Shown: positions 1 through 64,000 of the stretch, one piece after another
Layout of the letters: every line of letters starts with the position of its first letter
How positions within the stretch are numbered: position 1 is the stretch's first letter
NCBI RefSeq assembly: GCF_032116555.1
Contig: NZ_CP134949.1
Location: 434,001-498,000 of the forward strand
DNA from: Halobaculum sp. XH14
GTDB taxonomy: Archaea > Halobacteriota > Halobacteria > Halobacteriales > Haloferacaceae
Direction: 5' to 3'
Length of the DNA stretch: 64,000 nucleotides
Made by a program: the position numbers and the translations under genes
The notes under the pieces: model-generated
Seen by the model: the letters and a program-made list of their open reading frames with translations, nothing else
The model's database searches: none
What the model was told of the DNA's origin: nothing

Positions 1-1
1 C

Positions 2-658
2 GTCCAGGACGGCCACATCGGCGCGTTCGGCGGCCCCATCTCGACCGGGAAGGAGGCGAACGTGTACGAGGCGCTCGGGGACGACGGGGAGGAACTCGCG
101 GTGAAGGTGTACCGCATCGGCACCTCGAACTTCCGGCACATGCGCGAGTACCTGGAGGGCGACCCACGCTTCGAGGGCATCGGCTCGGACAAGAAGAAGG
201 TCGTGCTCGCGTGGGTGCGAAAGGAGTTCGCCAACCTCCGCCGCGCGAAGGCCGCGGGCGTCCGCGTTCCCGACCCCATCGCCGTCCAGCGGAACGTGCT
301 CGTGATGGACCTGGTCGGTCACGCCGACGACCGGGCGCGCCGGCTCTCGGAGGTCGACGTGGAGAACCCCGAGACGGCCTACGAGGTCGTCCGCGAGTAC
401 ATGCGCCGGCTCTACTCGGCCGGCCTCGTTCACGGCGACCTCTCGGAGTACAACATGATCATCCACGAGGGCGAACTCGTCGTCATCGACCTCGGGCAGG
501 CGGTGACGGTCCACCACCCGAACGCGCGCGAGTTCCTCGAACGCGACTGCGAGAACGTCGCCGCCTTCTTCTCCCGGCAGGGGATGGCCGTCACGGGCGC
601 GGAACTGCAGGAGTACGTCACCGCGCCCGAGCCGGAGCCGTCGGCGGATCTGGAGTGA
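2..658 (+). CDS. rio1: RIO1-family serine/threonine protein kinase, 5' end cut by window
   Basis: The reading frame is open from the window edge (base 2) to a TGA at 656-658, so the start codon lies upstream; 218 codons are visible. The start offered by GTG at 62 would cut into the kinase fold. Visible motifs are the RIO nucleotide loop STGKEANVYEA at the very beginning, the catalytic loop HGDLSEYN (431-454) and the metal-binding DLGQ (from 488). RIO kinases act as ATPase/kinase factors in late small-ribosomal-subunit maturation. In archaea rio1 often sits beside the gene for a Pno1-like KH protein, found here 1.6 kb downstream with a transporter in between. The identification is secure; only the N-terminus is missing. 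Confidence 0.95.
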   Translation, partial: VQDGHIGAFGGPISTGKEANVYEALGDDGEELAVKVYRIGTSNFRHMREYLEGDPRFEGIGSDKKKVVLAWVRKEFANLRRAKAAGVRVPDPIAVQRNVLVMDLVGHADDRARRLSEVDVENPETAYEVVREYMRRLYSAGLVHGDLSEYNMIIHEGELVVIDLGQAVTVHHPNAREFLERDCENVAAFFSRQGMAVTGAELQEYVTAPEPEPSADLE

Positions 659-808
659 GTTCGACGGCGGCGTGACCGCTCGACCCACCGACCCAGAGAC
701 GGAACGGCCGTTCGACCCGTCCGCTCGACAGAACGAGCCTTCTGCTCGCCCGCCGACAGAAGTGTCATTCTGCGAGTACATTTCTGCCCCCGTCCCCATC
801 GGACGGAC

Positions 809-2143
809 ATGCGATCGCTCCTCGGCAACGTCGCCTTCCGGCGGCTGTTCGTGGGTCGGCTGGTGACGAACGCGGGCGACAGCCTCTACGCGGTGGCGGC
901 GATGTGGCTCGTGTTCGAGCTCACCGGGTCGACGTTCTACACCGGCCTCGCGGGCGCGCTGACGATGGGCCCGCAGGCGCTCCAGGCGTTCGTCGGCCCG
1001 CTGGTGGACCGCTGGCCGCTCCGTCGCCTCCTCGTCGGCATCCAGGTGACACAGGCGGTCGTCGTCCTCGTGGTGCCCGCGGCGTGGCTGCTGGGCGTCC
1101 GCTCGGTCGAACTCGTGCTCGTCGTCGTCCCGGCGCTCTCGATGCTGAACCAGTTCGTCTACCCGGCCCAGAGCGCCGCGCTGCCCCGCATCGTCGACGA
1201 CGACGAACTCGCGGACGCCAACGCCGCGTTCTCGTTCGCCTACCAGGGCGCCGACCTCGTGTTCAACGCACTCGCCGGGGCGCTCATCGCGCTGTTCGGC
1301 GCGGTGGCGCTGTACGCGATCGACTCGCTGACGTTCCTCGTCGCGGCGGTGCTGTTCGCCGGCGTCGTCGTCCCGGCGGCGGGGGCGGGCGATACGGCGA
1401 CCCACGGTGCCGAGGAGGCACCGTCGGCAGGCGATGCCGGGGATGCTGTGGGCGACGATCCGGCCGCGGGTCCGGCCGAGACCGACGGCGGCGAGTCGGA
1501 CGGCTCCGACCGCGGCGAACCGGACGGCTACCTCGACCGCCTGCGCGGGGGCGCGGCGTTCGTGCGCGGGACGCCGCTCGTCTGGCTGCTCGGGGCCGGC
1601 GTGCTCACGAACGGCCTGCTCGGCGTCTCGACCGCGGTGCTGCCGGCGTTCGCCGATACGATGGGCGGCGCGGGCGCCTACGGCGCCATCCGGGCGGCGA
1701 CGGCCGAGGGCCTGCTCGTCGGCGCGCTCCTCGGGTCGAAGCTGGACCACGTCGGGTTCGCGCGGCTGTTCGTGCCCGGCTTCCTGCTCTCGGCGGCGGG
1801 CTGGTTCGCCGCCCTGTTCGCGCCGACGCTGCCGCTCACGGCGCTCTGTTTCGCGCTCGCGCTGCTGCCCGTCGGCGCGACGAACGTCCTCGTCTCGACG
1901 CTGATCCAGCGGATGGTGCCCGACGACTTCCTCGGCCGCGTGAGCGCCATCCTCGGCTCCGCGTCGGTCGCGGTGATGCCCATCGGCTCGCTCCTCGGGG
2001 GGACGCTCGGCGAGACGGTCGGCGTGTGGGAGACGATGGCCGCCGGCGGCTTCGGGCTGCTCTGGATCGCGGTGTACGTCGCCGCGGTCCCGACGCTCCG
2101 GCGGCTCCCGCCGGTGTCCGAGGCGCGAACCATCGCGGCGTGA
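809..2143 (+). CDS. MFS-type efflux permease
   Basis: 444 aa membrane protein starting at ATG 809. It has two sets of hydrophobic helices (about residues 10-190 and 245-435) joined by a hydrophilic, very acidic linker around residues 193-240 rich in Asp, Glu and Gly, a typical haloarchaeal insertion between the two six-helix halves. The N-terminal block (NVAFRRLFVGRLVTNAGDSL) and the acidic/arginine motif between helices 2 and 3 (PLVDRWPLRRLL) fit the MFS_3 / enterobactin-exporter-like branch. The substrate cannot be read from the sequence. It sits between rio1 and the KH gene, which are usually closer together, so it may be a later insertion there. Confidence 0.85.
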   Translation: MRSLLGNVAFRRLFVGRLVTNAGDSLYAVAAMWLVFELTGSTFYTGLAGALTMGPQALQAFVGPLVDRWPLRRLLVGIQVTQAVVVLVVPAAWLLGVRSVELVLVVVPALSMLNQFVYPAQSAALPRIVDDDELADANAAFSFAYQGADLVFNALAGALIALFGAVALYAIDSLTFLVAAVLFAGVVVPAAGAGDTATHGAEEAPSAGDAGDAVGDDPAAGPAETDGGESDGSDRGEPDGYLDRLRGGAAFVRGTPLVWLLGAGVLTNGLLGVSTAVLPAFADTMGGAGAYGAIRAATAEGLLVGALLGSKLDHVGFARLFVPGFLLSAAGWFAALFAPTLPLTALCFALALLPVGATNVLVSTLIQRMVPDDFLGRVSAILGSASVAVMPIGSLLGGTLGETVGVWETMAAGGFGLLWIAVYVAAVPTLRRLPPVSEARTIAA

Positions 2144-2261
2144 GGCGGCGTCGGGAGGCTCGACTCGGTGACGACTAACGCCCGTCCCCGAGATCCGACC
2201 GGCGACCGGACCGTCGGACGCCGAAGGAACTCTTAAACACGTCCGGCCGGAATTCCGGAGT

Positions 2262-2822
2262 ATGAGCACCCAACACGTCAAGGTACCGCAGGACCGCATC
2301 GGCGCGGTCATCGGCGAGGGTGGCGAGACGATGCGCGAGATCGAGTCGGAGGCGGAGGTGCGCCTCGACATCGACTCGGAGTCGGGTTCGGTCGCCATCG
2401 ACGCCGTCGGCGACCCCGTCACGGCGATGGTGGCCCCGGACGTCGTCCGCGCCATCGGCCGCGGCTTCACCCCCGAGTCGGCGCTCTCGCTGCTCGAGCA
2501 CGACCTCCGCCGGTTCGACCTCGTCGACCTGGCGGCGGAGACCCGCAACAAGAACGACCTCCAGCGACAGAAGGGCCGGCTCATCGGCGAGAACGGCCGG
2601 ACGCGGCAGCTGATGGAGGAACTGTCGGGCGCGGAGGTCGTCATCAGGGGCTCGACGCTCGGCGTCATCGGCCAGCCGGAGGAGGTCGAGGCGGTGCGGC
2701 GCGCGACCGGGATGATCCTCGACGGCGCGCCCCACGGCGCGGTGTACTCGTTCCTGGAGCGCCGGCACAACGAGATCCACGGCGTTCCCGACCTGTCGCC
2801 CGAACCCGAGGAGTCGCGCTGA
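2262..2822 (+). CDS. KH-domain RNA-binding protein, Pno1/Dim2-like
   Basis: 186 aa protein with two KH domains. The first carries the GxxG loop GEGG (residues 18-21) and the second GENG (109-112), followed by a C-terminal segment ending in FLERRHNEIHG. This is the archaeal relative of eukaryotic Pno1/Dim2, which binds the 3' end of small-subunit rRNA and works with Nob1 and Rio kinases in ribosome maturation; the nearby rio1 gene supports that role. A TATA-like CTTAAAC about 27 bp before the ATG suggests a leaderless transcript of its own rather than read-through from the MFS gene. Confidence 0.9.
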   Translation: MSTQHVKVPQDRIGAVIGEGGETMREIESEAEVRLDIDSESGSVAIDAVGDPVTAMVAPDVVRAIGRGFTPESALSLLEHDLRRFDLVDLAAETRNKNDLQRQKGRLIGENGRTRQLMEELSGAEVVIRGSTLGVIGQPEEVEAVRRATGMILDGAPHGAVYSFLERRHNEIHGVPDLSPEPEESR

Positions 2823-2924
2823 TCGAGATGCGTTCTCTTGGGGCTGGTGGCAAACGGTGACTGTTCGGGTGTGAGTTACGCGGTATCTGGATGAGGAAAC
2901 GGACAGCAGGGACTGCTAGCTCAC

Positions 2925-3550
2925 CTGAAACCGCACGGCACCGCACCTCACCCTCCCTTACCTCGGAGCACGCTCCTCGGAACTCACCCTCGCTCCGCTC
3001 GCGTGAGCAGCCTCCTGCGATGCTCGCTCGTAGGCTCGCTGCGCGTCTCGTTCCTCGCGCGCGTCGACTCACACAGGGGGGTTCGCGTCACGCGCGCCGA
3101 CCGCAATAGGCTGGTCGATCCACGTGGCGCGCGGCGGCCGCGCTTGCGCGGCCGCTCGTGCGAGGGACGAGCACCGCAGGCCGAAGCTCTCGTGAGCGAC
3201 GCAGGAGCGAACGAGAGCACGCGGGTCGAGCGAAGCGAGTCCCGCGAAGGCCGAGGAGCGCAGGAGGCTGGGGAGGGTGAGGCGCGGTGCCGTGCGGTGG
3301 GTGGGACTGAAAGGGGCCGCGGCGGTCGGCGACGGCGCGACTGACAAGCACCACAGCGCGACCGCAGGGAGCGCGAGGAGCGCAGCAGTCGCACCGAGCC
3401 GAGCGTCGCGGGGGCTTTCGAGGCGGTTGACGAGATAACCGAACGGATGCCGGAAACGACAGCAGCGGGAGCTTTCGAGGCGGCCGAAGCGACAGCCAAA
3501 CCACCGCAGAAGCCGACAGCAGCGGGGGCTTTCGAGGAAGTCGTCACGAA
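2925..3550. repeat. Modular intergenic hairpin element, copy A (two halves head to head)
   Basis: This 875-bp gap holds no convincing gene. Bases 2930-3100 read as the reverse orientation of the element (blocks CCTCACCCTCC, CTCGGAGCACGCTCCTCGG, GCTCGCGTGAGCAGCC). Bases 3125-3540 read as the forward orientation. The forward half has a GCGGCCGC-CTT-GCGGCCGC type hairpin near 3133-3156 and the block GGGTGGGACTGAAAGGGGC at 3299-3317. It also has three spaced copies of GGGGGCTTTCGAGG (second one GGGAGCTTTCGAGG), near 3410, 3468 and 3523. Bases 3295-3444 are identical, by eye, to 9396-9545. Confidence 0.75.
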
Positions 3551-3697
3551 ACCCGAGATCATCCCTATCGCGTCAGGTGGAACGGAAATCGCCACGAAGC
3601 CTTCCGCTCATGTCGCCGATCGAAACGCCCGCTCGTGCTCCCACGAGGACGAATCATCGCCGACGTGCTTTTCCACCCCCGCCGACTCGTACCGGTC

Positions 3698-4057
3698 ATG
3701 GACGGCGAATGCTCCCCGACGGACGTCGAGGGGTTCCTCGACGCGGACGAGGACGTCCGCGTTGTCGACATCAGGAACCCGCAGGCGTTCGCGGGGGGAC
3801 ACATCCCCGGCTCGGAGAACGTCCCGTTCCAGCAACTGCCCGACCGCGTCGAGGCGTTGACCGATGCCGACCGCATCGTCACCGTCTGTCCCCACGGCAA
3901 GGCGAGCGTGCAGGCCGCCAAGCTCATCGGCTCCTACGAGGGCACCGCCGACGCGACCGTCCTCAGCATGGCCGGCGGGCTCACCGCCTGGGACGGCGAC
4001 CTCGACGCCGACGCCCCCGAGCGGGAGGCTGACGAGGGGCCCGAGCCCCCGTTCTGA
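3698..4057 (+). CDS. Single-domain rhodanese-like sulfurtransferase
   Basis: 119 aa from ATG 3698. The frame extends upstream to a possible GTG/ATG at 3635, but the domain begins right after 3698 (ECSPTDVEGFLDADEDVRVVD). The fold's hallmarks are present: VDIRNPQAFAGGHIPGSENV and the active-site loop CPHGKAS with Cys64 as the persulfide-carrying cysteine, then AGGLTAWDGD. Such proteins relay sulfane sulfur; the partner is unknown. The C-terminus is a short acidic tail. The gene stands alone between repeat copy A and a convergent secreted-protein gene. Confidence 0.9.
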   Translation: MDGECSPTDVEGFLDADEDVRVVDIRNPQAFAGGHIPGSENVPFQQLPDRVEALTDADRIVTVCPHGKASVQAAKLIGSYEGTADATVLSMAGGLTAWDGDLDADAPEREADEGPEPPF

Positions 4058-4091
4058 GCCAGTCGTCGCCACGGCCGCCACTTCTCCCGGG

Positions 4092-6275
4092 TCAGTCGCC
4101 CGCCGAGCGTCCCCACAGGAGCACCGACAGCAGCGACAGCACTCCCAGCGCGACCCAGGCGGTCACCGCCCCGAACCCGGGCGTCGTCACGGTCGTTCCC
4201 GCGCCCGCGTCGCGCTCGACCGTCACGGAAACGTCCCGGTCGCCGACCGACACGCGGCGGGTGCCCGGCTCGGAGAGGGTGACGGGGACCGAGACCACCG
4301 TCGTCTCGTTCGGGGCCAACTCGACCGTCGTCGTCGCCACGCGTTCGTGGTCCACGACGACCGACAGGTCGCCCGCGGCCGGCACCGCCGCGTCGTTTCG
4401 CACGACTGCGGCGACGCGGATTCGCCCGTCCGGCGCGACCGTCGTCCGGTTCACCTCGACGGACTCGACCGAGACGGTCGCCGGCTCGCGCACCTGAACC
4501 CGGTAGGTCCGGCCGGCGACCGACGCCGTGTACGTCCCCGGCTCCGGGAAGGTGTGTGAGAGCGCGAGCGTCGCCCGCTCGTCGGGGGCGAGCGTGCCGG
4601 TCCGTTCGGCGACCGGCTCGCCGTCGATTCGGAGGGTGAGCCGGTACTCGCCCGGCGACCCGCCGGCGTTCTCCGCGACCGTCCGCAGCGTCAGCGTCTC
4701 GCCCGTCGCCAGCGCCAGCGGCGGGTGCTGGGTCCCGTTCCGGGACGGCCCCTCGACCGTGGCCGTCCCGGGCGGCGTGAACGTGACGCGAGCAGGCGGC
4801 GTCCCGAAGGCGGCCTCGTGAGCCGGACGCGACCACATCTCCGGGACCGCGTCCGTTCGCGTGTAGCGCTCCGTCGCGTCGGCGGTCGAGTCGCCCGCCA
4901 GGTCGGCGACGGTCGCCCGGACCGTCCCGTCCGTCACCGGGTCCCCGCGGGCGTTCAGCCGGGACAGGACCGAGGCGAACGTCGCGCTGCCGTTCGTCGC
5001 CAGGCGGATCCGTCGGTCGAGTTCGCCCGTCACGAGCGCGCCCTTCACGTACTGGCCCCCGACACGGGGGCCGGACTCCCACGTCGCGGGCTCGGCGAGC
5101 ACCGCGTCGGCGTACGGGTCGCGCTCGCCGCGGGCCAGGTCGGCGGCGAAGTCGCCGAAGTCGATCCGGTCCTGCCGGAGCGCGAGCAGCGCGGCGTAGT
5201 AGTCGGCGCTCCCCTCGACGAGCCAGCGGCTCGACCGCGTCGGCTGGAACGCCTGTCTCGTGTGGACGTACTCGTGGAGCCAGGGGCTGTCGGGCGTGTC
5301 CAGCCGCTCCCCGGCGCGCACCCAGACGTCCGCGTCGCCGGTCTGTAGCCCCCGGACCGCCCAGTCGGGGTCCCCGGGGCCGGCGGGCGCGGCGACGAGG
5401 AAGACGGACTGGTCGCGGTCGCCGATCCGGAGCGTTCCGGACGCACCGGCGAGCGCGTCGAGCACGGCCGCCGGGCGCTCGGCCGGCTCGGCGGCTTCGG
5501 GGACGACGAGCCGGAACGTCTGCCCGTTCGCCCGCCGCGTGTGAACCTCGTGTGGGCCGAGGAACGCGATCCGCTCGCCGATCGCGCCCTCGCCGGCGAC
5601 GCCCGTCGTCCGGTCGAGGGAGAACTGGTCGCCGCTGTAGCGCCAGTGGACAGACGGGCTCGGCGTCCGGACGAGCGCCCACGGCCCGGCGTCGACGAAC
5701 AGGTACTGCTCGCCCGGCGCGCTCGCGAACTCGGCCGCAGGGGCGTCGCTCCCGCGGTCCGTGTCTCGGGCCGTTCGGAACCGCGCCGTCGGCGAGAACT
5801 GGCCGGCCCCGGCGGTCCGGTTCGCCGGGGCGCGGTAGGTGACCGTCGGCGACGCCGTCTCGCCGTCCCACTCGAACTCGTTGGGCCCCGAGCCGGTCCG
5901 GAAACCGGACGTCGAGACGACGCGGGCCTCGGGCGCGAGCGTCGTCCGGAGCGAGTCGACCCGGTCCGGAACGGCGAACCGGAGTACGACGGTGATCTCG
6001 CCGGGAACGTCCGGCGTCAGCAGGAGCGTCGAGCGGAGCCGGAACTCGGCCCGGGCCGACGCGTCGGTTCCGCGGTCGGAGCCGGTCCGCGTCGAGTCGG
6101 TTTCGTTTGATCCCGCGACGACGGAGTCGGCCCCGATTGACCCGGTCTCGATGGGGTCGCCCTCGACGGAGTCGGTTCCGATGGGATCGACGCCGGCGGT
6201 CGCCGGAGCGGCGGTCGCCGGGACGAGGGCGGCGAGAACGAGCAGGGCGACGAGCGCCAGGGTCCGCGGACGCAT
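4092..6275 (-). CDS. Secreted HEXXH metalloprotease-like protein with CARDB-type repeats and PGF-CTERM-like tail
   Basis: 727 aa. The N-terminus (MRPRTLALVALLVLAALVP) is a Sec signal peptide. The middle carries HEYVH at residues 334-338 and WLVEGSADYY with Glu354, an arrangement like gluzincin zinc proteases, except that the third ligand is 16 residues after the second His rather than the 19 of the M1 family. The C-terminal third contains two CARDB-like beta-sandwich segments (for example LALATGETLTLRTVAENAGG and VAPDGRIRVAAVVRNDAAVP). It ends in TPGFGAVTAW plus a hydrophobic helix and GRSAGD, matching the PGF-CTERM layout processed by archaeosortase in haloarchaea. It is probably anchored at the cell surface. 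Substrate and true protease activity are inference. Confidence 0.8.
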   Translation of the reverse strand: MRPRTLALVALLVLAALVPATAAPATAGVDPIGTDSVEGDPIETGSIGADSVVAGSNETDSTRTGSDRGTDASARAEFRLRSTLLLTPDVPGEITVVLRFAVPDRVDSLRTTLAPEARVVSTSGFRTGSGPNEFEWDGETASPTVTYRAPANRTAGAGQFSPTARFRTARDTDRGSDAPAAEFASAPGEQYLFVDAGPWALVRTPSPSVHWRYSGDQFSLDRTTGVAGEGAIGERIAFLGPHEVHTRRANGQTFRLVVPEAAEPAERPAAVLDALAGASGTLRIGDRDQSVFLVAAPAGPGDPDWAVRGLQTGDADVWVRAGERLDTPDSPWLHEYVHTRQAFQPTRSSRWLVEGSADYYAALLALRQDRIDFGDFAADLARGERDPYADAVLAEPATWESGPRVGGQYVKGALVTGELDRRIRLATNGSATFASVLSRLNARGDPVTDGTVRATVADLAGDSTADATERYTRTDAVPEMWSRPAHEAAFGTPPARVTFTPPGTATVEGPSRNGTQHPPLALATGETLTLRTVAENAGGSPGEYRLTLRIDGEPVAERTGTLAPDERATLALSHTFPEPGTYTASVAGRTYRVQVREPATVSVESVEVNRTTVAPDGRIRVAAVVRNDAAVPAAGDLSVVVDHERVATTTVELAPNETTVVSVPVTLSEPGTRRVSVGDRDVSVTVERDAGAGTTVTTPGFGAVTAWVALGVLSLLSVLLWGRSAGD

Positions 6276-6452
6276 TCACGGTCCGTTGGCGCGCCGGCCG
6301 GAAATACGGTTCGCACCCGTTTCGGCTCCGCTCCCGGCCCGACGGCGGCTGACCGGAAACGGACCATCGGCTGACCGGAAACGGACCGGCGGCTGGCGGG
6401 GATCGAACCGGCCGAAAAACGGGCGCTCGACGGGCGGGTACTCAGGTACCGG

Positions 6453-6758
<306 letters not shown>

Positions 6759-6913
6759 CTACAGGACCACCATATTAAACAGTGTCGGGTAGGGCGGTTC
6801 CGGGCGCGTGGGCCCCCGACTCCACCGGTTTCGGGACCGGCGCTCGGCGGTGGCGCGGCGGGTCACGCGAGGGGGGCAGGCGCGGTGCGGTCGGAACGAC
6901 CGGGGCGACCCGT

Positions 6914-9205
6914 TCAGCCCGCGAACCGGCGGAGGACGGGCGCGTGTCGGCGCACGAGCGAGTCCGCCGCGTCGACCGCCTCGGCGGCCTCACCGTCGCT
7001 CACGCCCGAGCCGTAGCGGGCGCGCTCGTAGGCCTCGCCGACGGCACGCACGCGGTCGTCGAACCCGTGTGCGGCGAGCACGTCGAGGTAGGTCCGGGCC
7101 GTCTCGCCGGGGCGACGCTCCCGGTAGGCGAGCGCGCCGAGGTGTTCGAGCCGGCGGAACGCCCGGACCGCGTCGGCGTCGGGCTCCCGCCGCGGCTGGT
7201 AGACGAGCCAGAGGGCACGGTACGCCCGCCGGGAGAGCCCCGTCCGCCGGGCGCCCGCGACGAGTCCGACAAGCAGCACCGCGCCGACGACGGCGTCCTC
7301 GGGGGTGGGCGTCCAGCCGCCCTCGTCACTCTCGCCCCCGACGCCGGCGGCCGTGCCGTTGGCCGCGCCGGCCAGGCCGCCGCCGAAGGGCGTCTGGAAC
7401 GTCGCGTTCGCGCCCGGCCCCTGGAACTCGCCGGGGTCGGGCGTCTGTCCGGGGAAGCCCGCGCCGGCGGTGCCGGTGTCGTTCGGCGTCGGATCCGGCG
7501 TCTCGTAGCTGCCGTTGGCAGAGCCCGCCGCGTCGACGCTCTCGTCGCCCTCCGCGCGGGCGGCCTCGACGCGCTGCGTCTCGGCCGAGTCGCGGGGGCC
7601 GCCGGGCGTCGGATCGAACCGGATCCAGCCCTGCTCGGGGAAGTACACCTCGACCCAGGCGTGCGAGTCGAGGCCGCGGACGACCCACTCGTCCTCGGCG
7701 ACGCGCTGGCCCGGCGTGTAGCCGGTGACGAACCGGGCCGGGATGCCCTGGGTCCGGAGCATCACGACCATCGTCGTCGCGTAGTAGACGCAGTAGCCCG
7801 ACTCCATCTCGAACAGGAACCGGTCGGCCGTATCACCCGAGGGCGGCGGCACGTCGAGCGAGTACTCCCTGTTTGATTCGAGGTAGCGCTCGATCGCGAC
7901 GGCAGCGTCGTGGGGGTTGCTCGCGTCCGCCTCCTCGATGACCGACCGGGTGCGTTCGCCGACACGGTCGGGCGTGCTGCCGGGAAGCTGGGTGTACCTG
8001 GCGGCGACGTCCTCGGGGTAGTCGGTGCCGGCGCGCCGGAGCTGGCCCTCGGTCGCCTGGGGCACCTCGCTGTTGACGACGTAGGTGTCGTTCTCCAGCA
8101 GCGTCGTGCCCGGGCGGAGCCCGTCGTGTTCGGTCACCTGCGTCGTGTCCGACACGGGGCCCTCCACGGAGACGGGTTTCCACGCGGCCGGCATCGCGTC
8201 GAGCGATCCCCTCGCGGTCACCTCCTGTCGCATCGAAACCGTCTCGCCGGGCGGCTGGGAGAGCCGGCTGGTGCTGTACGGGCTGGCGTCGCCGGTCCGC
8301 ACCCAGCCCTGCCCGGTGTAGCGGTCGTAGGAGCCGACGCGCCAGTACGCCGAGCGATCCGACTCGACGACGAAGCGCACGTCCGGGGAGAGCTCGATGC
8401 TGCCGAGGACGGCCACGCGGTCGGTGTTGGCGACGAGGCTCGACTCGACGGTCGGGTTGCCGCCGCCCGGGAGGACGGGGTTGCTCGCGCTGCCGGGGAC
8501 GACCGTGACGACCGACGTGAGCACGACCATCGCGGCGACGATGACCGTCACCGTGTCGAGCTGTGCGAGGATGCCGCGCTTGCCCGCGGCGGCCAGCCCG
8601 GTGAACCCGAGCGCGACCGTGACGCCGACCGCGCAGGCGATCGCCGCCGCCGGCCCCGCGTCGCCCGTGAGGACGAAGAACGCGGTCGTGAGGCCGGCGA
8701 CGGTCGCGGCCCACACGTAGCGCCCGCGGGCCGTGAGATACCACGCGAGGAACGTCGGGACCGGCGCGAGCAGCAGCGCCCAGGTGCCGACGCTGAGCAG
8801 GCGGAGCACCGACAGGCCGGTGAGCAGCGCGAGCACGTCGGCGACGATCCGCGAGGCGGTGAACAGCGCCCGCGCGCTCTCGGGAACCGAGTAGAAGTAC
8901 GCCACCAGCGCCAGGGCGAACCCGGCCGCCGAGAGCGCGACCGCGGTCCGCTCGCGGAGGAACCCGGCGAACCAGGTGGCGAGCAGCGCCGTCGCAAGGA
9001 GTTCGAGCACCAGGAAGCCGACGCCGCCCACGACGTCGAGCACGTGGTAGAACACCGAGAGGTACGCGAGGACGGCGAGTGCGACGCCGAGCGCCGGCGC
9101 CCCCCTGAGCGCCCCGAGGGTGTCACGTCCGCCGCCGCCCCGCATGTACTCCGGCTTCGTCCCGTGTCCGGCCATGTCGCGCAGGCCGCCCGTGCCGCCG
9201 CTCAT
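6914..9205 (-). CDS. TgpA-like membrane transglutaminase (DUF3488 - transglutaminase - DUF4129)
   Basis: 763 aa. Residues about 30-235 are a cluster of transmembrane helices, followed by an extracytoplasmic region. The transglutaminase core has Cys472 in SGYCVYYATTM, His515 in DSHAWVEVYFP and Asp531 in RFDPTPGG, a complete catalytic triad. A low-complexity linker, one more membrane helix (about 640-665) and a C-terminal DUF4129-like domain follow. It belongs to the MoxR - DUF58 - transglutaminase gene set seen across haloarchaea and bacteria, thought to act on envelope proteins. A second Met (residue 11, base 9175) is an alternative start. The gene is separated from its DUF58 partner by about 450 bp that hold repeat copy B, so it may be expressed separately from the upstream genes. 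Confidence 0.9.
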   Translation of the reverse strand: MSGGTGGLRDMAGHGTKPEYMRGGGGRDTLGALRGAPALGVALAVLAYLSVFYHVLDVVGGVGFLVLELLATALLATWFAGFLRERTAVALSAAGFALALVAYFYSVPESARALFTASRIVADVLALLTGLSVLRLLSVGTWALLLAPVPTFLAWYLTARGRYVWAATVAGLTTAFFVLTGDAGPAAAIACAVGVTVALGFTGLAAAGKRGILAQLDTVTVIVAAMVVLTSVVTVVPGSASNPVLPGGGNPTVESSLVANTDRVAVLGSIELSPDVRFVVESDRSAYWRVGSYDRYTGQGWVRTGDASPYSTSRLSQPPGETVSMRQEVTARGSLDAMPAAWKPVSVEGPVSDTTQVTEHDGLRPGTTLLENDTYVVNSEVPQATEGQLRRAGTDYPEDVAARYTQLPGSTPDRVGERTRSVIEEADASNPHDAAVAIERYLESNREYSLDVPPPSGDTADRFLFEMESGYCVYYATTMVVMLRTQGIPARFVTGYTPGQRVAEDEWVVRGLDSHAWVEVYFPEQGWIRFDPTPGGPRDSAETQRVEAARAEGDESVDAAGSANGSYETPDPTPNDTGTAGAGFPGQTPDPGEFQGPGANATFQTPFGGGLAGAANGTAAGVGGESDEGGWTPTPEDAVVGAVLLVGLVAGARRTGLSRRAYRALWLVYQPRREPDADAVRAFRRLEHLGALAYRERRPGETARTYLDVLAAHGFDDRVRAVGEAYERARYGSGVSDGEAAEAVDAADSLVRRHAPVLRRFAG

Positions 9206-9264
9206 TCAGCGACACCTCCGTTCGACAACTCGGTGACTTCCGGCCGTGGTTCGGCACCCGACGT

Positions 9265-9600
9265 GAGGCATCCGGCGCGCGGCGGCCGCGCTTGCGCGGC
9301 CGCTCGTGCGAGGGACGAGCACCGCAGCGGGCGCGACCGAAGGGAGCGAACGCGAGGAGCACAGGAGGCTGGGGAGGGTGAGGTGCTGTGCGGTACGGTG
9401 GGTGGGACTGAAAGGGGCCGCGGCGGTCGGCGACGGCGCGACTGACAAGCACCACAGCGCGACCGCAGGGAGCGCGAGGAGCGCAGCAGTCGCACCGAGC
9501 CGAGCGTCGCGGGGGCTTTCGAGGCGGTTGACGAGATAACCGAACTAATGCCGGAAACGACAGCATCGGGGGCTTTCGAGGACCGCGCCACGCGACTGAA
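9265..9600 (+). repeat. Modular intergenic hairpin element, copy B
   Basis: It fills the gap between the DUF58 and transglutaminase genes. It begins with the same GC-rich hairpin (GCGGCCGCGCTTGCGCGGCCGC split by its CTT loop) as copy A, then GTGCGAGGGACGAGCACCGC, the GGGTGGGACTGAAAGGGGC block (near 9400) and two copies of GGGGGCTTTCGAGG. Bases 9396-9545 match 3295-3444 without a difference that I can see, so one copy derives recently from the other or both from a common source. Confidence 0.75.
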
Positions 9601-9659
9601 CCAACCTCCGAACCGACCGTAGCGTCGCAGTCGAGAGACCAGCAACTCCCGACCGATCA

Positions 9660-10724
9660 TCACGCCGCCACCTCCGACAAGCCGTCACGACCAGTCCCAC
9701 GCGTCACGCCGTACGTCGGCCGATACGAGCCCACGAACTCCTCGAAGTCGACCGACTCGTCGCCGACGGCGACCGACACGCCGTCGGACTCGCCGTAGAT
9801 CGTGACGTCGGCGTCCTCGGTCGTCACCCGGCCGGGGCCGACGAGCGCGAGGCGTTCGAGCAGGCGGACCTGGCTTCCGCGGTCCGGGCCGGCGGCGACG
9901 CTGCCGCCCGGCAGGTGGACCTCGACCGGGACGCCGTCCTCGACGAGCGCGAGCGCGATGCTGGCGACGGCCTCGGCCATCCGGTCTGCCGCGCCGGGCG
10001 AGCCCGACGCGCCGGCCGCCAGCGAGACGGCCTCCGTGTCCGCCTCGGCGGCGAACTCCTTCACGATGAGGTCCTCGCGCTTGGCGGTGGACTTCCAGTG
10101 GATGTCACGCAGCGAGTCGCCGTGGTCGTACTCGCGCAGGCGGTCGAACTCGCGGCGCTCCTCGTGGACGCCGGTCTCGTGGAGCGCGCGCAGGTCGCGC
10201 CGCGCCCAGCCGGCGATGGCGTGGACGCGCGGGTAGACGAGCACGTCGGCGGTGCCGGCGGTCGTCGCCTCCGTCTCGACGAGGCCGAGCAGGTCCCGGG
10301 CGGTGACGGTGGCCGGGCCGAGCGTGTGCTGGCCGCGCGTCTCGTATCGGAGCTCGTACTCGACGGGTGCGGTCCCGACGACCGTCTTGACGGTGGGCTC
10401 CTCGACGGCGAGGCCGTCGTCGACCTGCTCGCGCACCGTGCCGGCGAACGGACGCGAGAGGGCGGTGTCGGGACCCGGCCGCCGGCCGTCGGCGTCGCCG
10501 AAGAAGCAGCGGACGGTGCCCTCGTGGTCGACGTGGGCGTCCGGCGGGGTGTCCCGGGCGACCCGGGGCGGTTCGAACCGCCGGAGTTGCAGGTAGCCGG
10601 CAGCGAGCGCGACGACCCCGGGGATGACGACGGCGTTGAGCGCGCGGGGACCGAACAGCGCCGCCGAGAGGGCCGCGAGCGCGACGACCGCGACCACGAC
10701 CCAGCCGCGGCGGGTCAGGTGCAT
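9660..10724 (-). CDS. DUF58 domain protein of the MoxR-DUF58-transglutaminase operon
   Basis: 354 aa. Two N-terminal hydrophobic helices (MHLTRRGWVVVAVVALAAL and the following segment) are followed by an extracellular beta domain. The DUF58 signature is REYDHGDSLRDIHWKSTA with KREDLIVKEF just after. The VWA-like DUF58 region continues to the C-terminus. The start ATG at 10724 directly precedes the first helix. It lies 108 bp downstream of the MoxR gene on the same strand. The function is probably assembly or modification of envelope components together with the MoxR ATPase; the biochemical activity of DUF58 is not established. Confidence 0.88.
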   Translation of the reverse strand: MHLTRRGWVVVAVVALAALSAALFGPRALNAVVIPGVVALAAGYLQLRRFEPPRVARDTPPDAHVDHEGTVRCFFGDADGRRPGPDTALSRPFAGTVREQVDDGLAVEEPTVKTVVGTAPVEYELRYETRGQHTLGPATVTARDLLGLVETEATTAGTADVLVYPRVHAIAGWARRDLRALHETGVHEERREFDRLREYDHGDSLRDIHWKSTAKREDLIVKEFAAEADTEAVSLAAGASGSPGAADRMAEAVASIALALVEDGVPVEVHLPGGSVAAGPDRGSQVRLLERLALVGPGRVTTEDADVTIYGESDGVSVAVGDESVDFEEFVGSYRPTYGVTRGTGRDGLSEVAA

Positions 10725-10832
10725 GCGGCCCCCCGAGCGGCGTCGGCTGGCCAGGCAGCACCAGCTTGCCGGGCGGCATCGGGGTGCCAGGCGGCAGCGG
10801 CTGGCCGCCCCGTCGGTGTCGGCCCCATCGAC

Positions 10833-11792
10833 TCACTCCACCGCGACGGCGTCCAGCGCGTCCCGGACCACGTCGGCGCCCGTCTCGCTTCCGGTCCGCG
10901 GGCGGATGCGGTGGGCGAACACGGAGGCGACCTCCGTCTGGACGTCGTCGGGGACGACGTAGTCACGGCCGTCGACGACCGCGCGGGCCTGGGCGGCGCG
11001 GACGAGGGCGATGCTGCCGCGGGGGCTGACGCCGAGCTGGGCGTTCTCGCGGGTGTAGTTCGCGAGCCCGGTGACGTACGCGCGGACGGGTTCGCTCACC
11101 TCGACCTCGCCGACCGTGTGGCGGGCGCTACGGAGTTCCTCCAGCGTCGCGACCGGATCGAGCGACCGGATGGGGTGTTCGCCGGCGGTCCTGGCGAGCA
11201 GCTCCGTCTCGTCGCCCTCGGTCGGGTAGCCGAGCCGCAGCTTCTTCATGAAGCGGTCGATCTCGGCGATCGGCAGTTCGTACGTCCGTCCCGGTTCGAC
11301 GTCGTTCTGGGTGGCGATGACCGTGAAGGGGTCGGGCAGCTCCCGGGTGACGCCGTCGACGGTCACCTGTCGCTCCTCCATCGCCTCCAGCAGCGCCGAC
11401 TGGGTCTTGGGCGGCGCGCGGTTGATCTCGTCGCCCAGCACGACGTTGGCGAACACCGGGCCGGGCTTGAACTCGAACTCGCTCGTCTTCTGGTTGAACA
11501 CGTTCACCCCGGTCACGTCCGACGGGAGGAGGTCGGGGGTGAACTGCACGCGCCGGAACTCACAGTCCACCGAGCGTGCGAGCGCCCGGGCGAGCATCGT
11601 CTTCCCGACGCCCGGGACGTCCTCCAGCAGGAGGTGGCCGCGGGCGAGCAGGCCGACGAGGATGTGCTCGACGGCGGCGTCGTTGCCGACGATGACGCGC
11701 TGGACGTTGTCGGTCACCCGGTCCACGAACGCGGCGGCCTCGTCTGCGGGGAGCGACCTCGGCTCCTCGAGGTCGGCGTCGACGTCGCTCAT
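10833..11792 (-). CDS. MoxR-family AAA+ ATPase
   Basis: 319 aa. Walker A is DVPGVGKT (about residues 58-65), Walker B/sensor regions are NVVLGDEINRAPPKTQSAL and FTVIATQND, and a C-terminal lid domain has SPRGSIALVRAAQA. This is the typical MoxR chaperone-like ATPase that heads DUF58/transglutaminase operons. It starts at ATG 11792 and is first in the minus-strand operon 11792 to 6914. Confidence 0.93.
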   Translation of the reverse strand: MSDVDADLEEPRSLPADEAAAFVDRVTDNVQRVIVGNDAAVEHILVGLLARGHLLLEDVPGVGKTMLARALARSVDCEFRRVQFTPDLLPSDVTGVNVFNQKTSEFEFKPGPVFANVVLGDEINRAPPKTQSALLEAMEERQVTVDGVTRELPDPFTVIATQNDVEPGRTYELPIAEIDRFMKKLRLGYPTEGDETELLARTAGEHPIRSLDPVATLEELRSARHTVGEVEVSEPVRAYVTGLANYTRENAQLGVSPRGSIALVRAAQARAVVDGRDYVVPDDVQTEVASVFAHRIRPRTGSETGADVVRDALDAVAVE

Positions 11793-12029
11793 TCGACGCC
11801 CGGACCCCCCTGAACCGCGAGCGGCTGGCTGTCGTTCACGTCCCCCGTGTCGGGCCGGCCGGAGGTAACTCTGCCGCCGATTCGCGGGGTGAACGGGCGG
11901 GCGATGGTGGTTAGCATCGGTGACGTCCTATTTCGGCTCCCCGATACCGCAGTGGCATACAGGTATTGTCGTAATCAGGACGCCAGTCCCGGGTCGAGTG
12001 TCTCGTCGGGAACTTCATCTCGTTCGACC

Positions 12030-12140
12030 GCCTCGAAGGCCCGTGACCCCTTTCAGCCCCACCCACCGCACAGCCACACGTCTCCATTACCTCGGAGCGA
12101 GCTCCTCGGAACGCACCCTCGCATCGCTCGCGTGAGCAGC
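12030..12140 (-). repeat. Modular intergenic hairpin element, short copy C (reverse orientation)
   Basis: The 580-bp gap between the MoxR gene and the next gene has no convincing ORF. Bases 12047-12140 carry the reversed family blocks CCCCTTTCAGCCCCACCC (one change from other copies), then CTCGGAGCGAGCTCCTCGG and CGCTCGCGTGAGCAGCC. The rest of the gap shows nothing recognisable. Confidence 0.6.
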
Positions 12141-12375
12141 CGATTCGATCACTCCACTCCCTCCGGTCGCTCCCCTCACTCATCCCTCGCGCGCCGGTGG
12201 CGGACACGGAGGCCCGCCAGCCGCGCGCCAACCGCACCCGCACGGCGTCCGACACCGTCAGCCCCGGAGCGGACGCGCGACGGACGGCCGTCAGACAGTT
12301 CGCAGTCGTGCGATTCTCGGGAGACACCTTTAGGTGCCTCCGGCGGGGAGACCCACTCGATTCACCGGGTGTGTC

Positions 12376-14568
12376 ATGTCACAGGGAGCATACGGTCAGG
12401 GCTTCGTTGAACGGGTCGTCGAGGCGTGCGACCGGGTCGAGGCGGGGCTCGGGCCGGACGCCGCGGCCGAGTCGGTCGCCGCCGCGCTGTGCGAACACCT
12501 GTTCGCCGGGGTGCTGGGCTACGACGAGTCGCGCTACACGCGAAACCGCGCGGTCGCCCGGTTCCGGGACGACGCCGGCCACGTCGCGGCGACGCTCGCG
12601 GCCGTCGGACGGGGCGGCAGCGTCGACGCCGCGGCCGACGCCGCGTTCGCGGCGGCGGGCGGCGAGCCGTACGTGCAGTACGTCGTCGCCGCCAGCACCG
12701 ACAGGCTCCTCGCCTACGAGCGCGTGTCGGAGGAGGACGCGGCGGACGACGCGGCCACCGAGACCCACCACGGCGTCACCGCAACGGTCCACACCGACGT
12801 CCCGCTCGACGAAGCCATCGCCGCCGGCCGCCGCGGCCGGCTCTCCCAGACGCTCCGCCCGGGCCAGCAGCTCGCGGTCGCCAAGCTGACCGCGCTCCGC
12901 CCCGACGAGCTCTCGGCCGCGGAACGCTACGAGGAGTTCGACGCGCCCGAGCGGCACTCGGTCGCCGAGGACGACGGGCTGGGCACGCTCGTCGGCACGC
13001 TCCGCGACTGCGTGACCGACGTGCTGCTCCCGGCCGTCGAGGAGGCGTTCACTGACGTCCGCGAGCGCACCGACGCCTACGAGGACCGCGAGGGGGCGCT
13101 CGAATCGGCCGTCGACTCGGCGCTGCGCGGCCCGGGCGACGACACCGCCGCGGCGCCCGCCCGCCTCCGCCTGCTCGACCACCGGCGCGGGGCCGACGGC
13201 CGGGCCGTCAGCGACCTCCGGGCCGTCTACGGCACCTGGGTCCGCGGCGCGGGCCGCACCGGCTTCACGCCCTCCGAGAACGAGCGCGCGTTCGTCCGCG
13301 TCGCCGCGTTCTCGCTGCTCGAGGAGGCGTTCCTCGTCCGCGTCGCCGAGGGGATGAGCCTCCGGGAGGAGACGCTGAGCGGCGACGCGGTCGAGCGGTT
13401 CGAGGCGTTCGCCGAGGAGTTCGGCGTCGAGCGCGACGCCGGCGACCTGCTTCTGGTCGCCCGCGAGTCGTTCTCGGAGCTGTACGACCGGCAGGCCCCG
13501 CCGCTTTGTGACTGGGCGCTCGACCACGAGGCCGTCGTGGAGGCGCTCTCGCGGGTCGTCTGGTACCTCGATCACTTCGCGTTCGACGTCGACGGCGGCC
13601 GCGCGGCTGCGGCGTACGACCGCCTGCTGAGCGTGCTCGACCTGCCCGAGATCGAGGCCGACGCGACCGACCCGCTCCCCGACGTGGCGCTCGACCGGAC
13701 GGCGTTCCCTGCCGAGCCGGGCGCGCTGCTCGACCCGGCGGTCGGTGACGGGCGCTACCTCGTCGCGGCCGCGGCGCGACTGCGGGCGAGCGAGAGCGAG
13801 GAGTCGGACCCGCGAGAGCGACTGCGGACGGTTCGCGAGCGGCTCGTCGGCGCGACGGCGGACCCGCTCGCCTGTCGCGTGACCGAGACGCGCCTGCTGC
13901 TCCGCCTGCTGGACGACTACCGGGAGGCGCGCTGGGAGGAGGCCGGGTTCACGCTCGAGCCGCTACGGCTCCACCTGACGGACCCGCTCGTGCGCCCCGA
14001 CGCGCAGACGACGCTGGGCGCGCCGGGCGAGGCGCGCGCGGCGGACCCGCTGGACAGCGAGGCGTTCGCGTACGTCGTGGGCGCGTTCCCCGCGCGGCTC
14101 CGGCGCGACGTGGCGGAGGGCCCCGCGGCGGAGGCGTACGCGGAGTACGACACCGCCTACTACACCTACGACACGTCGGCGCTGTACGTCGACCGGGCGG
14201 CCGACTGGCTCGCCGAGAACGGCACGCTCTCGGCGGTCGTCTCCGGGCGGTTCCGGGACACCAGATTCGGCGAGAAGCTGCGCGAGCGCCTCCCCCAGTG
14301 GTATCGCCTGGAGGAGGTACGCGAGGTGCCGGGCACGGCCGCGGGCCGGACGCCCGTCCTGCTCACGGCCCGGCGCTTCCGGAAGAACGAGCCGCTCGTC
14401 TCGGCCGCGGAGTACGAGCCGCCGACGTACTCCTTCGAGTACGCGGAGGGGCTCGACGCGGATTCGGTCGACGTGCCGGCGTCGCTTCTGGGCTCGGACG
14501 AGTGGGCGCTCGACGCCGCGCCGACGGTCGACGTGGACGCCGAGGCGGAGGGTAACACCGCGGATTAA
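12376..14568 (+). CDS. Large protein related to N6-adenine DNA methyltransferases (Eco57I/PglX type), catalytic motif decayed
   Basis: 730 aa from ATG 12376; an upstream in-frame ATG at 12334 is less likely because it precedes the TATA-like region. I infer a methyltransferase core from DPAVGDGRYLVAAAARL (residue 453 on), which resembles the SAM-binding motif I (DPAxGxGxF). The C-terminal block ADWLAENGTLSAVVSGRF followed by KLRERLPQWY resembles the strand after motif IV in Eco57I/PglX enzymes. Where NPPY should stand there is YVVGAFPARL (566 on), so base-flipping catalysis looks lost. The N-terminal 430 residues are helical and unrecognised. No specificity subunit, nuclease or BREX gene lies nearby. 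It may be a non-catalytic SAM or DNA binder; the function is unknown. Confidence 0.6.
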   Translation: MSQGAYGQGFVERVVEACDRVEAGLGPDAAAESVAAALCEHLFAGVLGYDESRYTRNRAVARFRDDAGHVAATLAAVGRGGSVDAAADAAFAAAGGEPYVQYVVAASTDRLLAYERVSEEDAADDAATETHHGVTATVHTDVPLDEAIAAGRRGRLSQTLRPGQQLAVAKLTALRPDELSAAERYEEFDAPERHSVAEDDGLGTLVGTLRDCVTDVLLPAVEEAFTDVRERTDAYEDREGALESAVDSALRGPGDDTAAAPARLRLLDHRRGADGRAVSDLRAVYGTWVRGAGRTGFTPSENERAFVRVAAFSLLEEAFLVRVAEGMSLREETLSGDAVERFEAFAEEFGVERDAGDLLLVARESFSELYDRQAPPLCDWALDHEAVVEALSRVVWYLDHFAFDVDGGRAAAAYDRLLSVLDLPEIEADATDPLPDVALDRTAFPAEPGALLDPAVGDGRYLVAAAARLRASESEESDPRERLRTVRERLVGATADPLACRVTETRLLLRLLDDYREARWEEAGFTLEPLRLHLTDPLVRPDAQTTLGAPGEARAADPLDSEAFAYVVGAFPARLRRDVAEGPAAEAYAEYDTAYYTYDTSALYVDRAADWLAENGTLSAVVSGRFRDTRFGEKLRERLPQWYRLEEVREVPGTAAGRTPVLLTARRFRKNEPLVSAAEYEPPTYSFEYAEGLDADSVDVPASLLGSDEWALDAAPTVDVDAEAEGNTAD

Positions 14569-14679
14569 ATCGAACCGGCGTGTGGTGGTTTCTCGTGTGG
14601 CTCACCCGTTCTGACGTTACAGTGTGTCGGTCGGGAATCGGTAGTCGCCCGGCTGGTCGGGAGCAGGGGACGACTACTG

Positions 14680-14855
14680 CTGGCGGTGAGTAGGGCCACA
14701 CCCACCCCAGCCGCCTGCGCTCCTCGCTCGCAGGCTCGCTCCGGTGCTCTCCCCTCGCGCGCGTCGACTCATCCCACGAAGGGGCTCGCGTCACGCGTTA
14801 CCCGGGACCTCCGGTCCCGTGACGTCACCATCGCTCCGCTCGCGTGACCGCCGAC
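14680..14855 (-). repeat. Modular intergenic hairpin element, copy D (reverse orientation, partial)
   Basis: The 425-bp gap 14569-14993 has no gene. It contains family pieces: CCCACCCCAGCCGCCTGCGC, CTCGCAGGCTCGCT, CTCGCGCGCGTCGACTCA, and the hairpin CGGGACCTCCGGTCCCG near 14801-14820, which is also found in copy F. It ends with CGCTCCGCTCGCGTGA. Confidence 0.55.
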
Positions 14856-14993
14856 CGCCAGCAGCCGCCGACCGCACGCCTGCTGCCGACGTGGCCGCCG
14901 GGTGACACTGGAGGGGCCACGGCATCGGTCGCAGTCACGTCCCGGGCGCGAACGCACGAGGGAGCGCGGAACCGACCGAACGAGCGAGGGCGG

Positions 14994-16163
14994 CTACTCG
15001 GGGTCCGCCCCGAAGCCGGTCGACTCCGCGTCCCGCAGCGCGCGTTCGGCAGCCTCGTCGATGGAGAACTCCCGGACGACCTCCCCGTCGCGGATCAGCG
15101 GCTCCAGCAGCGCCTCGCCGTCCTCCGGCCCCTCGCGCCCGCGCAACCCGACGTGGTGCCCGCCGTCGGCAGTCCGATACACCTCCTTCGCGCCCGAGAG
15201 CTTCCCCCGTTTGGCCGCCGGCTCGCCGTCGACCTCGACGATGTCCAGCGCGAAGTCCACCGGGTCGGCGTTGCTGACGTGTCCCCCGACGCCGAAGCCG
15301 TCGGCCACGTCGCGGAGTTCGCGGAGGTCGTCGGGACCCAGCCCGCCCGAGAGGAACACGTCCACGTCGCCGAGCGCGCGCGCGTCGAGTTCCCACTCGA
15401 CCTCGCGGACGATGTGCCGGAAGTCGCCCCGGCGCGACCCGGTCGTGTCCAGGCGGACCCCCGAGAGGCGGTCGCCCAGTTCCTCCACCGCGCGGATGGT
15501 CTCGTCCTTCTCGTCGGAGTAGGTGTCACAGAGCGCGATGCGGGGCGTGTCCGCCGGAACGGCCTCGTCGAAGGCGCGCCAGGCGGCCTCCTGCTCCCCG
15601 CGTCCGAAGCAGATGAGCAGCGCGTGGGGCATCGTCCCCGACGCCTCGCGGCCGATGACCTCGCCGGCGGCAACGTGCGAGAAGCCGTCGAAGCCGCCCA
15701 CGAGCGCGCTCCGCTCGACCATCGCCGCGACGCTCGGATGGACGTGGCGGGCACCGAACGAGAGCAGGTTCGCCCCGGGCGCGGCGCGCCGGCACTCCAG
15801 CGCGGCGGTGGCGACGCCGGAGGCGTGCGAGAGGAAGCCGAGCAGCGACGTCTCCGTCCGGGCGAACTCGAGGTAGTTCCCCTCGATTCGCAGCACCGGG
15901 CCGCCGTCGAACAGCGTCCCTTCGGGGAGCGCGTCCACGTCGACGTCGTGGCCCGCGAGCAGCGCGGCGGCGTCCTTCACGCCCGCGAGCAGTTCGAACT
16001 CGCCGTCCGGGAACTGGTCGGCGGTCACCTCGGCGACGACGCTGGGGTTCCGGTCGGCGTGGCGCAGCGTCTCCTCGGTCCGGGCGAAGTAGGCGTCGGT
16101 CGCGCGGCCCTCCCGGATGGCCGCGGACGTGACGACGTCGAAATCGGGCGCAGGGGCGTCCAT
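14994..16163 (-). CDS. pncB: Nicotinate phosphoribosyltransferase
   Basis: 389 aa. Joins nicotinate to PRPP, giving nicotinate mononucleotide for NAD salvage. The archaeal/Thermoplasma-type family is recognised from FDVVTSAAIREGRATDAYF, LEGN-like VLRIEGNYLEFARTETSLLG, LSHASGVATAA, SFGARHVHPSVAAM, GTMPHALLICFG and VRLDTTGSRRGDFR. Length is normal for the family. The divergent neighbours include a nicotinamidase-like hydrolase (18023-18607) that would supply its substrate, and nadE lies at 58.3 kb. Confidence 0.93.
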   Translation of the reverse strand: MDAPAPDFDVVTSAAIREGRATDAYFARTEETLRHADRNPSVVAEVTADQFPDGEFELLAGVKDAAALLAGHDVDVDALPEGTLFDGGPVLRIEGNYLEFARTETSLLGFLSHASGVATAALECRRAAPGANLLSFGARHVHPSVAAMVERSALVGGFDGFSHVAAGEVIGREASGTMPHALLICFGRGEQEAAWRAFDEAVPADTPRIALCDTYSDEKDETIRAVEELGDRLSGVRLDTTGSRRGDFRHIVREVEWELDARALGDVDVFLSGGLGPDDLRELRDVADGFGVGGHVSNADPVDFALDIVEVDGEPAAKRGKLSGAKEVYRTADGGHHVGLRGREGPEDGEALLEPLIRDGEVVREFSIDEAAERALRDAESTGFGADPE

Positions 16164-16293
16164 TGCCGGTGGTTCGCCCGGACGCGGGAAAAAATCACGC
16201 TTCCCGGCCGCGCGACGGGACGCCGTTTTCGGTCGGTCCCGCCCGACCGGACGCTGCCGTTCGTCGGTCCCGCCGCGGGCGGACGGCGTCCGT

Positions 16294-17934
16294 TCAGTCC
16301 CGCCGGGCGAGCAGCCCCGCCACGCCGACCGCGATGACGGCGACGAGGAAGCCGAAGCCGGCCCCGGTCGTCTCGGTTTCCGTCGTGCTCCTGGGCATCT
16401 CGTCGTTCGAGCCCTCGTCGGTGCCCGCGCCTGTGTCCTCGTCGGTGGCCGACGTCGGCGTCGGGGTCGGCGTCGCCGTTCCGGTGTCGGGCGAGAGCGT
16501 CGGACGGATCTCCTCGACCGCGTCGACGCTCGGTCCGTTCACGACGACGACCTCCGTCCCGTTCTGGACGACGAGGAAGGCGTCCTCGAAGGGGCCGCCG
16601 GGCACGACGTAGTAGCCCTCTTCGGTCTCCTCGACGTCGTGTGCTTCGAGCATCCGGAGGTAGGCGTCGTGGAACTCGGTCGCGTCACGCTCGGTGTCCC
16701 AGGTGGTCTTCCAGACGTAGCCGTACTCGGCGCCCTCGCCCTCGCCGTTGCGGTAGGGGAACACCCGGTCGTTCGCCCAGCCGTCGGAGGGCGGCGCGTC
16801 GTAGTTGTACACGTCGTACTGACCGTCGGTGTCGAACAGCGTCTGCGGGTTGATCGTGTCGGCGCCGTACTGTCTGGCCTGGTACCAGAACATCGAGTAG
16901 ATGGACGCCTCGCCGACGGTGTCAGAGCCGTTCTCGCCCTGGGCGGGGAACGTCTCCCAGCCGCCCCGCGCGGTGTCCTCGAACTCGATCGGCTGCGGTT
17001 CCTCGTCGGTGGCGTGGATGATCTGCTCGGAGGAGCGCGGCGGGTTCCGGAAGCGCTCGTCGAAGGCCGCCCAGCCGCCCTCCTCCACGACGTCGCTCAC
17101 GTACACCGGGCCGTCCGAGTACGGGTTGAAGATGGTGAGCAGCACGCCCAGGTTGGGCTGGCCACCGCCGGCCGCGGGGCCACCGGGCGTCTCCACGCAG
17201 TCCCACTCCTCGCCGCAGCGCTGGGAGTAGCGCGCCTCGACGTAGTTCGCCTCGCCCTCGACGACGCCGTTGACGCCCAGATCACCGTCCTGTGTTCGTG
17301 CGCGGTAGGTCGCGTTCGTCAGGTCGTACCGCTGGTCCTGGAGCGCGTGGACCAGTTCGTGGATGAGCGTCGCGTTGCTCACCGTCGGCGACTCCGGCGT
17401 CGACGTGATGATCTTGATCTGGTCGTCCGCGGGCGAGTAGAAGCCCGCGACCGAGGAGCCGGACGTCTCGCTGAGCGCGGTCGCGGAGCTGGTGTCCTCG
17501 CCGACGATGAACAGCGACTCCCACACCTGGTCGTTCCAGCGGTTGAACTCCGGCCGGTCGGAGGCGTTCGCCGCCGTCCGGTTGCGGTAGTCCTGCCGGG
17601 AGATGATCTCGACGGGGACCGTGCCGTTGAACTCCGCCTCGCGGACGTACTCGACGCGCGCCATCGACCGCGCGACGAACGTCTCCAGTTCGGCGTCAGT
17701 CAGCCCGTCGGACTGGTTCACCTCGATGCTCTCGTTGTGCCAGATTCCGTCCTCCCACCCGATCGTGTCGTTCTCCGGGTCCGGCGGGGCGTCCGTCCCG
17801 GCGGCCGGCTGTGCGGCCCGCGCCTCGCCGGGCGCAGCCGCCGCTGCGGGCGCGACCGCCCCGACCAGCAGCAGCACGGCGAGTGCAATCGCACCGAACC
17901 GCCGAACTCGGGCCGGCGGGGAGGAACGTCGCAT
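16294..17934 (-). CDS. Hvo_1808-family secreted surface protein with HELVH motif
   Basis: 546 aa from ATG 17934; the open frame runs further up to 18078 but that part overlaps the divergent gene and precedes the signal peptide. MRRSSPPARVRRF plus a hydrophobic stretch ending AAAAAPGEA is a Sec signal. The body carries NDTIGWEDGIWHNESIEV and HELVH at residues 192-196, suggesting a zinc metalloprotease-like fold. The C-terminus has a Thr-rich stalk (TPTPTPTSATDEDTGAG), then GAGFGFLVAVIAVGVAGLL and ARRD, a PGF-CTERM-like anchor. It is probably cell-surface exposed. Proteolytic activity is unproven. Confidence 0.85.
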   Translation of the reverse strand: MRRSSPPARVRRFGAIALAVLLLVGAVAPAAAAAPGEARAAQPAAGTDAPPDPENDTIGWEDGIWHNESIEVNQSDGLTDAELETFVARSMARVEYVREAEFNGTVPVEIISRQDYRNRTAANASDRPEFNRWNDQVWESLFIVGEDTSSATALSETSGSSVAGFYSPADDQIKIITSTPESPTVSNATLIHELVHALQDQRYDLTNATYRARTQDGDLGVNGVVEGEANYVEARYSQRCGEEWDCVETPGGPAAGGGQPNLGVLLTIFNPYSDGPVYVSDVVEEGGWAAFDERFRNPPRSSEQIIHATDEEPQPIEFEDTARGGWETFPAQGENGSDTVGEASIYSMFWYQARQYGADTINPQTLFDTDGQYDVYNYDAPPSDGWANDRVFPYRNGEGEGAEYGYVWKTTWDTERDATEFHDAYLRMLEAHDVEETEEGYYVVPGGPFEDAFLVVQNGTEVVVVNGPSVDAVEEIRPTLSPDTGTATPTPTPTSATDEDTGAGTDEGSNDEMPRSTTETETTGAGFGFLVAVIAVGVAGLLARRD

Positions 17935-18022
17935 ACGTCGGCATGGGACCCCGGGTAAAAGTACCTTGTCCGACCTTCTCGCCGGCCGAGCCCTTTTCGT
18001 CGTCCCCGCCCAGGACCCACGT

Positions 18023-18607
18023 ATGTCGTCGCCCTCACCGTTCGATCCCGACGCGACCGCCGTCGTCGTGGTGGACATGCAGAACGGCTTCTGTCACCCC
18101 GACGGCAGCCTCCACGCCGAGCCGAGCGAGACGGCCATCGACCCCGTGTCGACGCTCGTCGAGCGTGCGAGCGACGCCGGCGCGCCGGTCGTCTACACCC
18201 GCGACGTCCACCCGCCGGAGCAGTTCGAGGACGCCCACTACTACGACGAGTTCGAACGCTGGGGTGAGCACGTCGTCGAGGGCTCGTGGGAGGCCGAACT
18301 GATCGACGACCTGCCGACCGACGAGGCCGCCCACGTCGTCGAGAAGCACACCTACGACGCCTTCTACCGGACGAACCTGGAGGGCTGGCTCGACACGCAC
18401 GGGATCGAGGACCTGGTCATCTGCGGGACGCTCGCCAACGTCTGCGTCCTCCACACCGCGGGGTCGGCGGGGCTGCGCGACTATCGGCCGGTCGTGGTGT
18501 CGGACGCGCTCGGCTTCATCACCGAGGACCACCGGGACTACGCGGTCGAGCACGCCGACTGGCTGTTCGGGGAGACCGTCGAGCTGGGGGACGTTTCGTT
18601 CGACTGA
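18023..18607 (+). CDS. Isochorismatase-family hydrolase, probable nicotinamidase
   Basis: 194 aa from ATG 18023. The cysteine hydrolase triad is visible: Asp18 in VVDMQNGF, Lys108 in VVEKHTYDAF and Cys141 in GTLANVCVLHTA. Metal ligands expected of nicotinamidases also fit: Asp61 and His63 in TRDVHPP and His72. The enzyme would hydrolyse nicotinamide to nicotinate. The divergent nicotinate phosphoribosyltransferase two genes away supports this assignment over other isochorismatase-like functions. It is divergent from the surface-protein gene with 88 bp between the starts. Confidence 0.82.
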   Translation: MSSPSPFDPDATAVVVVDMQNGFCHPDGSLHAEPSETAIDPVSTLVERASDAGAPVVYTRDVHPPEQFEDAHYYDEFERWGEHVVEGSWEAELIDDLPTDEAAHVVEKHTYDAFYRTNLEGWLDTHGIEDLVICGTLANVCVLHTAGSAGLRDYRPVVVSDALGFITEDHRDYAVEHADWLFGETVELGDVSFD

Positions 18608-18654
18608 ACCTGATCGAGTTCTCCGTGGTTATTGGCTGATCTTTCGAGTGGCGG

Positions 18655-19195
18655 TGTGAGTGCGGCGTTCGTTTCGAAAGCCCCCGCGGCTGTCGGCTCG
18701 GTGCGGCCGCTGTGCTCCTCGGCTCGCTCCCTCCGGTCGCTCGCCTGCGGTGCTTGACGGTCCGCGCCTGCGCCGACGTACGGGAGAGCGTGCTCTCCCG
18801 AATTCACGGGCGCAAGCGCCCGTGAACGCCGCGGCCCCGGTCAGTCCCACCCACCGCACGGCACCGTGCCATCCCCAGCCGACGAGGCCCCTCCCTGCGG
18901 TCGGGACCTCGCCTTCCCTCGGAGCACGCTCCTCGGAACTCACCCTCGTGGTTCGAAAGACGCCAGGGCGTCTTTCGTCAGTACGGGAAACCGACGGTTC
19001 CCCGTCAGCGGTCGGATTCCGTCGGAATCCGACGGCATCACGAAACTCTTCGATTTTCGAACGACTCCGCTCGCGTGAATAGCCTCCTGTGCTCCTCGCG
19101 TGCGCTCGCTCCGCTTGGCCGTTCACGAGACGCACGGCGTCTCGTGAGCTCACGAGAGCAACGCTCTCGTGAACGCCGCGCGCCAGCCGGCTGAT
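18655..19195 (-). repeat. Modular intergenic hairpin element, copy E (reverse orientation, at least seven hairpins)
   Basis: The 750-bp gap 18608-19357 has no credible gene. It carries a chain of short palindromes: 18780-18799 (CGGGAGAGC..GCTCTCCCG), 18802-18825 (TTCACGGGCGC-AA-, 11-bp perfect arms), 18954-18977 (CGAAAGACGC..GCGTCTTTCG) and 18983-19005 (ACGGGAAACCG.., one mismatch). The chain continues at 19011-19033 (GTCGGATTCC..GGAATCCGAC), 19124-19146 (CACGAGACGC..GCGTCTCGTG) and 19151-19171 (CACGAGAGC..GCTCTCGTG). Reversed family blocks GAAAGCCCCCGCGGC (near 18675) and CCGGTCAGTCCCACCCACCG (near 18835) flank the first hairpins. Confidence 0.8.
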
Positions 19196-19357
19196 CCCCG
19201 ACACCCCTCCCGGTGGCGAAGGTTCAAATCGGAGAACGGGACCACCCCACCCGTGCGGTGAATCACGCCCGGGGCGGGCAGCGGTAGCGCGACGCCGACG
19301 CCCCGTGGGCCGCGGTGGCGTCGCCTGTTCGCCAGTCCTGAGCCGCGGCTCCGTTCG

Positions 19358-19903
19358 CTACTCCTCGTCGGCGGACGGTCCGTCGTCGCCGCCCGTCTCC
19401 TCGCGTTCCTCGTCGTCGAACCCGCCGGGCAGGAGGTTGTCCGGCTCCTCCTGGGAGAAGACGACGCGCTGGGAGTCGTCGAGCGGCCGGAGGAACGTCC
19501 GCATCTCGCCGCGTGCGGCGACGCGTTTCAGCATCTCGTTCGCCTCGCGGCGCGCGTAGTACAGCGGAAACACGACGACGAGCCCCTCGTCGGGCGCCTT
19601 CATCGCGACCACGAGAAAGACGACGTCGGCCTCCTCCCCGCGGTAGGCGTCGTACTCGTCGAACGCCGCGTCCTCGACTAGCTCCTCCAGCTCCCGGAAC
19701 TCGTCGCCGGGGAGCAGCACGTCGAGCCCCATGCGATCCGACTCGACCCGCGCCGAGGCGGTCGGGAGCGCCGTCACGTCGCCCGGGTGGAGCTCCAGCG
19801 CCTCCCAGCCGGCGTCGCGGTACTCGGCTGCGGTCGCCTCCATGTCTTCCCTGACCGCGTCCCAGCGATCCTCGACGCCAGAGAGCGGGTGACTACCGGC
19901 CAT
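19358..19903 (-). CDS. Conserved haloarchaeal protein of unknown function
   Basis: 181 aa from the ATG at 19903; longer in-frame starts up to 20047 would overlap pyrC. Soluble and very acidic, with no signal or membrane segment. Recognisable stretches are DRWDAVREDMEATAAEYRDAGWEALELHPGD-type N-terminus, VVFLVVAMKAPDEGLVVVFP and YYARREANEMLKRVAARGE, ending in an acidic tail. The look is of a small alpha/beta protein widely kept in haloarchaea, but I do not recognise a function. It is codirectional with, and just downstream of, dihydroorotase (49 bp gap), so it may be cotranscribed. Confidence 0.75.
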   Translation of the reverse strand: MAGSHPLSGVEDRWDAVREDMEATAAEYRDAGWEALELHPGDVTALPTASARVESDRMGLDVLLPGDEFRELEELVEDAAFDEYDAYRGEEADVVFLVVAMKAPDEGLVVVFPLYYARREANEMLKRVAARGEMRTFLRPLDDSQRVVFSQEEPDNLLPGGFDDEEREETGGDDGPSADEE

Positions 19904-19952
19904 GGGCGTGGTTCGGGGCGCGGCGGGTGAAAACGGTTGCCTTCGGCCCGGC

Positions 19953-21290
19953 TCAGCGGCGGACGTTCCGACCCACGGCGTCACCGAACGCTTCCTCGCC
20001 GCGCTCGTCCACCTCGTCGCGTCCGTCCACCTCGCCGCCTCCCCCACGAGCGTCCCGACCGTCGTACACCACGGTCCCGCGAACCAGCGTCAGCGACGGG
20101 AACACTCCCGTGAACCCCTCGAACGGCGTCCAGCCGCAGTTCGAGTGGAGGTCCTCGCCGCGGATCCGCCGGGCGTCGTCCAGATCGACCAGCACGAGGT
20201 CGGCGTCCCGGCCCCCCTCGATCCGGCCTTTCCGCGGGAGGTCGAAGATCTGGGCTGGGTTCGCCGCGGTCAGGTCGCGGACGCGCTCGAGCCCCAGGCG
20301 GCCCTCGCGGACCTCGTTCAGCAGGAGCGGCAGCATCGTCTCGACGCCCGGCACGCCCGACGGCGCGTCCCAGACGCTCGCGTCCTTCTCTGCGCGGGTG
20401 TGGGGGGCGTGGTCGGTGGCGACGACGTCGACCGTGCCGTCGCGGACGCGCTCGACGAGTGCCTCCCGGCACGACTCGTCACGCAACGGCGGGTTCATCC
20501 GCCCGAACGTGCCCAGTTCCGGGAGGTCATCGCGCGAGAGGAACAGGTGGTGGGGCGTCACCTCGCAGGTCGCGCCCGCGTCGCTCGCCGCGTCGACCCC
20601 CTCCGGCGTCGAGGTGTGCGCGATGTGGACGTCGGCCTCCGAGTCCGCTCCAACGTCAAGGGCGCGTTCGACGGCGGCGGCCTCGGCCTCCGGAGTCCGG
20701 AAGGCGCTCCAGGCGTCGGGATCGTCGCGGGCTTTCACACTCTCGTCGAACAGGTCGGCGTCCTCCGCGTGGACGGTCACGGTCACGTCGTGTGCTGCCG
20801 CCCGCGCGACGGCGTCGGCGAACAGGTCCGCCTCGATGCCCATGTCGCCCGTCGAGTCCGCGAGGAACACCTCACCGAGCGCGAACAGCGGCCGGTCGAA
20901 CAGCGAGTCGGGGTCCCAGTCGGCCGTGACGCCGCCGTTGAGCCCGTAGTCGACCAGGGAGTCGGCCGCGAGGTCGGCCTTCCGGTCGAACGAAGCGCCG
21001 GAGGTGGTCGGCGGGTCGGTGTTCGGCTGGTCGACGACGGTCGTCACCCCGCCCGCCGCCGCCGAGCGCGACCCGGTCGTCCAGTCCTCCTTGTGTGAAA
21101 AGCCGGGCTCCCGGAAGTGGACGTGGACGTCGATGGCGCCCGGAAGGAGGTGGAACCGTCCGGCGTCGACGACCGACCCGCCGTTCTCCGGGTCGAGCGC
21201 CCCGCCGTCAGCGACCTCGGCGATCTCCCCATCGGCGACGCGAACGTCCCGGACCCGGCCGTCCGCGAGCGTGGCCTGCTGAAACAGCAT
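19953..21290 (-). CDS. pyrC: Dihydroorotase
   Basis: 445 aa amidohydrolase of pyrimidine synthesis (carbamoyl-aspartate to dihydroorotate). Metal-binding DVHVHFREPGF (His56, His58), then HKEDWTTGSRSAAAGGVTTV, VTVHAEDADLF, HIAHTSTPEGVDA and VATDHAPHTRAEKD are in the expected order, as in the AllB/PyrC subgroup. The C-terminal NPAQIFDLPRKGRIEGGRDA is also typical. Allantoinase is the main alternative, but haloarchaea normally carry this form as pyrC. Confidence 0.9.
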   Translation of the reverse strand: MLFQQATLADGRVRDVRVADGEIAEVADGGALDPENGGSVVDAGRFHLLPGAIDVHVHFREPGFSHKEDWTTGSRSAAAGGVTTVVDQPNTDPPTTSGASFDRKADLAADSLVDYGLNGGVTADWDPDSLFDRPLFALGEVFLADSTGDMGIEADLFADAVARAAAHDVTVTVHAEDADLFDESVKARDDPDAWSAFRTPEAEAAAVERALDVGADSEADVHIAHTSTPEGVDAASDAGATCEVTPHHLFLSRDDLPELGTFGRMNPPLRDESCREALVERVRDGTVDVVATDHAPHTRAEKDASVWDAPSGVPGVETMLPLLLNEVREGRLGLERVRDLTAANPAQIFDLPRKGRIEGGRDADLVLVDLDDARRIRGEDLHSNCGWTPFEGFTGVFPSLTLVRGTVVYDGRDARGGGGEVDGRDEVDERGEEAFGDAVGRNVRR

Positions 21291-21405
21291 TTGCCCGGAC
21301 TGGGCGACGGCGGGTGGTAAGTGCCGCGGTCAGTCTCGACTGGCGGCTTGCTCGGAATGGCGATGCCGAAATCGCCCCGGCAGCAGCCGTCCACTTTGCG
21401 GGAAA

Positions 21406-21501
21406 GACGACGGAGAGACGCTTCACCAAGGTGACGACGGAGAGACGCTTCACCAAGGTGACGACGGAGAGACGCTTCACCAAGGTGACGACGGAGAGAC
21501 G
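21406..21501. repeat. 27-bp tandem repeat, three full units and a partial fourth
   Basis: Units start at 21406, 21433, 21460 and 21487, each beginning GACGACGGAGAGACG and ending CTTCACCAAGGT; the fourth stops after 15 bp. The units are identical as far as they go. They lie between the divergent-side ends of pyrC (start at 21290) and aconitase (stop at 21589), so upstream of pyrC. The 27-bp period keeps one reading frame open across the repeats, but no start or codon bias supports a gene. Confidence 0.9.
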
Positions 21502-21588
21502 AGAGGACCGAACGAGCGGTCGGTCGACGAGGGGAGTAGTCGCGCGAACGAAGAACGGTCGGAAGTCGGCGAACGATCCGCGACCCGA

Positions 21589-23577
21589 CTAGTCGTCCGC
21601 GGGGGCCGCGCCGCTCGATCCCGTGTCGTGCTGTGCCTTCGTCCAGGACAGCTTGCCGCCGGCCGCGAGGATGTCGCGTTCGCGTTCGGAGGCGTCGAGC
21701 GTGGCGGTCGCCTCCCAGTCGTCGTTCACGCGGACCGTGAACTCCTCCTGGCCCGAGCGGACGCCCTCGCCGACGTCGTCGACGATCTCGATGTCGTCGC
21801 CCTGTTCGATGCGCTCGTAGGTGTCCTGGTCGATGCTGAGCGGGGCGAGTCCGAAGTTGAACAGGTTCGCCTTGTGGATGCGGGCGAACGACTGGGCGAG
21901 CACCGCCTCGACGCCGAGGTACATCGGGCACAGTGCCGCGTGTTCGCGCGAGGAGCCCTGGCCGTAGTTCTCGCCGGCGACGAGGAAGCCGCCGTCGGCG
22001 TCACGGGCGCGCTGGGCGAACGTGTCGTCGACGCGCGAGAGCGTGAACTCCGAGAGGCGTTCGATGTTCGAGCGGAACTTGAGGATGTCCGCGGTCGCCG
22101 GGATGATGTGGTCGGTCGTGATGTTGTCGACCATCTTCAGGAGCGCCTCGCCCTCGATGTCGGAGGCGAGCTCGTCCTTCAGGGGCACGTCGCCGATGTT
22201 CGGCCCCTTGATGAGGTCGTCGTCGACCGCCTCGTCCGGCCCGATGATGTCCGGGTCGGACTCGCCCATGCCCGGGCCGTAGGCGTCGCCCATCTCGAAG
22301 CCGGGCGCCTCGAGGTCGCCGAGCTCGTCGGCGAGGTCGCGCGGGTCGACGATCTCGCCGGCGATGGCCGCCGCGGTGGCGACCTCGGGCGAGCAGAGGT
22401 AGACCGCGTCGTCCTCGATGCCCGAGCGGCCCTCGAAGTTCCGGTTGAACGTGCGCAGCGAGACGGAGTCGGAGGCGGGGACGTGACCGATGCCGATGCA
22501 GGCGCCACAGGTCGCCTCGGAGAAGTTGACGCCGGCGGCCATCAGCTCGGCCGTCCAGCCCTCGCGGGCGAGCATCTCGGAGGCCTGCTTCGAGCCGGGC
22601 GCGATGATCATCTCGGTCTTCTTGGCGACCTCGCGGCCCTTCAGCATCTTCGCGCCGGGGAGGATGTCCTCGTAGGCGCCGTTCGTACAGGAGCCGATGA
22701 TGACCTGCTCGACGTCGGTGCCGGCGACCTCGCTCACGGGCACGACGTTGTCGGGCATCGACGGCGTCGCGATGAGCGGCTCCAGCGAGGAGAGGTCGAC
22801 CTCGATGGTCTCTGCGTACTCGGCGTCCTCGTCGGGCGCGAGGTCGACGTACTCCTCCTCGCGGTCCTGGAGCGCGAGCCACTCCTCCGTCTTCTCGTCG
22901 GTGGCGAAGATGGAGGAGGTCGCGCCGAGCTCCGTGCCGAGGTTCGTGATGGTCGTGCGCTCGGGGATGGTGAGCGACTCCGCGCCCTCGCCGGTGTACT
23001 CGAGCACCTTGCCGACGCCGCCCTTGACGGTCAGCTCGCCCAGCAGGTGGAGCGCGACGTCCTTCGCGGTCGCCCACTCGGGGAGTTCGCCGGTGAGTTC
23101 GACGTTGACGACCTCGGGCATCTCGACGTAGTAGGGCCCGCCGCCCATCGCCACGGCGATGTCGATGCCGCCGGCGCCGATGGCGAGCTGGCCGAGCCCG
23201 CCGGGCGTCGGCGTGTGCGAGTCGGAGCCGAGCAGGGTCTTGCCCGGCGCCGCGAAGTTCTCCTTGTGGACCTGGTGGCAGATGCCGTTGCCGGGGCGGG
23301 AGAAGTACGCGCCGAACGTGCCCGCGGCCGAACGGAGGAAGCGGTGGTCGTCGGTGTTCTTGAAGTCGAACTGGTACGTCTGGTGGTCGCAGTACTGTGC
23401 GGCCAGCTCAGTCTGGACCTCGTCGAGGTCCAGCGCCTCGAACTGGAGCCAGACCATCGTCCCGGTCGTGTCCTGGGTGAGCACCTGATCGATCTCGATG
23501 CCGATCTCCTCGCCGGGCGTCAGCTCGCCCTCGACGAGATGGTCATCGAGGATCTGCTCGGTAATCGTCTGTCCCAT
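21589..23577 (-). CDS. acn: Aconitate hydratase
   Basis: 662 aa archaeal-type aconitase of the citric acid cycle (citrate to isocitrate). 4Fe-4S ligands are Cys297 in GSCTNGAYED, and Cys357 and Cys360 in TCGACIGIGHVP. The swivelling C-terminal domain has GENYGQGSSREHAAL and FARIHKANLFNFG. The length matches the haloarchaeal family (about 655-660 aa). On the minus strand a TTTATATC box (23603-23610) lies about 29 bp before the ATG, so transcription probably starts at or next to the start codon. Confidence 0.96.
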   Translation of the reverse strand: MGQTITEQILDDHLVEGELTPGEEIGIEIDQVLTQDTTGTMVWLQFEALDLDEVQTELAAQYCDHQTYQFDFKNTDDHRFLRSAAGTFGAYFSRPGNGICHQVHKENFAAPGKTLLGSDSHTPTPGGLGQLAIGAGGIDIAVAMGGGPYYVEMPEVVNVELTGELPEWATAKDVALHLLGELTVKGGVGKVLEYTGEGAESLTIPERTTITNLGTELGATSSIFATDEKTEEWLALQDREEEYVDLAPDEDAEYAETIEVDLSSLEPLIATPSMPDNVVPVSEVAGTDVEQVIIGSCTNGAYEDILPGAKMLKGREVAKKTEMIIAPGSKQASEMLAREGWTAELMAAGVNFSEATCGACIGIGHVPASDSVSLRTFNRNFEGRSGIEDDAVYLCSPEVATAAAIAGEIVDPRDLADELGDLEAPGFEMGDAYGPGMGESDPDIIGPDEAVDDDLIKGPNIGDVPLKDELASDIEGEALLKMVDNITTDHIIPATADILKFRSNIERLSEFTLSRVDDTFAQRARDADGGFLVAGENYGQGSSREHAALCPMYLGVEAVLAQSFARIHKANLFNFGLAPLSIDQDTYERIEQGDDIEIVDDVGEGVRSGQEEFTVRVNDDWEATATLDASERERDILAAGGKLSWTKAQHDTGSSGAAPADD

Positions 23578-23602
23578 ATCGGCCGAATATCGACTTCGCT
23601 CG

Positions 23603-23610
23603 GATATAAA
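23603..23610 (-). promoter_or_regulatory. TATA-like box of the aconitase gene
   Basis: TTTATATC on the minus strand, about 29 bp upstream of the aconitase ATG (23577). This spacing is typical of leaderless haloarchaeal promoters. Confidence 0.6.
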
Positions 23611-23639
23611 TCCGGCGAGTTATGACCCCGACAATCGTG

Positions 23640-23665
23640 AAGAATCGCCGGGTGCGGCGATTCTT
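23640..23665. promoter_or_regulatory. Perfect 10-bp-arm hairpin between aconitase and dUTPase
   Basis: AAGAATCGCC and GGCGATTCTT flank a 6-bp centre (GGGTGC). It sits 63-88 bp upstream of the aconitase start and 80-106 bp upstream of the dUTPase start, in the shared divergent promoter region. It could be an operator for a dimeric regulator or a transcript hairpin. No neighbouring gene identifies the factor. Confidence 0.55.
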
Positions 23666-23745
23666 GCGGCGAATTTTGTGTTCACGCGCCTCCGAGTGGA
23701 CGGCCGACCAGCGCGCTTTTAGCCCCTCTCGGGCCACGCACACGC

Positions 23746-24207
23746 ATGTTCGAATCCGGCGCGTTCGTCGCCGCCCGGCTGGAGCCCGTCACCGGCGAAC
23801 AGGTGCAGCCGAACGGCGTCGACCTCACCCTCGATGGCGTCCACGCCCAGACCGCTCCCGGCCGAGTCTCCACCGACGGGAAGCGCGTGGGCGAGCGGAA
23901 GGAACTCGCCCCGGAGGACGGCTGCTACCGGCTCGACCGTGGCGGCTACGTCGTCGAGTACGGCGAGCGCATCGCCGTTCCCGAGGATCACGTCGGCTTC
24001 GTCTACCCGCGCTCGACGCTGCTGCGCAACTCCTGCATGCTGAACACCGCCGTCTGGGACGCCGGGTACGAGGGCCGCGGCGAGGGCCTCCTGCAGGTCC
24101 ACCATCCGATCGAACTCGAACCGGGCGCTCGCATCGCCCAGTTCGTGCTCGCCGAGGCCGACCACGACGGCGAGTACGACGGCGACTACCAGGGCGAACG
24201 GCTCTGA
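23746..24207 (+). CDS. dut: dUTPase / dCTP-deaminase-family nucleotide hydrolase
   Basis: 153 aa. The trimeric dUTPase/Dcd fold is recognised from QPNGVDLTLDGV, YRLDRGGYVVEYGERIAVPEDHVGFVYPR-type strand order, RSTLLRNSCMLNTAVWDAGY and GEGLLQVHHPIELEPGARIAQFVL. The protein is shorter than dCTP deaminase (about 190 aa) and fits the haloarchaeal dUTP nucleotidohydrolase, which removes dUTP and feeds dTMP synthesis. A TTTTAG box about 28 bp before the ATG is a plausible promoter. It is divergent from aconitase. Confidence 0.85.
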   Translation: MFESGAFVAARLEPVTGEQVQPNGVDLTLDGVHAQTAPGRVSTDGKRVGERKELAPEDGCYRLDRGGYVVEYGERIAVPEDHVGFVYPRSTLLRNSCMLNTAVWDAGYEGRGEGLLQVHHPIELEPGARIAQFVLAEADHDGEYDGDYQGERL

Positions 24208-24345
24208 CCGGGCCGGCCGACCACTTCCCTCCGAACGCGACTCGACGTGACCGGTTCATGTCTTTCAACTAACGTGTATGTCTGACGAAAGATTGTTATC
24301 ACGTGGTTCGCTATCCGGCACCAACACGTCCCCGAGGGAGCGTTC

Positions 24346-26148
24346 ATGTCACAGGGAAGATTGGAACTCCACCGCCGCGCCTTCCGCGAGACGGCGAACC
24401 CGACGCTCATCGCGGACACGGGGTTCATCATCACCGACGCCAACGACGCCCTGCTGGAGCTGACGGGCTACGAGCGCGAGGAGCTCGTCGGCTCGACCCC
24501 GCTGATGCTCATCGACGACGACGGGGTGTACGAGGACGTCATCGACGCGCTCTCGAAGGGGGAGCCGTGGGTCGGCGACTTCGAGTCGACCACGAAGGAC
24601 GGCCGACTCGTCTACGGGAAGGGCTCGGCCGCGCCGCTCGTCGTCGACGGCGAGACGCGGGGCTACGTTGCGGTGTTCACCGACATGACGCGCCACCGGC
24701 GCTACGAGGAGTCGCTCCGCATCCTCAACCGGGTGCTCCGACACAACCTCCGCAACGACGCGAACGTCGTGCTCGGCCACGTCGAGCGCGTCGCGGACGC
24801 CGTCTCGGACCCGGAACTGACCGAGTCGCTCGAAACGGCGGTCGACCGCGTCGAGGACATGCTCGGCCGCGCGCGGACGACGCGGCGCTTCGGCGGCATC
24901 CTCACCGGCGGCGACTCGGAGTCGCTCGCGCCCGTCGACCTCGCCACCGCGGTCGGAGAGGCGCTCGAGGACGCGCCGACCCAGGAGGTCGTCGTCTCGC
25001 TCTCGGGCACCGCGGCCCCCGTCGAGGTGCTCGCGGACGACATGCTCGCCCCCGCGTTGCGCGCGGTCATCGAGAACGCGGTCGAACACAATGACAAGGA
25101 GGTGCCCAGAATCGACATCAGCGTCGACGAGCGCGAGGAGGCGGTCGTCCTCTCGATCGCCGACAACGGTCCGGGCATCGAGCCGCGCCACCACGACCAG
25201 GTGCTCGGCCGCGACGAGCGCACCCAGGTCCAGCACGGCGAGGGGCTGAGCCTCTTTTTCGTCGACCGGCTGATGGAGATGTACGGCGGGACGGTCGACG
25301 TCGGCGCGAACGACCCCGAGGGGACGGTGTTCGACCTCCGCTTCCGCCGCCCGGGGTCCCGGGAACCGGTGCAGGGCGACGCCGACCGCTGGAACGCCAC
25401 GCCGGACGAGCAGGCAGGAAACGGGTCCACCGCGGGCGAAACGACCGGCTCCGCCGCCCCGACGCTGACGGGCGAGGCGGGCGTCGACGAGGTGGCGACC
25501 GACCCGATCACGGAGTGGCCGTCCGGCTCGCGGACCGAGGACTCGGTCCCCCTCGAGGCGTCGGAACCGGGGTCGGAGGACCCCGCAGTCGGGGAGTCGA
25601 CACCAGCCGTCGAGCCGGCATCGGTCGACGCCGGAAACGCGTCCCCGGACGCCTCGGACCCGACCCAGGCATCCAACGTGGACGAGGACCCCCGGGCCGA
25701 CGACCCCCGGGCCGACGACGCCCGCGACGCCGACCGCGCGGCGGCCCTCGCGGCCGCGGCGGCGGGCGAGTCGGTCACGGCCGAGCGCCTGTCGGGAACT
25801 GCTCGCCGACTGCCCGACTCGCTCCGGGTCCTCGGTGAGTACGAGCAGCCCCACCACCTCCTGCGGCTCCGCCGGAGCGGCGGGCTCAGGCAGGACGGCG
25901 ACCTGCTGCTCCGGGGCGACGCGGCGGCGCTTCTCACCGACGACTCGGTCCGGGTCGTCGCCGACGGCTCCGACGGGGGCGAGTGGACCCTGCCGTACGG
26001 GTCGCTGACGGGCGTCGGTCACAGCGGGGACGTGCTCGTGCTCCAGGCCGAACGCGCCCGGATCGAACTGGCGCTCCCCCGGGGCGACGGCGAACCGACG
26101 GTCGTCGACGCGGCCGTGGCGTTCCTGCGGCGCGAACTGACGCGCTGA
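24346..26148 (+). CDS. PAS-domain sensor histidine kinase with an unusual C-terminal extension
   Basis: 600 aa, no membrane segment. Residues 8-118 form a PAS domain (FRETANPTLIADTGFIITDA to GYVAVFTDMTRHRRY). The phospho-acceptor helix follows with His133 in LNRVLRHNLRND, the usual haloarchaeal H-box. The ATPase domain has VIENAVEHND, SIADNGPGIE and HGEGLSLFFVDRLMEMYGG. About 140 residues of Pro/Ser/Asp/Glu-rich linker come next, then a compact domain (about residues 465-600: SLRVLGEYEQPHHLLRLRR, LLLRGDAAALLTDDSVRVV, WTLPYGSLTGVGHSGDVLVL) that looks like a PH/GRAM-type beta fold. That tail is not part of usual haloarchaeal kinases. No response regulator is adjacent. Confidence 0.85.
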   Translation: MSQGRLELHRRAFRETANPTLIADTGFIITDANDALLELTGYEREELVGSTPLMLIDDDGVYEDVIDALSKGEPWVGDFESTTKDGRLVYGKGSAAPLVVDGETRGYVAVFTDMTRHRRYEESLRILNRVLRHNLRNDANVVLGHVERVADAVSDPELTESLETAVDRVEDMLGRARTTRRFGGILTGGDSESLAPVDLATAVGEALEDAPTQEVVVSLSGTAAPVEVLADDMLAPALRAVIENAVEHNDKEVPRIDISVDEREEAVVLSIADNGPGIEPRHHDQVLGRDERTQVQHGEGLSLFFVDRLMEMYGGTVDVGANDPEGTVFDLRFRRPGSREPVQGDADRWNATPDEQAGNGSTAGETTGSAAPTLTGEAGVDEVATDPITEWPSGSRTEDSVPLEASEPGSEDPAVGESTPAVEPASVDAGNASPDASDPTQASNVDEDPRADDPRADDARDADRAAALAAAAAGESVTAERLSGTARRLPDSLRVLGEYEQPHHLLRLRRSGGLRQDGDLLLRGDAAALLTDDSVRVVADGSDGGEWTLPYGSLTGVGHSGDVLVLQAERARIELALPRGDGEPTVVDAAVAFLRRELTR

Positions 26149-26184
26149 ACGACGGGCGACGATTCCGGACTTGCGGGTGGCGGT

Positions 26185-26455
26185 CGGCGGTCACGCGAGC
26201 GGAGTCGTTCGAAAGGCGCTTCGCGCCTTTCGTGATGACGAGGGAGCTTCGCTCCCTCGAACCACGAGGGTGACGTCACGGGACCGGAGGTCCCGGGTAA
26301 CGCGTGACTCGAACCCCCTCGTGGGGTGAGCAGCCGCGCGCGAGGGGTGAGAAGCGCAGCGAGCCTGCGAGCGAGCATCGCAAGCGGCTGCTCACGCGAG
26401 CGGAGCGAGGGTGAGTTCCGAGGAGCTCGCTCCGAGGTAAGGGAGGGCGAGGCCG
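26185..26455 (+). repeat. Modular intergenic hairpin element, copy F
   Basis: Downstream of the histidine kinase gene. Hairpins: CGAAAGGCGC-TTC-GCGCCTTTCG (near 26208-26231), GAGGGAGC-TTC-GCTCCCTC (near 26239-26258) and CGGGACCGGAGGTCCCG (near 26279-26296). Family blocks follow: GTGAGCAGCCGCGCGCGAGG, GCTCACGCGAGCGGAGCGAG and CCGAGGAGCTCGCTCCGAGG. The GGGTGGGACTGAAAG block is absent in this copy. Confidence 0.7.
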
Positions 26456-26560
26456 AAATCACCGCCAGGGGTAGTGATCTGCTGCCCGGTAACTGAATTT
26501 GTGACGTTGCCCGGACTACCTCCGTTCTATCGAGGATCGAGTTCAACGGGGAAGGAGAGA

Positions 26561-26640
26561 TGGGAGGGATTCGAACCACGCCGAGACGGTCGCCTCGCTG
26601 TCGCTCGGCGCTGCGTCTCGTCTCCGTCGAATCCCTCCCA
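26561..26640. repeat. 80-bp hairpin-like element whose arms copy the 3' end of tRNA-Lys
   Basis: Left arm TGGGAGGGATTCGA (26561-26574; the direct match to the tRNA extends to 26577) and right arm TCGAATCCCTCCCA (26627-26640) are perfect 14-bp inverted repeats. A second inner pair CGAGACG (26582-26588) and CGTCTCG (26614-26620) lies inside. The arms equal the T-arm/acceptor end of the tRNA-Lys gene just to the right. The right arm plus AGCCCGTTTT continues the identity, in inverted orientation, into the tRNA terminator at 26688-26700. Confidence 0.75.
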
Positions 26641-26695
26641 GCCCGTTTTCGGCGACGCGGCTCCTCGCTTCGCTCGTCCGTGGTGCCCCGAAAAA

Positions 26696-26769
26696 CGGGC
26701 TGGGAGGGATTCGAACCCCCGACCGTCCGGTTAAAAGCCGGACGCTCTCCCTAACTGAGCTACCAGCCC
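26696..26769 (-). tRNA. tRNA-Lys (anticodon UUU)
   Basis: On the minus strand the 5' acceptor GGGCTGG (from 26769) pairs with CCAGCCC (to 26697) and the discriminator is G at 26696. D-arm TAGCTCAGTTAGG, anticodon stem CCGGC / GCCGG enclosing loop TTTTAAC (anticodon TTT), and T-arm GGGGGTTCGAATCCC are all canonical. A run of T's follows on the minus strand as a terminator. No intron and no encoded CCA. Confidence 0.95.
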
Positions 26770-26833
26770 TCGCCCGGACTTGCCGGCGTGCCCGCATAAG
26801 CGTTTACGATACAGCCGCCACCCGAATCCACCA

Positions 26834-28288
26834 TCAGATTCCCGAGGGGGCGACGTCGTACACGTCACGGAACGCGCCCTGCACGACCTCCGAGAGCGCC
26901 GGGTGGACGTGGATGGTCTCGGCGATTCGCTCGGCGTCGCCGCCGGCCGCGACCGCGGTGCTCACCTCGTGGACGAGCATCGAGGCGTGCGGGCCGACGA
27001 CGTGAAAGCCCAGCACCTCGGCGTCGGGCCCCACGAGCGCCTTCGCGTAGCCGGCGTCCGACTCCAGCGCGACGCCCAGCGCCGTCTCGTCGTAGGTGAA
27101 CTCGCCGACGTCGTACTCGCGGCCGGCTTCCTCGAGTTCCGATTCGGTCCGCCCGAGGCTCCCGACCTCCGGGGAGCCGAAGACGGCGTGGGCCATCCCG
27201 GGGTACTCGACGGCTCGACGGTTCCCGCGGATCGCGTTCTCGACGACGTACTCGGCCTCCGTGTCGCCCGAGTGCTTGAACATGTAGTTGCCCGCGATGT
27301 CGCCGATGGCCCAGACGCCGTCGACCGACGTTTCGAGGTACTCGTTCGTCTCCACGAACCCCGTCTCGTCCGTCTCGATGCCCGCGGCGTCGACGTTCCA
27401 GGCGTCGGAGTTCGGCCGCCGGCCGGTCGCCAGGAGCACCTCGTCGCCCCGGACCGTCAGCGCCTCGCCCTCGTCGGATTCGGCGGCCACGACGACCTCG
27501 CCGTCCGCCTCCGCGAGCGCGGTCGCACTGTGCCCGAGGTAGAGGTCGTGCCGGTCCGCGTACACCTCGGTCAGGCGCTCGGCGATGTCGCGGTCCTCGC
27601 GGTCCACCAGCACGTCGCCGTGGCCGACGACGACCACCTCCGACCCCATCTGGCCGAAGAAGTGGGCCAGTTCGACGGCGATGTAGCCGCCGCCGACGAT
27701 GACGAGGCGCTCCGGGAGCGACCCCAGCCTGAGCGCCTCGTCGCTCGTCAGGAACGCCACGTCGTCCGTCCCGTCGATGGAGTCGGGGACCAGCGGCCGC
27801 GACCCGCCCGCGAGCACGACCGTCTCGCCGGTGATCCGTCGCCCGCCGGGCCCGTCACCGCCGTCGTCGCCGTCGGCTCCACTTCCACCGTCGGACCCAC
27901 CCCCAGCGCCGCCGGCGTCGAGTTCGACGGTCCGCTCGTCCACGAACCGGCCGGTCGTCCGGAAGAACGTGACGTGCTCGTTCGCCCGCGCCTCCGCGGC
28001 CTTCGACTCGGCCTCCTCGGTGATGACGTCGGTCACCTGCTCGACGATCTCCTCGAACGCGACGTCGTGTAGCGTCGCGTCGACGCCGAACGCGTCGGCC
28101 CCGCGGACCGTCTCCACGACGTTCGCGTGGTGGATGAGCTTCTTCGATGGGTTACAGCCCCGGTTGAGACAGGTCCCGCCCAGCCCGTCCCGTTCGACGA
28201 TGGCGACGTCGAGGCCGGCGTCCGCCCCGGCCGCGGCGACGAGGTTTCCGGTGCCGCCGCCGAGCACGACGAGGTCGAAGTCGGTCAT
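26834..28288 (-). CDS. Pyridine nucleotide-disulfide oxidoreductase (dihydrolipoyl dehydrogenase / mycothione-reductase-like)
   Basis: 484 aa flavoprotein. FAD-binding VLGGGTGNLVAAAGADAGL at the N-terminus; redox-active disulfide Cys40-Cys45 in GGTCLNRGCNPSKK; NAD(P)-binding VIVGGGYIAVELAHFFGQMG; FAD-binding GVWAIGDIAGNYMF; C-terminal catalytic His462-Glu467 in HVHPALSEVV. A Gly/Asp-rich insertion of about 25 residues sits near residue 125-150. The branch with HPALSE and GNLVAA resembles mycothione or bis-gamma-glutamylcystine reductases rather than the E3 subunit of 2-oxoacid complexes, and no 2-oxoacid dehydrogenase genes are nearby. Substrate is therefore open. Confidence 0.85.
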   Translation of the reverse strand: MTDFDLVVLGGGTGNLVAAAGADAGLDVAIVERDGLGGTCLNRGCNPSKKLIHHANVVETVRGADAFGVDATLHDVAFEEIVEQVTDVITEEAESKAAEARANEHVTFFRTTGRFVDERTVELDAGGAGGGSDGGSGADGDDGGDGPGGRRITGETVVLAGGSRPLVPDSIDGTDDVAFLTSDEALRLGSLPERLVIVGGGYIAVELAHFFGQMGSEVVVVGHGDVLVDREDRDIAERLTEVYADRHDLYLGHSATALAEADGEVVVAAESDEGEALTVRGDEVLLATGRRPNSDAWNVDAAGIETDETGFVETNEYLETSVDGVWAIGDIAGNYMFKHSGDTEAEYVVENAIRGNRRAVEYPGMAHAVFGSPEVGSLGRTESELEEAGREYDVGEFTYDETALGVALESDAGYAKALVGPDAEVLGFHVVGPHASMLVHEVSTAVAAGGDAERIAETIHVHPALSEVVQGAFRDVYDVAPSGI

Positions 28289-28312
28289 GGGTGGAGGGAC
28301 GTGGCCCGCGAC

Positions 28313-28651
28313 CTAAGGCCTGATGTAGGCGTACCCCTCGCTCTGGAGCAGCGTGAGTTCCGTGACGCCCGAGTCGACGACGTCGACGCCGTCCACGAGG
28401 TCCTCGCGGGTCAGGTCCCGCAGTTCGAGCGTGTTCCCGCAGGCGACGAATGCGATGCCTTTCTCTTGGAGCGACCGCACGCGGTCCTCGTGTGACCCGT
28501 CGGCCGTGAGCGGCGTGATGCCGTCGGCCTGTGCCAGCACGACGACGTCGTCCATCTCGACGTCCTCGTCGTCGGCGAGGTTCTCGGCCAGCGTGAGCGT
28601 CGTGTCCTGCCCCCCGGGGTCGCCGGTGATGAGGTGAAAGACGGTTTGCAT
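28313..28651 (-). CDS. DsrE/YchN-family small sulfur-relay-like protein
   Basis: 112 aa from ATG 28651 (an in-frame ATG at 28696 adds 15 poorly fitting residues). DsrE fold features: MQTVFHLITGDPGGQDTTL, VVLAQADGITPLTA, VRSLQEKGIAFVACGNTLEL with the conserved Cys of this family, and VTELTLLQSEGYAYIRP. It lies 24 bp downstream of the disulfide-reductase start on the same strand but upstream in reading direction, so the two could form a transcription unit (DsrE first). The role is probably sulfur or redox related, by family only. Confidence 0.82.
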   Translation of the reverse strand: MQTVFHLITGDPGGQDTTLTLAENLADDEDVEMDDVVVLAQADGITPLTADGSHEDRVRSLQEKGIAFVACGNTLELRDLTREDLVDGVDVVDSGVTELTLLQSEGYAYIRP

Positions 28652-28859
28652 CCACCCGAAGGCCGCTCCGGACGTGGGTAGTCGCTCGGCCTGCAACGGC
28701 AGGCCGCGCCCGCCGGTGTGACCGCCGCCGCCCTCGCTCTCCCGCTCACACTCACCCGGTCACCCGCTCACACGCTCGCTCGGTCTCCTGCCCGTCCGTT
28801 CGCCCCTTCTCCCGGCCGGGAGGCCAACGCTTACGCCACCCCTCCACGACGCCTCCCAC

Positions 28860-30152
28860 GTGACCGACCTCGACCTCCGCGCCGTCGCCGAGCGACTCTG
28901 CCGGTTCGACACGACCGGCGGGCGGGAAGCCCCCGCGGCGGCCTGGTTCCGCGACCGCATGGCCGACGCAGGCATGGAGACGTACGAGTGGGAGGCCGAT
29001 CCCGCGACGCTGGCCGAGCATCCGTCGTTCCCGGACGACCCCGCCGAGATCGACGCCGAGGGGCGGCCGAGCGTCGCGGGCGTCCTCGAGTTCGGCGACC
29101 CCGACGCCGGCCCGACGCTGGTGTTGAACGGGCACCTCGACGTCGTGCCCGCCGACGCCGACCTCTGGGACTCGGACCCGTTCGAACCGGTCTGGGACGC
29201 CGCGAGTGGGGGAAGCGACGAGGGGGTCGCGGGCGACGGCGGGACGGAGACGCTCACCGCCCGCGGGGCGGCCGACATGAAGGCCGGCCTCGCGGCGTGT
29301 CTGTTCGCCGCGCTCGACCTCCGCGAGCGCGACCCGGCCGTCGACGGCCGGGTCGTCGTCGAGGCCGTCGCCGGCGAGGAGGAGGGCGGCGTCGGCGCGG
29401 CCGCCGCCGCGCTGTCGAACCCGTACCCGTTCGACCGGGACGCGGCGATCATCGCCGAACCGACCGAACTCCGCCCCGTCACGGCGACGGAGGGCTGCGT
29501 GATGAAGCGACTCCGGCTCCACGGCCGGTCGGCCCACGCCGCGACGCGCTGGCGCGGCGTCGACACGCTCCCGAAGTTCGAGACGGTTCGACGGGCGTTC
29601 GAGCAACTCGAAGCCGAGCGGACCGAGCGCGTCACCCACCCGCTGTACGACCACCCGGTCCCGTGGCCGGTCGTCTGCGGGCGCGTCGCGGCGGGGTCGT
29701 GGTCCTCGACGGTTCCCGGCACGCTCACCGCCGAGTGGCGGCTCGGCGTCGCGCCCGGCGAGACGGTCGACGAGGTGGAGGCCGAGTACGAGGAGCGACT
29801 CGCCGAGGTCGTCGCGGGCGACGACTGGCTCGCCGAGCATCCGCCTGAGTTCGAGCGCTTCTCCGTGCAGTTCGAACCCGCCGAGGTCGCCGCAGACGAG
29901 CCGGTCGTTCGATCCCTGCAGGCGGCGATGCGGGACGCGGGGCTCGACGGCACGGAGCCGAGGGGTGCAACCTACGGCGCGGACTCGCGCCACTACGTCG
30001 CCGCCGGCGTCCCGACGGTCGTGTTCGGCCCGGGGAGCATCGACCAGGCGCACTTCCCGGACGAGACGATCCGCTGGCCGGAGGTCGAGCGGGCCAGAGA
30101 CGTGTTCTCGGCGACCGCCGAGTCGTTCCTCGCCGGCGAGAACGCGGGCTGA
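28860..30152 (+). CDS. M20-family metallopeptidase/deacylase
   Basis: 430 aa from GTG 28860. Zinc ligands and catalytic residues are in family order: LNGHLDVVPAD (His92, Asp94), ARGAADMKAGLAA (Asp139) and AGEEEGGVGAA (catalytic Glu173, ligand Glu174). The dimerisation lid follows (HGRSAHAATRWRGVD), then GADSRHYVAAGVPTVVFGPG near the C-terminus with the last His. ArgE/DapE/carboxypeptidase-type hydrolases share this layout, and the substrate cannot be decided. It stands alone, divergent from DsrE. Confidence 0.88.
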   Translation: MTDLDLRAVAERLCRFDTTGGREAPAAAWFRDRMADAGMETYEWEADPATLAEHPSFPDDPAEIDAEGRPSVAGVLEFGDPDAGPTLVLNGHLDVVPADADLWDSDPFEPVWDAASGGSDEGVAGDGGTETLTARGAADMKAGLAACLFAALDLRERDPAVDGRVVVEAVAGEEEGGVGAAAAALSNPYPFDRDAAIIAEPTELRPVTATEGCVMKRLRLHGRSAHAATRWRGVDTLPKFETVRRAFEQLEAERTERVTHPLYDHPVPWPVVCGRVAAGSWSSTVPGTLTAEWRLGVAPGETVDEVEAEYEERLAEVVAGDDWLAEHPPEFERFSVQFEPAEVAADEPVVRSLQAAMRDAGLDGTEPRGATYGADSRHYVAAGVPTVVFGPGSIDQAHFPDETIRWPEVERARDVFSATAESFLAGENAG

Positions 30153-30168
30153 GTCCGCGGAAAATCGC

Positions 30169-30834
30169 CTACTCGGGCCGGTACGCGTCGAGCGCCTCGG
30201 CGAGCACGTCGCCGGGGTCGCGGTTCTCCAGCGAGGCCCGCACCCGGAGGCGGCGGTACGCCTCGAACGGCAGGTCGACCTCGATCCGGCCGAGCGGAAC
30301 GCCCAGCTCTCGCAACGCGGTCTCGGCGGCCGTGCCGTCGTTCACCCGGGAGGCGAGCGTCCTGATCTCCCTGACCGTGAGGTCGGCGTCCAGCGCCGCC
30401 CAGGCGAGCGCGAAGCGGGCCTCGCCCGGGGTCCGGGCGATGTGTTTGGCCGCGGTCGGGGCCAACTCGCCGCGGGCGACGTGTCGCCGGATCGCCTGCG
30501 GGAGGTCGTGGACGCGGGCCCACTTCCGGATGAACGACACCGGCACCTCGTCGTCGCCGTCGCTGGCGCGCTTTGCCGCCGACTTGTACGAGCCGGTCCC
30601 GCGCACGAGCGCGGCGCAGGCGGCCGCCCCGCGGAGCATCACGACGTTGTCCTCGTCGCCGACCTCGTCCGTCGAAAAGCGCGTCACCGTCGCGGCCGCC
30701 TCCGCGAGGCTCGCCTCGTCCTCGGGATCGAACCCGACGGCGGCGTCGGCCCGCTCGCCCGTGACCGCGGGGTCGCCGCGCACGACGGGGTCGCCGACGG
30801 CCGCCTCACGGTCCGCCGGTGGCTCGCGGGTCAT
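30169..30834 (-). CDS. Haloarchaeal protein with ParB/HTH-like region
   Basis: 221 aa from the ATG at 30834 (the frame is open to 31008, but that would run into the divergent gene). The middle segment (SYKSAAKRASDGDDEVPVSF to EIRTLASRVNDG, about residues 80-170) reads like a ParB/KorB-type helix-turn-helix: VHDLPQAIRRHVARGELA and TAAKHIARTPGEARFALAW. The C-terminus (IEVDLPFEAYRRLRVRASLE) looks like a ribbon-helix-helix or CopG-like end. A DNA-binding role is inferred; I do not recognise a named family. Confidence 0.7.
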   Translation of the reverse strand: MTREPPADREAAVGDPVVRGDPAVTGERADAAVGFDPEDEASLAEAAATVTRFSTDEVGDEDNVVMLRGAAACAALVRGTGSYKSAAKRASDGDDEVPVSFIRKWARVHDLPQAIRRHVARGELAPTAAKHIARTPGEARFALAWAALDADLTVREIRTLASRVNDGTAAETALRELGVPLGRIEVDLPFEAYRRLRVRASLENRDPGDVLAEALDAYRPE

Positions 30835-30991
30835 ACCGACACGTCGGCCGGATTCGGTAAAAGGCTCGCGGGGGTGGCCGTACTCGCCGCACGACCCACG
30901 GCGCCCCAAGACGCCTCCCGCCCGGCCACCCACGTCGGTTCCGTCCGCTATCGACGCCGCTAACAGCCACGCCCGCGGACTCCCGACAGGA

Positions 30992-31624
30992 ATGCTCCGG
31001 TACGTCACGACGAACGAGGGGAAGGTCCGCGAGGCGCGCGAGTACCTCGGCGACGACGTCGCCCAGCTCGAGTTCGACTACACCGAGGTCCAGGCGGACG
31101 ACCTCGGCCCCATCGCCGCCCACGGTGCCCGCGAGGCGTACCGCCACGCCGGGGAGCCGGTGCTCGTCGACGACGCCGGCCTGTTCGTCGACGGCTTCGA
31201 CGGCTTCCCCGGCCCGTACTCCGCGTTCGTCGAACACACGCTCGGCGTCGACACCGTTCAGCGACTCGTCGCACGCGAACTCGACGACGAGCGACGCGCC
31301 GCCTTCCGCTGCGTCCTGGCCTACTGCGACGGCGAGGAGTTCGACGCCAGCCCGGACGCCGTCGACCGTGAGGACCGCGTCGCCGCCGCGGCCACCGGCG
31401 CCGAACGCGGCGAGCAGGAGGAGCGCGCGCTCCCGGTCAAACTGTTCGCCGGCACGGTCCGGGGCCGGATCGTCGACCCGCGCGGCGACGGCGGGTTCGG
31501 CTACGACCCGATCTTCGAACACGACGGGAAGACGCTCGCCGAGATGGACGCCGCCGAGAAGAACGCCGTCTCCCACCGGGGGAGGGCGCTCGGGAAGTTC
31601 GCGGAGTGGGTTCAGGGGCGCTAG
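30992..31624 (+). CDS. rdgB: Non-canonical purine NTP pyrophosphatase (RdgB/HAM1)
   Basis: 210 aa from ATG 30992. HAM1-family marks: YVTTNEGKVREAREYL, the catalytic VDDAGLFVDGFDGFPGPYSA, FGYDPIFEHDGKTLAEM and KNAVSHRGRALGKF. It hydrolyses ITP/XTP and dITP, cleaning the nucleotide pool. An acidic insert of about 25 residues (near DREDRVAAAATGAERGEQEE) is a haloarchaeal embellishment. Divergent from the ParB/HTH-like gene with 157 bp between starts. Confidence 0.92.
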   Translation: MLRYVTTNEGKVREAREYLGDDVAQLEFDYTEVQADDLGPIAAHGAREAYRHAGEPVLVDDAGLFVDGFDGFPGPYSAFVEHTLGVDTVQRLVARELDDERRAAFRCVLAYCDGEEFDASPDAVDREDRVAAAATGAERGEQEERALPVKLFAGTVRGRIVDPRGDGGFGYDPIFEHDGKTLAEMDAAEKNAVSHRGRALGKFAEWVQGR

Positions 31625-31798
31625 CGACGCGTGTGTCCTTCCCCGAACGCCATCATCCGGCCTCGATACCCCGCGTTCGGGAGCGAACGTTCGTATCGGA
31701 AGCCGGGACCAGCGCCCCCGTGACCTGACGACGACCCCGCGTCGGCCGGGACGGGTGTGGGGCGCACCGACGCGGGACACGAACGCGCCGCCTGTCAG

Positions 31799-32296
31799 CT
31801 ACTGCCTCGGATCCCTGTCCGGTCCTGGATACGGACCACTGACGACCGCCGCGTGGAGGCTCTCGGCGTCGAACAGCGTAGCGAACGCGGCCGGCTCGCG
31901 GACGCTCACGGGGAAGCGTTCGCGGAGCCCCGCGCCCGCACCGGGTCCGGTGAGCCCGTCGTCGAACGAGATGACGTGCATCGCGCCGCCGCGATACGCC
32001 GAGGCGAGCGCCGGCTGGTCGCCCTCCGGGTGCTCGACCGGCTCGCGCCAGGCATCAACGCGCTCGCGCCAGTCCGCCGCGAGCGACTCGTCGGCGAGCG
32101 TTTCGATCACGGTTTCGGCGTCGGTAAGCAGCGGATCGCTCGCCACGAGCGTCGTCCACGAGTGGCGACGGAGGTGGTCCAGCGCCGTTCGCGCGTCGCC
32201 CCCGACCAGCAGATCGGCGGCGAGCACGTCCGCGTCGGCGACCACCCGGGCCGGCGACGGCTCAGGCCGGTCCGGCTCGCTGCTCACCGCGACCAC
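31799..32296 (-). CDS. PIN-like domain protein (possible toxin-type RNase)
   Basis: 165 aa. VVADADVLAADLLVGGDARTAL resembles the first PIN strand with its catalytic Asp. A conserved Asp/Glu helix follows (LLTDAETVIETL), and HVISFDDGL supplies the third acidic position, with a C-terminal strand. PIN proteins are magnesium-dependent RNases, often toxins. It starts 9 bp after the stop of a 58-codon ORF on the same strand, an organisation like antitoxin-toxin pairs. Assignment is from motif spacing only; it could also be a haloarchaeal housekeeping RNase. Confidence 0.65.
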   Translation of the reverse strand: MVAVSSEPDRPEPSPARVVADADVLAADLLVGGDARTALDHLRRHSWTTLVASDPLLTDAETVIETLADESLAADWRERVDAWREPVEHPEGDQPALASAYRGGAMHVISFDDGLTGPGAGAGLRERFPVSVREPAAFATLFDAESLHAAVVSGPYPGPDRDPRQ

Positions 32297-32305
32297 CGCC
32301 GACCC

Positions 32306-32482
32306 TCACGCATCGCGGTGGCCCCCGAGCGCGTCGATCACGTCGCTCTCTTCGAGGTCGAGTCCGTCGGCCCGCTCGAACAGCCGTGCCCACGTCTCCA
32401 TGGAGTCCGATCGGGACGCCTCGGGTAAGACGGTTGCCCGTTTCTCCGGGCCGATCCGGACGGTTCCAGCACCTCCGATCAC
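32306..32482 (-). CDS. Small protein preceding the PIN-like gene (possible antitoxin)
   Basis: 58 codons from GTG 32482, or 31 codons from ATG 32401. I prefer the GTG because a TAAATTAT box (32516-32523, minus strand) lies about 38 bp upstream of it, and the frame holds VRIGPEKRATVLPEAS without internal stops. The C-terminal half ETWARLFERADGLDLEESD is helical and acidic. The stop is 9 bp from the PIN-like start. No known antitoxin fold can be read off, so the toxin-antitoxin idea rests on size, order and the operator-like palindrome in front. Confidence 0.5.
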   Translation of the reverse strand: MIGGAGTVRIGPEKRATVLPEASRSDSMETWARLFERADGLDLEESDVIDALGGHRDA

Positions 32483-32488
32483 GCGAGG

Positions 32489-32515
32489 CGTCAGACACCT
32501 GGCGTGCGTCTGACG
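32489..32515. promoter_or_regulatory. Palindromic operator-like site at the promoter of the small ORF/PIN pair
   Basis: Arms CGTCAGAC (32489-32496) and GTCTGACG (32508-32515) are perfect 8-bp inverted repeats with an 11-bp centre. The right arm abuts the TATA-like box 32516-32523, so the site covers the expected transcription start for the minus-strand pair, where an autoregulator would bind. Confidence 0.6.
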
Positions 32516-32723
32516 ATAATTTAAGGTGGCACCGGGAAACGTCCCATCCGGGCGCGACGATGCGACCCCGCGGATCGACCGCGGGGCCTGGGTTCGTTCC
32601 CGGACTGGCCTCAGTTCGACTCCACACCGCGCGCCCGGCACACCCGACACCCACCCCTTTCGACGCTCGACTCGCCGAGCCGGAGGCTCGGTCGTTCGCC
32701 GTCCCGGTGGACTGGCGTCCGTC

Positions 32724-33377
32724 TCAGCCGCCCAGCAGCGCGTTCCGGGTGTCCTCCGCCCGTGCGGTCTCGGTGATGAGCGCGAGCCTGTCGCCCGCTT
32801 CGACGGTGATCCCGGGCATCGGGATGGTCAGCGGTTCCCGTTTTCGGCCGTGGGCGTACACCCGCGCGCCGTCGAGGGCGATGTCGTGGACGGGCTGGCC
32901 GACGACCGGCGCGTCCTCCGGCACCGCGACGGCGACGACCTGGAGCTGTTCGGTCAGGTCGCCGATGGCGTTGAAGTTCCCGCCGAGCAGCGCCGTCTTC
33001 GCGCCCGCCGCGCCGAGCCGTTCGGGGTAGATCACCTCGTCGACCGCGCGCTCGTACTCGTCGTACACCTCCTCCCGGAAGTCCTCGGAGATCCGCATGA
33101 CCGTCCGACAGCCGTACTCCTTGGCGAGCATGCACACCTCGAAGTTCACGTTCGGGTCGCCGGTGAGTCCGCCGACCGCGACCGCTTCCTCGACCCCGGC
33201 CTCCCGCAGCACCGAGGGGGTACTGCCGTCGCCCGCGACGACGGTGAACCCGCGTGACCGGGCGCGGTCGACCTTCTCCGGGTCGTCGTCGACGACGACG
33301 ACCTCGTGGCCCTCCTCGGCCAGCACCCGCGCGGTCCGCGAGCCGACGCGGCCGAAGCCGACGATGATGAGTCGCAT
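32724..33377 (-). CDS. TrkA-type NAD-binding regulatory protein
   Basis: 217 aa. TrkA-N (RCK) domain with the Rossmann motif IIVGFGRVGSRTARVLAEEG, VVVDDDPEKVDRARSRG and VVAGDGSTPSVLREAGVE. A TrkA-C domain follows from about residue 140 (LLGGNFNAIGDLTEQLQVVA to GDRLALITETARAED). Such stand-alone proteins gate potassium or other cation transporters in response to NAD(H) or cyclic dinucleotides. No membrane partner is adjacent. Divergent from the membrane hydrolase gene. Confidence 0.9.
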   Translation of the reverse strand: MRLIIVGFGRVGSRTARVLAEEGHEVVVVDDDPEKVDRARSRGFTVVAGDGSTPSVLREAGVEEAVAVGGLTGDPNVNFEVCMLAKEYGCRTVMRISEDFREEVYDEYERAVDEVIYPERLGAAGAKTALLGGNFNAIGDLTEQLQVVAVAVPEDAPVVGQPVHDIALDGARVYAHGRKREPLTIPMPGITVEAGDRLALITETARAEDTRNALLGG

Positions 33378-33489
33378 GGGGGTGTGGTACGGAGTAGCAC
33401 GACAAAAACCTACGTCTCCGCCGCGCGCTTTCCCGTCCCCGCTCGGGTGCCCGCGCCGTTTATCCGGTTCAGCGACGTACTCGAAGCCG

Positions 33490-34101
33490 ATGATGGCGAC
33501 GACGCACGCCCTGGTGGGCGTGCTGATCGGGCTCGGGGTGCTGGCGACGGTTCCGGAAGCCGGCGGTCCGGTGCTGCTCGCGGCCGCGCTCGGCGGGGCG
33601 TTCCCGGACCTCGACGTCCTGGCGGTCCACCGGCGGACGCTCCACTTTCCCGTCGGCTACGCCGCGCTGGCGGCGAGTTCCGCTCTGAGCGCGCTGGTCC
33701 TCCCCGCCTGGATGGCGATCGCGGCCGCGACGTTCTTCGCCGCCGCGGCCGTCCACGCCGCGACCGACGTGTTCGGCGGGGGGCTCGAACTCCGGCCGTG
33801 GGAGGCGACCTCGGATCGGGCGCTGTACGACCACCTCCGTGGTCGCTGGCGACCGCCGCGTCGCTGGATCCGCTACGACGGTGCGCCCGAGGACTTCATG
33901 CTCGCGCTCGCGGTCGGCCTGCCGTCCTTCGCCGCGCTGGACGGGAACGCGCGGCTGGGCGTGGTGGCGCTGCTGGGGATTTCGGCCGCCTACGCCGCGT
34001 TCCGGCGACCACTCGTCGACGGCGGCGAGACGCTCGTCGGTCTGCTCCCGGCGAGCGTCCTTCGACTGATCCCGGAGACGCTCATCGAGGACCTCCGGTA
34101 G
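33490..34101 (+). CDS. YdjM-like membrane-bound metal-dependent hydrolase
   Basis: 203 aa with about four to five hydrophobic segments. The family (LexA-binding inner-membrane-associated hydrolase/DUF457-like) is recognised from MMATTHALVGVLIGLGVLAT, GGAFPDLDVLAVHRRTLHFP and AVHAATDVFGGGLELRPWE, holding the His/Asp residues thought to bind metal. A second ATG codon at 33493 is equally possible. Catalytic function is not established for the family. Confidence 0.82.
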   Translation: MMATTHALVGVLIGLGVLATVPEAGGPVLLAAALGGAFPDLDVLAVHRRTLHFPVGYAALAASSALSALVLPAWMAIAAATFFAAAAVHAATDVFGGGLELRPWEATSDRALYDHLRGRWRPPRRWIRYDGAPEDFMLALAVGLPSFAALDGNARLGVVALLGISAAYAAFRRPLVDGGETLVGLLPASVLRLIPETLIEDLR

Positions 34102-34196
34102 GCGCTTTCCATCACTCGGTGACGCGCTCGCTCGCCATCACCCGGTGACACCGATGTCTCCTGTCCGGCTAAGTGGCTGGCACACGTTCGGTCGGT

Positions 34197-34817
34197 ATGG
34201 CCGACTCCGAGATACCAGTCACCGCGGAGACGCCCGACAGCGCGTTTCACACCACGGGAACCGACCACATCACGCTCATCGGCAGCAACGAGGCGGACAC
34301 GGTCGCGTTCTACCGCGACGTGCTCGGGATGTCGCTCGTGTTGCGACAGCCGAACCTCGACGCCCCGGAGGTGACCCACCTGTTCTTCGACACCGGCGAC
34401 GGCCGGATCCTGACGTTCTTCGTCACCGACGACCGGGATTCGAACCCCGCGCCCCAGCGGACCGGCGTCGGCGCCGTCCACCACCTCGCGTTCAGCATCG
34501 AGGCGGGCGAACTGGACGAGATCAAGGCCGCACTGCAGGAGGAGGGACACGGCTTCAACGAGTTCGACCGCGGCGCGTTCCACTCGCTGTACACCCGCGA
34601 TCACAACGGGCTCACCATCGAACTGGTCGTGGACAAGTACGCCATCCCCGACGACCGGCGCGGCGAGGTGCTGGCGCTCTCCCAGTCCAAGCGCGTCGCG
34701 GCCGGCGCGGATTACGTCGACGACGAACACATGCAGGCCGCGCTCGAGGAACTCGGCCTCCCCGTCGAGCGCGCTGACATCCCGGACGCCGCCACCGGGA
34801 CGGGATATGACAACTGA
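34197..34817 (+). CDS. VOC-family protein (glyoxalase/dioxygenase fold)
   Basis: 206 aa from ATG 34197. One complete vicinal-oxygen-chelate module: TTGTDHITLIGSNEADTVAF and YRDVLGMSLVLRQPN, then GAVHHLAFSIEAGELDEIKAAL and YTRDHNGLTIELVVDKY. This gives two His and one Glu as likely metal ligands. The C-terminal 60 residues (RRGEVLALSQSKRVAAGADY on) are an extra helical tail with an unknown role. Substrate cannot be inferred from the sequence or neighbours. Confidence 0.85.
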   Translation: MADSEIPVTAETPDSAFHTTGTDHITLIGSNEADTVAFYRDVLGMSLVLRQPNLDAPEVTHLFFDTGDGRILTFFVTDDRDSNPAPQRTGVGAVHHLAFSIEAGELDEIKAALQEEGHGFNEFDRGAFHSLYTRDHNGLTIELVVDKYAIPDDRRGEVLALSQSKRVAAGADYVDDEHMQAALEELGLPVERADIPDAATGTGYDN

Positions 34818-35009
34818 TCTGTATGACGACTTTACGAACTCTGAAGACGTTATGAAACGTCTGATCGTCTCTGAGCGGTTCGTAAAACGTCACGGCCCGT
34901 CGGTGAACGGTCCGTGAACGGTGGGCTTACCGCGAACTGACGCGAAGCAGTTCCAAGGAATTGCACCTTATACGATGGTGGCCGTCTCAGGGTGAAACGG
35001 AGCCAGCCC

Positions 35010-35279
35010 ATGTCCACGTCCGAACCAACTGACGCCCTCCGAACGGTCGCCACCACCACCCCCGCTCTCGCCCTCCGCGACGGGGTCGAAACGCTCACCG
35101 CCGGCGCCGCCGAACTCGTGCGCGTCGTCGCGTTCTGGTTCGCAGCGTTGCTCCCGCTGACGTACCTCCCGATGGTCGCCACCAACCTCGTGGGCGAGTA
35201 CGCGGTCACGTTCACGGGCCTGCTCGCGCTGCACGCGGTCACGTTGCTGGTCGGACACGGCTACGGCTCCGCCGACTGA
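35010..35279 (+). CDS. Small membrane protein of unknown function
   Basis: 89 aa from ATG 35010; GTG 34992 in the same frame (95 aa) is possible because a CTTATAC box near 34968 lies about 25 bp before it. Residues about 30-85 form two hydrophobic helices (VVAFWFAALLPLTYLPMVA and AVTFTGLLALHAVTLLVG). No recognised domain. GC3 bias and the promoter-like box support it as a real gene. Confidence 0.65.
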   Translation: MSTSEPTDALRTVATTTPALALRDGVETLTAGAAELVRVVAFWFAALLPLTYLPMVATNLVGEYAVTFTGLLALHAVTLLVGHGYGSAD

Positions 35280-35489
35280 CTCGGGCCGCTTCCCGCTGGC
35301 TTTCGACTCCGACCGGTTCGGGGCCGACGACGCTCGACACCCGGATTTTCCCGCCGGACGTTCCCAGTTCTCTCGGTCAGTCCCGTATCGAACCGGCGGA
35401 CGCCGGTAAGTTGTCGCCGATTGACGGGAGCGCTCGGTAGCACACAAATACCGAAGGAGCGTTCGCTCGAACTCGCCGACGATTCAGTC

Positions 35490-36719
35490 ATGAACGGAAC
35501 CAGGCGGAGCCTCCTTCGCGCGGCCGGTTCGATGGGAGTCCTCGGAAGCGTCGCCGGCGTGCCCGGCGTCGGCACCGTCGCCGCACGACAGGAGGGATAC
35601 GACGTCGTCCGCGTCCCGGCCGATCACGACACGATTCAGGCCGGGGTCGACGCGGCCGCGGCCGGCGATCTCGTCCTCATCTCGCCGGGCACCTACGCGG
35701 AGGAGGTGGACGTCACGACGCCGGACATCACGCTCAGAGGGGAGGACCGGAACGGGGTCCTGCTCGACGGCGGGTTCGAGCGAACCCACGCGGTCCACGT
35801 CCAGGCCGACGGGGTCGCGGTCGAGAACGTGACCGCCCGCAACTACGAGGTGAACGGCTTCTACTGGACGCAGGTGGAGGGGTTCCGCGGCAGCTTCCTC
35901 ACGGCCTCGAACAACGGCAACTACGGCATCTACGCCTACGGGTCGCGGGACGGTCGGTTCGAACACAGCTACGCGTCGGGCCACCCGGACGCGGGCTACT
36001 ACCTCGGGCGGAACCAGCCCTACGAGGCCGTCATCGACGACGTCGTCGCCGAGCACAACGCGATGGGCTACTCGGGGACGAGCACCGGCCCGGACCTCAC
36101 GATCCGGAACTCGCTCTGGCGGAACAACATGGCCGGCATCGTCCCGAACACGCTGAGCGACAGCGAGTCGCCCGAGCGCGCCTCCACCATCGTCGGCAAC
36201 GAGGTGACCGGCAACGACAACCGGGACGCCCCCGCGAAGTCGCTCACGTTCCAGACGTTCGGGATGGGCATCGTGCTCTGGGGCGGCTCCGAGAACGTCG
36301 TGGAGGACAACGACGTCACCGACCACGAGCACTTCGGCGTCGTCGCACAGCCGAACGTCGTCGAGCCGTCGGGCAACGTCGTCCGGAACAACCGCGTGAG
36401 CGGGTCGGGCGTCGCGGACCTCGCGCTCGGAGAGCCCGCGGGCGAGGGGAACGAGTTCGCGGGAAACGAGTTCGCCACGAGCCTGCCCGAGGGGATTCAG
36501 ACGGACGCGAGCGCCGGGAGCGCCGAGGTGACCGCGGTGTTCGACGAGCACGCGGAACTGGCTGACGAGGGCGAGTACCCGAACGGCGACTGGCGGGAGC
36601 AGCCGTTACCCGGCGATCAGCCGACGATGCCGGATCCGATGGCCGCGCCGCGTGTCGCCGATAAGACGACGTCCTGGGAGGCGGCGACGTCGCAGACTGA
36701 TGCCGTTCGGGATTCGTGA
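35490..36719 (+). CDS. Tat-exported right-handed parallel beta-helix protein
   Basis: 409 aa. A twin-arginine signal peptide is at the start (RRSLLRAAGSMGVLGSVAG, processing probably after VAA). The mature part opens with VPADHDTIQAGVDAAAAGDL and ISPGTYAEEVDV, the usual start of pectate-lyase-like/NosD-like beta-helices. A long run of Asn/Gly/Val turns follows (GVAVENVTARNYEVNGFYW, NNGNYGIYAYGSRDG, NVVEDNDVTDHEHFGVV). It is probably a secreted carbohydrate-binding or carbohydrate-cleaving protein. I see no clear catalytic set. It is the last core-genome gene before the CRISPR-Cas island. Confidence 0.82.
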   Translation: MNGTRRSLLRAAGSMGVLGSVAGVPGVGTVAARQEGYDVVRVPADHDTIQAGVDAAAAGDLVLISPGTYAEEVDVTTPDITLRGEDRNGVLLDGGFERTHAVHVQADGVAVENVTARNYEVNGFYWTQVEGFRGSFLTASNNGNYGIYAYGSRDGRFEHSYASGHPDAGYYLGRNQPYEAVIDDVVAEHNAMGYSGTSTGPDLTIRNSLWRNNMAGIVPNTLSDSESPERASTIVGNEVTGNDNRDAPAKSLTFQTFGMGIVLWGGSENVVEDNDVTDHEHFGVVAQPNVVEPSGNVVRNNRVSGSGVADLALGEPAGEGNEFAGNEFATSLPEGIQTDASAGSAEVTAVFDEHAELADEGEYPNGDWREQPLPGDQPTMPDPMAAPRVADKTTSWEAATSQTDAVRDS

Positions 36720-36825
36720 GCGGAGAGCGTCGCTAGTCGAACTTGCTGGTGTGAGAACGGAAGAGCCCAGGCTGGGATGTGTACATCATATTCCTGGCCT
36801 CACTTATCATATTGAAGACATCGGC

Positions 36826-37263
36826 GTGGGCAACACCAGAGCCAAAGTCGAATCCCTCCGCGAACGCATCCAGAACTCCAGCGACCTCAGCGACGACCAT
36901 CGGAGTGTTCTTCTTGAATTCCGCGACACCCTGTGTCTCCTGAAGCGGGAGTACACCGAGTATCGACACGAGAAAACTCCTGGGCCACTGTACCCGTGTG
37001 GCCGAAGTCGTCGGCGGTCTCGCGGACTCCCTCCACGACGAAAGACGCCGCGGAGAATTTCTCCCGATGGATCAACATCACCTACGAGAACGAGAGTACC
37101 AACCCGACTACCGGACGGCACTGCGTGTCTTCGGTAGCCGTGTTACCGAGGAAGAGGGAATTCCGGACAGTCTCGAATCGATTCCGTCGGGTACCTCGAA
37201 CAGCCACAACTCCGTTCGGAACCCCGCCGACAGCTCCGATGCGAAGACGACGTTATCCCGATG
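36826..37263 (+). pseudogene. Tyrosine recombinase (phage integrase) N-terminal remnant, several frameshifts
   Basis: The haloarchaeal integrase core-binding region can be followed across all three forward frames: TRAKVESLRERIQNSSDLSD and LLEFRDTLCLLKREYTEYRH (first frame), VAEVVGGLADSLHDE (another frame), DAAENFSRWINITYENESTN (third), then YRTALRVFGSRVTEEEGIP and SLESIPSGTSNSHN. At least three frameshifts are needed, and the catalytic R-H-R-Y domain is absent. It lies directly upstream of the cas operon and marks past mobility of this region. Confidence 0.75.
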
Positions 37264-37325
37264 ATCGAAACCAATTGAGCTGTTAGTAATTCCTCTCCCT
37301 CTCTCGTCTAATTCAACCCGACAGA

Positions 37326-37360
37326 AATGAATTTATAGAAACCTTAATGAATTCATAGAA
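37326..37360 (+). promoter_or_regulatory. Putative promoter of the cas operon with a 20-bp-spaced repeated motif
   Basis: AT-rich tract. AATGAATTTATAGAA (37326-37340) is repeated as AATGAATTCATAGAA (37346-37360), exactly 20 bp apart, so on one face of the helix. The first copy contains a TTTATA box. The cas6 GTG lies about 54 bp further on. The paired motif may be a regulator-binding site overlapping the promoter. Confidence 0.5.
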
Positions 37361-37413
37361 TAGTCAGTTGTTCGTCTCGTGACTCTTCCCAATCGAGGTG
37401 ATCCGCCCTGCGA

Positions 37414-38214
37414 GTGATCGCTCGTCTCCGAGCGAGGGCGGATACAGCCTACCAGAACGACTATCACCACAAGCTCCGTGGGCGTCTCTGGAGCGCCCTT
37501 GAGGGGACGGAGTACGAATCGGCACACGACACGAACGATCCGCCGGGATTCGCGTTCAGCAACCCGTTCCCGCCTCGGGACATGGCCGAGGGCGACGAGC
37601 GAACCCTCATCGTTTCGGCGCCCGAAGAGGGACTCCTCTCCGCGGTGACGACTGACCTCCAGGAGAACCCCGAACTGAACGTCGGGGAGATGCCGTTCAC
37701 GGTCGAGGACCTCTCGGCGATCTCGCCGGACGTCGGCGAACCGGGGAGCGGCGGCACGATCGAGACGGGGACCGGACTCCTGGTCCGCATCCCGCCGTGG
37801 CGCTGTGAGGACTACGGGATCGACAACTCCGGCGAGGAGGCGTTGTACTGGCGGCCGGAACACACCGTCGAACCGTTGCGCGAACAGCTGACGTCGAACC
37901 TCGACAAGAAGCACGGCCTGTTCGGCCCAGACTACCTCCCCGGGCCGAGCGAGACCGACGGCGACCTCTTCGAGGGGTTCGAACTGCTGAAGACGTTCGC
38001 CGTCCCGCTGCAGGTGACGACCGACCAAACTCTGACGTACGTCCTCTCAAAGTGGCGGTTCGGGTATACCGTCAGAGACGACGACCACCGTCGCCATCTG
38101 AACCTCGCGCTGGACTGCGGACTCGGGGAGCGTAACGCGCTGGGGCTGGGGTTCTGTAATCTCGTCGAGAAGCGCGACCCGTACGGCGAACCGGCGCCGG
38201 AGGTCCACGGATGA
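37414..38214 (+). CDS. cas6: Cas6, CRISPR pre-crRNA endoribonuclease (type I-B)
   Basis: 266 aa. An in-frame stop at 37399 leaves GTG 37414 as the first good start. The N-terminal RAMP strand IARLRARADTAYQ is followed by YHHKLRGRLWSAL and His38, at the place of the catalytic His41 of Haloferax Cas6. The C-terminal glycine-rich loop GLGERNALGLGFCNL is the family signature. It cuts the array transcript within repeats and stays on the 3' handle. It is first gene of the operon, and its TGA overlaps the cas8b ATG (ATGA). Confidence 0.93.
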   Translation: MIARLRARADTAYQNDYHHKLRGRLWSALEGTEYESAHDTNDPPGFAFSNPFPPRDMAEGDERTLIVSAPEEGLLSAVTTDLQENPELNVGEMPFTVEDLSAISPDVGEPGSGGTIETGTGLLVRIPPWRCEDYGIDNSGEEALYWRPEHTVEPLREQLTSNLDKKHGLFGPDYLPGPSETDGDLFEGFELLKTFAVPLQVTTDQTLTYVLSKWRFGYTVRDDDHRRHLNLALDCGLGERNALGLGFCNLVEKRDPYGEPAPEVHG

Positions 38215-40364
38215 GCCTGCTCCCCGAGCCGCGTGAATTCAGGGAGGAGTACGAGGACGACGAGAAGCTGGCCGCGGAGCTTCCGAACCGGCCGATCACC
38301 TCGCTCCGTGACCTTCAGTACGTGTACGGGCGGCTCTACACGCTTGCGACCGCAGGCGGCGGCGAGTACGCGGCGTATCTCACCCCGGAGCAGTCGACCG
38401 ACCTGTTCGACGAGCCGGAGAGCCTGCTCTCCCTTCGGGTCGATCTGAGCGGCGAGGAACCCACGCTCGATTCCGATCAGCCCGTCGCCGTCGAACGATA
38501 CGGCAAGGAGAAAGTCGAGGCAGTCGCTCACGCGTGGTTCAACGCCGCCGCGGGGTTCGATCACAGCGTCACCCACCGAACGGGCAAGAACAAGGAGCCG
38601 GAGAAGGTTTCGGAGTACCTCCACGAGCGACTCACCGCGTGGGCGGCCGACGAGGTGATCCGGGACGCCGCGTTGGACCACGAGGACGGCTGGATCGTCG
38701 AAGCCCTGGCGGCCCTCGGCGAGCAGGAGGGGCTCCGTGACCGTATCGAGGCTGGCGTCGGCGAGCAGCTCGACGGCAAGACCACCGCGCTCACGACCGT
38801 GGCGGTCAAGCTCGAGCCGGACGGCGAGTACCGCTTGCCGGGCGAGGCCAGCCCGGTGTTCAACGAGGCGATGCGGGCGCGCAAGCGATCGAAGCTGGTT
38901 TCGAAGGGCGAGGCCACGAACTCCGTCGGCGAAGCGACCGACCTCGTGACCGGCCAGCGAGGGCCGACGGTGGGGACCGCGGAGGACCCGCTGAACTACT
39001 TCCTCGGCAAGCAGCTCGAGAAGTTCCCGGGCTTCGATCCGGACGAGGCGTGGCGAACCCATCCAGTCTCCGAGGACGTCGCGGTGACGCTGATGAACGC
39101 GAGCACGTTCGTCGACGCCTGTGACTACTACACGATGGGGGCGAACGTCTACTACCTCCCGTACTTCTTCGGTCGACTCGGGCCGGATGACGCGAGGGAC
39201 CTCTACCAGTTGTTGTACGACCTCGTTCACGAAGACGACATGACGCCGGTCGAAAGCGCGTACCGGAGCTACCGGAACGCGCCACGACTCCGAGAGATCG
39301 GCGAGCGGTTCCGGTTCTACGTCGCCGCGGTGATGGAACACCAGACCAAGCGCTTCGACGTGTTCGGCGACAGCATGGACGGGACACTGTTCTCGCCGGT
39401 CGAGCTCGCCCGGGCACACGAACGGGTCCTTCGGTCGTGGCTGTACGACGCGGAGGGCGGGGCCGATCTGCCCGACCCGCGACTACGAGCCGCGTTCCCG
39501 ACACCGGACAACTGGGACGTCTTCGTCCCCGACGAGAACGCGCTGCTGGGAACGCTCGCCACGGGGTGGTACTTCGAGCAGACGTTCGACGCGGCCGACG
39601 ACGACGACGCCAGCGCCGACGACTACCGGATCCGGGCGCTCGTCGCCGTCCTCTCCGGGGAGCCGCTCGACGCCGAGACGGTGCTCGCCGAGTACGTCGA
39701 CCGGCTCCTGAACGACGAGAGCGAGGGGTTCCCGGGCTTTCGAGTCGCCGCACAGTACGCACAACTCTGTGCGCTCGCCACTGAAGGCTTGCTGACCGGA
39801 CGCGACGCGTACACGGCAGTCGCAGAACCGCCCCAGTTGACCGACGAGCAGTCGACCACTATGCAACAGGACACACCAGCCCGAGCCGACGGCGGGAACG
39901 TCGCGGCGGCACGGGAGACGAAACTCGAACAGTTCCTCGAACGGACTCCGGCCCTCTCCGAGGACCAACCGGAGCGCCGTGGCAGTTTCCTCCTCGGCGC
40001 GCTGGTTGGCCAGGTGACCGGCTACCAGCAGGTGAGTGAGGGTCGCTCGACCACGCTCATCGACCAGTACCCGATCAAGGCCGTCACCGAGTCGAAGCTG
40101 AAACGGCTCGCCAGCGACGTCCTGGACAAGAACGTCGTCTACTCGCGGGAGAACAACATGGCCGGGACGATGTACCGCGAGGTCGTCGACCGGCTGGTGA
40201 CGACCCTCCCGCGCATCGACATCGACGGCGACTGGACGCTCGACACGACCGACCTCCGGTTCTACTACTCGCTCGGGGTCGCCTACGGGATGAACAACTG
40301 GGCGAGCAGCGACGACGACGAACAGGCCGACGACCGATCCGCAGCCGAGGAGGAAGACGCATGA
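38211..40364 (+). CDS. cas8b: Cas8b (Csh1), large subunit of the type I-B Cascade
   Basis: 717 aa. Haloarchaeal Cas8b/Csh1 by length, position between cas6 and cas7, and segments such as LPNRPITSLRDLQYVYGRLY, MNASTFVDACDYYTMGANVY and LRFYYSLGVAYGMNNWASSD near the C-terminus. It recognises the PAM and completes the Cascade surveillance complex. It overlaps both neighbours by four bases (ATGA), which implies translational coupling. Confidence 0.92.
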   Translation: MSLLPEPREFREEYEDDEKLAAELPNRPITSLRDLQYVYGRLYTLATAGGGEYAAYLTPEQSTDLFDEPESLLSLRVDLSGEEPTLDSDQPVAVERYGKEKVEAVAHAWFNAAAGFDHSVTHRTGKNKEPEKVSEYLHERLTAWAADEVIRDAALDHEDGWIVEALAALGEQEGLRDRIEAGVGEQLDGKTTALTTVAVKLEPDGEYRLPGEASPVFNEAMRARKRSKLVSKGEATNSVGEATDLVTGQRGPTVGTAEDPLNYFLGKQLEKFPGFDPDEAWRTHPVSEDVAVTLMNASTFVDACDYYTMGANVYYLPYFFGRLGPDDARDLYQLLYDLVHEDDMTPVESAYRSYRNAPRLREIGERFRFYVAAVMEHQTKRFDVFGDSMDGTLFSPVELARAHERVLRSWLYDAEGGADLPDPRLRAAFPTPDNWDVFVPDENALLGTLATGWYFEQTFDAADDDDASADDYRIRALVAVLSGEPLDAETVLAEYVDRLLNDESEGFPGFRVAAQYAQLCALATEGLLTGRDAYTAVAEPPQLTDEQSTTMQQDTPARADGGNVAAARETKLEQFLERTPALSEDQPERRGSFLLGALVGQVTGYQQVSEGRSTTLIDQYPIKAVTESKLKRLASDVLDKNVVYSRENNMAGTMYREVVDRLVTTLPRIDIDGDWTLDTTDLRFYYSLGVAYGMNNWASSDDDEQADDRSAAEEEDA

Positions 40365-41479
40365 GCGACACATACGCCGACGACAGCTACGAGCCAGTGA
40401 CGAATCGCTCCGAGATCGTGTTCTGCTATGACGCCGTCGACGCCAATCCCAACGGCAATCCGCTGAGCGGGGCGAACCGCCCGCGCATCGACCCCGAGAC
40501 CCAGCGGGCGGTCGTGACGGACGTGCGACTGAAGCGCTACCTCCGCGATCAGCTCGACGACGACGGCCACGGCGTCTACGTCCGGAACGTGAAAAACGAC
40601 CAGGGAAAGCAGTCTTCCCGCGAGCAGTTGCTCGCCGACCGGATGCGTGACCTCGACCCCGACGACTGGGACCTGGGAACCCTCGACGACGAGGAGGAAG
40701 CCGAACTCCGCGAGGAGGTGTTCGGGGCGTTCCTCGACGCCAGCGCGGACGTGCGCTACTTCGGCGCGACGATGAGCGTCGACATGAAGGGAAGCTACGA
40801 GGGGTTCGAGGACTACCTCCCGGACCACTTCACCGGTCCCGTCCAGTTCTCGCCCGCGAAGACGCTCCACCCCGTCACCGAGAACGAGGAGTACAACAGC
40901 CTCACTAGCGTCATCGCGACGGGCGAGGGCAAGGAACAGGGCGGGTTCGACCTCGACGACCACCGCATCCAGTACGGCTTCATCGCGTTTCACGGCCTGG
41001 TCGACGAGCACGGCGCCGCCGACACGAAGCTCTCGACGGCGGACGTGGAGCGACTCGACACGCTGCCGTGGCGCGCCATCAAGAACCAGACCATCAGCCG
41101 GAGCAAGGTCGGGCAGGAACCTCGGCTCTACCTCCGGGTCGAGTACGAGGACGAGAGCTTCCACCTCGGCGGGCTCACCCGCGACCTCGACATCGACGAG
41201 GAGCGGTCGGTGCCGGCCGACGAACTCAGGAACGTCCGGGAGTTCACCCTCGACGCGACCGACCTCGTCTCCCGGCTCGGCCGCCACGCCGACCGTATCG
41301 CCCGCGTCCGTGTCGTCGCGAGCGACGTGCTCGACGTGACCGTCGGTGATGAGGTGTCCACCGCAGGCGACGATATCGGCAAGCACGGCTTCTACGACGC
41401 CCTCCGGGAGGCGGTCGGCGACGACACGGTCGAAGTCGTTGACGTCTACGACGAGGCCGCCGAAACGATGCCCGAGTGA
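40361..41479 (+). CDS. cas7: Cas7 (Csh2), Cascade backbone subunit
   Basis: 372 aa. Typical Csh2 N-terminus SEIVFCYDAVDANPNGNPLS with NRPRIDPETQRAVVTDVRLK, then YFGATMSVDMKGSY, FTGPVQFSPAKTLHPV and LPWRAIKNQT. Several Cas7 copies coat the crRNA spacer. It starts inside the cas8b stop (ATGA), and its stop overlaps the cas5 start. Confidence 0.94.
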   Translation: MSDTYADDSYEPVTNRSEIVFCYDAVDANPNGNPLSGANRPRIDPETQRAVVTDVRLKRYLRDQLDDDGHGVYVRNVKNDQGKQSSREQLLADRMRDLDPDDWDLGTLDDEEEAELREEVFGAFLDASADVRYFGATMSVDMKGSYEGFEDYLPDHFTGPVQFSPAKTLHPVTENEEYNSLTSVIATGEGKEQGGFDLDDHRIQYGFIAFHGLVDEHGAADTKLSTADVERLDTLPWRAIKNQTISRSKVGQEPRLYLRVEYEDESFHLGGLTRDLDIDEERSVPADELRNVREFTLDATDLVSRLGRHADRIARVRVVASDVLDVTVGDEVSTAGDDIGKHGFYDALREAVGDDTVEVVDVYDEAAETMPE

Positions 41480-42273
41480 TGTCCCGAGCGTCACTCGATG
41501 ACGGGACTGACGACGCCGGCGCCGCGCTGCCGGAGACGTGCCTCTCCTTCGAACTGCGCGGAGAGTGGGGCCACTTCCGACGCGTCGAGGGCAATATCGT
41601 TAAACAGACATACCGGATCATCCCCCGGACGACCGTCGCCGGGCTGGTCGCCGCGATGCTCGGGCTGGAGCGGGACAGCTACTACGAGGCGTTCGGTCCC
41701 TCGGCCTCGGCCGTCGCTGTGGAGCCTATCGAGGAGCTCCGGGCGATGAACGTGCCCCAGAACACGCTCTCGACGGCCAAAGAGCACATGACGACGATGC
41801 CCAGCCGGGGGCACGCGCGCATCTCGATGCCCGACCCAACGGAGTTGCGTCAACAGCACAACTACGAACTGTTGGTCGATCCCGCCTACCGGATAGACCT
41901 TCGACTCGCGGACGACCACCTGCGGGAGCGGCTTCGAGCCCGTCTCGAGGACGGCACGTCGTACTACTCGCCGAGCCTCGGACTCTCCGAGCATCTCGCC
42001 GAAGTGACGTACCTCGGCGAGTTCGACGTGACGCCGAAAGCGCGGGAGACCACCCGAGTCGACTCGGCCGTCGTGGAAGCGGTCGACAGCGTCGAACTGG
42101 AGCCCGACACGGAGGTGAATGTCGAGCGGTCGCCGGCGTTCATGACCGCCGACGAAGGGGGTCGTACGACGAGAGCGTTCCAGTCGCTCGCCTACGCAAC
42201 CGGAGCGGAGCCGCTGCGGGTACACGACATCGAGACCCGGGAGGTCGATGGGCGCCGGGTGATGTTCTCGTGA
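41479..42273 (+). CDS. cas5: Cas5 (type I-B), crRNA 5'-handle-binding Cascade subunit
   Basis: 264 aa from ATG 41479 (a GTG one codon earlier, 41476, is also in frame). RAMP signature: CLSFELRGEWGHFRRVEGN, TYRIIPRTTVAGLVAAMLGL, ELRAMNVPQNTLSTAKEHM and YSPSLGLSEHLAEVTYLGEF. It binds the 5' handle of the crRNA. The start overlaps the cas7 stop by one base. Confidence 0.93.
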   Translation: MSRASLDDGTDDAGAALPETCLSFELRGEWGHFRRVEGNIVKQTYRIIPRTTVAGLVAAMLGLERDSYYEAFGPSASAVAVEPIEELRAMNVPQNTLSTAKEHMTTMPSRGHARISMPDPTELRQQHNYELLVDPAYRIDLRLADDHLRERLRARLEDGTSYYSPSLGLSEHLAEVTYLGEFDVTPKARETTRVDSAVVEAVDSVELEPDTEVNVERSPAFMTADEGGRTTRAFQSLAYATGAEPLRVHDIETREVDGRRVMFS

Positions 42274-42292
42274 ACTGGCGAGGACTGTCGCC

Positions 42293-44974
42293 GTGACGGA
42301 GTTCACGGAGCGGCCGTCACACCGCGGGCCGGACGGGGAGCCGATACCGCTTGACAGGCATCTCTCGGACGTTCGGGAACGGGTTGGCTGGCTCGTGCCG
42401 GCGGACGCCGAGACGCCGGCGGGGAACTCGCTGCGGGAGCTCGCGGAGACGGTCGCGGTGGTTCACGACTTCGGGAAGCTCACGAGCTGGTTCCAGCAAC
42501 ACCTGAACGACGGTGATCCCGGGGGACCGAAACACCACGCACCCATCGGGAGCCTGCTCGCATCCTACGCGCTCACGGAGCGTGGCTTCGACGGGGCGGA
42601 AGCGCTTGTGGGCTTCCTTGCGGTCGCACGACACCACGGCAGGCTCCCCGATGCCGCCGACTACGTCCATCGAGCGGCGATCGAACAGTCGAGCCGGCCG
42701 CAGACCCTCTTCCGGGCGGACGCCCTGCAACAGGCCGACAACATCGACGAGACCGTTCCGGAGCTCGCGGCAACAGTCGTCGACTGTGCGACCGCGGGCG
42801 GTGGCGGGTGGGAGGCGTTTCGGGAGCGGCTTGCCCGCGCCGAGTCGACGCAGGAGTTCCTATGGCTCGCTAATCCGGCGTGTAGCGGTCGGCGGTATAG
42901 TCCGGCCCCGGAGAAGCTCCCCGAGGGGTTCTACGAGGCGCTGCTGAACGTCTGGAGCGCGCTCGTGTTCGCGGACAAGGCGAGCGCCGCGAGCCTCTCC
43001 ACGGGCGTCGAGATCGGCCGGGACGCCTACCAGTCGTCGCCGCCCCAGCGGCAGGCGATCGACAATCACGTCGCAGAGATCCGGGAGGGGAACGCCGAAC
43101 TCGACCTCGATTCGCGAACCGAGCGGATGAACGAACGACGTGAGGCCGCCCGGCAGACGATCCACGCCCGCGCGGAAGCGTTCGCCGCCGCCGATCGACG
43201 TGTGGCGACGCTGACGCTGCCGACCGGGATGGGAAAGACCCTCTCCGGACTGGACGCCGCGCTGACCCTCCTGAGCGAGCGGTCGGAGGACACGTCGAAC
43301 CCGTCCGAGGGGCGACTCGTCTACGCGCTGCCGTACACGTCGATCATCGACCAGGTGGCAGACGAGAGCCGCAACCTGTTCGATCCCGGCGAGCGAGCCG
43401 ACCGCGTCACCGTCGACCACCATCTCGCCGACACGCTTGTCTCGCCGCCCGATTCCGCCGAGGAAGTGGCTGACGACGCCGTCGAGAACGTCGCCGCCCT
43501 GTTGGGCGAGAGCTGGCGTTCCGGAATGGTCGTCACCACGTTCGTCCAACTGTTCGAGAGCCTCGCCGGCCCGACCAACAGCCGCTCGATGAAGCTCCCA
43601 TCGTTGCACGGGAGCGTGATAGTGCTCGACGAACCGCAGGCGCTTCCCCTGGAGTGGTGGCCGCTCGTGGATCGCCTGGTCGAGCTGTTGACCGAGGAGT
43701 ACGGCGCCTCGGTCATCGCTATGACGGCGACACAGCCGAAGCTCCTCTCGACGGACGGTCGCGAGCCGTTCTCGCTCGTTCCGGACCCCGACCCGTACTA
43801 CGCCGAGCTGGACCGGCTCGACTTCGAGCTGCACCCCTCGGCGGTGGCGATGCTCCCCGGTCGAACGGACGGCCCCGCCGTCGATGCGGGCAACAGCGAA
43901 AGCGTGGTGCTCCCGTACGACCGGGCCAGCGAGCTGCTCGTCGATCGGGTCGACGACGGCTCCTCGGTGCTGACGATCTGCAACACCATCGACAGCGCAC
44001 GCGAGCTCACGACGGCCGTCGCCGACCAAGCGTCCGTGCTGAACGTCAACGAGGTGTATGCCGACCTGCTCGCCGATGGAGGACAGGCGACCGAGTCGCT
44101 CCGCCCGGAGCGAACGATCGCCGAGATCGATCGGCGACGACGAGCGGGCGAGCCGCTGCTGATCCACCTCACGACGCGCCACAGACCGTGTGACCGCCGA
44201 CACCTCATCGACGTCGCGACCGACCTCGCCGCGGCGGACGAGCCGGTGCTGTTCGTCTCGACACAGCTCGTCGAGGCGGGCGTCGACGTGAGCTTCGACG
44301 AGGTGGTACGGGACTTCGCCCCCATGGACAGCCTGGTACAGGCAGCTGGCCGGTGCAACCGCTCCTACGACCGAGCCCGTGGCCGAGTCACCGTCTGGCA
44401 ACTCGCGCCCCCGTCTGACCGGGAAACTACACCTGCGAGTGCGGTGTACGGCCGCGGCGAGAGCCTCACGAAGCTGACCGGCCAGGCTCTCGAGACGGTG
44501 TACGACGGAGAGCCGATGTCCGAGCCCGCCGTGACGCGGGACGCCGTCGAGCGCTACTTCGAGCTCCTCGATGCACGAGACGTCGGTACCGACGAGTACG
44601 TCGACTACCTCGAGCGCGCCGAGGCCGAGACGCTCGGGAGGCTCTCGCTCATCGACGAGCGGCCGGCCGTCGACCTCCTCGTCGCACGGACAGCCGGCGA
44701 ACGGGAGACGATCGAAGAGATACGGGCGGCGTACAACGAGTTCCGGTGGGACGAACTCGACCGGCTCGTCGAGCGGACCGCCGAATGGCAGGTCTCGATC
44801 CCGGTCTACCCCGGTGACGACGAGACGCTCGAAGCGCTCGCCGCATGCGAGCCGCTGTTTCCGGACGCCGACCGTCTCGTTCTGGACGGTCGGCCGGGCA
44901 GGAGCGACGGCTACTTCGACGCGACCGACGGCGCCGTCGTCCCCGACACAAGCGTGGAGGCCCGGTTGCTGTGA
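42293..44974 (+). CDS. cas3: Cas3, HD nuclease-helicase
   Basis: 893 aa from GTG 42293, 19 bp after cas5. The N-terminal HD domain has VVHDFGKLTSWFQQHL (His58-Asp59) and KHHAPIGSLLASYAL. The SF2 helicase has Walker A TLPTGMGKTLSG (Lys315), DEPQ (446-449), IAMTATQPKLLS, FVSTQLVEAGVDVSFD and QAAGRCNRSYDRA. It unwinds and degrades target DNA after Cascade recruits it. Both the HD and ATPase motifs look intact, so interference should be functional. Confidence 0.95.
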   Translation: MTEFTERPSHRGPDGEPIPLDRHLSDVRERVGWLVPADAETPAGNSLRELAETVAVVHDFGKLTSWFQQHLNDGDPGGPKHHAPIGSLLASYALTERGFDGAEALVGFLAVARHHGRLPDAADYVHRAAIEQSSRPQTLFRADALQQADNIDETVPELAATVVDCATAGGGGWEAFRERLARAESTQEFLWLANPACSGRRYSPAPEKLPEGFYEALLNVWSALVFADKASAASLSTGVEIGRDAYQSSPPQRQAIDNHVAEIREGNAELDLDSRTERMNERREAARQTIHARAEAFAAADRRVATLTLPTGMGKTLSGLDAALTLLSERSEDTSNPSEGRLVYALPYTSIIDQVADESRNLFDPGERADRVTVDHHLADTLVSPPDSAEEVADDAVENVAALLGESWRSGMVVTTFVQLFESLAGPTNSRSMKLPSLHGSVIVLDEPQALPLEWWPLVDRLVELLTEEYGASVIAMTATQPKLLSTDGREPFSLVPDPDPYYAELDRLDFELHPSAVAMLPGRTDGPAVDAGNSESVVLPYDRASELLVDRVDDGSSVLTICNTIDSARELTTAVADQASVLNVNEVYADLLADGGQATESLRPERTIAEIDRRRRAGEPLLIHLTTRHRPCDRRHLIDVATDLAAADEPVLFVSTQLVEAGVDVSFDEVVRDFAPMDSLVQAAGRCNRSYDRARGRVTVWQLAPPSDRETTPASAVYGRGESLTKLTGQALETVYDGEPMSEPAVTRDAVERYFELLDARDVGTDEYVDYLERAEAETLGRLSLIDERPAVDLLVARTAGERETIEEIRAAYNEFRWDELDRLVERTAEWQVSIPVYPGDDETLEALAACEPLFPDADRLVLDGRPGRSDGYFDATDGAVVPDTSVEARLL

Positions 44975-45519
44975 GCGACAGCCCCGTCTCTCGGTTGCTG
45001 GCGACGGCCCGCGGGGACGCCGTCGACGACCCGTTCCGCGTCACGGGCGTGATGATGCAGTACTACTACGTCTGTGAACGGGAGCTCTGGTTCGAGAGCC
45101 GGAACGTCGAGATCGACCGGGAGAACCCGAGCGTCGCCCGCGGGACGCGCGTCGACGACTCCTCATACGGCGAGCGCACACGGGAGAACCTCCGACTCGG
45201 GATGATTTCTCTCGACCTGCTTGAGGACGACCGGGTGATCGAGGTGAAACCCTCTTCGACGCTCACGGAGCCGGCCCGAATGCAGCTCTCGTACTACCTC
45301 TGGTATCTCGATCGGGTGCTGGGAGTACGACGAGAGGGGGTGTTGGCGCATCCGACCGAGCGGAGACGGGAGGAGGTACGCCTGACTCCCGAGCGGCGCG
45401 AGAAAGTCGAGTCGGCGATCCGCGGGATCCACGGTATCGTCACCGCCGACTCGCCCCCGGAAGCAACTGAGAAACCATACTGTGAGTCGTGTGCGTACCG
45501 CGACTTCTGCTGGGTCTAA
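44971..45519 (+). CDS. cas4: Cas4, RecB-like Fe-S exonuclease of the adaptation module
   Basis: 182 aa from GTG 44971, overlapping the cas3 stop (GTGA). Four iron-sulfur cysteines are present: Cys35 (YYVCERELWF) and Cys171, Cys174, Cys180 (YCESCAYRDFCWV at the C-terminus). The nuclease core has RVIEVKPSSTL (Glu91, Lys93). It trims prespacers and helps choose PAM and orientation. It ends 2 bp before cas1. Confidence 0.94.
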   Translation: MSDSPVSRLLATARGDAVDDPFRVTGVMMQYYYVCERELWFESRNVEIDRENPSVARGTRVDDSSYGERTRENLRLGMISLDLLEDDRVIEVKPSSTLTEPARMQLSYYLWYLDRVLGVRREGVLAHPTERRREEVRLTPERREKVESAIRGIHGIVTADSPPEATEKPYCESCAYRDFCWV

Positions 45520-45521
45520 CC

Positions 45522-46514
45522 ATGGACAAGAACTACCACATTTTCTCCGATGGCCGTATCGAACGGAGCGAGGACACGGTTCGGCTCGAGACCGAGGACG
45601 GCGAGAAGAAACACATCCCCGTCGAGCACGCGGAGGCCGTCTACCTTCACGGGCAGGTCAACTACAACACGCGCCTAATGTCGTTCCTGAACGACCACGG
45701 CGTCGCGGTCCACGTCTTCGGCTGGAACGACCGCTATGCGGGGTCGCTGATGCCGGAGCGAGGGCAGACGAGCGGCCGAACCGTCGTCGAGCAGGTGCGC
45801 GCGTACGACGACCCCGAGCACCGACAGCGGATCGCGTCGGCGTTCGTCCGCGGCAGCATCCACAACATGCGGACGAACGTCACCTACTACGACAGTCGGG
45901 AGTACGAACTCGACGGCGTTCTCGATGACCTCGACGCCGCGGCGACACGCGTCGGCGACGCCGAAGACATCTCACAACTCATGGGGGTCGAGGCGAGCGC
46001 ACGCCGGGCGTACTACCGGACGTTCGACGCCGTCCTCCCGGACTCCTTTTCGTTCGATCGCCGGGAGTACAACCCCCCACCGAACCCGGTGAACGCGTTG
46101 ATCTCCTTCGGAAACAGTCTCGTCTACGCGAACTGCGTGTCGGCCATCCGCGCCACCGCGCTCGACCCGGCGGTGAGCTACCTCCACGAACCCGGAGAGC
46201 GCCGGTACTCGCTTTCGCTCGACATCGCGGATCTGTTCAAGCCGGTGCTGGCCGACAGACTGCTGTTTCGGCTGGTGAACCGGAAACAGATCTCCCGTGA
46301 CGACTTCCGCGAGGAGCTGGACTCGTGTCTCCTCGACGAGGGCGGTCGGGAGACGTTCCTCAAGGAGTTCGAGGAGACTCTCGAGCGGACCGTCGAACAT
46401 CCGGAGCTGAACCGGAAGGTGAGCTATCAGTACCTGCTCCGGTTGGAGGCGTACAAACTGAAGAAACACCTCTTGACGGGAGAGTCGTACGACCCGTTCC
46501 GCCGGTGGTGGTAG
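45522..46514 (+). CDS. cas1: Cas1, spacer integrase
   Basis: 330 aa from ATG 45522; in-frame codons back to 45489 belong to the cas4 end. The metal-binding set is Glu157 in MGVEASARRAYY, His222 in YLHEPGERRYS and Asp237 region in LSLDIADLFKPVL. The N-terminal beta domain begins DKNYHIFSDGRIERS. With Cas2 it inserts new spacers at the leader end, which lies just after cas2 here. All catalytic residues are intact. Confidence 0.96.
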   Translation: MDKNYHIFSDGRIERSEDTVRLETEDGEKKHIPVEHAEAVYLHGQVNYNTRLMSFLNDHGVAVHVFGWNDRYAGSLMPERGQTSGRTVVEQVRAYDDPEHRQRIASAFVRGSIHNMRTNVTYYDSREYELDGVLDDLDAAATRVGDAEDISQLMGVEASARRAYYRTFDAVLPDSFSFDRREYNPPPNPVNALISFGNSLVYANCVSAIRATALDPAVSYLHEPGERRYSLSLDIADLFKPVLADRLLFRLVNRKQISRDDFREELDSCLLDEGGRETFLKEFEETLERTVEHPELNRKVSYQYLLRLEAYKLKKHLLTGESYDPFRRWW

Positions 46515-46775
46515 ATGTACGTCATCGTCGTCTACGATATGGAGGCGGACCGAACCCACCGCATGCTCACGCTCTGTCGGCGCTACCTCATCCACGTGCA
46601 GAACTCGGTGCTCGAAGGCGAGATCTCGGAAGGCGACCTCGCCACGCTCAAAGGCGAGATCGAGGACCTGCTGCAGACGGGAGAGTCGGTAGTCGTCTAC
46701 GAACTCTCCTCGGATTCATTGCTCAACCGCGCCGTCTATGGTGAGGACCCGGCCGAGGACAGCCGATTTCTCTAA
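46515..46775 (+). CDS. cas2: Cas2, adaptation complex subunit
   Basis: 86 aa. Ferredoxin-like Cas2 fold: MYVIVVYDMEADRTHRMLTL with the conserved Asp after the first strand, RRYLIHVQNSVLEGEIS and GESVVVYELSSDSLLNRAVY. It starts at the base after the cas1 stop. Last gene of the operon; the CRISPR leader follows immediately. Confidence 0.96.
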   Translation: MYVIVVYDMEADRTHRMLTLCRRYLIHVQNSVLEGEISEGDLATLKGEIEDLLQTGESVVVYELSSDSLLNRAVYGEDPAEDSRFL

Positions 46776-46875
46776 CGCATGTCGACCCCCAGGGGTTGAA
46801 CGGGTATTGGAGGTCGACGGAAATAGTGAAGTGAATACCGTAGTTACAGGGGATATGGTGGCCGATTTCACCATG
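46776..46875 (+). promoter_or_regulatory. CRISPR leader
   Basis: 100 bp between the cas2 stop and the first repeat, less GC-rich than the surroundings. It contains the palindrome-like CGACCCCCAGGGGTTGAA near 46784 and a TACAGGGGATATGG stretch near 46845. It lies on the cas1/cas2 side, and the decayed repeat is at the opposite end of the array, so this is the integration and promoter end. Confidence 0.75.
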
Positions 46876-49800
46876 GATTCAGACGAACCCTTGTGGGGTT
46901 GAAGCACTCCGAGAGGTCGCGGATCTTCGCCTGGTGGCTGAAGATTCAGACGAACCCTTGTGGGGTTGAAGCGGACGGTCCGGAAGGAGAACCGTGGCGT
47001 GACGATCGATTCAGACGAACCCTTGTGGGGTTGAAGCGGACCATTGCACACGTCCCGTCGCACCACACGGGTAGATTCAGACGAACCCTTGTGGGGTTGA
47101 AGCCTGCGAGTGGTGCGGGTCGGCCTTCACCTGCTGTGATTCAGACGAACCCTTGTGGGGTTGAAGCGTCTGCTGGCCGGGGCCGGCGCGCTCGACGAGC
47201 GGCCGATTCAGACGAACCCTTGTGGGGTTGAAGCCTCCGGGCGTTCGACGCGGTGGGACTTGTGGACGTGATTCAGACGAACCCTTGTGGGGTTGAAGCA
47301 CGTTTGCGTTCGAGACGGTCGAGAACATCCCCGCGATTCAGACGAACCCTTGTGGGGTTGAAGCTCCGGGCCGGGCGAAACGCGCGGCTGGAAAATCACA
47401 GGATTCAGACGAACCCTTGTGGGGTTGAAGCTTGCGTTCGGTCATAGTGCCGTCTCCAATTCCGCGTGATTCAGACGAACCCTTGTGGGGTTGAAGCACA
47501 GTCCGGACACACGATGTCAACGGATTTGGGGTCGGATTCAGACGAACCCTTGTGGGGTTGAAGCTTCGACACGCGCCCCGAGGCAGACGACGCGTTTGGA
47601 TTCAGACGAACCCTTGTGGGGTTGAAGCGGGCGAGGGCGGCGTCCTCAACCTGCGGCCGTTCGGAGATTCAGACGAACCCTTGTGGGGTTGAAGCCACGT
47701 CTGCGTTAGTGCCGTCACCATATCCGAAGTGGATTCAGACGAACCCTTGTGGGGTTGAAGCCGGTAGTGCTCATGGGTTACCACCCCTCTCCATCCGATT
47801 CAGACGAACCCTTGTGGGGTTGAAGCCAGTGAGGCGCGTAGTCGCCGCCGTCGAAGTCGGGGGATTCAGACGAACCCTTGTGGGGTTGAAGCGTTGTCCG
47901 ACACGGTGAGCGTCCCCGGGAACTTGCGGATTCAGACGAACCCTTGTGGGGTTGAAGCTACTTCGCGCGCGGAATGGCGCGATACGCCTACAACGATTCA
48001 GACGAACCCTTGTGGGGTTGAAGCGTCCACGGGGTCGGCCTCCTCGGTGGCGGGTGCCTCGATTCAGACGAACCCTTGTGGGGTTGAAGCTCGTACCGCT
48101 TCCGGAGGTCCTCGGACTGCCCGAGGGATTCAGACGAACCCTTGTGGGGTTGAAGCTTTCTGTAGCCAGTCGCGGCCGTGCCGGGCGAACCGCGATTCAG
48201 ACGAACCCTTGTGGGGTTGAAGCCGCTTCTCCTCGGTTGTGTTAGCACTCGGCGCTCTGAGATTCAGACGAACCCTTGTGGGGTTGAAGCGCCTGCCGCA
48301 GCGCCCGGCGGACGTCGTCGATGGTGATTCAGACGAACCCTTGTGGGGTTGAAGCCCCCACCGTCCGGGCCGCCGGGGTAGTTCTCCGGCGGATTCAGAC
48401 GAACCCTTGTGGGGTTGAAGCACCCGATGGGATTCCGAGCCTGGGACGACGTCCCCGGGATTCAGACGAACCCTTGTGGGGTTGAAGCTCGTGGACGCCC
48501 TGGGGGGCGTCCTCCCAGATGAACGGATTCAGACGAACCCTTGTGGGGTTGAAGCTCCTCTGCATCGGGAGTGGTGTCCTCCGCGTCGTCGGCGGTCTGC
48601 GATTCAGACGAACCCTTGTGGGGTTGAAGCGTGATACGATACGCCCTTTTATGCAACAGGAGCGGATTCAGACGAACCCTTGTGGGGTTGAAGCTCGCTC
48701 CGGTGCCGGTCGTAGCACAGCGAGCTGCGATTCAGACGAACCCTTGTGGGGTTGAAGCGTCTCGTCGGGGTCCGTCTCGTCCGTCTCGTCGGGCGATTCA
48801 GACGAACCCTTGTGGGGTTGAAGCCTCCGCGAATACTGCATGGTCTACACGCAGGTCGAGGATTCAGACGAACCCTTGTGGGGTTGAAGCACGTCCATGT
48901 CACGCTCGTCTACGGGTTCCTCGTTGGGGATTCAGACGAACCCTTGTGGGGTTGAAGCACGTTCTGCAGCCCTCCGTGAGAGCCGTCGATGAACGGATTC
49001 AGACGAACCCTTGTGGGGTTGAAGCCTCGAGGTACTGCCCGCGGTGCTCCTCGCACGTCACGGATTCAGACGAACCCTTGTGGGGTTGAAGCCGCTCGTC
49101 GGAGACCGTGCAGCCCCCGCAGTTGTGGATTCAGACGAACCCTTGTGGGGTTGAAGCCACTGTCCCGTGGAACTCGGGTCGCCCGCGTTGACCGATTCAG
49201 ACGAACCCTTGTGGGGTTGAAGCGACCCATGAGCATCGTCGAGGCTCAGACCGACGGGGATTCAGACGAACCCTTGTGGGGTTGAAGCGGAGGTCGGCGA
49301 CCTCGGACCGGAGGGCGTCGAGTTGATTCAGACGAACCCTTGTGGGGTTGAAGCGATCACACGACGACAGGGTAGGCAAAGGTCGGTTTGATTCAGACGA
49401 ACCCTTGTGGGGTTGAAGCCTGTACCGGGTCGAAGCGGTCGAGGTCGAGACGGAAGATTCAGACGAACCCTTGTGGGGTTGAAGCCCAGTAGGCCCACCC
49501 CGTGTCAACCATATCATCCACGGGATTCAGACGAACCCTTGTGGGGTTGAAGCGTCGCGCGGCGCGTCGAGGCGGTCCCCGGCTACGCGATTCAGACGAA
49601 CCCTTGTGGGGTTGAAGCTTGGAAGGCGTCGTTGAGCCGGCGCGTGTCCCAGTCCGATTCAGACGAACCCTTGTGGGGTTGAAGCCGCGAACGACTCCGC
49701 GAGATTGGCTCGCTCGCCAACGATTCAGACGAACCCTTGTGGGGTTGAAGCGCGTCCAGGCCGGTCGCGGTGTCCAGGTACACGATGGATTCAGACGAAC

Positions 49801-52800
49801 CCTTGTGGGGTTGAAGCCGTTCGGGTGCAGCGCGTCTTCGGCGTCCATCGTCGATTCAGACGAACCCTTGTGGGGTTGAAGCGGCCTCTACATTGAACGT
49901 CACGTCGACGGGCCCAGCTGATTCAGACGAACCCTTGTGGGGTTGAAGCAACTGCCAGTGCCATCAGCAGCTCGTGCTCGAGGAGATTCAGACGAACCCT
50001 TGTGGGGTTGAAGCGCGAGATAGCGAATCACCTTGTACGTCGTATCTCGGATTCAGACGAACCCTTGTGGGGTTGAAGCCTTGGAAGAACGACTGCCTGC
50101 GTGTCGTAGACCTGGATTCAGACGAACCCTTGTGGGGTTGAAGCGTTTGGGGGAGCATCTGTCGAACCAACCGTGTCCGTGGATTCAGACGAACCCTTGT
50201 GGGGTTGAAGCCCGCGGAAGTATCGGAGCCACAAGCACGAGTGGGCGATTCAGACGAACCCTTGTGGGGTTGAAGCACCCGCCGGCTCAGCCCCGTCTGG
50301 CTGGTCTGGAACGGATTCAGACGAACCCTTGTGGGGTTGAAGCGAGGAGACGGTCGGCCTCGAGGGGGTGCTCTCGTCGGGATTCAGACGAACCCTTGTG
50401 GGGTTGAAGCGACCGGGAAAACAGCGCGAAGCCACTCCAGGACCCGGATTCAGACGAACCCTTGTGGGGTTGAAGCGGACGAGATGGTCAACTGGTATCT
50501 TGCCGAGGGGCGGATTCAGACGAACCCTTGTGGGGTTGAAGCCGAGATATGATCGGACTCTTCGAGGTCCTCCGTCGTGATTCAGACGAACCCTTGTGGG
50601 GTTGAAGCTCCTCCCCCGTGTGGCAGAACATGCACTCCCCCTCCGATTCAGACGAACCCTTGTGGGGTTGAAGCGGTCCGATTCGGAGACGCCAGTACCC
50701 ACGGCGGTATCGATTCAGACGAACCCTTGTGGGGTTGAAGCTTGTGCAACGTCTCCCGCGTGGTCGCTTCCGGGTTGTGATTCAGACGAACCCTTGTGGG
50801 GTTGAAGCAACTCGAAGAACGTCACGAGTATGCCGGGCCGAAGGTGATTCAGACGAACCCTTGTGGGGTTGAAGCGCTGAGCCTTCCCCCTCGAAGACTT
50901 CGTCCGCGAGGATTCAGACGAACCCTTGTGGGGTTGAAGCTGCTTGGTCGGTCGTGTTCACCGTGTCTTCTTGGTCGGATTCAGACGAACCCTTGTGGGG
51001 TTGAAGCTCGCAGAGATCTCCGTCGGCGGTCTCACTCACCGTGATTCAGACGAACCCTTGTGGGGTTGAAGCCCCGTGAAATCGCCGTACGTGACGTTCT
51101 CTACGTAGATTCAGACGAACCCTTGTGGGGTTGAAGCGCCTGGAACCAGGGCGCTCCGACGGTGTCCAGTCTAAGATTCAGACGAACCCTTGTGGGGTTG
51201 AAGCCCCGCTACCCCGGACTCGTTGTCCTTGGTCGTGATGAGATTCAGACGAACCCTTGTGGGGTTGAAGCGATGGTCGTGATACCCCCGCGCTCGTCGC
51301 TGGACGCAGATTCAGACGAACCCTTGTGGGGTTGAAGCCTGGTTGATGGACACGTCGTCCAACTGCCCGAACGATTCAGACGAACCCTTGTGGGGTTGAA
51401 GCACGTGCTGCGAAACGTCGATGAACCCCGCTCGCCGGGATTCAGACGAACCCTTGTGGGGTTGAAGCGGACGAGGCTCGTTCGCGGTCGGGTGCGACTG
51501 CAAGGATTCAGACGAACCCTTGTGGGGTTGAAGCCGTCTCCCGGCGGTGGTGACGGCGGACTCGTCGGTAGATTCAGACGAACCCTTGTGGGGTTGAAGC
51601 GGCGGGTACGTCTGTCCCTCTTGCGACTTCGACGATCGATTCAGACGAACCCTTGTGGGGTTGAAGCGACAACATCGAGCCGGCGCCGCCCCGGGACCGC
51701 TCCGGATTCAGACGAACCCTTGTGGGGTTGAAGCTCGCAGTCGGACGCGCAGTACCTCCACGACGTGGTCGGATTCAGACGAACCCTTGTGGGGTTGAAG
51801 CGACAAGGAGAAGTGGCGATTTGAGGAGACAGACGGTCGATTCAGACGAACCCTTGTGGGGTTGAAGCTTCACAATCGGGTTTGTTCTTGGGTTACTGGT
51901 GCTGGATTCAGACGAACCCTTGTGGGGTTGAAGCATATTTACTGTCACATACGACGAGTCCATCGATAACAGATTCAGACGAACCCTTGTGGGGTTGAAG
52001 CCCCGTCCAGACGCGGGCGGACGACGGGCCTGATAGCCGATTCAGACGAACCCTTGTGGGGTTGAAGCCCGGTCCGGACGGCTACATCACGGTCGAAGTG
52101 TCGGATTCAGACGAACCCTTGTGGGGTTGAAGCACTCGTCCCCACGTCGCCGTCGCCGCTCGGGGACGATTCAGACGAACCCTTGTGGGGTTGAAGCAGC
52201 GGACGAGTGGCCGGGGGACGTGCGCGCCGATTAGATTCAGACGAACCCTTGTGGGGTTGAAGCATCCGCGAGGCCGTCGCCGTCCCAGTCGAGGCCGTCC
52301 GATTCAGACGAACCCTTGTGGGGTTGAAGCCACGTGTGGAATCTGTCGGTGAGGACCTTGGACGATGGATTCAGACGAACCCTTGTGGGGTTGAAGCATC
52401 CGCGAGGTCGTCGCCGTCCCAGTCGAGGCCGTCGATTCAGACGAACCCTTGTGGGGTTGAAGCCGTTACGGCCCGGAGTTCGACTCCGCCGCCGCCCGCT
52501 GATTCAGACGAACCCTTGTGGGGTTGAAGCAACTCCGGGAGTGAGACGTTGGAGCACCTTACCGCGGATTCAGACGAACCCTTGTGGGGTTGAAGCGTCT
52601 GAAGCGAACTCGTCGGCTGCCGGATCGTAGGTGATTCAGACGAACCCTTGTGGGGTTGAAGCTCGACAAAGTTCCACGCGAACGTGTTGAAAGAGCCGAT
52701 TCAGACGAACCCTTGTGGGGTTGAAGCACCAACAATCACGCCAGCGACGACGCTCTCGTGTGGATTCAGACGAACCCTTGTGGGGTTGAAGCGCGTCACC

Positions 52801-53057
52801 GAGGACCAGCCGCGAGCGTGGGAGTATCTGATTCAGACGAACCCTTGTGGGGTTGAAGCGAGAACATGGAACTCGACCAGACCACCGACACCGAGATTCA
52901 GACGAACCCTTGTGGGGTTGAAGCTCCGGCGGGACGCCCGTGTCGACGTCGTCGTCGCGTTGATTCAGACGAACCCTTGTGGGGTTGAAGCACGGTCAAC
53001 AACATCCGCGACGCGATCGCCGAGCGCGATTCAGACGTACCCTCGTGGGATTGAAGC
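46876..53057 (+). CRISPR. CRISPR array, 94 repeats and 93 spacers (type I-B)
   Basis: I located 94 repeat starts from 46876 to 53028. The repeat is 30 bp, begins GATTCAGACGAACCC and ends TTGTGGGGTTGAAGC, and differs only slightly from the Haloferax volcanii repeat. The first 93 copies look identical. The last (53028-53057) has three changes at positions 11, 17 and 23 (A to T, T to C, G to A). Repeat-to-repeat distance is 64-68 bp, so spacers are 34-38 bp, except one of 45 bp (48556-48600). Mean unit is about 66 bp. Spacers starting at 52264 and 52398 are nearly the same sequence. Peptide-like ORFs across the array are translations of the repeat and are not genes. Confidence 0.98.
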
Positions 53058-53154
53058 CTAGGCCGGGAAAGAACGCCGGGACTCTCGTCCGCTGGGCGTT
53101 TCACGCCCTGTGTACCCGGACGACCCGTTTACGCAGGCTGTACCCAGACAGCCT

Positions 53155-53770
53155 ATGAGCCTGAAACCGACGCCGCCGCACGAAGCCAAGAACCGATTTC
53201 TCAACGACAAGAAGCCGGGCGTCACTCGGAAAACACTCAAGAACTACCGGACGTGCCTGCGCCACTTCTGCGACTGGCTGGACGACCAGCAACTCACGAA
53301 CCTGAACGACCTCGACAGCGAACTCATCCAACGGTACAAGGAGTTCCGGCTGTCCAAGGTCAAGGTCATCACGGCGCGGCAGGATATAATGACTATCAAG
53401 CAGTTCATCGAGTTCTGCGAGCACATCACGGCTGTCCCGCGAGGGATGTGCGATTAGGTTCGGATACCCCCCAGGCCAACGAGGACGACGAAATATGCGA
53501 CGACCTCCTCACGAGGGCCGACGCAGCCGCCGTGTTGGCCCTCTTCGGCAAGTACGAGTGCGCCAGGAATCAGCACGTCTCGCTGCTCGTCCTCTGGAAG
53601 ACCGGGAAGAAGGCCAGACACGGAGGTCACGAGCCCAGGATTCGTGCTGCCCTGTCTCTGGATCCCTGCAACCCTCCAGGTCGCCGCATCCACAGCAGTT
53701 TCAGATCGAGACACTCGGATTGCGGCGATCTATCCGGTGTAGTGGAAGATGAGCGACGTCCTGAGTGAGA
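53155..53770 (+). pseudogene. Tyrosine recombinase (integrase) remnant downstream of the array
   Basis: From ATG 53155, SLKPTPPHEAKNRFLNDKKP, YRTCLRHFCDWLDDQQLTNL and ARQDIMTIKQFIEFCEHITA form the SAM-like core-binding domain. The frame hits TAG at 53455-53457. After a one-base shift in a run of C (near 53466) the protein resumes as PQANEDDEICDDLLTRADAA, AVLALFGKYECARNQHVSLL and VLWKTGKKA, the beginning of the catalytic domain. It then decays further, with no recognisable R-H-R-Y residues. It is a different family member from the remnant at 36.8 kb. Confidence 0.8.
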
Positions 53771-54576
53771 AGAGGTGTGCTCCCAGATTTGGGAGTCGAG
53801 GCCGATAGATTGCCTGTTCCCGAGTGGAGAGGAAGGTGGTTTGAGCAGGAGTCTAACTCAGATATCAGCCCAATATGGGCTGACGTGCTGACTACCGGAA
53901 GGCTCAAGCGTTTCATTATCGGATTCGGGCCCCGGAAGGAGCGCACCTGTGGAATTCTCCATTCCCGTTCAGGGTGAGTTCGCTCGGGGCTGAGCAATCT
54001 GATCCAGATGATGAGACGAGGAGGTTCAGAACCGTCGAATTTGGAGAGATAAGGGTTTCCAACGACTCGCTCCAATTTCGGCTAAGCGCCAGACGGGAAC
54101 CGATTATGAAGAATTTCGGGCCTGGGTTTGGCCTCGACGACGGCTTCTGCGGCGGCGTCTCCGGCATCGATGGGGCTTCTTGGTTCAGTATTCGGCCAAT
54201 TTGGGGGTTAGCCGACGGCCAGTCTACTTCGGTTTTTGCGCACAGTGATAGGTATCTACCGGAGATTTGGGCCGATTATGATGGCACTACAGACCTGAAG
54301 CGGAGGGTTGAGATTTTCATAATCGGTTCCAGTCTGGCATTTTGGTGTTCAATAATCTGACCCACTGTTTCGTTTCCAGCCCGTTGTCAGTAATTGAGAT
54401 TCCATTCTGCACCGTGGGCGCCAAGCTCCGGCGAAGAACCAGAACAAACCAAGTGCCCAATGAGCGTTCGCCGGGGTAAGACACGTCGTAAAACGGGTGT
54501 CCTTGTCTCCAAAAATCGGTAACCGATGTGAGCAAGAAGGGCTCTATCTGCCAGTTACGGTACGCACCGCAGGTGT
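53771..54576. other. AT-richer degenerate tract, no gene recognised
   Basis: About 800 bp with lower GC than the chromosome and no convincing ORF. A loosely repeated motif of the type CCAATTTGGGCT occurs near 53871, 54073, 54195 and 54266 with mismatches. CCGATTAT/ATAATCGG strings recur near 53917, 54101, 54272 and 54322. It looks like eroded mobile-element DNA; the loose repeats may be old duplications or protein-binding sites. Confidence 0.5.
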
Positions 54577-54589
54577 AAGCCTAGGCCGG

Positions 54590-54684
54590 GATATCAGATG
54601 CCTCCCCAACGACGCTCACCCTGACGGGTTCGCACATTTGGGATTTGGCTTGTCCGTGAACTCAGCCTCAAACCCGTCAGGGTG
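54590..54684 (-). ncRNA. Candidate TnpB guide RNA (omega/reRNA) scaffold and element right end
   Basis: On the minus strand, CACCCTGACGGGTT (54684 to 54671) pairs with AACCCGTCAGGGTG (54630 to 54617), a perfect 14-bp stem around a 40-nt loop. The stem straddles the tnpB stop codon. GGGGAGGCATCTGATA then follows, resembling the right end of IS1341-type elements. The guide would start just after this point, at about 54595-54590 reading leftwards. Boundaries are inference. Confidence 0.45.
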
Positions 54685-55881
54685 GGCGGTAAACCCGCCG
54701 CTCAGCGTCACCGTTCCAGACTTCAGGGCAAGCTGACTGTTGCCCGTCCGCCGAGACGACTGTTGGCCCCGACGGACGTACCGCATTCCGATGTTCTTCG
54801 CCGCGTTGTAGTCGGCGTTCGCCTCCGACTCGCACTTCACACACTGGAAGTCGTTTCGAGTCGGGCGATTCTCATCCGCTGTGAACCCACACTCGGCGCA
54901 CCGCTTCGACGTGTACGCGGAACCCACCTGCTCCACCGAGACACCGACTGCTTCGGCTTTGTACTCCACTTGCTCGTAGAGCGTTCGGAACGCCCACTTG
55001 TGTCCCCACGACGCGCCTGTGCGGTCGCGGATGTGGGTCAAGTTCTCGAACACAATCACGTCGCACTCGTAACGTAGGGCTTCTGTGATAATGGCGTTCG
55101 ACGCGCGGTGAAGTACGTCTCGGACGTATCGTAATTCCCGACCACTCGACTGTTCAAGCGTCCGGTGAGAGCTTCGCGTTCCAGTCTGCTGCAGGCCAGC
55201 GCGTACCTTCTCGAACTCTCGAAGGTTGTGGTTTAACTCTCGCCCACTGAAGAAGTAGGCGGTACTGGTGACAGCGAGGCTTTCGATACCCAAGTCGACG
55301 CCGAGAACCGTTCCGTTCTCAGTCGTCTCCGCAGTCTCGGCCTTAAGTTTACGAAATCCGAGATGGAGGAACCATCCACCGTCACGATAGTGGAGGGACG
55401 ACTCCGTCGTCTCCCACTTCTCGGAGTCGATGTACTGGTTTTGATGTCCCTCCTCCCCCTCCGGGAGTTCAAGGTCGGCCTGCACTCGTGAGTGGTCCCC
55501 GAGGGTCGTGAGCGATACCTGCTCGCGTTCGGGGAAGAGCGTCATCGTCCGGGTATCGTAGGTGACTGTCGGGCTTGTGTACGTTGGTCTGGACGCTTTC
55601 CGCCCCATCTGGTGCCGTGAGATACACGACTGGATGTTCTCAGCTGCCTGATGACATGCGAGGACGGCGTGTTGGCTCCCTAACGATGCCCGCTCGCGGA
55701 CGTCGTCGTAGGCGAGTTTCTGGACCTCGAACGGAGAACGACACTGCCTCCATGCGCGGTCGACAGCGACCTGGCAACCGCGTTTCCACGCCGAGACTGT
55801 GTCTCGAAGGAGCGTCTCGTCTTCCGGGGAAACGGTGAGACGCGTAATCGATGTCCGGCGGTGGTACTCAGCGTCCGACAC
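54616..55881 (-). CDS. tnpB: TnpB, IS1341-type RNA-guided nuclease (IS200/IS605 family), full length
   Basis: 421 aa. N-terminal helical/WED-like part, then an intact RuvC nuclease: GVDLGIESLAVTS (first Asp), VIVFENLTHIRD (Glu) and NADYNAAKNIGMRYV (last Asp). Between the last two lies a zinc ribbon with CAEC and CVKC (in KRCAECGFTADE and FQCVKCESEA). No tnpA is nearby, so the element is not autonomous. Known TnpB proteins use an RNA made from the 3' end of their own gene plus flank to cut DNA. The last 70 bp of this ORF and the downstream sequence contain a 14-bp inverted repeat fit for that RNA. The ORF has no frameshift, so it could be active. Confidence 0.93.
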   Translation of the reverse strand: MSDAEYHRRTSITRLTVSPEDETLLRDTVSAWKRGCQVAVDRAWRQCRSPFEVQKLAYDDVRERASLGSQHAVLACHQAAENIQSCISRHQMGRKASRPTYTSPTVTYDTRTMTLFPEREQVSLTTLGDHSRVQADLELPEGEEGHQNQYIDSEKWETTESSLHYRDGGWFLHLGFRKLKAETAETTENGTVLGVDLGIESLAVTSTAYFFSGRELNHNLREFEKVRAGLQQTGTRSSHRTLEQSSGRELRYVRDVLHRASNAIITEALRYECDVIVFENLTHIRDRTGASWGHKWAFRTLYEQVEYKAEAVGVSVEQVGSAYTSKRCAECGFTADENRPTRNDFQCVKCESEANADYNAAKNIGMRYVRRGQQSSRRTGNSQLALKSGTVTLSGGFTAHPDGFEAEFTDKPNPKCANPSG

Positions 55882-56017
55882 GGTGTTTTCTTCCTCGTGA
55901 TCAGTGATAAGGGTCCGGAGGGAATAACCTCGTCCAGAGCTCTCACTGCGTCAGTCAGATGTACAATACAGATAGAGCTGCAGCTGGGTTTCCCGAATAG
56001 GTTGAAGAGTGGAGAAG

Positions 56018-56089
56018 AGCCTGAGGCGGGATTTGAACCCGCGCTCTCGTCCTTACCAAGGACGCGCTTTACCGCTAAGCTACCCAGGC
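56018..56089 (-). tRNA. tRNA-Thr (anticodon GGU)
   Basis: Acceptor GCCTGGG (from 56089) pairs with CTCAGGC (to 56019), with one G-T pair, and the discriminator is U, as in haloarchaeal tRNA-Thr. Anticodon stem CGTCC / GGACG encloses TTGGTAA (anticodon GGT). The T-arm GCGGGTTCAAATCCCGC is canonical. Its 3' end faces the TnpB/CRISPR island. Confidence 0.95.
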
Positions 56090-56171
56090 GCGAGTTGTGA
56101 TAGCCCCGAGTCGTCTTTAGGCGTTTCGATTGGGGTCGCCGCGCCGTGTCACGGATTGACGCCGCACGCGA

Positions 56172-56837
56172 TCACGGATCCGCCGACGACGCCACGGGCT
56201 CGTCCGCGAGCGCGGCGATGCGGTCGCCCGCCGAGTCGGGTAGCGCGCCCTCGCCGGGCATCCGCTCGTCGTCGTCGCCGGCGAGCTCGGCGGCGTACGC
56301 GAGCAGTTCCGCGGGTGCGGCCGCGCCGACGGTGTCCGTGCCGGCGACGACCGCGAGTTCGAACACGTCCGCCTCGAGGTTCCGGTCGAGCGCCAGACGC
56401 TCCTCGGCGTCGGCCACGTCTCGCCGGAGCGTCTGGTCGCGGCCGAACGCCCGGACCGTCTCCACGGCCTTCTCGGCGGCCTCGGTCCGGGCGAGGAGGT
56501 AGAAGCCGCGGGCGACGAACACGTCCGCCGCGAGCACGTCCATGTCGGCGTCGACGTCGCCGGCGTCGTCGAGGTCGCGGTCGGCCCACGGCTCCTCGTG
56601 GGCCAGCCGGCGGGTGAGCCGGAGGCCCTCGTAGATGAGCTGGACCCCCGCGGCGCGTTCCGCGACGGCGTCGCCGGCCGCCGCCGGGTCGAGCGCGCGG
56701 GCGCTCACGAGCGTCAGCACCCCCGGCGTCATCTCGGCGTCGGCGACCCGGCCCGTGAGGATCTCACGGAGCCGGTCCGGCTCGATGTCCGCGAGCGCCC
56801 CGTCGGCGGCCGCGCGGACCCGCACGGCGTCGTCCAT
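56172..56837 (-). CDS. Conserved haloarchaeal helical protein of unknown function
   Basis: 221 aa, almost entirely helical and acidic, no signal peptide. Features are MDDAVRVRAAADGALADIEP, LTRRLAHEEPWADRDLDDAG and DVLAADVFVARGFYLLARTE, then AEKAVETVRAFGRDQTLRRD. The Asp-rich stretch followed by a YLLARTEA helix is loosely reminiscent of prenyl-synthase-like folds, but the DDxxD motifs are not there. It is a conserved-looking gene without a recognised role. It is divergent from the crotonase gene (60 bp between the starts). Confidence 0.72.
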   Translation of the reverse strand: MDDAVRVRAAADGALADIEPDRLREILTGRVADAEMTPGVLTLVSARALDPAAAGDAVAERAAGVQLIYEGLRLTRRLAHEEPWADRDLDDAGDVDADMDVLAADVFVARGFYLLARTEAAEKAVETVRAFGRDQTLRRDVADAEERLALDRNLEADVFELAVVAGTDTVGAAAPAELLAYAAELAGDDDERMPGEGALPDSAGDRIAALADEPVASSADP

Positions 56838-56897
56838 CAGCCGAACCTTCCGCCGGCATGGGCAAAGGCCTTTGGAAACGGCCCGCTACCGGGCCCC

Positions 56898-57599
56898 ATG
56901 ATCCGCTCGGAACGGGCCGACGGCGGCGACTACCGCGTCGTCACCGTCGACCGCCCGGCCGCCCGGAACGCGCTCCGCCCGGCAGACCTGGACGCCCTGG
57001 AAGCGGCGGTCGTCGAGGCGACCGAACCGGTCGTCCTCCTCCGGGGCGCGGGCGACGCGTTCTGTGCCGGCGCGGACCTCGACGTCGTCGCCGACCTCTC
57101 GGACCCGGCCGCCTTCGCCGCACACGGCCAGCGCGTCGCGGCCGGCATCGAAGACGCGGACGCGGTCGTCGTCGCCGGGATCGACGGGCCGGCACGCGGC
57201 GGCGGCGTGGAACTCGCGCTCGCCTGCGACGTCCGGATCGCGACGCCCCGGGCGACGTTCGCGGAGTCGGGCGTCCGCTTCGGCCTGTTCGGCGCGTGGG
57301 GCGGCACCGTTCGGCTCCCTCGAGTGCTCCGGGAGGGCGACGCCATGGAGTTCGCGCTCTCGGGTCGGACCATCGACGCCGAGGAGGCCCGCAGGATCGG
57401 ACTCGTCTCCCGCGTCGTCCCGGATCCGGCGACCGTCGCCGCCGAACTCGCCGGGAACGAGCCGGACGCCCTCGCCGTGGTGAAACGCAGACTCCGGGAC
57501 GGCGCTCCCGTCGCCGAGCGGGAAGCCGCCGAGCGCGAGGCGTTCGCCCGGCTCCACGCGGCCCACGGCCCCGAAATCGCCCGCGACCGGAAGGATTGA
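56898..57599 (+). CDS. Enoyl-CoA hydratase/isomerase (crotonase) family protein
   Basis: 233 aa from ATG 56898. Oxyanion-hole motifs are present: FCAGADLDVVADL and the GPARGGGVELALACDVRIA block, with Glu105 at the place of the first catalytic Glu of crotonase. The second catalytic Glu (PE in hydratases) is replaced: the sequence is FAESGVRFGLFGAWGG, with Gly125 there. A hydratase lacking one Glu is unlikely to work normally, so an isomerase, hydrolase or another crotonase-fold reaction is more probable. It is rather short for the family (usually about 255-260 aa). Confidence 0.85.
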   Translation: MIRSERADGGDYRVVTVDRPAARNALRPADLDALEAAVVEATEPVVLLRGAGDAFCAGADLDVVADLSDPAAFAAHGQRVAAGIEDADAVVVAGIDGPARGGGVELALACDVRIATPRATFAESGVRFGLFGAWGGTVRLPRVLREGDAMEFALSGRTIDAEEARRIGLVSRVVPDPATVAAELAGNEPDALAVVKRRLRDGAPVAEREAAEREAFARLHAAHGPEIARDRKD

Positions 57600-57624
57600 A
57601 CCTCGGAGGGTCCTACGTCCCGAC

Positions 57625-58266
57625 ATGGCAGATCGCTCCGATTCCGGACGCCGGCCGCACGCCGGAGACGCCGCCGCCCCGGGGTCCCGCCCGTCGACGC
57701 GCCGCCCGTCGACGCGCCGGGCGGTCCTCGGCGTCGTCGCCGGCGCGACGATCCTCCCGCTGTCGGGCTGTCTCGGGCTCGGCGGCGGCGGTGGCATCGA
57801 GGCCGAGTCGCTCCCGGAGGGCGGCGACGACGAGGTGATCTCGAACGTCGAGACGTTCCCGAGCGAGGGCGTCGACCACGTTCGGACCGGGACCGAGATC
57901 GAGTACGACACGCGCCCCCCGACGTCGGGTCCCCACTACAACGGGACGCTGTCGGCCGGGTTCTACGAGGACACCCAGCCGCTCGGGAACGTCGTCCACA
58001 CGCTCGAACACGGCGCGGTCGTCGTCTACTACGGTCCCGACGCGCTGACCGACGAGAGCCGGAACAGCCTGCAGGCCTGGGCGAACAACCACACCAGCAC
58101 CTGGCAGAGCTTCGTCGCGGTCCCGTACTACTACGACGACCCGGAGACGGGGTTCACGCTCACGGCCTGGCGGCACATGCTCGGGATGGACGAGTACGAC
58201 GCCGAGACGGTGCGGGCGTTCTGTGCGGAGTATCTCGGACGCGGGCCGGAGAACCCGGTTCGATAG
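57625..58266 (+). CDS. DUF3105 Tat lipoprotein
   Basis: 213 aa. Twin-arginine signal with lipobox: TRRAVLGVVAGATILPLSG followed by C, so it is probably lipid-anchored outside the membrane. DUF3105 core: TRPPTSGPHYNGTLSAGFY, LGNVVHTLEHGAVVVYYGP and FTLTAWRHMLGMDEYDAETV. His-rich positions suggest metal binding, but the family has no assigned reaction. It starts 25 bp after the crotonase gene, so cotranscription is possible. Confidence 0.87.
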   Translation: MADRSDSGRRPHAGDAAAPGSRPSTRRPSTRRAVLGVVAGATILPLSGCLGLGGGGGIEAESLPEGGDDEVISNVETFPSEGVDHVRTGTEIEYDTRPPTSGPHYNGTLSAGFYEDTQPLGNVVHTLEHGAVVVYYGPDALTDESRNSLQAWANNHTSTWQSFVAVPYYYDDPETGFTLTAWRHMLGMDEYDAETVRAFCAEYLGRGPENPVR

Positions 58267-58302
58267 CAGGATTTTCGTCGGCCCGACGGGGGTTCCGGCC
58301 GA

Positions 58303-59136
58303 TTACAGGCGCAGCTCCTTGGGCGCGGGCGGCGTCGCCCGCTTGTGTCTCGACGACTCGTAGAGCTCGTCGACGCGCTCGACCGCGGACTCGGGGACGC
58401 CGAGGTGCTCGACGGTCGCGCTCGTCGAGAGCGGGCCGTCGACGTGGAGCGCGAGGATGGCGTCGAGCGTGTCGTAGGTGAGCCCGAGCTCCTCCTCGTC
58501 GGTCTGGCCCTCCCACATCTCGGCGGAGGGCGTCTTCATCACCAGGTCGCGGGGGACGCCGAGGTCGTCGGCGAGCTGGCGCACCTGCTGCTTGTAGAGG
58601 TTCCCGATGGGGTGGCAGTCGACCGCGCCGTCGCCGTACTTCGTGAAGTAGCCCGCGAGCGCCTCGCTCCGGTTGCCGGTGCCGAGCACCAGCCGGTTCT
58701 CCGCGTTGGCGAGGAAGTAGTTGAGCACGGCCCGGACGCGCACGCGGACGTTGCTCGCGGCCATCCGGTCGTCGGTCGCCTCGGGGACCGCGTCGTAGAA
58801 CGCCTCCGCGATGGGTTCGATCTCGATCACGTCGAACTCGATGCCCAGGTCCGCCGCGACGCGTTCGGCGTCGCTCATGTTCCCCTCGGTGTTCACCTCG
58901 CCGGGCATCACCAGCCCGTGGACCGCGTCGGCGCCGAGCGCCTCGACCGCGAGGTACGCGACCGTGGTCGAGTCGATGCCGCCCGAGAGCCCGAGGACGG
59001 CGCCGTCCAGTCCCGCGGACTCGACCTGGTCGCCGATGAACTCGGCGAGGTGCTCGCGGGTCGCCGCCAGTTCGTCCCCCGAGAGCCGGAGGTCGAGAGG
59101 GGTGTTCGATTCGTCGAGGAGGACGGTGTCGCTCAT
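58303..59136 (-). CDS. nadE: NAD synthetase, ammonia-dependent
   Basis: 277 aa from ATG 59136 (12 extra codons upstream are unlikely). PP-loop SGGIDST at residues 51-57, LVLGTGNRSEALAGYFTKYG, VDCHPIGNLYKQQVRQLA and PSAEMWEGQTDEEELGLTYD are the NadE signature. No glutaminase domain is present, so ammonia is the nitrogen donor. Last step of NAD formation; completes the salvage route begun by the 15-18 kb genes. Confidence 0.95.
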   Translation of the reverse strand: MSDTVLLDESNTPLDLRLSGDELAATREHLAEFIGDQVESAGLDGAVLGLSGGIDSTTVAYLAVEALGADAVHGLVMPGEVNTEGNMSDAERVAADLGIEFDVIEIEPIAEAFYDAVPEATDDRMAASNVRVRVRAVLNYFLANAENRLVLGTGNRSEALAGYFTKYGDGAVDCHPIGNLYKQQVRQLADDLGVPRDLVMKTPSAEMWEGQTDEEELGLTYDTLDAILALHVDGPLSTSATVEHLGVPESAVERVDELYESSRHKRATPPAPKELRL

Positions 59137-59289
59137 CGGCGGTTCCTTTCGCGGCGACGGACTAATAGCCACCCGTCGGCCAAATCCGCTGGACGCGCGT
59201 TCAGTTTACGTGGTTCACGCTGGGTGGTGGTGGCCGGAATCGCGAAAACCGGGTTCTGATTCGGCGGGCCGGGCTAACGACGCCGCGTC

Positions 59290-59745
59290 GAGGTACCGGC
59301 CAGCCAACTGGCGCGCGGCGGCCGCCCCTCGTGGGCGGCCACCCGTCGCGCGAGGGATGAGTGAGGGGAGCGACCGAAGGGAGCGCCGAGCGAATCGGCT
59401 GGGGAGGGTGAGGCCCGGTGGCGGTGCGGGGCGGTCGGGTGGGATTGAAAGGGGCCGCGGCGTTCACGGGCGCTTGCGCCCGTGAATTCGGGAGAGCGTG
59501 CTCTCCCGTCCGTCGGCGAACCCTGAGGCCTCAAGCACCGTGGTTCGAGAGAGCGGAGCTCTCTCGTCAGTACGGGAAACCGTTGGTTTCCCGTCAGCAG
59601 TCGGATTCCGCCGGAATCCGATGGCATCACGAAAATCTTCGATTTTCGAACGACAGCGCGACCGCAGGGAGCGAGGAGCACAGAGCGTCTCGCGGGAGCC
59701 GAGAGCCACGGGGGCTTTCGAGAACTGCGCCAACACACCGTACCA
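59290..59745 (+). repeat. Modular intergenic hairpin element, copy G
   Basis: It fills most of the 730-bp gap upstream of nadE. It contains GGGTGGGATTGAAAGGGGC near 59439-59457, then hairpins TTCACGGGCGC-TT-GCGCCCGTGAA (near 59463), CGGGAGAGC..GCTCTCCCG (near 59489), GAGAGAGC..GCTCTCTC, ACGGGAAACC..GGTTTCCCGT (near 59572) and TCGGATTCC..GGAATCCGA (near 59600). It ends with GGGGGCTTTCGAG near 59710. The same hairpins occur in the same relative order, reversed, in copy E. Confidence 0.8.
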
Positions 59746-59872
59746 ACCGGCTACGTCGGATGTTGCGGGAGGATTTCGAGACGACGACCACCCCATTCCC
59801 ACACGGCGGGCCCCGTTCGAGGCTACCGATTAGTTGAAGTGTCGGGATGGGGTACTCCGAACCGCACCGAAC

Positions 59873-59943
59873 GCGCCGGTGGTCCAGTGGTAGGACATTA
59901 GCTTCCCAAGCTAATAGCCCGGGTTCAATTCCCGGCCGGCGCA
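59873..59943 (+). tRNA. tRNA-Gly (anticodon CCC)
   Basis: GCGCCGG acceptor pairs with CCGGCGC, discriminator A. Anticodon stem TTAGC / GCTAA encloses TTCCCAA (anticodon CCC). T-arm CCGGGTTCAATTCCCGG. No intron and no encoded CCA. Confidence 0.95.
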
Positions 59944-60154
59944 TCCTCCGACCTCGCCGAAACGGCCACGGCTTCGTCTCCGTCGTGGCACCGCCGACGC
60001 CGCCTCCACGTCCACACACCCGACCGACGTCCCCGACGCCACCGCCCGAACTCGATCCGGCGTCGGCGAACCTCCCCGTCGACGGACTGACTGATACGCG
60101 TCCGTTCGGCCCCGAACCCGGGGAGTTAACCCGCCCCCGGACGCCCACCGGAGC

Positions 60155-60721
60155 ATGGTCCCGCTCCAGTTCGACATCGTGTACTCCGTCCTCGGCGTCG
60201 TCGTCCCGCTCGTCGTGGCGGCGGCCGTCTTCCTCGTCGTCTTCGGCCTCGCACGCTACGCGCTCCCGTCGGTGTTCCGCCGGCTGGCGCTCCACAACGG
60301 GTGGTCCGCGAACGGCGAGGCAGTGCTGCTCGCCGGAGCTAACGGCGCGGCCGCGACGCTCGCTGCCGTGCTCGCGCTCGGCGCGGCCGGCTTCGGCAAT
60401 CGAATCGGCGGCGTCCTCGTGGTCGGCGGCGTCGTCACCGGCGTCGCGGTCGAGCGTCGCCGGCGCTCTTCGACCTCGCCGGTGACGGAACTGCTCGCGC
60501 TCGTCGCGGGGCTGCTGGCCGTCGGCGTCGCCACGCTGGCCACGTCCAGCGGTATCGTCCGCGTCGTCGGCGTGTTCCTCGCGGGCGGCGCGTTCGGGGC
60601 GCTCGCCCGGGCCGGCATCAACGCGCTCGTCGCGTCGGAGGACCGCGGAACATCCGGATCGGCAGGGTCCTCGCCGGCGGACGCCGCCGGCGAGTACGAC
60701 CCCTCGACCGGCGACGACTAG
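60155..60721 (+). CDS. Membrane protein of unknown function
   Basis: 188 aa with four hydrophobic segments: VLGVVVPLVVAAAVFLVVFG, LLAGANGAAATLAAVLALGA, GGVLVVGGVVTGVAVE and LLALVAGLLAVGVATLA with VVGVFLAGGAFGALARAG. The C-terminus is an Asp/Ser-rich soluble tail. No known family recognised. It converges on, and overlaps by four bases, the lipoprotein gene on the other strand. Confidence 0.7.
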   Translation: MVPLQFDIVYSVLGVVVPLVVAAAVFLVVFGLARYALPSVFRRLALHNGWSANGEAVLLAGANGAAATLAAVLALGAAGFGNRIGGVLVVGGVVTGVAVERRRRSSTSPVTELLALVAGLLAVGVATLATSSGIVRVVGVFLAGGAFGALARAGINALVASEDRGTSGSAGSSPADAAGEYDPSTGDD

Positions 60722-61194
60722 CGCTCCTCGGGCGTCGCGGTCGGCGTCGTCTCGCAGGCCGGCGGGTTCTGCTGGAACCAGACGCCGAACTCCCCCTCGG
60801 CGTCCACCTTCGCCATCGCGCCGAAGCAGTCGCCCCCGCCGTCGGCGATGTCGAACGACTCCCACTCGTCCTCGTCGTCCAGCCGGAGGTACACCGTGAT
60901 CTCGTCGGCGGAGCCGGTCCAGGACTGCTCGACCGTCTCGCTCGTCATCTCCCGGTCGCCATCGTCGAGTTCGTGATCGGACCAGTGGACCGGCTCGCCG
61001 TTCCGCTGGACGAGCACGTGGACGGTGTGATCGACCGCGTCCTCGTTCGCAACGCGGAGGTAGGCGAGCCTGGAGTCGCTCCCGTCGCCGCCGACCTCCG
61101 CCTGGTTCGCCGCCCCCTCGCCGAGACAGCCCGCGAGCCCGGCCGCTCCGACGCCACCTGCGGCTGCGAGGACCCCCCGTCGCGTCGTGTTCAT
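60718..61194 (-). CDS. Tat lipoprotein of unknown function
   Basis: 158 aa. Signal RRGVLAAAGGVGAAGLAG followed by the lipobox Cys (twin Arg, haloarchaeal lipoprotein type). The mature part is a small beta domain (LAYLRVANEDAVDHTVHVLV, ADEITVYLRLDDEDEWESF, CFGAMAKVDAEGEFGVWFQQ) with two Cys that might pair. It ends TPTATPEER. Many haloarchaea have paralogues of this kind; the function is unknown. Confidence 0.75.
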   Translation of the reverse strand: MNTTRRGVLAAAGGVGAAGLAGCLGEGAANQAEVGGDGSDSRLAYLRVANEDAVDHTVHVLVQRNGEPVHWSDHELDDGDREMTSETVEQSWTGSADEITVYLRLDDEDEWESFDIADGGGDCFGAMAKVDAEGEFGVWFQQNPPACETTPTATPEER

Positions 61195-61339
61195 GGAGAG
61201 ACTTCCGGAGGCGCGGAGATAAGGGCTGTGACGGCGTCGTGCGGGCGTCTGACGCGCGTGCGCTGCGTTTCGGGTGGAACTGGTTCACACGCGACGTGCG
61301 TGCGGACCCGCGACGGTTCCCAGCCATCCCGCGTTCTCG

Positions 61340-62116
61340 TCAGACGGGCCACTCTGCCGGGTCGGTTTCGACGTGCTCGCGCAGCGACCGCGTCGCCGCC
61401 TCGTCGTACCGCAGGACGCGCCGCCACCACGGTCCCTTCCCCGAGTCGTTCGACAGCTCGGTGACCAGCCGGTTCGCGTCGGCACCGGCCTCGGGGGTCG
61501 ACAGCGGGACCGCCCGCTCGTAGAGCCGCGAGCGATCGGTGCCCCCGACGAGCGCCGCGGCGTCGAACGGGTCGCGGCGGGCGTGGGCGTTCGAGGCGAA
61601 GCGCTCCCGGAGCCCGGCGTCGGGAGCGGCCGCCCGGTACTCGTCGCCGGTCACCGCCGCCGCGACCTCGAACTCGCCGACGAGGAACGCGCCCCACTCC
61701 GGCGGGAGCCAGTCCCGACCGGTCCCCGTCGCCTCGACCTCCCCACTCGCGCTGACTTCACCGTTCGCGCCCCCAGAACCGTTTTCGACGCGCGAGAGCG
61801 TCGCGTAAAACAGGAGGAAGTCGCCCGGCTCCAGCCGAGAGAGCGGGCCGGCCTTCACGCCGTGCGGGTCGCCGTAGGTGTACGACTCCCGGCCGAGGCT
61901 GCCCGCGAACTCCGGATCGAGATGGACCGGGAGTTCGCGGGCCTCCGCCGGAACGTGGTCGGCGAGCCCGAGGTCACGGTACGTCGCCACCGGCTCCGCG
62001 GTCGGCTCCCGCTCCGGGATCGGGACGTAGACGAACGAGCCGTCGGGGAACACCGGGCCGCGGCTCCCGGGCAGGTTCGTGTTCGCGGCGACGTTGATGG
62101 CGACGGCTCGTGGCAC
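61340..62116 (-). CDS. Nmad3-domain (nucleotide modification associated) protein
   Basis: 258 aa. The layout fits the Nmad3 family: AINVAANTNLPGSRGPVFPD, FVYVPIPEREPT, LDPEFAGSLGRESYTYGDP, KAGPLSRLEPGDFLLFYATL and WGAFLVGEFEVAAAV. The C-terminal region (PLSTPEAGADANRLVTELSN) is conserved in look. Nmad domains were defined by association with DNA or nucleotide modification genes; the chemistry is not known to me. The neighbours are an acyltransferase and unknown proteins, so there is no modification cluster here. Confidence 0.65.
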   Translation of the reverse strand: MPRAVAINVAANTNLPGSRGPVFPDGSFVYVPIPEREPTAEPVATYRDLGLADHVPAEARELPVHLDPEFAGSLGRESYTYGDPHGVKAGPLSRLEPGDFLLFYATLSRVENGSGGANGEVSASGEVEATGTGRDWLPPEWGAFLVGEFEVAAAVTGDEYRAAAPDAGLRERFASNAHARRDPFDAAALVGGTDRSRLYERAVPLSTPEAGADANRLVTELSNDSGKGPWWRRVLRYDEAATRSLREHVETDPAEWPV

Positions 62117-62133
62117 GACTGCGCTTCCCCCGG

Positions 62134-63057
62134 TCAGTCGTCGGTTTCGGGGGCCTCGACGTCCGGCGGCGTGAGGTCGCGGTCGAACTCGTCGAAGACG
62201 TCGAGGTCCTCGGGGAGGTCCGAGTCGATCCGGCGCTCGGCGGCGTTGTTCTCCAGTTTGTCGGCGATCGGGTCCGCGACCGACTCCCAGCCGGGTTTCA
62301 CCTTCACGCTCCGGGCCGGGCTGCCGACGGCGACGTGGTGGGCCGGCACGTCGCCCTGCACGACCGACTTCGCGCCGACGACGCTGTTCGCGCCGACCTT
62401 CACCCCCGCGCGGATCATCGAGTCGTACGTGATCCGGGCGTTGTCACCGATGATCGTGTGGAAGTTCTCGATGGCCGTCTGGTCGACGATGTCGTGGTCG
62501 TGGCTGAACACGTGGGCGTGATCGGAGATGGAGACCTTCTCGCCGATGGTCAGCCTGCCGCGGTCGTCCAGGTGAACGTCGTCGTGGATCACGGTGTTGT
62601 CGCCGATCTCGATGTTGTGGCCGTAGGTGAACGTGATCCCCTTGAACAGCCTGAGGTTCTCGCCGGCCTCGGCGAACAGGTGACCCGCGAGCATCTCGCG
62701 GAATCGGAGCGCGAACTCGATGTTGTCGGCCATCGGCGTCGCGTCGAACTGCCGCCAGAGCCACTGGAGGTGTTTCGAGCGCTCGAACGTCTCCTCGTCC
62801 TTCTCGGCGTAGTACTCCGATTCCAGGGTCGCGTTGCACGGGTCATACCCCTGCAGGCGGACCCGTTCGGCGGGCGTCACGTCGCCGCCGGCCTGCCACG
62901 CCTCGTAGGCGTCACGGTCCCCGAACAGGTCCACGAGGGTGTCGCGGACGACCTCGCAGGTCTCCTCGTCGCCGGAGAGCCGTTCGTCCACCTGCTCGAT
63001 GAAGGCCCGGAGTCCCTCCTCCGCCTCCGCCGGGAGCGAGACGTGACGCTTGGTCAT
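62134..63057 (-). CDS. Hexapeptide-repeat acyltransferase (left-handed beta-helix)
   Basis: 307 aa from ATG 63057. The N-terminal about 110 residues are helical (LPAEAEEGLRAFIEQVDERL) and unassigned. Hexapeptide turns follow: ITFTYGHNIEIGDNTVIHDD, VHLDDRGRLTIGEKVSISDH and MIRAGVKVGANSVVGAKSVV, then DVPAHHVAVGSPARSVK. This is the LbH O-/N-acetyltransferase fold with probable catalytic His in SDHAHVFSHDHDI. The acceptor is unknown. The stop is 17 bp from the Nmad3 start on the same strand, so the two are probably cotranscribed. Confidence 0.85.
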   Translation of the reverse strand: MTKRHVSLPAEAEEGLRAFIEQVDERLSGDEETCEVVRDTLVDLFGDRDAYEAWQAGGDVTPAERVRLQGYDPCNATLESEYYAEKDEETFERSKHLQWLWRQFDATPMADNIEFALRFREMLAGHLFAEAGENLRLFKGITFTYGHNIEIGDNTVIHDDVHLDDRGRLTIGEKVSISDHAHVFSHDHDIVDQTAIENFHTIIGDNARITYDSMIRAGVKVGANSVVGAKSVVQGDVPAHHVAVGSPARSVKVKPGWESVADPIADKLENNAAERRIDSDLPEDLDVFDEFDRDLTPPDVEAPETDD

Positions 63058-63207
63058 GTCCCGGACTTGGCAGTCGGGAGCCAAAGGGGTTCGGATGTGC
63101 GTGCCGGTCGCCGGAGCGCCATCGGGCGGTACGGCGGTCCGCTCGGTTCGTGCGGTCGGGCGAGTTCGCCGTCCTCGTCGGCGACGACGCCTGCCCGTGC
63201 CGGGCCC

Positions 63208-63387
63208 TCAGCCGTGATCGTTCGCGGTGACGACGGCCAGATAGGCGAGCATCGACCCGACGGCGACCGCCGCGAGGAGGCCGACGGCCCCCTCGGTGGA
63301 GAGGACCTCGAACAGCAGGACGCCGAGGATTCCCGCGAGGAGCGCGACGATGACGTTCAGCCGGGCGGCGAGCGCGTCGGAGGGCAT
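63208..63387 (-). CDS. Small membrane protein with two transmembrane helices
   Basis: 59 aa from the ATG at 63387 (the longer open frame upstream runs through repeat copy H and is not a gene). Two hydrophobic segments: NVIVALLAGILGVLLFEVL and GAVGLLAAVAVGSMLAYLAV, ending TANDHG. No family recognised. Size and hydrophobic pattern fit many small haloarchaeal membrane proteins. Confidence 0.65.
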   Translation of the reverse strand: MPSDALAARLNVIVALLAGILGVLLFEVLSTEGAVGLLAAVAVGSMLAYLAVVTANDHG

Positions 63388-63477
63388 ACCCTCGACCCTC
63401 GCCCCCACCGACTTTCCTCTTTTCACTGATGACGGCTGACGTGGTTGGGATTTCGGATCGGGATTCCGGAGGCGGTC

Positions 63478-63835
63478 GGCGCGCGTGACGGCGAGCCCCG
63501 AAGTGGGCGAGCAGACGCGCGCGAGGGACGAGCACCGCAGGCGAACGAGCGAAGCGAGTGAGACGAGGAGCGCAGGAGGCTGGGGAGGGTGAGGCGCGGG
63601 GCGGTCGCGGTGGGTGGGACTGAAAGGGGCCGGCTGGGTACGCGAACCCCGGACCCGGTGAGGCGAGCAAAGCGAGGCGAACCTCGGAAGTCGCAGCCGA
63701 CGAACGTCGCGAGGAGGACCGTCTTCCGTAGCAAGCACCGCAGGCGAGCGTAGCGAGCCGAGGAGCACAGCGCGGTCCGCGGGAGCGTAGCCAGCCGGGG
63801 GCTTTCGAGGCGGTCGTCACTATCCACCGGCCCAC
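63478..63835 (+). repeat. Modular intergenic hairpin element, copy H
   Basis: It occupies the middle of the 590-bp gap before the last gene. It has CGCGAGGGACGAGCACCGCAG near 63520 split by family variation, GAGCGCAGGAGGCTGGGGAG near 63570, GGGTGGGACTGAAAGGGGCC near 63611, and GGGGGCTTTCGAGGCGG near 63797. The inner part differs from other copies (GCGAGCAAAGCGAGGCGAAC). The remainder of the gap shows nothing recognisable. Confidence 0.7.
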
Positions 63836-63980
63836 GCCGGACGTGACACATCAGGAGCCGAGAACGGCGAGGGATTCCGTGTCCACTGCCACGATATCCC
63901 TTCGACCTGCGTTCGACCCACACAGTTGCCCACGTTCGAGGACCGGTCCGGCTAAGTCCCCGGATGCCCCACACCCGCGC

Positions 63981-64000
63981 ATGCACTACCGCGAACTGGG
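63981..64000 (+). CDS. Start of a gene cut by the window end (possibly aldo/keto reductase)
   Basis: ATG at 63981 opens MHYRELG and runs out of the window. The first residues resemble the start of many haloarchaeal aldo/keto reductases (a Tyr-Arg-x-Leu-Gly beginning), but seven residues cannot identify a protein. A GGCTAAG stretch about 30 bp upstream could be its promoter box. Confidence 0.3.

Follow-up and report, generated by a model that had tools for sequence, protein, structure and literature searches.

Does a methyltransferase-like gene that has lost its catalytic motif mark a restriction-modification enzyme in decay, or has its product been kept for another task? The question is raised by a gene in the haloarchaeal DNA analyzed here, a stretch of 64,000 nucleotides (the window), which encodes a protein that we call pseudo-IIG. 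The reading of a single open frame of 730 aa, proposed in the preliminary description, is borne out from ATG to TAA (Table 1). Frame length alone is weak evidence of a gene here, because the GC content is 75% and an antisense frame of 398 aa is also present. The existence of orthologues and the codon-position bias (61, 49, and 201 differences at positions 1, 2, and 3 between the copies of the window genome, G000, and of G001) identify it as a real gene. A TTAGGT/TTACGT element like that of the window was seen by eye upstream of the gene in the two other members of the genus and in the Halobaculum copies.

Table 1. Features of the pseudo-IIG locus (window coordinates)
Feature	Position	Strand	Remarks
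Pseudo-IIG gene	12376..14568	+	730 aa; ATG 12376, TAA 14566-14568; no internal stops
TATA-like core promoter, putative, CCTTTAGGTGCC	12327..12338	+	49 nt 5' of ATG; read by eye
MoxR AAA+ ATPase, divergent neighbor	10833..11792	-	
DUF58 protein	9660..10724	-	
TgpA-like transglutaminase	6914..9205	-	
N-terminal PD-(D/E)xK-fold domain, dead by motifs	12376..12918 (residues 1-181)	+	Model pLDDT 93.7, and VIA
Nuclease E-x-K position, A-A-V here	12598..12606 (residues 75-77)	+	E[G/A]K in 13/13 IIG, 0/14 pseudo-IIG
Basic segment 1, new, conserved	12829..12900 (residues 152-175)	+	12/25 of residues 151-175 invariant in group A
Basic segment 2, new, conserved, including WVRGAGRTGFTPSEN	13141..13281 (residues 256-302)	+	15/25 of residues 276-300 invariant in group A
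Cofactor motif X (GEFYTP in IIG), lost	13660..13671, rough (gap-rich region)	+	13/13 IIG, 0/14 pseudo-IIG
Motif I, DPAVGDGRYL	13732..13761	+	IIG form DPA[C/T]GSG
Motif II, GATADP, acid replaced by T	13849..13866	+	Alignment
Motif IV, NPPY replaced by AFPA	14083..14094 (residues 570-573)	+	NPPY in 13/13 IIG, 0/14 pseudo-IIG
Basic segment 3, new, conserved, including GRFRDTRFGEKLRERLPQW	14236..14415 (residues 621-680)	+	Charge, alignment

Sequence profiles place the protein among methyltransferases in general terms. The Eco57I family of Pfam gave a below-cut-off match (20.8 versus 25.3 bits; E, 4.6e-4) and is recognized at an E of ≤0.1 in 11 of 12 pseudo-IIG members, so that the Eco57I half of a previously suggested PglX/Eco57I-like block holds at that level; the PglX half amounts to a weak general resemblance, PADLOC and NCBIfam returning weak methyltransferase or PglX likeness only. 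Among PDB sequences, phmmer found no match to the 730-aa protein, and a profile found weak N6 methyltransferase matches only. In contrast, residues 11 to 714 of an AlphaFold2 model of the full protein (12-row alignment; mean pLDDT, 78.2; pTM, 0.65) match the Type IIG enzyme DrdV (Foldseek E, 7e-9). The whole-body VIA match to DrdV has a root mean square deviation (rmsd) of 15.6 despite a Z of 16.8, and thus the domains of the two proteins are arranged differently. The C-terminal Rossmann part superimposes on CamA (VIA Z, 19.4; rmsd, 3.2; 245 residues), and the methyltransferase fold expected from the first reading of the sequence is thereby supported at the level of structure prediction.

That reading had also denied the protein a nuclease. 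However, the N-terminal model (181 residues, folded from 27 rows) aligns with the nuclease of DrdV, 7lo5 (VIA-align Z, 9.1; rmsd, 3.1; 127 residues), and with HsdR (Z, 7.2), which reveals a restriction endonuclease (REase) fold that is catalytically dead by its motifs. Foldseek found no match to this model at an E of ≤0.001 (the best, at 0.064, being unrelated DHH-type proteins), and the assignment stands on VIA-align, the motif alignment, and the HSDR_N_2 match of the equivalent domain of an IIG relative (E, 2.7e-6). In this relative (L038), TaqI_C (the specificity domain), N6_Mtase, and Eco57I all score above cut-off, as does HSDR_N_2 when the first 180 residues are scanned alone. The pseudo-IIG family ends short of the TaqI_C stretch of its IIG relatives and has no target recognition domain. 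The protein is a degenerate Type IIG enzyme: the PD-(D/E)xK nuclease fold comes first, followed by a helical linker and then the N6-adenine methyltransferase fold, and the C-terminal specificity domain has been lost.

To follow the motifs, we aligned 14 pseudo-IIG members (10 of group A and 4 of group B) with 13 IIG relatives having frames of 716 to 1,255 aa, 11 of them longer than 1,160 aa; G150, which is nearly identical to G077 (dN, 0.023), and the frameshifted copies of G148 and G163 were left out. Motif names (X, I, II, IV, and so on) follow common usage. The replacement of the catalytic NPPY, noticed at the outset, is confirmed: AFPA, within the stretch VVGAFPARLRR (residues 567 to 577), stands where the relatives have NPPY, and all 14 pseudo-IIG members lack the latter. 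The loss goes further than the first reading had noticed, in that nuclease E-x-K and motif X are missing from the same 14 members. Relatives with an intact NPPY do exist, but only as distant full-length IIG enzymes with about 22 to 32% identity. A private mutation or an assembly error is ruled out, because relatives share the motif loss. The claim that the SAM-binding motif is kept was right in part. Motif I persists in altered form (residues 453 to 462), as DPA[V/C]GDG in 14/14 pseudo-IIG members against DPA[C/T]GSG in 13/13 IIG enzymes, and the motif III D is mostly kept; motif X, however, is lost, and so is the motif II acid in 9 of 10 members of group A (it is kept in 4 of 4 members of group B). 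Judging from these replacements, the active sites look lost, and methyltransferase activity is predicted to be absent.

A profile search of 170 host-family genomes matched 43 at an E of ≤1e-20, and these were sorted by score and frame length. Pseudo-IIG genes were thereby recognized in 17 of the 170 genomes and in four genera: the genus of the window (g1, 3/3), Halobaculum (g5, 8/11), g10 (1/4), and g3 (5/7). Fifteen of the 17 copies are open, and the two frameshifted ones, in G148 and G163, belong to assemblies that are 85% and 79% complete, respectively. The copy of G036 is an open frame of 814 aa, the reported TGA falling beyond the frame end as read. In an even sample of the whole order (392 genomes), 18 genomes matched at an E of ≤1e-60, and those outside the host family all have frames longer than 1,160 aa.

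The MoxR gene adjoins pseudo-IIG divergently in each of the 17 genomes that carry the latter (12 including the window, and 5 checked separately), whereas the downstream neighbor is of four kinds across the genomes compared. In the window it is, by our reading of its sequence, presumably a phosphoribosyltransferase-like gene. Elsewhere we take it to be a threonine synthase gene (G001 and the four g3 genomes compared) or mutS-mutL on the same strand (four Halobaculum genomes, L033 to L036); in G002, what we take to be mutS-mutL lies nearby on the opposite strand, and G036 presumably has other downstream genes. None of the neighbors of pseudo-IIG occurs at the five IIG loci compared, and each of four IIG genes whose contig was compared with that of MoxR (one in G191, two in G225, and one in G175) lies on a different contig. 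In G147, an N-terminal stub of about 58 aa (L078:123-290) remains between MoxR and mutS, directly before mutS, and is a direct trace of pseudo-IIG loss.

In the main tree, which contains pseudo-IIG groups A and B, IIG enzymes, and 12 outgroup methyltransferases, groups A and B are united in a single clade (100/99) that lies within the IIG enzymes, with IIG_G191 and IIG_G054 as nearest relatives (88/80); long branches and odd composition call for caution in reading these trees. When either group A or group B is removed, the remaining group still joins the same pair (86/74 and 89/80). In a tree of MoxR plus DUF58 (34 genomes), g10, g19, g1, and g5 fall into a single clade (100/99), close to which g3 branches at an open fork, and the presence of pseudo-IIG on this tree needs 8 changes. 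This pattern fits one gain, inheritance in place, and repeated loss, with which the host tree is compatible without proving it. Two separate domestications are disfavored by the common site, by the joining of each group to the same IIG pair, and by 32 shared derived states, although many of these are alanine and may follow composition.

The open frame had been described as maintained rather than decaying, and substitution rates (dN/dS by the method of Nei and Gojobori) agree with this view. The ratio is 0.22 to 0.25 for three pairs of g1 and 0.28 to 0.46 for 21 Halobaculum pairs. In g1 the gene falls between MoxR (0.16 to 0.18) and DUF58 (0.28 to 0.33), with the transglutaminase at 0.35 to 0.41; selection is thus purifying and similar to that on the neighbors, which disfavors simple decay. 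Residues 601 to 650 are strongly constrained in both g1 and Halobaculum (0.10 and 0.14), while the most constrained block is 151 to 200 in g1 (0.07) and 251 to 300 in Halobaculum (0.12). In five pairs for which indels were counted, all of them span whole codons, a regularity that alignment from translated open frames largely guarantees.

Beyond what was lost, group A has fixed residues of its own. Of 175 positions invariant in IIG enzymes, 35 are kept in all of group A; conversely, 97 positions are invariant in 10/10 group A members and present in at most 3 of 13 IIG enzymes. Arginine or lysine occupies 21 of these 97 positions, against 10% of the protein (Fisher P = 5e-4), and aspartate or glutamate 9, against 19% (P = 0.008). 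Three segments have become basic, with net charges in group A and IIG enzymes, respectively, of +5.1 and -1.3 (residues 151 to 175), +3.6 and -8.5 (residues 256 to 300), and +3.9 and -1.9 (residues 621 to 680). In a protein as acidic as this one (pI 4.5), such segments suggest a possible new polyanion-binding face. The basic residues, which are rare in haloarchaeal proteins, may perhaps be conserved for other reasons, for which the 15 arginine or lysine residues among the 175 IIG-invariant positions provide a partial control. The segments are confined to group A, and a shared ancestral role therefore cannot rest on them. The group B copies (L043 to L046), which lack them and keep the motif II acid, also retain more of motif IV (DAPT, DPPN); group B perhaps has a role different from that of group A.

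Taken together, these data favor the following history. A single-chain Type IIG enzyme would have become established next to the MoxR cluster in an ancestor of some host-family lineages; its nuclease, methyltransferase, and specificity parts would then have been lost and the protein retained as a non-enzymatic one. The REase-helical-MTase body would have been kept, and in group A conserved arginine-rich segments would have evolved on it. The most likely task of this body would be to attach to nucleic acid, or to some other polyanion, which it would neither cut nor methylate, and so to act as an accessory DNA-binding protein or a scaffold. Derivation from a Type IIG enzyme followed by domestication is, on sequence grounds, highly probable, and a new, non-enzymatic job is very likely for a protein that stays intact and under selection although its active sites look lost. 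To the whole statement, a domesticated, non-catalytic former IIG enzyme that most likely serves as a nucleic-acid- or polyanion-binding accessory or scaffold protein, we assign a probability of about 0.4. Against the binding function stand the missing specificity domain, which is the DNA-reading part, and the loss of the gene in several relatives, which makes pseudo-IIG dispensable. A still more specific version, in which a non-catalytic chromosomal nucleic-acid binder with a new arginine-rich face is functionally tied to the MoxR-DUF58-transglutaminase system that shares its upstream region, we consider unlikely.

The constant MoxR neighbor beside a changing downstream gene could instead mean that the protein is a partner or regulator of the MoxR-DUF58-transglutaminase system, acting through protein contacts as scaffold, substrate, or shared-promoter regulator. 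MoxR is, however, found at an E of ≤1e-100 in 148 of the 170 host-family genomes, against 17 for pseudo-IIG, so the cluster persists without the gene, and the adjacency may equal plain inheritance in place; we regard such a partnership as rather doubtful. Should the protein be a relic in slow decay, retained by chance, one would understand its absence from 3 of 11 Halobaculum, 3 of 4 g10, and 2 of 7 g3 genomes, the stub in G147, the frameshifts in two low-completeness assemblies, and the weaker constraint in Halobaculum. Yet dN/dS lies well below 1 and close to that of working neighbors, the frame is open in nearly all copies across four genera, and sites have become newly conserved, all of which renders chance retention improbable.

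Two further readings concern what the old fold might still bind. The persistence of motif I in all 14 members, the mostly kept motif III D, and the predicted Rossmann methyltransferase fold are consistent with retained binding of SAM, or of a nucleotide like it, or with methylation of another substrate via a changed pocket; the loss of motif X and NPPY throughout and of the motif II acid in most of group A makes this improbable. The roles named in the first reading (DNA sensor, structural chromatin protein, and decoy) would be no more than candidates. A decoy or sensor in virus-host conflict, for instance a sponge for DNA-mimic anti-restriction proteins, would make use of the retained restriction-modification body, and the structural matches include folds bound to the DNA mimic Ocr (7eew and 8q56). 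This reading is very improbable given the single chromosomal site beside housekeeping genes; furthermore, the five window neighbors scanned gave no convincing match to a defense family (MoxR matched TRIP13 marginally, E, 9.6e-4) and none to BREX. A domesticated, non-catalytic Type IIG derivative with a binding or scaffold role remains our preferred reading.

Compared with known systems, pseudo-IIG shares domain order, about 22 to 32% identity, and common ancestry with Type IIG enzymes, of which the haloarchaeal ones mostly have 1,160 to 1,255 aa and DrdV has been solved; E-x-K, motif X, NPPY, and TaqI_C are theirs and are all absent from pseudo-IIG. PglX/BrxX of BREX belongs to the same methyltransferase superfamily (VIA Z, 17.1; rmsd, 5.8; 436 residues, to 8c45), but pseudo-IIG is without NPPY and scores 15.5 bits with NF033451, whose equivalog cut-off is 400. 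The orphan DNA methyltransferases of Halobacteria are likewise chromosomal, conserved, and without a separate nuclease partner, but pseudo-IIG has lost the catalytic motif. Such orphans are treated in PMC6471742, in the searched text of which the terms Halobaculum, inactive, pseudogene, NPPY, and MoxR are absent. According to PMC5867850, two silent methyltransferase genes of Haloferax volcanii, HVO_A0079 and HVO_A0237, showed no methylation, for a reason left unexplained there, and have no apparent disruptive mutations; both are flanked by transposases, and the alignment of HVO_A0079 keeps NPPY, unlike pseudo-IIG. A full-text literature search, which did not cover most subscription journals, found no description of a family like pseudo-IIG.

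Dead restriction-modification genes are usually read as decay, yet this family has one origin and stays under selection. It offers a clean natural case of the domestication of a selfish or defense enzyme, in which every recognized catalytic motif was lost, residues were newly fixed, and intact relatives can be compared. A further lesson is that a haloarchaeal gene annotated as "Eco57I methylase" may in fact encode a pseudoenzyme. Two related loci deserve mention. In G175 (L124:2208-4355), an IIG relative of 716 aa keeps NPPY and E-x-K intact, and its frame stops with no specificity domain. The second contig of the window genome carries Eco57I-type genes (G000:C2:141721-145307; L145 to L148), namely, a 1,214-aa frame and adjacent matches split over frames of 625 and 182 aa, the latter being maybe a broken copy.

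Follow-up and report, generated by a model that had tools for sequence, protein, structure and literature searches.

The window analysed here, a 64,000-nt stretch of Halobaculum sp. XH14 (NZ_CP134949.1, positions 434,001 to 498,000), contains eight palindrome-rich intergenic sequences, hereafter copies A to H, among other repeats and genes. Strong hairpins are about 2.5-fold enriched in it, with 18 of score 8 or more against 6-7 in first-order random sequences. A preliminary description had regarded the eight sequences as related copies assembled from fixed blocks and exchangeable palindromes. Palindrome-rich sequence is indeed found at all eight and the blocks recur, GGGTGGGACTGAAAGGGGC being present at 106 sites in the 3.68-Mb genome (55 on the plus and 51 on the minus strand, at most two mismatches; none for the reversed control). 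The blocks are, however, the 5' end (GGGTGGGACTGAAAGGGGC) and 3' end (GGGGGCTTTC) of one single element, the D module, and the copies are not equivalent. Copies A, B, E, G and H carry a full or insert-bearing D module, copy C a D module without its interior, and copies D and F only a second type of module, U.

In copy A, the complete D module spans 3299..3419 on the plus strand (covariance model R1, E=5.4e-10), with a U module (CGTGCGAGGGACGAG ... GGCTGGGGAGG) assigned by motif map on the same strand at 3157..3277 and a second U-type module, seen in the sequence, head to head with the first at approximately 2925..3110 on the minus strand. Its 3' tail has a period of about 57 nt (3410..3537, plus strand), GGGGGCTTTCGAGG occurring at 3410 and 3524 with a GGGAGCTTTCGAGG variant between them. 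Copy B lies in a stretch 96% identical to copy A and comprises a complete D module found with the covariance model (9400..9520, plus) and a U module found by motif map (9305..9378, plus). The 195-nt D module of copy H (63612..63806, plus; covariance model R1, E=2.3e-4) is enlarged on its P4 side and has its U module at 63518..63589 (plus). For copy C, block search and covariance model locate a D 5' block with the interior deleted (GGGTGGGGCTGAAAGGGGT; 12046..12064, minus) alongside a U-type module at approximately 12065..12193 (minus). Copy D (14701..14855, minus) is of U type without a D module and lies where synteny with both sister genomes is broken. Copy F (26185..26455, plus), likewise of U type without a D module, bears a 62-bp SMR-A-like two-hairpin insert (26204..26265, minus); the orthologous site in the sister holds a different U.

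The D module of copy E (18676..18852, minus) measures 177 nt owing to two inserted hairpins, TTCACGGGCGC..GCGCCCGTGAA and CGGGAGAGC..GCTCTCCCG, which form a block at 18781..18826 (minus). Its U module (CAGCCGGCTGGCGCGCG to GGCTGGGGATGG; 18869..19193, minus) also has inserts, among them a 118-bp SMR-A-like four-hairpin insert, GTGGTTCG...CGAACGAC, which lies opposite to the frame (18948..19065, plus) and for which the exact empty site exists elsewhere. In copy G, the U module (CAGCCAACTGGCGCGCG to GGCTGGGGAGGG) occupies 59301..59408 and the insert-bearing D module, 283 nt long, 59437..59719, both on the plus strand. Within this D module are the two-hairpin block (59463..59508, plus) and a 115-bp SMR-A-like insert (59540..59654, plus), situated between CACCG and CAG in the 5' GCA internal loop. 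Copies E and G had been described as sharing five hairpins in opposite orientation, which holds for the two-hairpin block (minus in E, plus in G), as for the D frames. The four-hairpin block, roughly 90% identical between the two, lies instead on the same strand in both despite the opposed D frames, and is therefore an independent insert.

Other features of the window include a very uniform CRISPR array (46876-52991) of more than 90 repeats matching Rfam CRISPR-DR24, and a perfect 27-bp tandem repeat at 21406-21501, probably in or beside coding sequence. Partial tRNA 3' end repeats (GGGAGGGATTCGAACC) at 26560-26780, beside an intact tRNA gene, look like remnants of integration events and are repeated at the orthologous place in a sister species (G001).

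The D module, typically 107-131 nt, has a one-strand fold, a rod of helices P0 to P4 with conserved internal loops, and in most insert-free copies GGGGCTTTC is found 107-131 nt past the 5' block. Outermost is P0 (GAAAG/CTTTC), which a GGGC/GGGG internal loop separates from P1, a variable helix of about 12 bp; P2 comes next, then P3a to P3c, interrupted by GCA and AA/GA internal loops, and finally P4. Some copies have lost the entire interior between the P1 arms (GGGGCCGCGGGGGCTTTC), as at 14200-14260 of locus L204 of this genome compared with L297; the orthologous site in G001 holds an intact D module, and some copies thus predate the species. In L101, L038, L056, L065 and L115, a D frame with the usual ends and P1 encloses another interior, of the GTAGTCGGGTCAGCGACCCC...GATATGTC type, which amounts to a domain swap; at L101 a relative of the OB gene discussed below is also nearby. 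The D tail recurs about every 57 nt, decaying away from the module, in the window (3410-3537 and 9511-9581) and in L017, L024 and L188, as if new copies had landed repeatedly at the tail of an older one.

The arms of this rod vary in concert. In a set of 46 copies drawn from numerous genera, pairing holds in 90.6% of helix cells, and changes on both sides of a pair number 279, against 88.8±8.7 in shuffled controls and no more than 88 in slid ones; the covariation score is 0.477, against 0.149 when shuffled and at most 0.108 when slid. The P1 arms are complementary in 152 of 182 copies, with 117 distinct 5' arms among the 152, and chimeric helices made by swapping arms between copies pair in only 7% of cases. 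The outer helix covaries as well: an exact complement is present in nine of the eleven copies without GAAAG (e.g. GGAAG/CTTCC), and CTTCC accompanies GGAAG in eight of nine. In P3b, C-G (35 copies) is exchanged for G-C (9) or A-U (1), and in P3c, C-G (33) for U-A (13) with no intermediates. Compensatory change is found in every variable helix, in agreement with the earlier suggestion of selection on structure. Several copies in this genome nevertheless lack the D interior, so the constraint does not hold for every copy.

The mismatches that are tolerated distinguish the two strands. Counted in an unbiased register, G.U outnumbers A.C in P1 by 78 to 16 (p=6e-11), a split of 64:9 in other genomes and 14:7 in this one, where the excess taken alone is weak. 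Pair 46-78 of P3a is CG in 24 copies, TG in 15, TA in 6 and CA in none, and hence includes 15 U.G and no C.A. Double-stranded palindromes would yield G.U and A.C equally, both strands being alike; the excess of G.U implies that selection sees one strand, that beginning GGGTGGG, as RNA or single-stranded DNA. Covariation thus exceeds that of shuffles on one strand, one of the features by which structured RNA is recognised. That D acts as a structured RNA is the most likely interpretation, since conserved internal loops joined to freely varying stems are typical of RNA and there is no detectable Y1 enzyme to process hairpins of single-stranded DNA. A single-stranded DNA hairpin is less likely but conceivable, G.T being the best tolerated mismatch in DNA as well.

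The U module usually precedes D on the same strand in this genome, mostly by 10-47 nt, and has the layout CAGCC..GGCGCGCG-[hairpin]-CGCGCGAGGGATGAG-[hairpin]-GAATCGGCTGGGGAGG. Its pairing elements are GAT/ATC in 24 copies and GAC/GTC in 6, with 19 copies of another kind, and it is probably structured, though less firmly so than D. A GCACCGCAG...GAGGAGCGCAG motif is common to both modules. Inspection by eye recognised no conserved promoter upstream of U in this genome, where unique flanking sequence begins directly before the module.

The range of the family extends across a whole class. Among 40 relatives, 21 contain GGGTGGGACTGAAAGGGGC, at up to about 88 copies per genome, and the block occurs in at least 120 named stretches of Halobacteria from several families. 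Of 194 Halobacteria genomes searched with the covariance model, 156 contain D, representing 55 of 65 genera; copy numbers per genome are at-least values. In a phylum-wide sample, all 30 D matches fall within Halobacteria, and none was found among about 204 genomes of the phylum outside the class. The exact D core string is absent from IMG/VR, and D has no match in a phage collection. Like the non-coding RNA families of Rfam 15, D has covarying helices, conserved loops and one-strand polarity; no family there matches D, U or the structured plasmid region described below at gathering or permissive thresholds. Of the copies examined in this genome, 68 of 71 are located between genes (called with a simple codon model), which bears out the earlier remark that they almost never lie within them.

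The hairpin chains of these copies are independent inserts of the form GTGGTTCG...CGAACGAC (n=29), 57-70 or 113-122 bp in length. Their ends, which the search pattern required, are complementary at 7 of 8 positions, with one G-G. For 23 of the 29, excision of TGGTTCG...CGAACGA recreates a sequence present elsewhere (at most 2 mismatches in 20), compared with an average of 1.3 for joints shifted by 2-3 nt. Insertion takes place exactly between CG and C in loops, and no target base is duplicated. Six inserts lie between CACCG and CAG and seven between AGCG and CAG, which are the two GCA internal loops of D, and eight lie in a U hairpin. In L022 and L013, the left and right flanks of the insert belong to two unlike host contexts, the outcome that recombination between inserts would produce.

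This anatomy has a published counterpart, and the preliminary statement that no named family matches must be divided accordingly: it remains true of D, whereas the inserts fit the SMR-A description from Haloquadratum (PMC3119063). The SMR-A repeats of Haloquadratum walsbyi (HqIRS42/43/55) are about 110 bp long, have ITRs, cause no target duplication, number in the tens of copies and attack the near-terminal palindromes of PATE/IS605 elements (PMC3119063). The inserts found here, likened to HqIRS42/43/55 by that description rather than by sequence, share the length of about 110 bp (in the 113-122 class), the ITRs, the lack of target duplication, a copy number in the tens and the habit of landing in palindromes of other elements. 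They differ in having an additional short class (57-70 bp) and variable arms, and in their hosts: they enter loops and palindromes of the U and D modules, neither of which is an IS605 end. In literature searches, the Haloquadratum work on PATEs and SMRs was the sole close precedent (PMC3119063).

Comparison with sister species supports the mobility that had been proposed. A sister species lacks copies E and G at the corresponding gene junctions: where copy E places 604 nt between conserved flanks, G001 has 18 nt, and the insert at copy G is likewise missing there. Copies C and F differ in the sister genomes. Synteny breaks occur at copy D, at one copy in L204 (near 2500-3010) and, in a second sister genome (G002), at copy E. 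The sequences at 14680-14855 of the window and near 2500-3010 of L204 are at breakpoints relative to both sister genomes, which suggests that repeats of the element mediate rearrangements.

In some Haloarculaceae MAGs, D is contained in a MITE of about 210 bp with GGTAGTGTTCAGATAAG as TIRs. Target duplications are 7-8 bp, for example CGTCCGG (L145), CGTGAAC (L259) and CCGTCCG (L263); matching 7-mers flank seven listed copies, several extending to 8 bp by eye. An IS6 transposase remnant in a relative has the same TIR, so that these elements display both the TIR in common with an IS6 transposon and the target duplication that define IS6-type MITEs. The range of D is far wider than that of the TIR, however, and the genome studied here has neither GGTAGTGTTCAGATAAG nor an IS6 transposase, which sets the window copies apart from this class. 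Flanks of its own U-D copies share an 8-mer in 14 of 39 cases (6.7±2.1 expected), at inconsistent positions.

D is also found on plasmids. A D query matches 46 plasmid records from haloarchaea; the matches almost always fall in stretches without annotation, often as a single D per plasmid. In 14 of 16 inspected loci (the exceptions being L304 and L308), D adjoins a divergent gene whose start is 424-556 nt away and which encodes a protein of about 290 aa; the C-terminal OB fold of this protein resembles haloarchaeal replication factor A most closely, at a level far below family cut-offs. The interval of about 450 nt is itself conserved and structured, and is present in 159-165 plasmid records including pNRC100, which has no clear D. 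When regions were chosen without using D, the OB gene was present in eight of eight and a D-like rod directly behind in seven of eight, with a diverged 5' block, CCTGGTGGACTCAGAAAGGGCGAGG. The region divergent from the RPA-like OB gene was seen in L301-L303, L306, L307, L309-L317 and L320-L326, in more than 150 plasmid records overall, and it also bears hairpin inserts (e.g. L307, L317 and L312). Folding of both strands singles out neither, the structured interval was not found beside the chromosomal D copies of this genome, and U has no proven plasmid counterpart. With a fixed rod on plasmids and dispersed copies on chromosomes, D is what the two have in common.

The copies are probably composite, non-autonomous mobile elements of Halobacteria, in which D and U frames carry SMR-A-like inserts and D would be the functional heart. 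D may have originated in the plasmid locus, or be shared with it, and various transposition systems may then have carried it as cargo into chromosomes. Its transcription would depend on read-through or on a promoter that went unrecognised. Copies with an intact fold would be retained because function or remobilisation requires it, and inserts would survive only where it is left undisturbed. A more specific version can be offered tentatively, in which D forms the 3' domain of a hitherto undescribed plasmid non-coding RNA of about 550 nt that works with the RPA-like OB-fold protein in replication or maintenance. The D domain might then have escaped as a class-wide mobile RNA element, with hairpin insertion into the unpaired loops occurring at, or by way of, the RNA level.

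A different account, which appears rather unlikely, would make the copies purely selfish DNA palindromes of MITE or SMR type, with arms kept complementary by template switching or arm-to-arm gene conversion and neither RNA nor function involved. It draws on the Haloarculaceae MITEs with TIRs and target duplications that carry D, on the lack of a visible promoter, on the loss of interiors by deletion, and on the inserted hairpins, which exhibit no excess of G.U. Within D itself, equality of the strands would not lead one to expect the polarity of G.U over A.C; internal loops are kept across families while stems vary, and at plasmid loci the position of the rod is fixed.

Derivation from IS605 elements is improbable. 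Under this proposal, U and D would be degenerate IS200/IS605 (TnpB) ends with SMR-A insertions, as in Haloquadratum, where PATEs, which have near-terminal palindromes, are hit by ITR-bearing SMR-A repeats that measure about 110 bp and leave the target unduplicated (PMC3119063), a description that the inserts of this genome fit. PATEs and the present elements are alike as non-coding, palindromic mobile elements of haloarchaea attacked by small repeats (PMC3119063); D differs in being a covarying rod with conserved loops, in its class-wide range and plasmid locus, and in not being an IS605 end. Indeed, an IS605/TnpB end (omega-RNA) identity was rejected, as the D core occurs in none of 30 tnpB loci. 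Relatives rich in tnpB tend to have few or no D, and this genome has no Y1 TnpA and a single, unrelated TnpB at E<=1e-3 (54616-55881 of the window, minus). The downstream flank of that tnpB, TTGGGGAGGCATC, resembles the end motif of U, probably by chance; none of the other tnpB loci has such a motif.

Movement of REP/BIME-type repeats by a hairpin-processing TnpA-REP (HUH, Y1) transposase, as had been suggested, agrees with more than 100 intergenic palindromic copies in both orientations, yet it is highly improbable given that no Y1 enzyme was found in this genome at E<=1e-3 by a search whose control finds one in Haloferax volcanii, that the copies have no link to tnpB ends, that D is a larger, 110-nt multi-loop rod of other architecture, and that the SMR-type inserts lack target duplications. 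Equally remote is the idea of transcription terminators or 3'-UTR stabilisers selected at gene ends, for strong GC hairpins do lie between genes, but the proposed genome-wide block search, with orientation of neighbouring genes counted, gave no terminator-like bias: convergent pairs are the rarest (8, against 23 divergent and 20+17 co-directional), the 37 co-directional pairs have no sense bias, and no conserved T-run was found at D copies.

If the reading of D as the structured heart of a composite mobile element is true, D would be one of the most abundant archaeal families of structured non-coding elements, present in about 80% of sampled Halobacteria genomes and not in Rfam. Through the family, repeats of chromosomes are connected with a locus carried by many haloarchaeal plasmids, and the structured region of this locus is also found on pNRC100. 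The copies of the family are a candidate cause of genome rearrangements, with several located at synteny breaks. The inserts in D provide a natural experiment in which mobile hairpins enter a host without breaking its fold, and offer a specific system in which to ask how SMR-A repeats move.
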